The translations under genes were made by a program, and so were the position numbers. The notes below the pieces were generated by a model. It saw only the letters and a list, made by a program, of their open reading frames with translations. It was not told where the DNA came from and ran no database searches. DNA of 34,440 nt from a bacterium (GTDB taxonomy: Bacteria; Planctomycetota; Planctomycetia; Kolteriales; Kolteriaceae), in NCBI GenBank assembly GCA_019748235.1, contig JAIEPU010000116.1:1-34440 (forward strand). The letters are read 5' to 3'. This document shows, piece by piece, positions 1 to 34,440 of this stretch; the first letter of the stretch is position 1; every line of letters begins with the position of its first letter.

Positions 1-248
1 TCGATACGCCGGGGATGGTGGTGGACACCCATGTCGGTCGGATCACGCGGCGGCTTGGTCTCACGAAACAGACCGATCCGGTGAAGGTGGAACATGACCT
101 GATGAAGCTTCTTCCGCCCAGTGAATGGACGATGTTCAGCCATCGCGTCATCTATCTCGGCCGACAGATTTGTCAGGCGCGGAAGCCAAATTGCCCCGTC
201 TGCGTGTTCGATGAGGATTGCCCAAAAGTGGGCGTGGCTCGAAAATAA
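1..248 (+). CDS. nth: Endonuclease III, C-terminal part (5' end outside window)
   Basis: This is the last ~80 residues of a base-excision-repair DNA glycosylase/AP lyase that removes oxidised pyrimidines. The reading frame is open to the left edge, so the start lies outside the window. What is visible is the segment MVVDTHVGRITRRLGL, which carries the conserved catalytic-aspartate region (VDTHV), and a C-terminal 4Fe-4S cluster loop with the exact spacing C-x6-C-x2-C-x5-C (cysteines in CQARKPNC, PVC, FDEDC). The helix-hairpin-helix and catalytic lysine would be upstream and cannot be checked. The gene ends about 225 bp before bamA and is probably unrelated to it. Confidence 0.93.
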   Translation, partial: DTPGMVVDTHVGRITRRLGLTKQTDPVKVEHDLMKLLPPSEWTMFSHRVIYLGRQICQARKPNCPVCVFDEDCPKVGVARK

Positions 249-474
249 CGAAACCGAAAGATATCCCCATTTACCGTTTTTCTGTGGTTCGACGGAATCT
301 CCCTAAAGATTCGGGGCGAATCGAACGCAAATCGTGTTGACCCTTTCTTACGACGGCGTTATCGCCCGAGCTCTTCCACAGAGTAGCACCGCGCCAGAAT
401 TTGCCGGGATAGGGACGAGTCCGTGGACTCGTCCGCTTCGGTCGGTCACACGCGATAAAGGAATAAGCGTGGTG

Positions 475-2868
475 ATGGATGATCTTCTACGAAGACATTG
501 CGGTCTGCTAAGCCGCTTTGCTTGCGCGGTAGGAATGTTGCTCGCATTCGCGGCGACGACGATCGCGCAGGAGCAGGACCAAGAGGCCGCCGCGCCTTCG
601 ACGGTTCCACTCATCCTCGACATCAAAGTCGAGGGGAACAGCAGTGTCGACACGAACAACATTCTGAGCGTCATCTCCGCGAAGCCCGGCCGTCCATACT
701 ACGAAGACGAAGTGAAGCAGGATATTCAATCCCTCTGGGAACGGCGTTGGTTCTATGATGTTACGGCAAGCGTCGATCGAAAGCCGGACGGTGTGATTCT
801 CATCTTCAAAGTCGCCGAGCGGCCAATCATTCAGGAAGTTCTTTTCCTCGGTGCGCACAAGTATTTTCCATTCACTGAAAAGAAGCTCCGAGAGATGACC
901 GACTTGCGCCCTGGCAAGTCGATGGATCCGAACATCAATCGCGCTGCCGCCAAACAACTCGAACGATCGTATCACGACAAGGGTTACCCCTTCGCGACCG
1001 TCGAACTCGAAGAAGGGGGCGAATACGGCGACAAGCGAGTTGTTCTTCGCATCAACCAAGGCCCGAAGACGCGCATCACGGATGTTGAGTTTGAAGGAGC
1101 ACATTTCGTACCTGGCGACCGTCTTAAAACTTTCATCAAGGAAAAGGAAGCTTGGGGAAGCGCGATCGGCATGCCGTTCTTCATGGGGCTTTGGAAGGAA
1201 GACGGAATTGAAGAAGATCGTGTCGCCCTCATCGAGTACTACCGACGTTTCGGATTTCTCGATGTGAAGATTGGGCGGGAAATCGATTGGACGGAAGACA
1301 AGAGCCAAGTCCGCATCCGTTACAAGATTGAGGAAGGACCTCGATACAAAGTCCGGAATGTTCAAATTGTCGGCAACAAGGTCTTCGACAACGAAAAGCT
1401 GTCGACCGGTCTGAAACTGACAAGTGGTGAAACGCTTCAGCGGGACGTCTTGGAGAAAGACGTCGAGAAGATCAAGGAAACGTACGGAAGTCAGGGATAC
1501 GTGTTCGCTGCGGTGAATGTCGAACAGCGCGTGACGGAAACGCCGGGCGAAGTCGATCTCTACTACCAGGTCTCGGAAGATCTTCCACGCAAGATCGGCC
1601 GCATCAACATTGAGGGGAATGAGATCACCAAGGAGCGAATCGTCACGACGATCGCGGGGCTCGAGCCTGGGCAACTGGCGGATTCGACCGAGCTCAAGAA
1701 GGCGCAGCAGCGACTCGCCAATAGCCGAATCTTTGACGTGAATCCTCAGGGGGGGATTCAGCCGGTCGTTGAATTCGATCCTAACAATGATCCCTCCTCT
1801 GAGTTCCAGGACATTCGTGTGCGGGTGCAGGAAGCTCAGACCGGGTCTCTCATGCTCGGTGCGGGTGTGAACTCGAACAGCGGTGTCGGCGGTAGCCTCG
1901 TTATCAACGAACGTAACTTCGACTTATTCGCGATCCCAACTTCGTGGGCGGACATTCGTGAAGGACGAGCTTTCCGTGGTGCGGGGCAGGAACTTCGCAT
2001 CGAGGCGATTCCTGGTACCCAGGTCAATCGATATAGCGTGACCTTCCGCGAGCCACGATTGTTCGGGTCCACCTACTCATTGACGAATAGCGGCTACTAT
2101 TACACTCGTTGGTTCCGAAATTGGAATGAACAGCGAATTGGCGGTCGCTTTGCTCTCGGAAAACAGTTTACCCGTACGATCGGCGGATCGTTGACGTACC
2201 GCGTCGAGCAAGTCGACATCTTCAATCCGACCGTGCCGACTCCGCCTGACTTGCAAGAAGTCCTTGGAAAGAGTGTCATCAACAGTGCTCGCATCGGATT
2301 CTCTCACGATACACGTGATTCCAATCTCCGACCGAGCGAAGGACATTACGTCGAAGTCGCCTACGAACAAGCATTCGGCGAATACACATTTCCACGCGGG
2401 ACAATTGAGGGTCGCCAATACTGGACCGTCCATCAACGAGCGGATGGCAGCGGTAAGCATATTCTCGCGGCACGGGGCGAACTGGGTGTCACCGGAAACA
2501 ACACGCCGATCTTCGAGAGATTCTATGCCGGTGGCTTCGGTTCACTTCGCGGGTTTCAATTCCGCGGTGTTAGTCCTTTGCAAAATGGAGTCCAAGTCGG
2601 CGGTGATTTCATCATGCTGACGAGCCTCGAATATCAGTTCCCGTTCACGCACGACGATTCGTTCGGCGGAGCCTTGTTTGTCGATGCGGGTACAGTGGAA
2701 TCGGACTTCGGCATTCAGAACTACCGCGTCGCTCCCGGCTTCGGCATTCGCATTGCGATTCCTGGAATGGGACCTGTGCCGCTGGCCTTCGACTTCGCCT
2801 TCCCCGTCGTGACTGGACCTGGCGACAACGAACAGATCTTTGCATTCTCGGTCGGGTGGTTTAACTAG
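475..2868 (+). CDS. bamA: Outer membrane assembly factor BamA (Omp85 family)
   Basis: Inserts beta-barrel proteins into the outer membrane. The order is a signal peptide (DDLLRRHCGLLSRF..., cleavage near ATTIAQ), five POTRA repeats in the periplasmic half (each begins with a beta strand such as LDIKVEGNSSV, VRNVQIVGNKVF or GRINIEGNEI and ends with a GY/F-x-x-V strand), then a C-terminal 16-strand-type barrel. The diagnostic Omp85 LRGF motif is at about 2540-2551, inside GFGSLRGFQF. The last residue pattern FSVGWFN has the aromatic C-terminus typical of barrels. The frame is open back to 334, but the leading ~47 residues do not look like a signal peptide. AAAGGA at 457-462 favours GTG 469 or ATG 475 as the start. 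Length about 797 aa, normal for the family. No BamB/D or Skp gene is next to it. Confidence 0.95.
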   Translation: MDDLLRRHCGLLSRFACAVGMLLAFAATTIAQEQDQEAAAPSTVPLILDIKVEGNSSVDTNNILSVISAKPGRPYYEDEVKQDIQSLWERRWFYDVTASVDRKPDGVILIFKVAERPIIQEVLFLGAHKYFPFTEKKLREMTDLRPGKSMDPNINRAAAKQLERSYHDKGYPFATVELEEGGEYGDKRVVLRINQGPKTRITDVEFEGAHFVPGDRLKTFIKEKEAWGSAIGMPFFMGLWKEDGIEEDRVALIEYYRRFGFLDVKIGREIDWTEDKSQVRIRYKIEEGPRYKVRNVQIVGNKVFDNEKLSTGLKLTSGETLQRDVLEKDVEKIKETYGSQGYVFAAVNVEQRVTETPGEVDLYYQVSEDLPRKIGRINIEGNEITKERIVTTIAGLEPGQLADSTELKKAQQRLANSRIFDVNPQGGIQPVVEFDPNNDPSSEFQDIRVRVQEAQTGSLMLGAGVNSNSGVGGSLVINERNFDLFAIPTSWADIREGRAFRGAGQELRIEAIPGTQVNRYSVTFREPRLFGSTYSLTNSGYYYTRWFRNWNEQRIGGRFALGKQFTRTIGGSLTYRVEQVDIFNPTVPTPPDLQEVLGKSVINSARIGFSHDTRDSNLRPSEGHYVEVAYEQAFGEYTFPRGTIEGRQYWTVHQRADGSGKHILAARGELGVTGNNTPIFERFYAGGFGSLRGFQFRGVSPLQNGVQVGGDFIMLTSLEYQFPFTHDDSFGGALFVDAGTVESDFGIQNYRVAPGFGIRIAIPGMGPVPLAFDFAFPVVTGPGDNEQIFAFSVGWFN

Positions 2869-3155
2869 TCCCATTTGATTCGAATCCGGGTGAACGCTCG
2901 CCTCTCGCGCAATGCCAGAGGGGCATTCCATATTTGGTGAAATGTTCGAACTCTCCTCTTCGTCTCGCCGGGTCGAAGCGATTCTACCGCTCCTACCGCT
3001 CTAAATTGGATCGTCCGATGATCCATTCCTTTCGACAGCTTTCATCGTCCGCGATAGACTTTTTGAACAGCGGGGAAAACGGACCGGTTCCCCCTTCCTT
3101 TCGAATCCTTGATTGAATGATTCGAACGATGAGCATCGCGGAGAACGAAGAGACT

Positions 3156-4577
3156 ATGCAACGACCTCGATCGGCATGCGGGTTTGTATTCGCGGTCAGT
3201 TTCCTCGGACTAGCGGCATGGGCTGGCGTTTCAACGGCTGCAAACGTGGCAAAGCAGCCCAATATCGTCCTCATCGTTGCGGATGACCTTGGCTGGAGAG
3301 ACCTTCACTGCCAAGGGTCTACCTATTATCAAACACCGAACATCGATCGGCTGGCGTCTCAAGGTCTTCGGCTGATGAGTTATTACGGATGCCATGTCGG
3401 AGCACCCTCCTATGCGGCCTACCTGACGGGGCAATATCCACCCCGCACTGGGATCTATGCGGATGGAGCGATGGAGGAGGGAACTCCGACGATTCCGCGG
3501 AGCCTTACGTGTCCGAAGAATCAGACGAAGCTACCGCTCGACAAGATGACGCTCGCTCAAGTACTGCGGAACGCCGGTTATGTCACGGCAATGTTCGGTC
3601 AGTGGCCACTCGGAGATGAGGGAGACTTTCATCCAGCGAAACGTGGGTTCGATCGTGCGGTTGTCACTCAGGGATCGTATTTCAATTTCACCACGAACCC
3701 CGAGGTGGAGATCCCGCAGGGAGTCTACCTGACCGATTTCCTGACCGACCTTTCTCTTCAGTTCATCAGTCAGAATCAATCGAAGCCGTTCTTTCTTTAT
3801 CTTCCTCATCAAGCGGTTCACAAGCCGTTGGAAGGAAAACCGATCTTCATTGAACAGTATTTCAATGCTCAGCCTGACGGCGGACAGACGAACCGTATCT
3901 ATGCCGCTATGATTTCGGGCCTCGATCAGAGCGTTGGCCGGATCATGGCAAAGCTCGATCAATTGAATCTCGCGGAAAACACAATCTTCATTCTTACGTC
4001 ATCTGATGGTGGCGTCGGTGGGTATACGCCAAACGTTCCTTACATGTTCCGCAAGTACGACGTGACGGATAATTTCCCACTCCGGTCGGGTTACGGAACC
4101 TTGTATGAAGGGGGGATTCGTGTTCCGTTCATCGTTCGCTGGCCGGCAAGTGTGCCGCAGAACGCGATTTCTGAGACCCCTGCTATCAACGTCGATCTCT
4201 TTCCAACTCTCCTTGAACTAGCCGGTGCGAAATTGCCAGATCAACCGCTTGATGGTGTAAGTCTCGCTTCAGTCTTCCAATCGCCGGCGACCGTTCTCGA
4301 TCGAAAGAATCTCTACTGGCATTTTCCCGGATACCTTCAAGGGAACGGAGTCGACACCCGTCCGCAGGGGGTTATTCGAATCGGTGACTACAAGCTGATG
4401 GAGTTCTTCGAGGACGATCACGTGGAACTCTATAACGTCAAAAAGGATTTGAGCGAAGAGACCAATCTAGCCCATTCCATGCCCGACAAAGCGAAAGAAC
4501 TGCTCGATGCACTGAAGACGTGGCGCAACGATCTTCACGCTCCGATGCCTAAACCCATCAAGAAGGAAGAGAACTAG
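3156..4577 (+). CDS. Sulfatase-fold protein lacking the catalytic residues (pseudo-sulfatase)
   Basis: A secreted protein of about 473 aa with the alkaline-phosphatase/sulfatase fold from end to end: NIVLIVADDLGWRD, NIDRLASQG, LTGQYPPRTG, FLYLP, EGGIRVPFIVRWPA, DLFPTLLELAGA. However, the key active-site positions are replaced. The formylglycine motif C-x-P-S-R reads GAPSY, with Gly at 3399 and Tyr at 3411. GKWHLG reads GQWPLG, with Gln at 3600 and Pro at 3606. The metal-site TSDNG reads TSSDG at 3996-4010. The Lys expected before EGG is Gly at 4095. The N-terminal Asp pair and the His of AVHKPL remain. The signal peptide starts at ATG 3156 with GGAGA upstream; the frame is open to 3117. It cannot work as a formylglycine sulfatase, so binding or scaffolding is more likely (inference). 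The frame is fully intact, so it is not a decaying pseudogene. Confidence 0.85.
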   Translation: MQRPRSACGFVFAVSFLGLAAWAGVSTAANVAKQPNIVLIVADDLGWRDLHCQGSTYYQTPNIDRLASQGLRLMSYYGCHVGAPSYAAYLTGQYPPRTGIYADGAMEEGTPTIPRSLTCPKNQTKLPLDKMTLAQVLRNAGYVTAMFGQWPLGDEGDFHPAKRGFDRAVVTQGSYFNFTTNPEVEIPQGVYLTDFLTDLSLQFISQNQSKPFFLYLPHQAVHKPLEGKPIFIEQYFNAQPDGGQTNRIYAAMISGLDQSVGRIMAKLDQLNLAENTIFILTSSDGGVGGYTPNVPYMFRKYDVTDNFPLRSGYGTLYEGGIRVPFIVRWPASVPQNAISETPAINVDLFPTLLELAGAKLPDQPLDGVSLASVFQSPATVLDRKNLYWHFPGYLQGNGVDTRPQGVIRIGDYKLMEFFEDDHVELYNVKKDLSEETNLAHSMPDKAKELLDALKTWRNDLHAPMPKPIKKEEN

Positions 4578-4790
4578 CAGGCTCTGCGATGCGCGAGAAC
4601 TCGTATCCTCCGTTCCGTTTCCGCTGATTTGATTGTCGTTTCGAGAAAACCGCTCAATGGTTAACTTCCTCACCTCTTTCTGAGTTCGATTCCCTGCATT
4701 GGAACCGTAAAACACTGTAGGTCGGAGCTATTCGCTCCTACTCGGTGACTCTGTCATTCGATCGAATTGCTTCAACAGTGAAATTCTCCG

Positions 4791-5996
4791 ATGGGATCAC
4801 CTGCAACGAATCCTGATGACCAATCCACGCCGAGGCCGCTCGTCGTTCTCTTAGTAGACGATCAGCTCATGGTGGGTGAGTCTGTCCGTCGGATGATCGC
4901 CGATCAGCCCGATATTGAGTTTCATTACTGCCAGGATCCGATGAAGGCCATTGAGATGGCGAACGCCGTCCGGCCGACGGTCATCCTTCAGGATCTGGTG
5001 ATGCCCGAAATCGACGGGCTTCAATTGGTGCGATTCTACCGCGCCAATCCTGCTACCCGTCAGACGCCGATGATCGTCTTGTCGAGCAAGGAGGAACCGG
5101 CGATCAAAGCGAAGGCATTCGCGCTCGGAGCCAATGACTATTTGGTGAAGCTTCCCGATAAGCTCGAGGTTGTTGCCCGCATTCGATACCACTCTCAGGC
5201 GTACATCAATCTTCTCGAACGTAATGAAGCCTATAAGCGACTCGAAGAAAGTCAGCGTCAATTGGCGGCGGAGTTGCGGCAAGCATCTCGCTATGCGCAG
5301 TCGCTATTGCCACGCCCCTTGACGAAGGGTGATATTAGGATCGATTGGCGATTCGTTCCCTCCACTCACTTGGGGGGAGACATGTTTGGCTATCACTGGC
5401 TCGATGACAATCACTTCGCAATGTATCTCCTGGACGTGAGTGGCCACGGTGTCGGGTCGTCGCTCCTTGCCGTCTCCGTGAACAACTTGCTCGCGTCACA
5501 GGCACTTCCAAACACCGATTTTCTCAATCCCGGGCAAGTTCTCGAGCGGCTGAACATGATCTTTCCCATGGAAAGACAAGACGATAAGTACTTCACGATT
5601 TGGTACGGCGTCTTCAATAAGAACGACCGGACGTTGACGTACAGTAACGCCGCCCATCCGGCCGCCATCCTTCACACCGGAAAAGATTCAAGTGACGTGT
5701 CACTTCAAACGCTGGAGTCCGTGGGATTCGCGGTGGGAATGATGGATGGCACGGAATTCGAAAACCAGACGGTGACGCTTGGCCCTTTCGCCAGACTGCT
5801 CCTCTTCAGCGACGGAGTCTACGAAATAGAGCTCGTATCTGATGGGAGCACCTGGAAATACGATCATCTCGTGGAGTATCTTTCGAGCCTATCTCTCGAA
5901 TCACCGGTCAGCGATTCGCTTCTCGGGCATGTTCGATCCATCGGCGGATCAGATTCACTGGCGGATGACTTCTCGATCGTCGAGATATGGTTGTAA
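4791..5996 (+). CDS. Response regulator with PP2C-type (SpoIIE/RsbU) phosphatase output
   Basis: A 401-aa cytoplasmic protein. Residues ~16-135 are a receiver domain (VVLLVDDQ acidic pair, phosphoacceptor Asp68 in LQDLVMPEIDG at 4992, LSSKE, Lys of YLVK). A coiled-coil linker follows at ~140-170 (NEAYKRLEESQRQLAAEL). Residues ~175-400 are a PP2C_SIG serine/threonine phosphatase: HLGGDMFG, LLDVSGHGVGSSLLA, LFSDGVYE and ADDFSIVEIW supply the metal-binding aspartates. Proteins of this build usually dephosphorylate STAS anti-anti-sigma factors in partner-switching pathways. No STAS protein or anti-sigma kinase is in the window. It sits just upstream of, and on the same strand as, a Wsp-type chemosensory operon, in the role that WspR (REC-GGDEF) has in Pseudomonas. 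That it is the array's output is inferred from position and from its receiver domain. Confidence 0.92.
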   Translation: MGSPATNPDDQSTPRPLVVLLVDDQLMVGESVRRMIADQPDIEFHYCQDPMKAIEMANAVRPTVILQDLVMPEIDGLQLVRFYRANPATRQTPMIVLSSKEEPAIKAKAFALGANDYLVKLPDKLEVVARIRYHSQAYINLLERNEAYKRLEESQRQLAAELRQASRYAQSLLPRPLTKGDIRIDWRFVPSTHLGGDMFGYHWLDDNHFAMYLLDVSGHGVGSSLLAVSVNNLLASQALPNTDFLNPGQVLERLNMIFPMERQDDKYFTIWYGVFNKNDRTLTYSNAAHPAAILHTGKDSSDVSLQTLESVGFAVGMMDGTEFENQTVTLGPFARLLLFSDGVYEIELVSDGSTWKYDHLVEYLSSLSLESPVSDSLLGHVRSIGGSDSLADDFSIVEIWL

Positions 5997-5998
5997 TG

Positions 5999-6056
5999 AT
6001 TGCAGTGATTGTATCTCGGCAACTGCTGTTGCCTGACAGGCCGAGATTGCTGCAAT
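5999..6056 (+). other. Nested inverted repeats able to fold as a three-way junction
   Basis: Two bases after the stop of the REC-PP2C gene, ATTGCAG (5999-6005) can pair with CTGCAAT (6050-6056), and inside it ATCTCGG (6013-6019) pairs with CCGAGAT (6041-6047). Within the latter stem, with no unpaired bases, lie two small hairpins: CAAC-TGCT-GTTG (6020-6031) and CCT-GAC-AGG (6032-6040). There is no T-run after it, so it is not a typical intrinsic terminator. It may be a structured 3' or 5' UTR element between the output regulator and the chemosensory operon. Found by eye only. Confidence 0.4.
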
Positions 6057-6064
6057 TCAGTTGG

Positions 6065-6080
6065 TGACAATGGACTGTCA
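6065..6080. promoter_or_regulatory. Short dyad TGACA-N6-TGTCA in the chemosensory leader
   Basis: A 5-bp perfect inverted repeat with a 6-bp spacer, about 95 bp upstream of the MCP start. The size and position would suit a regulator-binding site, but repeats this short also arise by chance. The rest of 5997-6174 shows no clear -35/-10 pair. Confidence 0.15.
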
Positions 6081-6174
6081 TCGAGATCAGAATAGTTTGG
6101 CTGACTTTCTCAGTTTGTGAACTACATTTTCGATCATTGGATCCTCAATCCTAATCTCGTGGCGGATTCCTGAC

Positions 6175-7818
6175 ATGCTGCTGCCGAACCTGACGATTCA
6201 TCGCAAGCTTCAATGGCTGAATGTCCTGAACACAGTCGTCATTGCGAGTGTGCTCATTCTCTGCCTTTGGCTCCTTTCTACCTACCGGATTTTTGGAAAG
6301 GAGTACGATGAAGTCGCGAATTTGCAGGTCCTGAAATCGAATATTGAGCCCGCCGTGCTGACCATTACTCGCCCCTATCAAGCAATCTTGAAATTAGTCG
6401 CCGCCAAGGGGGATGAGCAGATCAACAAAGTGGTCACGCGACTTCAGAGTTTGGAACAAGACTATCGAGCGGTTCACGCGAAGTGGCAGGCGGACCTTCC
6501 AGATGGTCCGCTGAAGAATCTGCTGGCGACAAATTGCTTTAATCCCGCCGACGAGATTTTTCGGATCGCGAGGGAAGAAGTTATTCCAGCCGTTCGTGCG
6601 GGAGAAAATGAGAAGGCTCAGTCCATCGTAGCGAGCAGCATTAGTCCTAAATACGAAGAGCATGTTGCTGCGACGGCGGAAGCAACCAAACTTCTCGATC
6701 AGGAATTCAAGGATCTCGCTTTCACCGTGGGTGGACAGGTCGAACGATGGATGTTGTTCATTTCCATCGTCAGCGTAATTGCCGTCGTACTTCTCTGCAT
6801 CTCTAGCTATCTACTCGCTCGAAGCATCGACCGATCGACACATCAGCTGATCAACCGAGTTCATGAATTGGCGAGTGGGGCGAGTGATCTGACGGCTCGG
6901 TTGAAGGTTGAATCCAATGATGAACTCGGCCAGTTGGCCATGGGCATCAACAGCATGATCGAGAAGATTCAAAGTGTGGTTCATCGCGTGAGAGAGACGA
7001 GCGTCGCATTGTTATCGACAGCGTCTGAAATGACGGCGACCGCAAGCCGCCAGGAATCGACGATGCAGGGGCTCGGCAGTTCATCGGCAGAAATCGCGGC
7101 CGCGGTTCGTGAGATTTCCGCGACGAGTAAGCAACTTGCCGGCACCATGAGTGAAGTGAGTGGTCGAGCGGATCAGGCCGCCACGCTTGCGACCTCCGGT
7201 AGAACACGATTGACGACCATGGAATCGAACATGGGGCAACTGATGGACGCGACGGATTCGATTTCATCGAAGCTCGCAGTGATCAGAGAGAAGGCAGAGA
7301 ACATCAACTCCGTCGTCACCACCATCACTAAGGTCGCGGACCAGACGAATTTGCTGTCGATCAACGCGGCAATCGAAGCGGAAAAGGCTGGAGAATACGG
7401 CAGGGGATTCTTGGTCGTCGCCCGCGAGATTCGCCGCCTTGCGGATCAGACCGCGGTGGCGACTCTTGACATCGAAACCATCGTCCGGCACATGCAAGAC
7501 GCGGTGTCGGCCGGGGTCATGCAGATGGATAAGTTCAGCGGTGAAGTGCGGGGTGGCGTGGAAAAGGTTGCCGAAATAAGCGGACAGACCGGTCAGATTA
7601 TCGAGGAAGTGCAGACCCTCAGCGATCGCTTTCAACAGGTCAGCGAAGGGATGCGAAATCAAGCAATTGGCGCCGAACAGATCAACGAAGCCATGGGCCA
7701 AGTTACGGCCGGCGCACAACAGACACAGACGGCGATGAAGGAATTCAACGAAGCGACAGCTCACCTTCGCAAGTCCGTCGAAGTACTGAACGAAGAGATC
7801 AGCCAGTTCACCGTCTGA
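6175..7818 (+). CDS. Methyl-accepting chemotaxis protein, WspA-like
   Basis: A 547-aa inner-membrane sensor that would control the CheA kinase encoded downstream. TM1 is at residues ~17-37 ([14 protein letters not shown]), followed by a ~150-aa helical periplasmic domain resembling four-helix-bundle sensors, and TM2 at ~192-215. HAMP is at ~216-270 and the long coiled-coil signalling domain at ~275-545. The hairpin tip, [20 protein letters not shown] at ~387-406 followed by EYGRGF, is nearly invariant in MCPs. The continuation [17 protein letters not shown] strongly resembles WspA. No C-terminal pentapeptide for CheR tethering is present. It is the first gene of a tightly packed run and is followed 25 bp later by a CheW gene. 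Confidence 0.93.
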
Positions 7819-7843
7819 GAGGCTTAAGGGCGGAGTGCCAACA

Positions 7844-8305
7844 ATGCTTGGGGTGACTTTTCAGATCGCTGACAATCGTTTGGCGCTGAGCGTCCGTTCG
7901 ATTGTCGAAGTCGTCCCGTCTGTTGGACTGAAGGACGTACTTGGTGGGCCTGCGTGGCTGGCAGGCATTGCTCTTTATCGCGGGCACGTTGTACCAGTGA
8001 TTGATCTCTACCGGCTGGCAAACGCGGGAAAATGCCCTGAGCATCTGAGTACGCGACTGATCATCGTCCGAATCAATGGAGAGGGTGATCAGCGATTCAT
8101 CGCGCTTCGTGCGTCCAATGTCGATGAAGTTTCTGAATTGCCTGATGTTGTCGAATCCGAAGATACTCCTCCTTCCGACCAGCCGGACTTTGGTCGAATG
8201 ATGGTCCATGAAGGTCAAGTGATCCGTGTCCTCGACTTGGATCGTTTGATTCCACGATCGTACCGAAAGGAGATGGAGGAATTGACTGGGGAACTCACCA
8301 CATGA
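7844..8305 (+). CDS. cheW: CheW-like coupling protein (WspB position)
   Basis: A single CheW domain of about 153 aa that links the receptor array to the CheA kinase. The pattern is typical: short beta strands (GVTFQIADNRLALSV), a hydrophobic VVP segment, GIALYRGHVVPVIDL and a C-terminal VIRVLDLDRLI. GGAG at 7832-7835 sits at a good distance from ATG 7844; an in-frame GTG at 7835 would overlap this site and is less likely. The stop overlaps the CheR start as ATGA, which suggests translational coupling. Confidence 0.9.
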   Translation: MLGVTFQIADNRLALSVRSIVEVVPSVGLKDVLGGPAWLAGIALYRGHVVPVIDLYRLANAGKCPEHLSTRLIIVRINGEGDQRFIALRASNVDEVSELPDVVESEDTPPSDQPDFGRMMVHEGQVIRVLDLDRLIPRSYRKEMEELTGELTT

Positions 8306-9597
8306 GTATGAGCTTCCTCGTACGCCATCTTCGAGAGCGGATTGGACTCGATCCAGAATCGCTGGGAGCAAACACGCTTTCGCGAGCGATCACTGCACGA
8401 ATGAAATTCCTTGCGATCAACGATCTGAATCAATACTCGCAAATCGTCATGAGTGATGAGGTGGAATGCCAAGCACTCGTCGAAGATCTGATGGTGCCTG
8501 AGTCTTGGTTCTTTCGTGGGGGGAAGCTCTTTCCCTATCTAGGCAAGATGATCGCGGAAAGGGGGAGTGCTTCCTCGTCCCGTGCTCCCTTCCAAATTCT
8601 GAGTCTCCCCTGCAGTACCGGGGAAGAGCCGTACTCCCTCGCGATCACGCTGGACCAGCTTGGAGTACAAAACGATCGGTATTCGATCGACGCGGTCGAC
8701 ATTTCGTCACGGCACATCGCACAAGCGCGGCAAGCCAGATATCGAGCGCTTTCCTTTCGACAGACGGACGAAGCCATCCAATCTCGTTATTTCCGCAAAG
8801 TCGGGGAAAGCTGGGAATTGCTCCCTTCGATTCGGGACCAGGTTCGCTTCCATCGGGGAAACCTTTTCGATGCTCTGTTCGTGTTAAAGGATCGGCGATT
8901 TGATCTAATCTTTTGTCGGAATCTCCTCATTTATTTGCATGCGGAGGGGCGTCGGCGCGCTATCGAAATTCTCCTCGACTTGCTCGAACCCGAGGGCCTC
9001 CTTTGTGTGGGGCATGCTGAGCCGATCGATCCTGTGGACAGACGTTTTTCCTCGATTGGACCGCCAGAGTATTTCATTTATCGCAAAAACGATTCAGCGA
9101 ACCGAGCGCCGGTACAAGAGATCGTCTTAAAGAGTTCACGTTTGCCGCTTCCCTTGGACGAGCCCAAGCCCGAGAGGAATTCGCCGATTAAGAGAGAGGC
9201 GAAAAGAAAATCATCGCCCCCGTTGAATCAGCCCACTTCCATCAACATCCAAGTCGGCACGCCCCCAACCAATGTTTCCAATCAGGGGAACGTCATCGAT
9301 CGTGCGCGACTCGCGGCGGACGAAGGAAAGCTCAGCGATGCGTTGAAGATTTGCGAGACGGAACTTGCCAGTGGCAAGCCGTCGCCGGACCTCTATTCGC
9401 TATTGGGCATCATTCGTCAAGCAATGCAGGAGACCGATCAGGCGGAGAAAGCATTCGCAAGTGCACTCTATCTGGATCCAGCTCATCAGGAGGCGTTGAC
9501 GCACCTAATGATTCTGACCGAGGGTCGTGGGGATAGAGCGGGTGCGGAGCGACTTCGCCAGCGACTTAGTCGAGCCACGAAAAGAGGTGGCATGTGA
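8302..9597 (+). CDS. cheR: CheR-type receptor methyltransferase with C-terminal TPRs (WspC-like)
   Basis: A 431-aa SAM-dependent glutamate O-methyltransferase expected to methylate the MCP encoded at 6175. The N-terminal helical domain (~1-75) is followed by the Rossmann domain: LPCSTGEEPYSLAITL (SAM loop, ~102-117), a DAVDISSRHI acidic strand, and FCRNLLIYL. After a basic, proline-rich linker (~275-320), residues ~330-425 carry TPR-like helices (ARLAADEGKLSDALKICETE, SLLGIIRQAMQETDQAEKAF). The CheR-TPR arrangement is a WspC trait; the TPRs could replace pentapeptide tethering, which the MCP lacks (inference). Starts inside the CheW stop (ATGA); its own stop overlaps the next GTG start. Confidence 0.93.
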   Translation: MSMSFLVRHLRERIGLDPESLGANTLSRAITARMKFLAINDLNQYSQIVMSDEVECQALVEDLMVPESWFFRGGKLFPYLGKMIAERGSASSSRAPFQILSLPCSTGEEPYSLAITLDQLGVQNDRYSIDAVDISSRHIAQARQARYRALSFRQTDEAIQSRYFRKVGESWELLPSIRDQVRFHRGNLFDALFVLKDRRFDLIFCRNLLIYLHAEGRRRAIEILLDLLEPEGLLCVGHAEPIDPVDRRFSSIGPPEYFIYRKNDSANRAPVQEIVLKSSRLPLPLDEPKPERNSPIKREAKRKSSPPLNQPTSINIQVGTPPTNVSNQGNVIDRARLAADEGKLSDALKICETELASGKPSPDLYSLLGIIRQAMQETDQAEKAFASALYLDPAHQEALTHLMILTEGRGDRAGAERLRQRLSRATKRGGM

Positions 9598-10283
9598 ACG
9601 AGCCATTGAATCGACTTGGTGTCCTCACGGAATGTTGGACAGAGATCGGCGTTTGGGGGAACCGAACTTGTCCGACGCTGAACGACGTCGTCCATTGCCA
9701 TAACTGTGCCGTCTTCGGCGGGGCAAGCCGTCGATTTTTGGAAGGCCCTTGCCCGCCCGGTTATCTCGACGAGTGGACATCCAGACTGAAAGAACCGCTG
9801 GAAGAGGCGGATCAAGACTTCGAAACGGTGATGATCTTTCGACTTGGAGATGAGTGGCTTGCCCTTCGCGTGGCCGTATTGGTTGAGGTAACGACGACGC
9901 GTCCCATACACCGAATTCCTCATCGAACGGGATTTCTCGCAGGAGTTGCCAATATTCGAGGTGAGCTTCAGCTTTGTGCCCGTCTCGATCTGGCACTTGG
10001 TATGAAGCGGGATATCGATCTCTCACCGCCGGGAGTCCGTGGAGAGGAGCAAAACAAGTCTCGACTCATCGTGGTGCAGTCCGAAGGTGAACGGTGGGTA
10101 TTTCCCGTGGATGAGGTCGATGAAGTGTTCCGATTTCCGATCAGCGAACTTGGGAATGTGCCCGCGACGCTTTCTCGATCGCATCAACGATTGGCGAAAG
10201 GCGTGTTTCAATCAAAAGGAAGGGCCGTGGGGCTGCTCGATGACGGTCGTTTATTCCCATTGCTGCGGGGGAAGATGCGATGA
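9594..10283 (+). CDS. cheW: CheW-like coupling protein with N-terminal four-cysteine segment (WspD-like)
   Basis: 229 aa; the second coupling protein of the cluster. The GTG start at 9594 is supported by GAGG at 9584-9587 and a 4-bp overlap with the cheR stop. The CheW domain occupies ~75-225 (VMIFRLGDEWLALRV, IHRIPHRTGFLAGVANIRGE, WVFPVDEVDEVFRF). Ahead of it, residues ~10-45 contain cysteines spaced C-x11-C-x8-C-x2-C (CWTEIGVWGNRTC, VHCHNC), which could bind a metal. From memory a similar cysteine segment occurs in WspD proteins; no database was checked. Ends with ATGA overlap into cheA. Confidence 0.9.
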   Translation: MNEPLNRLGVLTECWTEIGVWGNRTCPTLNDVVHCHNCAVFGGASRRFLEGPCPPGYLDEWTSRLKEPLEEADQDFETVMIFRLGDEWLALRVAVLVEVTTTRPIHRIPHRTGFLAGVANIRGELQLCARLDLALGMKRDIDLSPPGVRGEEQNKSRLIVVQSEGERWVFPVDEVDEVFRFPISELGNVPATLSRSHQRLAKGVFQSKGRAVGLLDDGRLFPLLRGKMR

Positions 10284-13042
10284 CCGACTTCGGGAATTTT
10301 TCCATGATGGAGCTCTTCCGGGAAGAGGTTCGCTCCCACACCGCGACTCTCAGCGAGGGATTGCTCGCACTGGAACAGGATCCGAGTGATCTCGGGAATA
10401 TTGAACCTCTCATGCGTGGCGCCCATTCCATCAAAGGGGCCTCGCGTATCGTCAACATCGAGCCCGCGGTTCAGCTTGCTCACTCGATGGAAAGTGTGTT
10501 TGTCGCGATTCAAGAGGGAAGGATAGGCATCACCCCCAGTGGGATCGACGTTCTACTGCAGGGAACCGATATCCTCGCCGAATTGAGCCAGGTGCGCGAG
10601 GAGGAGATCGCCTCTTGGTCGGCGAAACGATCGGCAGACGTTCAGCGGTTGCAGGCTCAGCTCCAAGCCATCGAAGCAGGAACGATCGAATCGCTCGCTC
10701 CACCAAAACAGACAACCGCCGTTTCGGAAGTGGTGCGAACTTCAGCTCCCATGATCGAACGGAACATTAAGGTCGTCATCCCTCGCGCGCCGATCGCGAT
10801 CAACACCGATTCATCCATGGTGACGGTCTTTCGCGAAGAGGTTCGCTCGGCTGCATTCACCATTAATGAAGAACTTGCAAAACCGGCGGCACCCGATTCC
10901 GCGTCGCTCGAAAGATGCGTCGAGGCGGCGCAGAGCATTCGGGGAGCGGCGCGGCTTGTCGGATTCGATGGCGTGTCAGAATTGGGGCAAAGCCTGCATC
11001 GATTCTTCGTCGAGTGGCGTGATCAAAGTCATGCAGACTCGCCTGAAGAACAGCAGGTGTTATTAGACACGTTGATATTCATCGCGGAGTTGATTCCGGT
11101 CGAGGATGATGATCTGCCGGCATGGATGGAGGCAAACGCCGATCGCGTCGCACAACTCAAAGAGAGATTAAAGTGGTCGCCGACCGTGTCACTTTCGCCA
11201 GCACTTCCTCAACCGCAGACGTCTTCCTCGGTACAGGCTCCGACACCGGCGGCGAAGGTAGAAACGCCAACGAAGAAGACATCGAGCACGGCCGCTGCGG
11301 AATCCGAGGAGGCGGTTGTCCGCGTGACCGCGCAGAGTTTGAACCGGTTGATGGGGCTTGCCGGGGAATCACTCGTGCAGGCACGCTGGCTCGATCCGTT
11401 CTCGACCGCGCTTCTGAAGTTGAAACGTCAGCAAGATCGTCTCGCGGAGTCGATCGATTCCTTGGAAAGCTCCTTAGTGAGCGATGTCCGGCGAGACCAG
11501 TCAACGTCACGTTTTTTGGAGGTGCGCCAACTCGTCGCCAGTTGTCGCGATACATTGATGTCGCGCATGGAGGAGTTTCAAAATCACGCCGCCCGGGCAG
11601 AAGATCTCAATAGTCGACTCTACCGCGAAGTGATTGCTAGCCGCATGCGACCCTTCAGCGACGGAGCACATGCGTTCCCGCGGCTTGTTCGCGATATGGC
11701 GCGCGATCTGAACAAGCAGGTTCGACTCGTGATTGACGGTTCTTCCACGGCGGTCGATCGGGATGTTCTAGAAAAGCTCGAAGCCCCACTGACGCATTTA
11801 CTGCGAAACGCCATCGATCATGGCATTGAGTTTCCGGCTGATCGACTGCAGGCGGGCAAGCCCGAGTCGGGCACGATTCGGCTTGAAGTGAAACATCGAG
11901 CCGGCATGCTGGACATCACGATTTCTGACGACGGCGGGGGAATCGATCCAGAAAAGCTACGGAAAAAGATTGTTGACCGACGACTGACGACGGCCGAAAT
12001 GGCGTCGAGTATGAATGAGGCTGAACTCCTGGAGTTTCTATTTCTGCCCGGATTCTCTACGGCGTCGGCTGTCACCGAGTACTCAGGGCGAGGAGTGGGA
12101 CTCGACGTCGTTCAGACGATGGTACGCCAGGTGGGCGGGTTGGTTCGGATATCATCGGAGTTTGGCAAGGGGACACGCTTCCAACTTCAACTTCCGATTA
12201 CGCTCTCCGTCCTGCGGGCGGTCATCGTCAACATCGCCGGTGAGCCGTACGCATTTCCCCAGAACAGGATTGACCGATTGATTCGGGTAGGTCGTTCGCA
12301 GATCCGGTCGATCGAGCATCGGCAGTTCGTCGCGGTGGATGGACAGCAAGTCGGACTAGTTTTAGCAGCACAACTTCTCGATTTACCTGGCACAGTGCCG
12401 GCCGGTGAGGAATTGCCCGTTCTCTTGTTGAGTGATTCAACGGGGCAGTACGGTCTAATTGTGGATTCATTCCAGGGGGAACAGGATCTGGTGGTGCGCC
12501 CGCTCGATAGCCGCCTGGGTAAGGTGGCGACGCTAAGCGCGGCCGCGATTCTGGACGATGGGTCTCCCGTCCTAATCGCGGACGTTGAGGACATGGTCCG
12601 TTCGATGGACCAGTTCATTCAGGGTAACGCTCTTCGCCGTTGTGAGGAGCAAAAGAAAGAGTCCGGCCCGCAAAAAAGGATCTTGGTGGTCGATGATTCC
12701 ATCACAGTTCGCGAAGTCGAGCGCCAACTTCTCCGGACGCATGGATATGATGTGATGGTGGCGGTCGATGGTCGGGATGGCTGGAATATCCTGCAGTCGG
12801 AAAACTTCGATCTCGTTGTAAGCGACGTCGATATGCCTCGCATGAATGGTCTGGAGCTTGTTCAGTCGATGCGAAACGATCCGGCGCTCCGCAGCTTGCC
12901 AGTCATTATCGTGTCCTACAAGGAGCGAGAGGAAGACCGACTCCGTGGGCTCGAGGTAGGGGCAAATGCGTACTTGACGAAGAGCAGCTTCCACGACAAC
13001 ACTTTTCTGCAAACCGTCGTTGATCTGATCGGCGAGTCTTGA
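10280..13042 (+). CDS. cheA: Hybrid CheA histidine kinase with receiver domain (WspE-like), two Hpt-like domains
   Basis: A 920-aa cytoplasmic kinase. Hpt1 is at ~5-130 with phosphoacceptor His49 in [12 protein letters not shown] (10424). A second Hpt-like domain at ~180-300 begins with the same FREEVRS motif, but the phosphoacceptor position is Gln218 ([11 protein letters not shown], 10931), so it should be inactive. A Ser/Pro/Thr linker and a dimerisation helix region follow, then HATPase ([32 protein letters not shown]), a CheW-like domain (~640-770) and a receiver (~795-918) with Asp849 in [12 protein letters not shown]. The P2 domain that docks CheY in classical CheA is absent. As in WspE, phosphate could pass to its own receiver, to CheB and to the REC-PP2C output. 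Confidence 0.94.
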
Positions 13043-13044
13043 GC

Positions 13045-14058
13045 ATGCGTGTTGCCATCGTCAATGATGCTCCTCTCGCACGTGAAGTGCTAAAGCGCGT
13101 GATACTTTCGACGCCGAATCATTCCGTCGCCTGGCTCGCGGAAGATGGGGCGGATGCCGTTCGCAAGGCGCATCAAGATCCTCCGGACATCATCCTGATG
13201 GATCTTGTCATGCCGGTCATGGACGGGGTCGAGGCGACACGCCGGATCATGGCGGAAAAACCTTGCCCCATTCTCTTGGTGACTTCGAGCGTGACGGGAA
13301 ATTTCAATCTCGTTTATCGAGCGATGGGAAACGGCGGGCTCGACGCGGTGAATACACCGACACTTGGAGCGGGCGGAGTCATTCAAGGAGCCGAGGGAAT
13401 TCTTGCTCGGTTAACGAAATTGTCGAAGACATCAGAAAAGACTCAAGCGATTGCCTCATCCTCATCATCGATCAGTGCGCACGAGATCGATTTAAATCTC
13501 GTCCCGATTATCGCGATCGGAGCCTCGACCGGCGGACCCTCCGCGATCGCACAAGTCCTGACCTCACTCCCGAAGAATCTCGGGGCGAGTGTCATCATCG
13601 CGCAGCACATCGCCGCTGATTTTGCCCCCAGTCTGGCGAAGTGGCTGGAGGATTCAGCCGGGCGTACCGTGCGGGTTGCTAGGCCTGGTGACTCGCCAAC
13701 GGCGGGGGTCGTGCTTCTGGCCAGTACCAATGATCATCTCGTCATTCGGGCCGACCGGAAAGTAGGTTATGAATCCGAGCCGGCAAACTATCCCTATCGA
13801 CCTTCGGTGGACGTTCTCTTCGAAAGCCTCGCGCGGCACTATCCGCAACCCGGCGTGGCGGTTCTTTTAACTGGCATGGGGAGCGACGGGGCAAGGGGAC
13901 TTCTCATGCTCCGGCAGCGCGGTTGGCACACCATCGCGCAGAATGAAGCGACGAGCATCGTCTATGGAATGCCGAAATCGGCGGCAGAGATGAAAGCAGC
14001 GATCGAAATCCTTCCGATTCAAGGGATCGCCGCCGCGATTGCATCGAAGATAAAGTAG
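13045..14058 (+). CDS. cheB: CheB-type protein-glutamate methylesterase (WspF-like)
   Basis: 337 aa; removes methyl groups from the receptor and so opposes CheR. An N-terminal receiver ([11 protein letters not shown], phosphoacceptor in [12 protein letters not shown]) is joined by a Ser-rich linker to the esterase domain. The catalytic triad is visible as Ser in [10 protein letters not shown], His in [13 protein letters not shown] and Asp in GMGSDGARG (residues 161, 188 and 281 from ATG 13045). GGCGAG at 13031-13036 favours ATG 13045; a TTG at 13039 overlapping the cheA stop is the alternative. Last gene of the operon; a convergent gene ends 60 bp downstream and no clear hairpin terminator is seen in between. 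Confidence 0.94.
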
Positions 14059-14118
14059 TAGCTCGTCATTCCATTCGTTCGAGACCGTTTGCCATTCAAT
14101 ACCGACAAGATGCGGAGA

Positions 14119-15879
14119 TCAAAACGTCCGATGGGGCGTGCCGATCTCGAGTTCATTTGAAACGCGGTGAAACAGTGAAAGAAAACTCTCGAGTGAATGC
14201 CACACGTCTCGCTTGATTGTGTTGTCGTTGATGAGGGGAGCGAGCCCGAGTTCGCGCAACTTTGGATTAAGTTTGATCGACTTCTTCAATTCGTCGACGC
14301 TTTCCATCCCAAGTTCAGAGGCAATTTCTTCCGGACCGAGGTCCTTGAGATAAAGCCGGGCAATCGCACCGATCGGTTCGGGAAATTCTTCGATTCGCTT
14401 CGATTGATCGGTCCCTGTTTTCAGAAATGGACCGGTCACTGTTTCGAGAGCCTGGCAGAACCGCTCATGATCTTGCGCAATCATGTGATCCATCTCTGAT
14501 GGCTTTGGAATCAATCGTTCTGCCTTGCGACGAGGTTGTCCGAAAAGGGCAAGTCCTTCGCCGAGCGTATCCTTGAATTCGATGGTGCCATGCTTATGGC
14601 ACGCCATGCAAGAGAGTCCGTTGACGATCGCAGGCGTTCCTGACGTTTTGAGCGCGTCACTTACGACCTCGATTGGCCCGCTGTCAATCCGATTCCCCTT
14701 TCCGTCAACGAGGAGATAGCCCTGCAAACCATTCGGAAGGTTGAAGATGATCTCGCCTCCATCGTGCTGAAACGCTTGCGCGGCAAAAGGGTTTTCGCGA
14801 AAGGTGGGGCCGAGCGGAAAATGAAAAATGTTGTGCGGCCCCTCATTTGACTTGAAGTCGTAGCTTTTCCAATAAGAGCCATAGGCCGCCCTGTGCCGGT
14901 CAACGAGTCTGTTTTGGCCAGAGACTCCGCTGGTCGCGAAACCGGCGCGAGCGAGACGATCTTTCAGAAAATCCGTTTCGACATCGACCCCCAACATGTC
15001 TTCGAGAGGACGCGCGGACATCGGTAGCATGAGAAGAGTGTGATAGAGCGGGGGACGTGACGCGAAGGATATGAACCAGTCGGCTCGAAGAGCCGGCAAA
15101 TCCGTTTCGGCCAGTTGATACACCTCGGACGCAGTCGCATTCATCTCCGGATCAGAGGGAATTTGTTCGAACTTCAACCCGTAAGGATAGACTTCAAGCA
15201 CCTTTCTCCAGAGATCATTCTTGTTCCATCCGACGTCGCGTAGATCGATGGCATAGATGATCTGACGGCCATCGATATCCGTGGGCACAACAAGATTTCT
15301 CTCCCAACTCAAACTATTGATCAATTTGGAGAGGGCGGCTCGATAGAGGCGAAGCTCATCATCGTTGACTTGTCTGTTATTGTGAAGGTTCGTCAATGTA
15401 TAGTAGCGCTGAAAAGGTCGATCCGACGAAGGCGTCTTTCGTAGATGATTCAATATCGATTGCAGTGCGGACTTCTCTGAAATGAATTCTCTTGAAGCGC
15501 GTGCGGGGAAAGGAGCATTCGCCAGGATCCAGCGTCGAAAGATCTCTTGTTCCGCGTTCGATGGCCGAGCAGGCGCATCTTCCGGCGGCATGTCCTTGGA
15601 AATCGCGACGCGTTGCCAAAGTGCCGAATCCTCCGGCTTGCCGGGCGTGATGAATGGCTTGTCCTCTGGATCGCTTGGATGGGAGATCAGTATGTCTCGG
15701 TCGAGCACTTGGAGTCGAGGAGCTTTGAAGTCGATTCCGTGGCAGCGATAGCAGTAGGTCTTCAGGAAGTCATAACCTTGGTTCGCGAGCGTGGGGTCGA
15801 TCGTGTCGGAATTCTGGGCGGCGATCTGAGAGACGGCCAACACGACGAGCGACATGGCGGCAATGATTTTCTTTCTCAC
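14119..15879 (-). CDS. Secreted di-heme c-type cytochrome-domain protein
   Basis: A large periplasmic protein. After a signal peptide (RKKIIAAMSLVVLAVSQIAAQ) comes a cytochrome c domain with CYRCH and a planctomycete-style KDMPPED that can supply the axial Met. About 300 residues without a recognised domain follow, then a second heme site CMACH inside GLSCMACHKHG, and a helical C-terminus. Start: GTG 15879 puts the signal peptide at the N-terminus. The frame is open to GTG 15942, which overlaps the upstream stop as GTGA but would add 21 residues before the signal sequence. Either way it is the second gene of an operon with the SH3-tailed protein. Redox or electron-transfer role is likely; the substrate is unknown. 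Confidence 0.82.
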   Translation of the reverse strand: MRKKIIAAMSLVVLAVSQIAAQNSDTIDPTLANQGYDFLKTYCYRCHGIDFKAPRLQVLDRDILISHPSDPEDKPFITPGKPEDSALWQRVAISKDMPPEDAPARPSNAEQEIFRRWILANAPFPARASREFISEKSALQSILNHLRKTPSSDRPFQRYYTLTNLHNNRQVNDDELRLYRAALSKLINSLSWERNLVVPTDIDGRQIIYAIDLRDVGWNKNDLWRKVLEVYPYGLKFEQIPSDPEMNATASEVYQLAETDLPALRADWFISFASRPPLYHTLLMLPMSARPLEDMLGVDVETDFLKDRLARAGFATSGVSGQNRLVDRHRAAYGSYWKSYDFKSNEGPHNIFHFPLGPTFRENPFAAQAFQHDGGEIIFNLPNGLQGYLLVDGKGNRIDSGPIEVVSDALKTSGTPAIVNGLSCMACHKHGTIEFKDTLGEGLALFGQPRRKAERLIPKPSEMDHMIAQDHERFCQALETVTGPFLKTGTDQSKRIEEFPEPIGAIARLYLKDLGPEEIASELGMESVDELKKSIKLNPKLRELGLAPLINDNTIKRDVWHSLESFLSLFHRVSNELEIGTPHRTF

Positions 15880-15938
15880 GGGCGAAACCTGTTCTCTCGA
15901 AATTTTTCGATGCCAGTAGTCGACGACTACAACTCTAA

Positions 15939-17363
15939 TCACTGCGGTGCGAAGGGAATTGAATACTCCGAGGCTTGTTGGGAGTAGAGAAATCCATTCA
16001 CCGTCGCTCCGTCAGTTTTGTTAGCCGTGACCCAATACCATTCTCCCATTCGGCCGTTGTTTCGCACGATGTCGCCGGCGGAAAGCTTGAGCAAATTCTG
16101 AGGTCCGAGCTTGATGGCAGCCGATCGCGACGTCACTTCGAGCCAATCCCCTGCGTCCGTGAACAACAGTGGCTCTCCGGATTCATTCAAGTTGGTTTCC
16201 TTGGTGTATCGAATTGTCACCGCGGCCTTCATCGGCCCGACGAATCGGCGAAGTTCTTTGTATTCTTGCCGAATTGCCTCCCCTCTCCCAGTCGCGTCGG
16301 GCTCATCGCCCGGCGCGCCCGAGCCAGGTTCCGCGCCATAAGTGGCGCGTGGTTCGAATTCTGTCGGAGCCTCATTAGGGGCCGCTATCTCAGGTGCCGG
16401 ACGATCGAGCGAGGGCTCTCCCTCTCCCCACGCGACGGAGAACGACGCGGTAATTGTGCCAAGCGAAGGAGAGTTCGGAAGAATCTCAGCCGCTGCGCTC
16501 TTGGAATAGTTCGTCACAAGGAATTCGTCGGAAACTTGGTTCGTACGGTGCCATCCGGTAATCAATTTTGAAGCCTTACGTCGCACGATGAAGTGCTTGT
16601 AGTTCTGATTTTCACTGAAGGCAAAGACACTAATCCCATCAACGGCGAGGCGAACGGCGGCGTCGTGCGGTGAATTGTTGATCAAACGAATTGCATAGGC
16701 TTCACCTCGTGAAATCTTGAGGAAGGCCAAACCATTTACGTCATGAGCGAGCCGAGGAGTATAGTCGTTACCATTCTTAATGCACACTTCCATTCCGTAC
16801 GGGCTATTGGGAGAGGCAAATACACGTGGACCGCTTAGCGTTGTTTGCGGATTCAAAACAACGTTTTGCAGGACCGAAGGATTTGGTTCGTTGATGGGAT
16901 CGATTCTCCCCGTCGGACCAAAGAGAGTCGCGAACGTCGCGGGATTCGCGAAGTCACGAGTGAACGTGAAGAGAGTCTTGCCGGAAAGATCAACAAGTTC
17001 ACCTCGAATCGTCGCCTTGCGATCGTCTAGCGAATACTTCCCTTGCAATCCTAGTTTCGCACGCGGGAGGCAACGAATTTCTAGTTTAACGAGAGCCTTG
17101 TTCAGAAGTTGAATGATTCCGGGGCCGGCATGCGACGATAGCTGAGGCGGACCGGTGAATTCTCCAATGGACAAGGAGTCCTCATTCGAACCCCTGAGGA
17201 ACTTCGCCAACTGCTGCGCAATCAAGGCGAGTTCATTTTCGAGTTCATCGGGACCGGAGGCGTTCCCCCTTGATCCTGAAGTCGACGAACTTTGCGCAGC
17301 GATCTCTCCTTGCATAAACAACATCGCGAGAAGCAGGGGGATACACTTCCATGATCGGGGCAT
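15939..17363 (-). CDS. Secreted protein sharing two domains with the neighbouring caspase, SH3-like C-terminus
   Basis: About 474 aa. The start at 17363 has GAGGTGA just upstream and directly gives a signal peptide (MPRSWKCIPLLLAMLF, cleavage after IAAQ). Three parts are visible. A first segment (IGEFTGPPQLSSHAGPGI..., LGLQGKYSLDD...) resembles the FlgO/CsgG-like segment of the caspase gene at 17682. A beta-rich domain (~16430-16803: SPYGMEV, AIRLINNSPHDAAVRLAVDG, ITGWHR, FLVT, GTITASF) aligns by eye with the caspase C-terminus (FPYRLEV, ELRLQNGSEKPAFVRIMIDG, IPGWYR, FDVT, GDISAYF). A Pro/Glu-rich linker then leads to an SH3-like tail (~15966-16170: DAGDWLEV, LSAGDIVRNN, GEWYWVTA, GFLYSQQ). 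Function unknown; the SH3 tail suggests binding to wall or protein. Confidence 0.8.
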   Translation of the reverse strand: MPRSWKCIPLLLAMLFMQGEIAAQSSSTSGSRGNASGPDELENELALIAQQLAKFLRGSNEDSLSIGEFTGPPQLSSHAGPGIIQLLNKALVKLEIRCLPRAKLGLQGKYSLDDRKATIRGELVDLSGKTLFTFTRDFANPATFATLFGPTGRIDPINEPNPSVLQNVVLNPQTTLSGPRVFASPNSPYGMEVCIKNGNDYTPRLAHDVNGLAFLKISRGEAYAIRLINNSPHDAAVRLAVDGISVFAFSENQNYKHFIVRRKASKLITGWHRTNQVSDEFLVTNYSKSAAAEILPNSPSLGTITASFSVAWGEGEPSLDRPAPEIAAPNEAPTEFEPRATYGAEPGSGAPGDEPDATGRGEAIRQEYKELRRFVGPMKAAVTIRYTKETNLNESGEPLLFTDAGDWLEVTSRSAAIKLGPQNLLKLSAGDIVRNNGRMGEWYWVTANKTDGATVNGFLYSQQASEYSIPFAPQ

Positions 17364-17447
17364 CGAATCACCTCGGGAGTGGTCAGCGAACACGCGACAG
17401 CACCGGCTCAAGTAATCGTGTACACGGATAGAGTCCGCGATTATCTG

Positions 17448-17476
17448 ATTCTCAATGACGGTAAGACAATCGTCAA
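17448..17476 (-). promoter_or_regulatory. Candidate sigma70-type promoter for the SH3-protein/cytochrome operon
   Basis: On the minus strand, TTGACG (17476-17471) and GAGAAT (17453-17448) are separated by 17 bp, 5/6 and 4/6 matches to the consensus boxes. It would give a leader of roughly 75 nt before the start at 17363. The rest of the 318-bp divergent gap (17364-17681) shows no comparable plus-strand promoter for the caspase gene. Confidence 0.3.
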
Positions 17477-17681
17477 CTGGCGAACTCGAGTATTAAAGGG
17501 ATGAGATTTCGGGCGGAAATACGGCAGGCAGATTCCACAAGGTCGGTTTTAGAACGGATGTCCGGATTTCTAGGAAGAGGAGGATAACGAATAGTGGAGA
17601 TTTGAGCCCTCCTCGTTTAGCCTTTCTGACATCCGAATGATGACCGATGGCGGTAGTCTCAATCTCGATGGAAATCCAAAG

Positions 17682-19664
17682 ATGCGACGTCACTTGTACC
17701 TTACCATTTGCGTTCTGGTGTTTTTCGCCACCGATGGATGGACCGACGAACAAACTTGGATCGTCGCGATTGGGGTGGGAAAGAACAGCGAACCATTTGT
17801 CGATCTCCCGTGTGCGGCGGCGGATGCGGCTCTGATTCGCAGGACGTTCTACGAACGAGGACTTGTTCCCGTCTCAAGCATTCAACTCCTTTCCGATCGT
17901 GAGCCGGCTGAACGGCAACCAACAGGTGAACGGATCAAGCAAGCTCTTTCCGCTCTTGGCCAAGCAGGGGAAAGTGATCACGTCGTCGTTTATTATGCCG
18001 GCCATGGGTACCGTAACGAGCAATCAGGAAAGACCTATCTCGTCCCACAGGACGCGCGGAAGGATGATCTGGAAGCATCGTGTCTTCCTGTTTCTGATTT
18101 ACTCGCAAGCTTGCGAGCCCTCAAGTGCCGTAACAAGGTGCTCATCATTGATGCGTGTCATTCCGGTTCCACGGCCGGAGTCACTGACGGTCGTCGTTAT
18201 GGTGTGACTCGAGAAGACCTAGAAAACGAAGTGCTCGAAGCGGGTGTGTACACGCTTGTCAGTTGCCAAGCCGCTGAGGAAAGCATCGAGGGGGGGAAGA
18301 CCGGGCATGGACTTTACACCTATTGGCTAGCGCGCGGACTCGAAGGACTCGCGGATGACAATGAAGATGGAAAGGTATCGGCCGACGAAGTGAATCACTT
18401 CGCTGCCACTCGGGTGAAGAGTGCGGCCGCTCGATTGAACATTTCACAGCAGCCGGGCCGAATCGTTTCGCCGAATGTGGCTGGCGACCCCGTGCTCATC
18501 GATCTCGCGCCTGAACCGTATCGAGATGCTCTTTCGCGTCTTGGCGAATTACTACATGAGGAGGCCATGACCGCCGGCGTGAAGCGAGTCGGCATTTTTA
18601 GTTTTCTCGATGCAACGGCTCGCCCGACGGTATCGGGAGGGGAATCGATCCCCGAGAGTCCACTCGGTCAACATGCCGGTCTGTTTTTGGAAACGCGACT
18701 CAAAGAGCTTGCCGCCAAAGACTACATCGTGATTGATAGCCGTCTGTTGATGGAAGCAGCACGTGATGAGGATGCGACCCTTTTCACCAATGCGGCATCG
18801 ATCGATAAAGTCTCACAAGCAGCGGGCGGTCTTGACGCCTATGTCAGCGGTTCATTCACCTATCTTCCTTCACAGCAGAGAATTCGTTTGGTGGGACGCT
18901 TAACCCGCCGAGATAACGAAGAGTTAATCGCCTCCTCGACGAGTTCGATCCGCGCCGACGGAGTCACTGAATCGTTTGTCCGGAATCGGAGCATTGCTTT
19001 CCCGCCACCAAAGGAACCATTCTCACCAGGCACGTCGCGAAGCCTTGCGGACTCCCTCAAACCATTAGCTCTTCCGGAAGCTTCCACATCTTCGCACCCG
19101 CTTCTTGATCCCAACTTCCCCTATCGGCTTGAGGTGTGGTCGCGCGGCGCCCCGAAGAAGCTATCTCCCGGACGCGAGCCGAATGAACTAGTGGTATACG
19201 CTGAACCTAACGAAGAGTTCGAATTGCGTCTGCAAAACGGATCGGAAAAGCCCGCGTTTGTTCGCATCATGATCGACGGGAAAAACGTCCTGGGGGCCAA
19301 GATCGAGGCGGTCGATCATGCTCGGTCATGGATTTTTCCAGCGAAATCGACGAAGTCGATTCCCGGTTGGTATCGGCAAAAATCATCCGGTACGGCGGAA
19401 CAGTTCGACGTCACGCCGTTTGTGTTCATCGAACCGCCGACTCTTCGTTCTGTGAAGAGAACTTTTGGATCGAATATCGGCGATATCTCCGCGTACTTTT
19501 ACCGCGCGCGACCCATGGCCTGGGTCAACAAGCTTAGCGTGGGTGAGGTGGAATCGAAGCGATTCGTCGAAACATTTCCAAAGACCGAGCTTGGCGGGCT
19601 TTGTCTTGCTGAACCATTGGCTGCTATTCACATTCGATACGTTCGCGAGCAACCGACCGAATGA
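17682..19664 (+). CDS. Secreted caspase-like peptidase (C14 family) with two additional domains
   Basis: About 660 aa. The signal peptide is RRHLYLTICVLVFFATDGW; ATG 17682 fits it best, though the frame is open to 17637. The caspase domain runs to ~18500: IVAIGVGKNSE, catalytic His in YYAGHGY (18003), catalytic Cys in IIDACHSGS (18156) and YTLVSCQAAEES. A perfect EF-hand-type loop D-x-N-x-D-G-x-V-S-x-x-E lies at 18354-18389, suggesting calcium control. An FlgO/CsgG-like domain follows (~18580-18950: VGIFSFLDA, GLFLETRLKELAAKDYIVID, AYVSGSFTYL), then a beta domain (~19110-19520). Both have counterparts in the divergent gene at 15939. The signal peptide places it outside the cytoplasm, unlike caspases used in phage defence. 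Substrate unknown. Confidence 0.87.
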   Translation: MRRHLYLTICVLVFFATDGWTDEQTWIVAIGVGKNSEPFVDLPCAAADAALIRRTFYERGLVPVSSIQLLSDREPAERQPTGERIKQALSALGQAGESDHVVVYYAGHGYRNEQSGKTYLVPQDARKDDLEASCLPVSDLLASLRALKCRNKVLIIDACHSGSTAGVTDGRRYGVTREDLENEVLEAGVYTLVSCQAAEESIEGGKTGHGLYTYWLARGLEGLADDNEDGKVSADEVNHFAATRVKSAAARLNISQQPGRIVSPNVAGDPVLIDLAPEPYRDALSRLGELLHEEAMTAGVKRVGIFSFLDATARPTVSGGESIPESPLGQHAGLFLETRLKELAAKDYIVIDSRLLMEAARDEDATLFTNAASIDKVSQAAGGLDAYVSGSFTYLPSQQRIRLVGRLTRRDNEELIASSTSSIRADGVTESFVRNRSIAFPPPKEPFSPGTSRSLADSLKPLALPEASTSSHPLLDPNFPYRLEVWSRGAPKKLSPGREPNELVVYAEPNEEFELRLQNGSEKPAFVRIMIDGKNVLGAKIEAVDHARSWIFPAKSTKSIPGWYRQKSSGTAEQFDVTPFVFIEPPTLRSVKRTFGSNIGDISAYFYRARPMAWVNKLSVGEVESKRFVETFPKTELGGLCLAEPLAAIHIRYVREQPTE

Positions 19665-19754
19665 ACGGGGCGGAGCGACGCCACGCAGAACGAAGAGACT
19701 TCTCTGCTGAACGCGAGTTGCCTCTTCGAGTGGTCGGCTTTTTGGATTAAGACA

Positions 19755-20435
19755 CTACTTCAGCTCTTGAAGGGTGATGTTTCGCCAACGAACTTCGAGA
19801 GGCGTGGTCTTATCACCGACACCATGGACCTGTAGCGCAATGAAGCCCGTGGGAGTCATGTTGTCTTTCAAGTCGGCCGCCGGGATGTCGTTCAGCCAAG
19901 TTTTGATCGAATCGCCACGGCACTCGACGCGGAACTTATTCCACTCGTTCTGACGAAACGCTTTGCGGGCGGGCTCATTATTCTTCAAGTCGTTTAGCCA
20001 ACCGCGTCTTCCTTCATCGTAGATGCCGCCAGTCCAGGCGCGATCAGAGGGATCGATTTCGACTTGGTATCCGTGAACTCTGCCCGGTGGAATGGGATGA
20101 GGTATGCCGTTACGAAGCGCTACCTTGGGTTTGTCGAAGCATTCACTTCGGATTTGGACTCCCGAATTAAGCGCGGGGTCGACTTTGAATTCGAGTTCGA
20201 GAATGAAATCCGAATAGTTCTTATCTGTGCAGAGAAATGAGTTACCGGTTTTGGGAACGCTGGTGCCCACGATGACTCCATCTTCGACTCGATACTTGGC
20301 TTTACCACCTTTCTGTGTCCAGCCGTCAAGCGACTTGCCGTCGAAGAGAGAGACTTTGGCGGCATCTTCAGCGAGACCGTTTTCTACCACTAAGGTGAGA
20401 GTTGCCAGAGAAAGTAAAATCAGATGGCGCACCAC
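19755..20435 (-). CDS. DUF1080 / 3-keto-disaccharide hydrolase-domain secreted protein
   Basis: 226 aa with a signal peptide (RHLILLSLATLTLVVENGLAE) followed by one complete concanavalin-like DUF1080 domain: SLFDGKSLDGWTQKGG, YRVEDGVIVG, FLCTDKNYSDFILELEFK, NSGVQIRS, VHGYQVEIDPS, GGIYDEGRRGWL, WNKFRVECRGDSIKTWLN and GFIALQVHG, which are all the usual blocks. The family acts on carbohydrates and is highly expanded in planctomycetes. The start is one of two consecutive GTG codons (20435, 20432), preceded by AGAGGGGGAC. It stands alone, divergent from the gene at 20611, and converges with the caspase gene. Confidence 0.93.
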   Translation of the reverse strand: MVRHLILLSLATLTLVVENGLAEDAAKVSLFDGKSLDGWTQKGGKAKYRVEDGVIVGTSVPKTGNSFLCTDKNYSDFILELEFKVDPALNSGVQIRSECFDKPKVALRNGIPHPIPPGRVHGYQVEIDPSDRAWTGGIYDEGRRGWLNDLKNNEPARKAFRQNEWNKFRVECRGDSIKTWLNDIPAADLKDNMTPTGFIALQVHGVGDKTTPLEVRWRNITLQELK

Positions 20436-20610
20436 AGTCCCCCTCTTTAAAAATACCTCATGGAGTCGTGATCGATAACTCCCCTGCTATCACGATAACG
20501 GGTGCATCTCAGCCGCGACATAACTTGCCCGAAAAATCGGTAAGTACGGCTCAAGACGGTTTAGAATAGGGCCGTCGCTGGATCAATACGAACCCTGATG
20601 AGCCGGATAC

Positions 20611-22260
20611 ATGAGCGAAATTCTGAATGAGGACGCTATCTTTCCTCACCTTAGCGATGAGGAGATCTCGTGCCTGCGGGGTGTTGCCACTCCTCGCTCC
20701 TATGACGACGGCCAGATTCTCTTTCAAGCGGGCGACGCTGCGATTGATTTGATCGTCGTTGAGTCGGGAGCGATCGAGATTACCAACCCGACAAATGATC
20801 ATCGAGTTATCGCGGTTCATCATCCGGGAGGATTTGCTGGCGACATCGATCTGCTCACTGGACGGCCGGTGATCGTAACCGCGCGAGCCTTGGGTGAGAC
20901 GCACGTCCTGCAATTGCCGTCACGTCAAATTCGCGCGTTTTTGAACCGTGTTCCAAGCCTCGGTGAGAAATTGATGACGGCATTCACTCTCCGGCGGGAA
21001 ATACTCTCGCGGAGCGGAACTCTTGGACTTAGAGTCATCGGGCCGGGGCATTGCAAAGACACAAACCTAGTTCGCGAGTTCCTTCACAAGAACTTCGTCC
21101 CGTTCGTGTGGTTTGACCCGGACACTCAGGAGGGGAAGGAACACTTCGAGAGGATCGGCTCGCCGAAACGAACCCCGGCCATCGAGTGTGGCAATGGTCA
21201 AGTGCTGCTCGACCCCAACCTGCGCGAGCTGGCTCAAGAGGCCGGAATCTGGAGTCAATGTCCCGAGCGCGAAGTCGATCTGGCAATCGTCGGAGCAGGT
21301 CCTGCTGGAATTACCACGGCCGTCTATGCGGCTTCGGAAGGCCTCTCCACACTGGTGATCGATCGTATGGGGCCGGGCGGACAAGCAGGGGGATCGTCGC
21401 GGATCGAAAACTTCATCGGTTTTCCGGCGGGCCTAAGTGGAACCGAACTTGCCACGCGCGGCGTTCTTCAAATGCTGAAATTCGGCGCTCAGATGGTCGC
21501 ACCCGTCACCGTGGAACAGATATCGCTCGCCGAACATCCTTACGGGCGTCACACGCTTCACTTGGATTGCGGAGCAAAGATTCACAGCCATGTCGTGTTA
21601 ATTGCAACTGGTGTCCGGTGGCGTCGACTCGAAGCCAATGGAGCCGCGAAATTCGAACGGGCAGGCATCTATTACGCGTGTACCGCCGTCGAGGCTTCTC
21701 TGTACGATGGAACGGATGTCGTCGTCGTCGGAGCGGGGAACTCCGCTGGGCAGGCGGTCATGTTTCTTGCGGAATGTTGCCGAACACGTCGTGTGCACAT
21801 GGTGATCCGCCGAACGCTTGGGCCAGGCATGTCCTCTTACTTGGCCCAGCGGATTCGTTCGACGGCGAATGTCGTCTTACATGAACATTCCGAGGTAACC
21901 GCCGTGGAAGGAGCCACGCGGATCGACCAAATCCGACGTCGAAACAATGAGACGGGAGAGGAAAAGAACATCGAGTGCTCCGCCGTCTTTGTTTTCATCG
22001 GCGCTGAGCCGTCAGCCGAGTGGATTCCCTCCACCATCCTTCGTGATTCCAGCGGCTATCTATTGACGGGAACGGATGCATCTAGTTCGGGAGCTTGGCC
22101 GCTGAAGAATCGTTCTCCTTGCCCGCTTGAAACGACAGTGCCGGGCATTCTTGCCGCGGGAGATGTTCGATCTGGCTCGACGAAAAGGGTCGGATTCGCC
22201 GTGGGAGACGGTTCTCTTGCCGTGACATGCACGCATCGCCTGTTGTCACTACGTGAATGA
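20611..22260 (+). CDS. cNMP-binding domain / thioredoxin-reductase-like flavoprotein fusion
   Basis: 549 aa. Residues ~1-130 form a cyclic-nucleotide-binding (Crp/Fnr) beta barrel (ILFQAGDAAIDLIVVESGAI, GGFAGDIDLLTGRPVIVTA) without the HTH domain, so it is not a transcription factor. Residues ~140-215 resemble a thioredoxin/glutaredoxin fold with a single Cys (GPGHCKDTNLVREFL). Residues ~224-549 are a thioredoxin-reductase-like FAD/NAD(P)H enzyme: AIVGAGPAGITTAVYA, GPGGQAGGSSRIENFIGFP, VVVGAGNSAGQAVMFL and GILAAGDVRSGSTKRVGFA. The position of the CxxC redox pair reads YYACTAVEA, so only one Cys remains and classical Trx reduction is unlikely. This three-part architecture is a known bacterial fusion class. 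Possible operon with the MBL-fold gene 50 bp downstream. Confidence 0.9.
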   Translation: MSEILNEDAIFPHLSDEEISCLRGVATPRSYDDGQILFQAGDAAIDLIVVESGAIEITNPTNDHRVIAVHHPGGFAGDIDLLTGRPVIVTARALGETHVLQLPSRQIRAFLNRVPSLGEKLMTAFTLRREILSRSGTLGLRVIGPGHCKDTNLVREFLHKNFVPFVWFDPDTQEGKEHFERIGSPKRTPAIECGNGQVLLDPNLRELAQEAGIWSQCPEREVDLAIVGAGPAGITTAVYAASEGLSTLVIDRMGPGGQAGGSSRIENFIGFPAGLSGTELATRGVLQMLKFGAQMVAPVTVEQISLAEHPYGRHTLHLDCGAKIHSHVVLIATGVRWRRLEANGAAKFERAGIYYACTAVEASLYDGTDVVVVGAGNSAGQAVMFLAECCRTRRVHMVIRRTLGPGMSSYLAQRIRSTANVVLHEHSEVTAVEGATRIDQIRRRNNETGEEKNIECSAVFVFIGAEPSAEWIPSTILRDSSGYLLTGTDASSSGAWPLKNRSPCPLETTVPGILAAGDVRSGSTKRVGFAVGDGSLAVTCTHRLLSLRE

Positions 22261-22310
22261 TAAATTCCTCTCGATGCGGTAATTCACTTTCGAAAGGGGA
22301 GAGATCGGTC

Positions 22311-22970
22311 ATGCGTGAAGTCGCACCTGGAGTCTGGCAGCTTTCCGGGTTTCCACCGAATGCCATCAATCTCTTCCTGGTAGGCGACATACTGATCGAT
22401 GCGGCCACGCGGTTGGCCGAACGGCGAGTCTTCCCACAACTCGAGGGAAGGAAGATCACGGCGCTCGCGCTCACGCATGCGCATCCCGATCATCAAGGTC
22501 TGGCGAAATGCATTCGAGAGCGGATGGGAGTGCCCGTCTGTTGTCCTGAGAAAGACGTTCCCATCATGGAGGGACGGGAACGGATGCAACCAGACACCGC
22601 GATGACTCGCTTTTCCACGCGGATATGGGCAGGGCCACCTTGCCCTGTGGACCGGGTATTACGCGAGGGAGATGAAATCGCCGGATTTCAAGTCGTTGAC
22701 GCTCCTGGTCACACTCCCGGACATGTCATCTATTTTCGACGACAGGATCGGGTCGCAATTGTTGGTGATGTGCTCAATGGGATGAATTTGCTCACTACTT
22801 GGCCTGGGCTCCATGAACCCCCGCCGTTCTTCACCTGGGACATTGCCTCCAACCGTCGATCGATACGAAAGCTGGCCGCTTTGGAACCAGAAGTTCTTTT
22901 GTTCGGTCACGGGCCACCCTGTCGCGATCCACGAAAACTGCAGAAGTTGGTCGAGCGCTTGCCGCACTAA
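22311..22970 (+). CDS. MBL-fold metallo-hydrolase
   Basis: 219 aa. The metallo-beta-lactamase metal motif THAHPDHQG (H-x-H-x-D-H) is present, followed by DAPGHTPGHVIYF (third histidine), IVGDVLNG (bridging Asp) and FGHGPP (last His), so both zinc sites appear complete. This build is typical of glyoxalase II-like hydrolases of unassigned substrate. Start chosen at 22311 because AAAGGGGAGAG lies just upstream; the frame also contains ATG 22257, which would overlap the previous stop but add 18 unconserved residues. Probably cotranscribed with the flavoprotein at 20611, so a thiol or redox-linked substrate is possible (inference). Confidence 0.9.
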   Translation: MREVAPGVWQLSGFPPNAINLFLVGDILIDAATRLAERRVFPQLEGRKITALALTHAHPDHQGLAKCIRERMGVPVCCPEKDVPIMEGRERMQPDTAMTRFSTRIWAGPPCPVDRVLREGDEIAGFQVVDAPGHTPGHVIYFRRQDRVAIVGDVLNGMNLLTTWPGLHEPPPFFTWDIASNRRSIRKLAALEPEVLLFGHGPPCRDPRKLQKLVERLPH

Positions 22971-23070
22971 ATAGTAGTGGAAACCATTGAATCAATCGAC
23001 GAGTATGATCCTTCGGTGCAATTCTCGGCGATCATTCGTTTTCGCCCAGGGGTTGGTCAGGAGTAATGGA

Positions 23071-24417
23071 ATGATTTCTGTCGTGCTTGCACTTTCGTTT
23101 TTGGCAGGTGAGGGAGTGGATCAATCCGCTCCTCCCATCTTGAAGTTTCTCGATGGTCGCCGACCTATCAGCGAGCAAGCAAAGACTCCCCCTGTTGAGT
23201 GGACCGCGGACCAAAATGTCGCGTGGCAGACACCCATTGAAGGATTGGCATGGTCATCGCCGCTCGTGATTGGAAAGCGTGTATTCCTGACGACCTGCGT
23301 GAACACGGGGAAGGATCGCGAGCCTCAAAAAGGGCTCTATCTCAATGACCTGGATGCAAGAAAGTATCTGCCGATCAAAGATGTCCATCGCTGGAAGGTT
23401 CTCTGTCTCGATCTGGTGACAGGAACGATCGTTTGGGAAAAGATCGCGCATGAAGCTGTTCCACCCAAACCCCATCACCTGAAGAACACACTTGCTTCGG
23501 AAACGCCGTGCAGTGACGGCAAGCATATCTACGCATGTTTCGGGAATATCGGCCTCTATTGCTATAGTCTCGATGGTGAATTGGTTTGGAAACATATGTT
23601 CGCGCCCCGCGAAACCAAACTCGGATGGGGAACATCGCAGTCTCCTATTATCTATCAGGGTATTATTTATCAATGCCTCGATAATGAAGAGGATTCTCGA
23701 TTATGGGCTTTCGACGCTAATACGGGAAAAGTTCTTTGGGACATCAAGCGAGAAGAGCCTACGAATTACTCGACGCCTTTTATTTGGAAAACGCCCAACC
23801 GCACCGAGTTGATTGTGTCGGGAATCAACTGGTGTCAGTCCTATGACACCGGAGGAAAGCCTCTTTGGAAGATTAAGGGCAGGTCCATACTGGCGATTCC
23901 GACCCCGTTTGAACATGACGGCTTGCTGTATGTAACCTCAGGGCATGTCGCTTGGGGCGAAAATCCCATCTATTGCATTAAACCCGGAGCTGCGGGGGAT
24001 ATTTCACCTGCCGAAAAGGGACCATTACCCACGGCACTGGAGTGGCATCAAGCGACAGGTGGGCCGTATCATCCGACGCCGATCATCGTGGATGACATCC
24101 TCTATATCCTGCTCGATCGTGGATTCATGTCAGCTTACAACGCGAAGACGGGCGAACCGATTTATGTGAAGAAGAGAATTCCCAATGGCCGGGCATTCAC
24201 TAGCTCTCCGTGGACGTACGCGGGTCGAATCTTTGCCGTGAACGAAGACGGCGTTACCTACGTTTTTGAAACGGGGCCCAAGTTCAAAATCGAGCGCACC
24301 AATCCCTTGAAGGAAGAGGATATGTGCATGGCGACGCCAGTAGTGGTGGGAGATAGACTTCTCATTCGCACCTCAGCGAGTCTGTACTGCATTCAGTCAA
24401 AGCCGAAGAAGTCATAA
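23071..24417 (+). CDS. Secreted PQQ-like beta-propeller repeat protein
   Basis: About 448 aa. AGGAG at 23059-23063 and a short signal peptide (MISVVLALSFLAGEG) point to ATG 23071; the frame is open to 22987. The body is a series of PQQ-like (BamB-type) blades, each with the strand pattern W-x-x-P-x-x-G-x-x-x-S-x-P plus dG-x-x-Y/F and L-D-x-x-T-G-x-x-x-W: VLCLDLVTGTIVWEK, LYCYSLDGELVWKHMF, LWAFDANTGKVLWDIK, MSAYNAKTGEPIYVKK. Quinoprotein catalytic residues are not evident, so it is more likely a structural propeller than a dehydrogenase. A very common planctomycete secreted family. Followed 71 bp later by the sulfatase gene. Confidence 0.88.
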   Translation: MISVVLALSFLAGEGVDQSAPPILKFLDGRRPISEQAKTPPVEWTADQNVAWQTPIEGLAWSSPLVIGKRVFLTTCVNTGKDREPQKGLYLNDLDARKYLPIKDVHRWKVLCLDLVTGTIVWEKIAHEAVPPKPHHLKNTLASETPCSDGKHIYACFGNIGLYCYSLDGELVWKHMFAPRETKLGWGTSQSPIIYQGIIYQCLDNEEDSRLWAFDANTGKVLWDIKREEPTNYSTPFIWKTPNRTELIVSGINWCQSYDTGGKPLWKIKGRSILAIPTPFEHDGLLYVTSGHVAWGENPIYCIKPGAAGDISPAEKGPLPTALEWHQATGGPYHPTPIIVDDILYILLDRGFMSAYNAKTGEPIYVKKRIPNGRAFTSSPWTYAGRIFAVNEDGVTYVFETGPKFKIERTNPLKEEDMCMATPVVVGDRLLIRTSASLYCIQSKPKKS

Positions 24418-24488
24418 TCATTGGAGCTGATGCACAGACAAGGTAAGCTCGGGATACAATTTCGATAACGACAATATCGGCGGGACCA

Positions 24489-26073
24489 ATGGTGTATGCC
24501 ACTCGCGTGCTGCTAGTCACATTCGTATGCTCGATCGGAGCATCGGAGCATCGGAGCATCGGAGGCGGCCGCGCTCCCCAACATCGTTCTCATCCTAGCG
24601 GATGATCTCGGTTACGGCGACGTTCATTGTTACAATCCAGAACGCTGCAAGATCCCCACTCCCAACATCGACCGCTTGGCTGCGGAGGGAATGCGATTTA
24701 CCGACGCTCACTCCTCCTCCGCCGTTTGCTCCCCCACTCGGTACAGCATTCTGACCGGACGTTATCATTGGCGATCTCGGCTCCAAAAAGGAATAGTGAA
24801 TGTGTGGGAGCCGCCTTTGATTGCGGCCGATCGCCTCACGATTCCAGCCCTTCTCAAGCGACGTGATTATCACACATCATGTATCGGAAAGTGGCATTTG
24901 GGTTGGGATTGGCCCTTTAGTGAGAAGGAATTCAAACGCCTCAAAGAAGTGGCTTCAAAAATAAAAGCAGATCAAATACCGACTGAGGCGGACATTAAAA
25001 CTTGGAATAAAGTCTTCAGCGAAACGATCAGAGGAGGTCCAACGACACGCGGCTTTGATACGTACTTTGGTACCGACATTCCAAATTGGCCACCGTTTTG
25101 TTTCATCGAGAACGATCGCACGTTGGGAGTACCGTCGGCGTATCTTCCTGCTCGACTCTTTCGTGATAACCAAGCAAGTCTGCAAGGACCTGCCTTACAG
25201 GGCTGGTCACTGGAGAAGATTCTTCCGACGCTCGGCGATCATGCGTGTGAATATGTCGCCGCTAACTTGAAACGGAAGGAGCCATTCTTCCTCTATCTTC
25301 CGCTGACGTCACCTCACACTCCACTCGCCGTCAATGCGGAGTGGAAAGGAAAGAGCCATCTTAATCCGTATGCGGATTTCGTCATGGAGACAGACGGACT
25401 GGTTGGGCGAATCCTCACGGCCATTGAGTCAAATGGTGGAGCAGACAATACCATTGTTATTTTCACGAGCGACAACGGGTGTGCACCTTATATCGGTGCT
25501 AAGTTCTTAGAGACGATGGGGCATTTTCCGAGTGGTCCCTTTCGAGGATATAAGGCCGATGCTTTCGAAGGTGGGCATCGCATTCCCTTCATCATCCGCT
25601 GGCCCGGTACGGTGACAGCCGCGAGTGTTTGTTCCCAAACGGTTTGCTCCGTTGATTTGATGGCGACCCTGGCAGAAATCGTGGGGGCTTCGATTCCTAC
25701 CAATGCCGCCGAGGATAGCATCAGCATCGTTCCTTTACTGAAAGGGGAGGGGCGACCGATTCGTGAAAGCCTCGTGCATCAATCAATTGACGGAGTCTTC
25801 GCGATTCGCAAAGGTGATTGGAAGCTCATCTTGGGCCCAGGTTCCGGCGGATGGAGCGAACCGCGCGACCACTCTCCGGCAGCGAACGCTTTGCCTCAAA
25901 AGCAACTCTACAACCTTAGAGATGACCTCGCGGAGAAAAAGAATGTAATTGATGTGCATGCCAATGTCGCCGTGGAAATGGGTGCGTTGTTAGACAAGTT
26001 AATTGACGACGGACGTAGCACTCCTGGCCCGCGACAAAAGAACGACGTCACACCTGTCGTCGAGAAGAATTGA
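24489..26073 (+). CDS. Sulfatase, currently out of frame at an 8-bp repeat (candidate phase-variable gene)
   Basis: The mature part (open from 24517, stop 26073) is a complete formylglycine sulfatase: NIVLILADDLGYGD, the modification motif CSPTR with Cys at 24727, GKWHLG, FLYLPLTSPHTPL, FTSDNGC, GYKADAFEGGHRIPFI. These are precisely the residues missing from the paralogue at 3156. It has no start codon in that frame after a stop at 24514-24516; the first TTG (24676) lies inside the domain. A signal peptide, MVYATRVLLVTFVCSIGAS, is encoded from ATG 24489 in another frame, which terminates at 24603-24605. The frames are separated by a tandem repeat at 24534-24564. Losing two 8-bp units, or gaining one, joins them; losing two gives GASEAAALPNIV. 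Substrate would be a sulfated polysaccharide or ester. Confidence 0.85.
24534..24564. repeat. 8-bp tandem repeat ATCGGAGC, 3.9 copies
   Basis: Three perfect units (24534-24541, 24542-24549, 24550-24557) and a fourth matching 7 of 8 bases (24558-24564, then G). The unit length is not a multiple of three, so each gain or loss changes frame. It lies exactly between the signal peptide and mature part of the sulfatase gene. Confidence 0.95.
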
Positions 26074-26176
26074 CCTTTACGCTCAGCGGATGATCACGGG
26101 CGACTGACTGTTACGAAAGTGTGACAGCTATTCGGTGGCGAATCGATTACTCTGCGATTCAAACACTAGGTGAATC

Positions 26177-27187
26177 ATGCGTCTTGATCAGTCACCATTG
26201 TCAAATAAGAGCAAATCGCGTGCATTCATTCTCTTATTATTTTGTACCTCAATGGGAATGGCCGAAGAGTTCGTTAATCAAGACCGGGGGTTTTCCTTCA
26301 CCATACCATCGGGATGGTTGAAGGGTGGGCCTTCTGACAACAATCCGGATCTTTCTGCCTCGATCTATTCCCCATCGAAGGGATCTAAAGAATCGCTCAC
26401 TGTTGAGGTATCGGAATTCAGCGAGTCGGCCGAATATGAGTTTCCTCAGCAGAGATTCCCTATTCAGTTGGCGGAGAAGATTCAGAAGAATACTCCTCAC
26501 CTGGAATTCAGCCCGCCCGAAAGGACGGAAGTAGCTGGGTATCCTGCTTGGAAATTGAAAGCGGAATCAAAAAATCCTGTCTTAATGGAGCGATTCGAGA
26601 GCTGGATCATTCTTTACCGTCGGCAATTCTTCGTCATTACTTGGATCGCCATAGATTCAAATGCTGATTCAGAGGATATCAAGACCGTTCTGGAATCATT
26701 TCAATTCATCGACGACGCACTTCAGGGAGAAGAGTATAAAAGCGCTTTATTGGGTTTCGCGTTTGTTGCCTCAAAAGGTTGGATTCCCTCGACGCCGAAG
26801 GAAAAGGGGCGATCGGCGATGCTGCTTTTTGTCCCCAATGACGATTTCAAGGAAACCTTTCGCATTGATGTGGTGCCCGCGTCCGTAAATGCAAAGAAGA
26901 TGTTTTTGAGTGACCGCTATCTCTCCCTCCTGCGCGATGGTCTCCGAGGAACCGATCCATCAGTGAAAATGTTGTCGGGAAGTCGACTGACGCTCGATGG
27001 GGTAAAAGCATGGAGTTATACGACCGAAGAGAAAGAGGATGGCAACGTGATTCATGGCAAATATTGGCAAGTCATTAATAACGATCGGGTCTATACGATG
27101 ACATGGAAATACAAAGATGGCACCTTGCGAGAGCCACAGGTCGATCGAATGGTGAAGTCGTTTCGCTTCGTCGCGCCCACTCGTTGA
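26177..27187 (+). CDS. Secreted protein with two tandem PsbP/DUF1795-like domains
   Basis: 336 aa. A signal sequence with a long N-region (SKSRAFILLLFCTSMGMAEE) is followed by two similar halves. The first starts DRGFSFTIPSGWLKG and ends VLESFQFID (~residues 37-187). The second starts LLGFAFVASKGWIPS and ends MVKSFRFVAP (~190-334). The G-F-x-F-x-x-x-x-G-W opening and the S-F-x-F closing strand are the signature of PsbP-like/DUF1795 alpha-beta folds. No catalytic residue can be assigned; function unknown. Codon use appears more AT-rich than in the chemosensory cluster (visual impression). Confidence 0.75.
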   Translation: MRLDQSPLSNKSKSRAFILLLFCTSMGMAEEFVNQDRGFSFTIPSGWLKGGPSDNNPDLSASIYSPSKGSKESLTVEVSEFSESAEYEFPQQRFPIQLAEKIQKNTPHLEFSPPERTEVAGYPAWKLKAESKNPVLMERFESWIILYRRQFFVITWIAIDSNADSEDIKTVLESFQFIDDALQGEEYKSALLGFAFVASKGWIPSTPKEKGRSAMLLFVPNDDFKETFRIDVVPASVNAKKMFLSDRYLSLLRDGLRGTDPSVKMLSGSRLTLDGVKAWSYTTEEKEDGNVIHGKYWQVINNDRVYTMTWKYKDGTLREPQVDRMVKSFRFVAPTR

Positions 27188-27253
27188 GTCAATTCAGGCT
27201 GAACGCTGAAACGAACGAAGTAATTCATGCCTCACAGACTGAAGGGACTTTCG

Positions 27254-27589
27254 ATGAAGACTGGACGTGGAGGCGTGAAATACGAGGATATCCGTGTTGG
27301 TGAAGGTGAGATGGCAGCGAAAGGGACTGAGGTAAAAGTTCGATACGATTTAAAGCTCAATCGTGGTGAAAAAATTCAGGATCAGGAGGAAGTGACTTTC
27401 CGGATTGGGGAACGGTTAGTAATTGCTGGTATAGAATACGGGGTCGAAGGAATGAGGGAAGGTGGGGTTCGTCGTCTCCGGGTCGGACCGCATCTGGCTT
27501 ACCGAAGTGAAGGTGTTCCAGGAATCGTACCGCAAGACGCGTTACTTGAATTCCAAATCGAACTGTTGCGGGTACAACCCGTTGACTGA
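27254..27589 (+). CDS. FKBP-type peptidyl-prolyl cis-trans isomerase, small single domain
   Basis: About 111 aa, one FKBP domain: YEDIRVGEGEMAAKGTEVKVRYDLKL, then FRIGERLVIAGIEYGVEGMREGGVRRLRVGPHLAY, ending ALLEFQIELLRV. The V-I-x-G-x-E/W-x-G-V-x-G-M-R-x-G-x-x-R and the final L-x-F-x-I-E-L-L strand are classic. The usual aromatic residues of the drug pocket are partly changed (Ile-Glu-Tyr for the common Trp/Glu position), so activity could be weak. AAGGG at 27243-27247 supports ATG 27254 over ATG 27227. No signal peptide, so cytoplasmic. Confidence 0.85.
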   Translation: MKTGRGGVKYEDIRVGEGEMAAKGTEVKVRYDLKLNRGEKIQDQEEVTFRIGERLVIAGIEYGVEGMREGGVRRLRVGPHLAYRSEGVPGIVPQDALLEFQIELLRVQPVD

Positions 27590-28120
27590 CCTGATCCCGG
27601 GGTGCCTGAGCGACTGAAACGTCAGACCCGCGTAGCGAACGGAGTCGATTAGCCTAATCATTGGCCCTCAACGAGGCATCCGTTTAGGCACATCCTTCCT
27701 CAAAGAGTCCAAAAGACTCTATCGTAGATGCTTTCGCCACCCGGGATTGGGAGAACCCTTCGTCAAGTCAGAATTCGACCCACCGGAAGTGATTACAATG
27801 TCACGATTTGGCGACCCTTGGAGAGGCGCGACAGTAGGCAAGGAGTGGGAAAAAGTGCACCCACTAGGAGTCGAAGGTATGAAGGCGAAAATCTAAGTAA
27901 TATACAGCAAAAGCTTACAGCGAATGAGGAGCAACATGCCCACTCTATTGACCAAGACGACTGGCAAGCGATGGCGAAATTAAACGTATCAACTGATTTC
28001 GAGTTGAACAAGATCATCGAAATATGGCCGACACTTGCTGAGCCGATTCGCCGCGCGATCATGGCCATGATTCATGCTATATGAGAACCTCCCAGCAGAA
28101 TTCCGAGCGACTGCGATCAA
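27590..28120. other. Gene-poor stretch with a hairpin and a recombinase-associated remnant
   Basis: No full gene is convincing here. A perfect 6-bp hairpin AGAGTC-CAAAA-GACTCT lies at 27704-27720, without a T-run. On the plus strand, 28001-28084 codes for ELNKIIEIWPTLAEPIRRAI and a few more residues before a stop. The same short module recurs at 31587-31665 (ELTKIISAWSTLPESIQRAM). From memory, modules of this W-P-T-L-P-E-x-I-R type occur at the ends of planctomycete tyrosine-recombinase loci; that is not verified. The upstream part of the same frame (27728-28000) has no recognisable domain. Confidence 0.45.
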
Positions 28121-29365
28121 TCAGCTCACTTTGACAGTATTGAGCAAAGGACGCTTAGCTAAACACTCATGAGCAAATTGATCGAGTTTCTTAATGAAGT
28201 CGGCGGACGATTCCATGTGTCCTTGATGCCTCATCTTTGCTTGAACATGAAGCTTGGCACGTGGGATGGCATCGGCGATGATTTTGCTAGCCTCAACGAC
28301 TAGGACTGGATCATTTTGCGCCCCGATAACTAATGCGGGCTGTTGTACGGTGGGATTGCTCGAAGTGGCGTCATAACGAAGCATCGCAAGCATGCCGCGG
28401 GCCAGCACTGCTGGTGAGAAAGCTATTGTATAACGTGCGGCAAATTTTAATTGTCCCCGAGTTTCTTGGCCCGAAAAGCACTGCTTGGCGGTTGAACGTT
28501 GAGCGCTCCCATTGATATAGCTTAAAATATTCATCAACCACACGAGTGGTGACAAGGCAATCGTAAGGTACAACAAAGGAACAAGAACGGGCTTTTCGAT
28601 CGCGCTATATAGCGCCGCGAAACGCGTCGTTCGTACCGGGTTCGTATATGTGGTGTGAATCAGCCCATATCCTAGCACCGGAGAAGGAACACGATAACGC
28701 GCCGCGTGAACTTGAGCAATCATGCCTCCAATGCTATGGCCAACAATGATTACCTCATTACTTTTAGACCACTTGACGACAGCTTCGAGATCATCCGCCA
28801 TTCGGGCAAGGTCATAGTTATTCTCCGGCGGCCGACTGGACTTACCTAGTCCGGGCAAATCCCAAGCGACCACTCGATAGCGATCACTCAATCCCTTTTT
28901 CGCATAGTACCACTCGTGATTATCCACGCCCCAGCCGTGGACAAGAATTATCGTTGGAGCGTGTTCGGGTCCGAAATCCTCAACGTGCAATTTAGTTCCA
29001 TCGGGACGTTCAATCGTATTCGGTCGCGACGATGCCAACGGTTTCGGCTCATCTATGCCGGGCCGACGAAGAACCATTTGAATTCCATTGAACCCGCCAA
29101 GGGAAACAACACCCAACAAGATTGCACTGCTGAGCATGGCTGTCGATCGATCGAATCCCGGGCGCCAACTCGACCAGTCGCGTATTCTCGCATGAGGTTC
29201 GATAGTAGTACGAGCGTTTGACGCCGGAGTGGGTTTCTCAGCATTATCGTCGACCGATGGCAGTTCCCGATACCATCGCCAACCGAGATAGAAAGCCGCG
29301 ACAATAATCGCGCATGACAGGACGCCGCGAAACCACAACCCAAACAGGGAAGTTGGTATGAACAT
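28121..29365 (-). CDS. Membrane-anchored alpha/beta hydrolase
   Basis: About 414 aa. Two N-terminal transmembrane segments (FRGVLSCAIIVAAFYLGW and SAILLGVVSLGGFNGIQMVL, separated by ~45 polar residues) are followed by an alpha/beta-hydrolase domain. It has the oxyanion strand IILVHGWGVDNHEW, the WDLPGLGKS turn, nucleophile Ser in VGHSIGGM, acid Asp in IGAQNDPVLVVEA and His in MRHQGHMES, so the triad is complete. The lid between nucleophile and acid is hydrophobic (VLVPLLYLTIALSPLVWLM), which would suit a lipid-like substrate. Start 29365 is favoured by GGAGTG upstream; the frame extends to 29512 but those residues are not hydrophobic or conserved-looking. Monocistronic. Confidence 0.87.
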   Translation of the reverse strand: MFIPTSLFGLWFRGVLSCAIIVAAFYLGWRWYRELPSVDDNAEKPTPASNARTTIEPHARIRDWSSWRPGFDRSTAMLSSAILLGVVSLGGFNGIQMVLRRPGIDEPKPLASSRPNTIERPDGTKLHVEDFGPEHAPTIILVHGWGVDNHEWYYAKKGLSDRYRVVAWDLPGLGKSSRPPENNYDLARMADDLEAVVKWSKSNEVIIVGHSIGGMIAQVHAARYRVPSPVLGYGLIHTTYTNPVRTTRFAALYSAIEKPVLVPLLYLTIALSPLVWLMNILSYINGSAQRSTAKQCFSGQETRGQLKFAARYTIAFSPAVLARGMLAMLRYDATSSNPTVQQPALVIGAQNDPVLVVEASKIIADAIPRAKLHVQAKMRHQGHMESSADFIKKLDQFAHECLAKRPLLNTVKVS

Positions 29366-30297
29366 TGTGCTCACTCCATAACGCTTCTTCGAGGCATGAT
29401 TGACGCCGCCTCTGTCGCATCGTGCAGCCCGACCCACGAAAAATACTGAACCACCAAGTCCGGCGCGAACTACCATACCTATTCCAGCCGACCTTGATTC
29501 CGAACGAGACACATTGATCGATCACCGACCACGTTCTTCATGAGTTAAATAACAAGAGAAGAACAATGGTGCCGATAATCGAAACGACTAATGAACCAAG
29601 GCACCCTAGTCGATTCGAAAAGAGGGCGAGCATGTGAATCTCTTGTTCAGGGTTCGCTGCAGCAAAGTCTCGAGTGACGTGATTGCAAATGATGCGCCGC
29701 CGGAAGGTCGTCGAACTGAATACTGATGTCGTCTTACCCCTCGACCTAGACGGATTAGATCTCGGCTGATTCTCGGGCTCTTAAGCACCTAAGTAGCACT
29801 GTCACGATGCTTACGCTCGATGATGTCTAACGCGAGTTCAAATCATTCAGCCATCGCTAAGACCTTAAGGGGTAAGCGGCCTACTGATGGCAAATCAATT
29901 GATTCCTTCGCCTATTGGTAGCGAGGACCCGACGCTTTTGCATCATCCAACGTCGTCGCGTCCCTTCCATCCAACTTGGTGGAATGGATCGCAGAAGAAT
30001 CTGGAGCAAGGGATCGGAACCATACGCTCTAACGCGGGGATGTCCGTCCCTTAGTTCCTCGGCCCTCCTCGCATTTGTTCACTGGTCATGGCATTTTTGA
30101 GGACAATGTTTCACTATGAAGCGATGAAATCACTGCCGAAGCGTGTACACTATCCTCCGCGATCCAGTGTTCAGCACTCCCCAAATTGTCGATCGCTTAG
30201 TCGGACCGTACAGGTCATCCAAGAATATGGCATCCATGGTCGAACCTTGGGGTGCCTCTTTTGAGTGACAGCACATCGGAATTTTCGGAGAGCAAGC
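29366..30297. other. Gene-free stretch
   Basis: More than 900 bases upstream of both flanking genes. Only short open frames without recognisable domains are present. No tRNA, rRNA, terminator with T-run, CRISPR or tandem repeat was seen. CGGAGAG at 30286-30292 is the ribosome-binding site of the gene at 30298. Confidence 0.5.
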
Positions 30298-31566
30298 ATG
30301 ATGGTTCGCGTCTCGTCGATCGGTTGTCACCTGCAACCAGCATTTAGAATTGCGATGTCCGCGATCCTCGCAATATCTTTTGCCAACACGGTCCAGGCCG
30401 CAACTTGGTATGTGGGCCCAGGCGGTGCTGGCACGGGCATGTCAGCCGACAGCCCAGTCGGTAGTCTCAATGCCGCATACCTGAAGGCTAACGCCGGTGA
30501 TGAGATCTTGGTGCTCGACGGAACTTACGGCGCACAAACGGTCGCCTCGCGTGCAGTTGCCAATTCATGGGCGAGCAATGTGACCATCAGACCTGCTGCC
30601 GGCGCGAATCCCATCTTTACAGGGTCGACTCAAATTTCCGGCGCTCACGTGACTGTCAGCGGGTTCACATTTGACCATTTTGTCGCCGCGCGTGGAGGTA
30701 GCGACTACTTCGTGCTTGAAGACAGCGTGTTAAAGGGGGGCACATCATTCAATAGCAGCTATACGACGGTGCGGAATAACCGGTTCGTCGATGGCGAGAA
30801 CGTTGACGCAGTCCGAATCCAAGGCGCGACCAACGGAGTTCCGAGCACGGACATTCTGTTCGAAAACAATTACATCAAGAATTACCATCGCACCGACACC
30901 AGTTCGCACGTCGATAACATCCAGATTATCAACGCAAGCAATATCATCATTCGAAACAACCAAATGTCGTTCGATGGCACGGCGGCCGGAATTCTTCTCA
31001 CGCCGACCGTGGGACCGGTGTACAACGTTCTCATTGAAAACAATTTCATGGTTCACGGCGCCGCGGGCCTGGATAATGGAGGGCGTCTGTTGAACCTGGG
31101 CGACACTTCTGTCCACGGCATTTCAGTGATCAACAATACGTTGATCGGAAGTCTTGGCATGGGCAAGGGTTCTTTGAACGACAATGTCGCTCGCAATAAT
31201 ATCATCAGTCGTTTCACTGCCGACTCACTGGCGAATCAGCCGATTCACGACCACAACTACATCTACGGCAGCACCTTCAATATCACGCTGAATCCCACCG
31301 ATGTGTTCGCCTCGGGAGTAATGCCCTCATTTGCCGATGTGTCAGATATGGACCTGCATATCTTACCGGCTAACACTATCGATCTCGCATTTGGAAGCAC
31401 ACTCGGGGCACCTCTGTATGACTTCGACGGAGAGCTTCGGACTATGCCAATTTGGGTTGGCGCGGACCAAGTATTATCGGTACCAGAAGCCTCAAGTCTT
31501 TTGCTTGCGATGTGTGGTCTAGCCGCGACTGCCATTATTTGCCGGCGAAAGCGAGACTGGAGTTAG
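30298..31566 (+). CDS. Secreted parallel beta-helix protein with PEP-CTERM sorting signal
   Basis: 422 aa. The signal peptide (RIAMSAILAISFANTVQAATWYV) is followed by right-handed beta-helix coils of pectate-lyase/NosD type: DEILVLDGTYG, VTVSGFTFDHF, YTTVRNNRFVDGENVDAV, DILFENNYIKNY, NIIIRNNQMSFDG, NVLIENNFMVHGA, GISVINNTLIG, each with the N-N asparagine-ladder turn. The C-terminus VPEASSLLLAMCGLAATAI followed by ICRRKR is a standard PEP-CTERM signal (VPE motif, hydrophobic helix, basic tail), so it is expected to be processed by an exosortase, which is not in this window. The start ATG 30298 has CGGAGAG upstream. Catalytic residues of a lyase are not identifiable; it could be a surface glycan-binding or glycan-cleaving protein. 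Confidence 0.88.
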   Translation: MMVRVSSIGCHLQPAFRIAMSAILAISFANTVQAATWYVGPGGAGTGMSADSPVGSLNAAYLKANAGDEILVLDGTYGAQTVASRAVANSWASNVTIRPAAGANPIFTGSTQISGAHVTVSGFTFDHFVAARGGSDYFVLEDSVLKGGTSFNSSYTTVRNNRFVDGENVDAVRIQGATNGVPSTDILFENNYIKNYHRTDTSSHVDNIQIINASNIIIRNNQMSFDGTAAGILLTPTVGPVYNVLIENNFMVHGAAGLDNGGRLLNLGDTSVHGISVINNTLIGSLGMGKGSLNDNVARNNIISRFTADSLANQPIHDHNYIYGSTFNITLNPTDVFASGVMPSFADVSDMDLHILPANTIDLAFGSTLGAPLYDFDGELRTMPIWVGADQVLSVPEASSLLLAMCGLAATAIICRRKRDWS

Positions 31567-31586
31567 AGACAATATCAAGTGATTAT

Positions 31587-31681
31587 GAATTGACCAAGAT
31601 CATCAGCGCCTGGTCGACACTTCCTGAATCCATCCAACGAGCAATGATCGCGATTGTCGATTCTGCCAAATTGGTCATTGA
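31587..31681 (+). pseudogene. Recombinase-associated short module, second copy
   Basis: Just after the PEP-CTERM gene the plus strand reads ELTKIISAWSTLPESIQRAM followed by IAIVDSAK, a close relative of the module at 28001-28084. No start codon of its own is evident; it appears to be a leftover of a larger gene. It is followed directly by the integrase fragment at 31682. Confidence 0.4.
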
Positions 31682-31843
31682 AATGTCCGGCGCGATCTCA
31701 AGGCGGCCGGCATCGACTTCGAGACCGACTCGGGACGCGTCGACTTCCATTCGCTCCGGGTCTCGTTTGCGAGCAATCTTGGACGGTCCGGCGTCCCCAT
31801 TCAAACGTGTCCGTTCCGCCAAACGCACAGGCGGGACCACTGA
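31682..31843 (+). pseudogene. Tyrosine recombinase (integrase) catalytic fragment
   Basis: Between two stops in one frame lie 53 codons reading NVRRDLKAAGIDFETDSGRV and then DFHSLRVSFASNLGRSGVPI. This is the box II region of phage-type integrases, with the H-x-L-R catalytic pair, the D-L-x-A-A-G-I helix before it and F-A-S-N-L-x-R-S-G-V after it. The frame stops at 31841-31843 before the H/W and the nucleophilic Tyr. There is no N-terminal core-binding domain. It is clearly a decayed fragment and marks a former integration event. Confidence 0.8.
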
Positions 31844-32130
31844 AGAACCTGAGCGGATCGATCGAGAGTGCGGCATCGGCCGCGAGATCATATCCGTACC
31901 GACCTGATACAGTTTCCCGGCACGCACTTGAACGAATGCAAACTCGCAACGTAACCTATGAGTCAATACAGGAGGCCGTCGCGAATGGCAGTCGAACGTT
32001 TGACCCCGTGACTGGTAAGGGAACCTACACGCTGCCAGCATCGGTATCATCTTCAGGACGCGGTGTATTTGTGGTGCGCAATGACGTGACGGGGAATATC
32101 ATTACCGTGATTGACAGGGGATCTAAGTGA
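31840..32130 (+). CDS. Orphan toxin-tip-like fragment (DUF4258-like C-terminal domain)
   Basis: About 96 codons with no convincing start: upstream, the same frame runs through the integrase fragment out of its coding frame, and the first in-frame ATG (31936) lies inside the domain. The sequence RHALERMQTRNVTYESIQEA, then G-x-x-x-F-D-P-V-T-G-K-G-T-Y and GVFVVRNDVTGNIITVIDRG, fits the DUF4258 family: H-A-x-x-R-M helix, an x-x-I-x-E-A-x-x-N-G helix, and a V-V-x-x-x-x-x-x-I-I-T-V strand. DUF4258 occurs at the C-termini of Rhs and other polymorphic toxins. It overlaps the next gene by 4 bp, as toxin/immunity pairs often do. Family assignment by motif only. Confidence 0.55.
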   Translation: MKNLSGSIESAASAARSYPYRPDTVSRHALERMQTRNVTYESIQEAVANGSRTFDPVTGKGTYTLPASVSSSGRGVFVVRNDVTGNIITVIDRGSK

Positions 32131-32432
32131 CCAAAGCAGAAATGATCATTCAACTGGTAAAGCAGCCTGTTCAGAAGTTCTTGGAGCATCAACTCACTGC
32201 TATTGATCTCGTACGAGTTGTTGACGAGTTAGTAGGAAACGATCGGCTGGTCGGTTTGGATTCACTATCGGAAGATCTCGTCCAAGAGTTACACGAAGCA
32301 CTCGCTTTATATGTGCCAGACGACGCGACGAGGCGAGAGGAACCGGGCATCTACATTGGCGAGGATGATCTTCGGATGAAAGCGGCGCAGTTCATCGCTG
32401 CTCTGGAGGCATCGGCTCAAACGGGATTGTGA
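32127..32432 (+). CDS. Small acidic protein, candidate immunity protein
   Basis: 101 aa, not recognised as a known family. GTG start at 32127 overlaps the stop of the toxin-like fragment (GTGA). The protein is acidic and predicted helical (QKFLEHQLTAIDLVRVVDEL, LSEDLVQELHEALALYV), ending FIAALEASAQTGL. Acidic helical proteins directly after a toxin tip are commonly immunity proteins; that is the only reason for the call. Its last 16 bp overlap, tail to tail, the 3' end of the IS66 tnpC, so the C-terminus may be encoded by insertion-element sequence. Confidence 0.6.
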   Translation: MTKAEMIIQLVKQPVQKFLEHQLTAIDLVRVVDELVGNDRLVGLDSLSEDLVQELHEALALYVPDDATRREEPGIYIGEDDLRMKAAQFIAALEASAQTGL

Positions 32433-33867
32433 GAGTGGCATAGCTCCGCCGCGTCCTCGCGCTTCCATACACCCGGCAGGAACTGATCGAGTTCCGCAAC
32501 TGGCGTCTGGCCGATCTTGGCGAGGATGCTGGTCAAGTAGCGCTGAGGATCCACTTGGTGACGTTCGGCGGATGCGATCAGCGACCAGAGGATGGCGTGA
32601 TGTTTGGCGGCGGCGTCATGGCCGGCAAAGAGCCAATTCTTTCGGCCGATGGCGACTCGCTTCAGGGCGCGTTCGCTCACGTTGTTGTCAATATTGAGGA
32701 ACCCTTGCGTCGCGTAGACATTGAGCGCTGTCCACTGATTGAGTGCGTAGCCGATCGCGGTTGCCATGGGGCTGCGCGGCAGAACGATTTGGTTCTCGGC
32801 ATCGAGCCAAGCCTTGATGCTTGAGAGCATGGGAACACTACGCTCTTGGCGCAGGGTTAACCGCGTGGCGTCGTCCGCGTCTTTCGCCTCGCGTTCGATC
32901 GAATAGAGTTCGCCTATCATCGCGAGCATCTGTGCGGCCCGTTTTCCGTCGGAATCCTGCGAGTCGTGGAACTTGCGGCGAGCATGCGCCCAGCACGCCA
33001 CTTCCGTGATGCTCTTGCCCGAGTAAATTCCGTCGTAACCGCCGTAGGCGTCCGCTTGCAAATAACCTTGGTAATCATTGAGCCAACTCGCCGGACCATC
33101 GCGGCCGCGACTGGGCGTGTAGTCGTAGACGATGTAAGGATGAGCCTCGTCACCGACATAACACCAGATGCGACCCTTACGACACTGTTTCTCGCCAGGT
33201 GATTGAATGGGGATCGTGGTGTCGTCGGTCGCGACGACACGAGATTCTTTTGCTCGCTCAGCCATGAGATCGACCAGTGGCGCGACGAGTTCGCCAGCGC
33301 ATCGCATCCACGCGCACATCGTGCTGCGGGCAATGTGAACCTCTTGTCGCTCGAAGATTCGTTCGAGCCGATACAGTGGCAGATGATCTCCCAGCTTGCT
33401 CGTGATCACATACGCCAAGAGACTTGGTCCGGGCAGTCCTTTGTCGATCGGTTGCTGTGGCTTGCCGGCAACTTGGATGTTCGGGTTGAAGCCGTCGTGA
33501 TCGCAGGTCGGGCACGCGTACTTGTGGCGAATGTGCTTCAAAACCTTGAAGCTGGCCGGGAAGTATTCGAGCTGCTCCGACGTCTCTGCGCCGATTCGAC
33601 AACGAAACTCGCCGCAACGGGGGCAAGGCTTTTGACCGCCGCCTTTACCGCTTCATCGATCGTCGACTGATGTGTTGCCTTCAACTGCTCAATCTGCTGA
33701 GTCGCTTCCTCACGAATGCGAGTGATCAAGTCATCCCGCTGTTGGCGTTCCTGCGCGATGAACTGTTTGAGCAAAGCGGGATCATCAGGAAGGTCGTCCA
33801 CGCACGTCATGGAGCCTGTTGTAACGAGTGAACTTCGATCGCGCCAGTCCAGTTCTCGCAGAATCAT
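32417..33867 (-). pseudogene. tnpC: IS66 TnpC transposase, internal deletion and frameshift
   Basis: The N-terminal part (33867 to ~33650) reads DDLPDDPALLKQFIAQERQQ and a helical stretch ending STIDEAVKAAV. The catalytic part is in another frame, open from 33652 down to 32417: QKPCPRCGEFRCRIGAETSE, KHIRHKYACPTC, LLAYVITSKLGDHLPLYRLE, ATDDTTIPI (Asp), LQADAYGGYDG (Asp) and NIDNNVSERALK (Glu), so the DDE residues survive. Compared with other IS66 TnpC proteins, roughly 80-100 residues between these two parts (the R-x-x-G-x-x-S-E-R and H-G-R segment) are missing at about 33625-33655. The zinc-finger-like cysteines remain. Confidence 0.88.
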
Positions 33868-34193
33868 GCGCGTTTTCGGATGGTCACGTCCTGCCCCGAA
33901 AGAAGTCGCAACAGACCTTCTCGCGTGATCTCGATTGACACACCGTTACCTCGCGGGAATTGGAACACGCCCCGCTCGATCCGCTTGTAAAAGATCGCCA
34001 GCCCGTCGCGATCCCACCACAAAATCTTCACCAGATGCCCGCCGCGATTGCGAAACACGAACATGTTGCCCGATAGTGGATCGCCGCCGAGGAACGATCG
34101 CACCACGTCCGCCAGGCCGTCAAAACTCTTGCGCATGTCGACCGGCGTCGTCGCTATCCACACCTGAATTCCCGCCACGTCCGCCGTGATCAT
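33864..34193 (-). CDS. tnpB: IS66 accessory protein TnpB
   Basis: 109 aa, complete IS66 Orf2 protein: VWIATTPVDMRKSFDGLADV, GDPLSGNMFVFRNRGGHLVK, ILWWDRDGLAIFYKRIERG and FQFPRG are the usual blocks. It is required together with TnpA and TnpC for IS66 transposition; its biochemical role is not settled. ATG start overlaps the tnpA stop and its stop overlaps the tnpC start. Confidence 0.95.
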   Translation of the reverse strand: MITADVAGIQVWIATTPVDMRKSFDGLADVVRSFLGGDPLSGNMFVFRNRGGHLVKILWWDRDGLAIFYKRIERGVFQFPRGNGVSIEITREGLLRLLSGQDVTIRKRA

Positions 34194-34440
34194 CGAACGC
34201 CTCGCACGTCGCTCGATCGCTGCCGGTCAACGGCAATGGCTTCGAGAGCATGTACCACCTCGGCCAATCGATCAGCGGAAATCGACGCAGGCAACTTGAG
34301 TACCCGTCCGCCGACAAGCACGATCTCCATCGACGATTCCCACGCCGGCTCCTCCTTCACCACTTGGAGATCGGCGCTTAAACGGGGACCGGATCGGCAG
34401 ATAATTGGGTCCCACTGGGTGTAAAGTGCTCGAAGAGCCG
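34190..34440 (-). CDS. tnpA: IS66 TnpA, C-terminal part (5' end outside window)
   Basis: Reading from the right edge, the frame is open and gives LYTQWDPIICRSGPRLSADL, then MEIVLVGGRVLKLPASISAD and RLAEVVHALEAI before the TGA at 34190-34192. The short hydrophobic I-V-L-x-G-G-R-x-L-x-L-P strand followed by an L-x-x-V-V-x-A-L-E helix matches the end of IS66 TnpA/OrfA. Recognised mainly from position and the ATGA overlap with tnpB. Confidence 0.7.
   Translation of the reverse strand, partial: ALRALYTQWDPIICRSGPRLSADLQVVKEEPAWESSMEIVLVGGRVLKLPASISADRLAEVVHALEAIAVDRQRSSDVRGVR

What the first reader, a model, noticed from the sequence alone, without database searches (positions are those of the whole stretch)
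24489..24676. Sulfatase with an 8-bp repeat between signal peptide and catalytic domain: a possible phase switch
Seen: a good signal peptide from ATG 24489 and an intact sulfatase domain in another frame, separated by 3.9 copies of ATCGGAGC. By arithmetic, +1 unit or -2 units puts both in one frame; -2 units gives a natural A-S-E-A-A-A cleavage region. Known: octamer-type tandem repeats mediate slipped-strand phase variation of surface functions in other bacteria. In this copy the gene is OFF.
Basis: partly seen in the sequence, partly recalled or inferred. Interest (0 to 1): 0.75.

Follow-up and report, generated by a model that had tools for sequence, protein, structure and literature searches.

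The report
Sulfatase gene frameshifted by 8-base repeat
In one genome of an uncultured, probably planctomycete bacterium, extra copies of an 8-base repeat put the likely export signal and the body of a sulfatase in different reading frames; this is most likely a recent copying slip that would silence the gene, and an evolved on/off switch remains possible but untested.

Summary
ATCGGAGC is repeated 3.9 times without error at 24534-24564. The frame from ATG 24489 encodes a leader-like peptide and stops after 38 residues; an intact sulfatase is open in another frame with no ATG, GTG or TTG before 24676. The nearest relative found, a 91% identical protein, is one continuous chain: the window's first frame matches its residues 1-19, the second its residues 14-521. 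So the window looks like that gene with two extra units. The phase-switch reading is only partly supported. The next two relatives also start in frame. Of 205 distinct sulfatase N-termini in the loci held, 2 ran off a contig end and only the window's lacked a start. In a 1.23 Mb sample no other frame-shifting array of 3 or more units seemed to lie inside a gene. Mismatch-repair genes are present, and the enzyme part shows no significant decay. Best reading: a recent, possibly revertible slippage mutation in one of about 29 sulfatase loci. A switch would work like Neisseria opa leader repeats; population reads would decide.

The parts
24489..24605 (+). ORF with likely signal peptide; 38 residues, then stop TGA 24603-24605
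   Evidence: Translation; residues 2-20 match residues 1-19 of P0002, 0 of 1000 shuffles as good. Signal peptide judged by eye and by this homology; no predictor was run.
24534..24564 (+). perfect ATCGGAGC tandem array, 3.9 units
   Evidence: Tandem Repeats Finder, 100% matches, score 62; about 5e-8 expected by chance in the genome
24517..26073 (+). sulfatase reading frame, open from stop to stop, no ATG/GTG/TTG before 24676
   Evidence: Pfam PF00884 E 2.9e-53 and PF16347 E 1.3e-7
24676..24678 (+). first canonical start codon (TTG) in the sulfatase frame; would give a truncated protein without signal peptide and N-terminal aspartates
24527..24543 (+). small inverted repeat ATGCTC/GAGCAT; the right arm recurs further on in the array (24546-24551, 24554-24559)
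   Evidence: the region folds no better than shuffles (z -0.27, 75 of 200 shuffles as good), so a role in slippage is speculation

Best explanation
In this assembly a sulfatase gene with a likely export signal is split into two reading frames by a perfect 3.9-unit ATCGGAGC array at 24534-24564, which most likely grew by two units through a recent replication slip and would silence the gene. Shown: the array, the two frames, the lack of an ATG, GTG or TTG start for the full enzyme in its frame, and a continuous homologue in the nearest relative found. Inferred: the relative's length at this place equals the array with two fewer units, so the ancestral leader end carried a near-duplicate octamer that was prone to slip. 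Inferred: ribosomes starting at ATG 24489 stop after 38 codons, so no full-length exported enzyme is made from this copy. Inferred: the lesion is recent, because the 518-codon frame has no stop and is not significantly faster evolving than its sister. It may revert by the same slippage, at an unknown and probably low rate, but nothing shows that switching has been selected.
For: Array and frames. Continuous homologues: P0002 (91%), P0003 (83%) and P0004 (75%) start with a leader in frame with the catalytic domain. The window's two frames align to P0002 residues 1-19 and 14-521. It is the only N-terminus without a start among 205 distinct ones in the loci held, 2 of which ran off a contig end, and the only one of 13 of its own genome's N-termini that I could read. 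Changes specific to the window versus P0002: 20 vs 13 (outgroup P0003, p 0.30) and 18 vs 10 (outgroup P0004, p 0.18). No sign of a generally poor assembly: the genome's full mutS and mutL matches and all 50 sulfatase match rows have no stop inside. Arrays of period 5-12 with 3 or more units in the 1.23 Mb sample besides the window's: one adjoining pair of heptamer arrays, between genes by eye.
Against: The window branch changed slightly more in both relative-rate tests, though not significantly; three changes, one of them radical (G117D), hit columns invariant in the 10 other sequences, which could mean older relaxed constraint, although P0003 and P0004 also have three each (P0002 none). The DNA of P0002-P0004 was not available, so the ancestral repeat number is read from protein length only. 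No reads were available, so the four-unit state may be a minor or mixed state. One lesion exactly in a leader-end repeat is also what a phase-variable gene caught in its OFF state would look like.
Confidence: 0.68

Rival explanations
1. It is a phase-variable contingency locus. Slippage in the octamer would toggle between in-frame and out-of-frame unit numbers and so switch sulfatase export on and off, as the CTCTT repeats in the leader of Neisseria opa genes do.
For: Position at the end of the leader, a unit length not divisible by 3, a perfect array and an intact downstream domain. Works like opa (PMC3960869, passages). An intergenic octamer in Haemophilus varies from 1 to 6 units between strains (PMC2651432, passages), so 3.9 units is in the range of a varying tract. 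Short tandem repeats are somewhat more common in the 150 bases around sulfatase leaders (6 of 203 regions, the window's included, 1.9 expected).
Against: 3 of 3 close relatives are in frame without extra residues. No other frame-shifting array of 3 or more units seemed to lie in a gene in the 19% sample, and arrays at a loose threshold were no more numerous there than in one simulated sequence (5 against 4). The octamers described in two papers have 12-15 and 13-21 units (PMC3309571, PMC5749029, passages). Below the 5-unit cut-off of PhasomeIt. Only one homologue is broken, whereas the GeneTack scheme asks for a cluster of five or more for phase variation (PMC3711429, passages).
Confidence: 0.17
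2. The four-unit array is an assembly or mixed-strain artefact and the real gene is in frame.
For: The genome is a 326-contig assembly, 89.8% complete, with no reads to check. An IS66 transposase in the same window also appears split between frames.
Against: A 31-base perfect array is shorter than usual reads, so assemblers span it (general knowledge). No stops inside the other sulfatase matches or the full mutS and mutL matches of this genome. IS elements are often truly broken (recalled).
Confidence: 0.09
3. The gene is expressed in spite of the frame break, by programmed +1 frameshifting or by a start at a non-canonical codon such as ATC 24550.
For: A database protein from the window's own contig begins at what is ATC 24550 (P0001, 507 residues). 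The two frames overlap between 24517 and 24605.
Against: No other of 202 readable homologues lacks a start in the enzyme's frame. I saw no known slippery motif by eye; none was searched for. An ATC start would give a protein without a signal peptide.
Confidence: 0.06

Closest known systems
Neisseria opa genes (CTCTT pentamers in the leader-coding region)
   Same: A tandem repeat of non-triplet unit length lies in the leader-coding region, and its unit number decides whether leader and mature protein share a frame (PMC3960869, PMC3899988, passages).
   Different: Opa repeats vary in populations at about 1e-3 per cell per generation (PMC3960869, passage). Here there is one copy, one repeat number, no variation data, an 8-base unit and a sulfatase.
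Haemophilus octanucleotide repeats at hmw loci and between cmkB and pdxS
   Same: 8-base tandem units; one tract varies between 1 and 6 units among strains (PMC2651432, PMC3309571, passages).
   Different: They lie in putative promoter or intergenic DNA; the hmw ones have 12-15 units. The window's array is inside the coding region and has 3.9.
Frameshift pseudogenes and singletons in the GeneTack classification
   Same: A single frame break in one member of a family that is otherwise intact in what I read (PMC3711429, passages).
   Different: Here the cause is visible: extra copies of a perfect octamer, which in principle can be lost again.

Membership tests
Sulfatase (PF00884) | Pfam profile match over the cut-off | tested here: met
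   E 2.9e-53, 181.6 bits, cut-off 25
Sulfatase (PF00884) | active-site motif C-x-P-x-R and conserved aspartates present (motif recalled) | tested here: met
   D29, D30, C71, P73, R75, D319, N320 invariant in the 12-row alignment, two rows of which are the window's own
Sulfatase (PF00884) | continuous leader plus catalytic domain, as in relatives | tested here: not met
   two frames, no canonical start for the full enzyme in the catalytic frame; relatives continuous
SSR phase-variable gene of the opa leader-repeat type | tandem repeat of non-triplet unit in the 5' coding region whose number decides the frame | tested here: met
   8-base unit at codons 16-26 of the ATG 24489 frame
SSR phase-variable gene of the opa leader-repeat type | repeat number above survey thresholds | tested here: inconclusive
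   3.9 units: passes 3 or more (PMC2651432), fails 5 or more (PMC6321876)
SSR phase-variable gene of the opa leader-repeat type | repeat tract kept, with varying number, in relatives | tested here: not met
   3 of 3 close relatives are in frame without extra residues, protein level only; none of the other 202 readable N-termini lacks a start
SSR phase-variable gene of the opa leader-repeat type | repeat number varies within a population, with ON/OFF expression | not testable with these tools
   no reads, no strains of the species; no other genome of its genus among those listed
Recent frameshift pseudogene | intact in relatives, one lesion, little further decay | tested here: met
   no stop in the 518-codon frame
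Programmed frameshift gene | frameshift site conserved in homologues | tested here: not met
   only 1 of 205 N-termini lacks a start in frame; 2 of the 205 were unreadable

The most novel reading that the evidence does not exclude
A planctomycete carries an opa-style switch in which an 8-base repeat at the end of the leader, by gaining or losing units, turns export of one sulfatase on and off, so that cells of one population differ in the sulfated polysaccharides they can attack.
Probability: 0.15. Interest if true: 0.65.

Novelty: new member of a known kind. Interest (0 to 1): 0.27.

Why it matters
If it is only a slip, it is an ordinary gene loss in a genome with many sulfatases, useful as a clear example of how leader repeats break genes. 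If it is a switch, it would carry slippage-based phase variation to a likely free-living polysaccharide degrader and to a secreted enzyme rather than a surface antigen; reads across 31 bases would decide it.

Tried and rejected
Second array elsewhere: I scanned 60 stretches of 20 kb from the 40 largest contigs plus the window (1.23 of 6.34 Mb, not a random sample) and 400 kb of G002. One search took an alignment row in place of the window for one entry; one search repeated the scan with the real window for periods 5-12. In the own stretches, perfect arrays of 20 or more bases and 2.5 or more units were a heptamer pair between genes by eye, an ATTG tract of 5 units by an ORF start and a 15-base array that keeps frame. 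Two octamers of 2.25 units (L175, L184) appeared at the looser threshold; their context was not looked at. At that threshold the own sample held 5 arrays against 4 in one simulated sequence, and G002 held 4 against 1. G002 has a heptamer of 3.1 units inside a long open frame that is not broken (L194). This gives no sign of a set of switchable genes, but four fifths of the genome was not seen.

Mismatch-repair loss as the cause: rejected, full mutS and mutL matches are present; 8-base loops are in any case large for this repair (recalled).

Hairpin-driven slippage: a 6-base inverted repeat ends in the array, but the region folds no better than shuffles.

Alternative start codons: no ATG, GTG or TTG before 24676. 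Promoter scan: one weak site upstream, 24431-24460, 0.4 expected by chance; not used.

Closer relatives: family and order hold only 3 genomes. The best near-full-length matches were 63% in the relatives search and 62% in genome contigs, where 80 of 574 relatives were kept and near records may be left out. The protein search scored only 8000 candidates and is clustered at 90%. P0002-P0004 come from a source whose DNA I could not read.

Start counting: one search listed 9 N-termini without a start; besides the window's copy, 8 have an ATG just inside the match, and one search corrects this.

Literature: searches. From listings, titles and abstract starts I saw no paper on repeat-mediated phase variation in planctomycetes or of a sulfatase; the library lacks most subscription journals. 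Eight papers were seen as passages only; the one (PMC11868660) was not used.

Full report
What is there. At 24534-24564 the sequence ATCGGAGC is repeated 3.9 times without a mismatch, the strongest tandem array in the window. About 5e-8 such runs would be expected by chance in a genome of this size, so it most likely arose by tandem duplication. The frame from ATG 24489 encodes a leader-like peptide and stops after 38 residues at 24603. The sulfatase frame is open from 24517 to 26073 with no ATG, GTG or TTG before 24676, and matches PF00884 at E 2.9e-53.

Which state is ancestral. No other genome of its genus was listed. In a search of the large protein database, in which 8000 candidates were scored, the nearest relatives are P0002 (91%), P0003 (83%) and P0004 (75%), then 63% or less. 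All three begin with a leader in frame with the enzyme. The window's first frame matches P0002 residues 1-19 with 13 of 19 identical letters, and none of 1000 shuffles scores as high; the second frame matches residues 14-521. Both frames cover residues 14-19, as expected if the window holds extra copies of the unit that encodes them. The leader itself is not clearly recognisable in the more distant P0003 and P0004 (48 and 692 of 1000 shuffles as good). The simplest history is an in-frame near-duplicate that gained two units.

How unusual. Among 205 distinct sulfatase N-termini in the loci held, 2 ran off a contig end and 1, the window's, had no start before the enzyme. In the own genome it is 1 of 13 read, out of about 29 sulfatase loci that I count by eye from the 50 match rows. 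Short tandem repeats of two or more units occur in 6 of 203 regions around the leader against 1.9 expected from random stretches. The five besides the window's have 2.0 to 2.7 units, and two of them lie ahead of the start by eye, so leaders may be mildly slip-prone, but the window's array stands apart.

Is it decaying or kept? With P0003 as outgroup the window has 20 changes of its own and P0002 has 13 (p 0.30); with P0004, 18 and 10 (p 0.18). Both lean toward faster change in the window, not significantly. Three window changes depart from columns invariant in the 10 other sequences (G117D and two V to I); P0003 and P0004 have three each and P0002 none. The active-site residues are intact. This fits a recent lesion, or a gene still in use part of the time; it does not separate the two.

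Is there a switch? For a switch speak the place of the array, its perfect copies and the precedent of opa, where pentamers in the leader region do just this at about 1e-3 per cell per generation (PMC3960869, passages). An intergenic octamer in Haemophilus varies between 1 and 6 units among strains (PMC2651432, passages). Against it speak four results. The close relatives show no expansion. In 1.23 Mb of the genome, taken from its largest contigs, no other frame-shifting array of 3 or more units seemed to lie inside a gene; the nearest cases are a heptamer pair between genes by eye and an ATTG tract of 5 units by an ORF start. The count is low beside the 12-15 and 13-21 units of the octamers described in PMC3309571 and PMC5749029 (passages) and beside the five-unit cut-off of PhasomeIt (PMC6321876, passages). 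By the GeneTack scheme a single broken member counts as pseudogene or error, not phase variation (PMC3711429, passages). Mismatch-repair genes are whole, so a mutator background is unlikely.

Verdict. A real, neat frame break caused by a tandem octamer, most likely a recent slip (0.68). A switch is possible (0.17 as rival, 0.15 as the bold reading); an assembly fault (0.09) or expression by recoding (0.06) is less likely. Reads across 31 bases would settle it.

Noticed in passing
window 4791-14058: Chemosensory gene cluster (receptor, CheR, CheA with receiver, CheB by Pfam; CheW-like ORFs by eye) preceded by a response regulator with a SpoIIE-type phosphatase output; gene order recalls Wsp systems (recalled), but with a phosphatase in place of a diguanylate cyclase.
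   Followed up: partly
window 32417-34193: IS66-type element near the contig end whose transposase appears split: the DDE part (32417-33541) and the upstream ORF (33538-33867, no Pfam hit) lie in different frames.
   Followed up: partly
L137 15878-15935 (G000 contig 311): Two adjoining heptamer arrays, CAAACTT 5.7 units and CAAACGG 3.3 units, between genes by eye, downstream of an ORF that looks like a small transposase.
   Followed up: no
L143 6676-6695 (G000 contig 317): ATTG repeated 5 times at the very start of an open frame that looks like a radical SAM protein by eye; a second place where slippage might matter.
   Followed up: no
L064, about 5958-5979 (leader region): Another sulfatase whose leader-coding region holds an octamer, CTCTGCGT, 2.6 units, with a start in frame.
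   Followed up: no
L175 16128-16198 (G000 contig 288): 15-base repeat, 4.7 units, in a small ORF with a leader-like start by eye; it encodes a DKMSG repeat and keeps frame.
   Followed up: no
L194 8731-8752 (G002): Heptamer CGCCGAG, 3.1 units, inside a 756-codon open frame that is not broken.
   Followed up: no
window 17637-19664: Caspase-like (Peptidase_C14) protein with a leader-like start by eye, near a large ORF with a planctomycete cytochrome domain.
   Followed up: no
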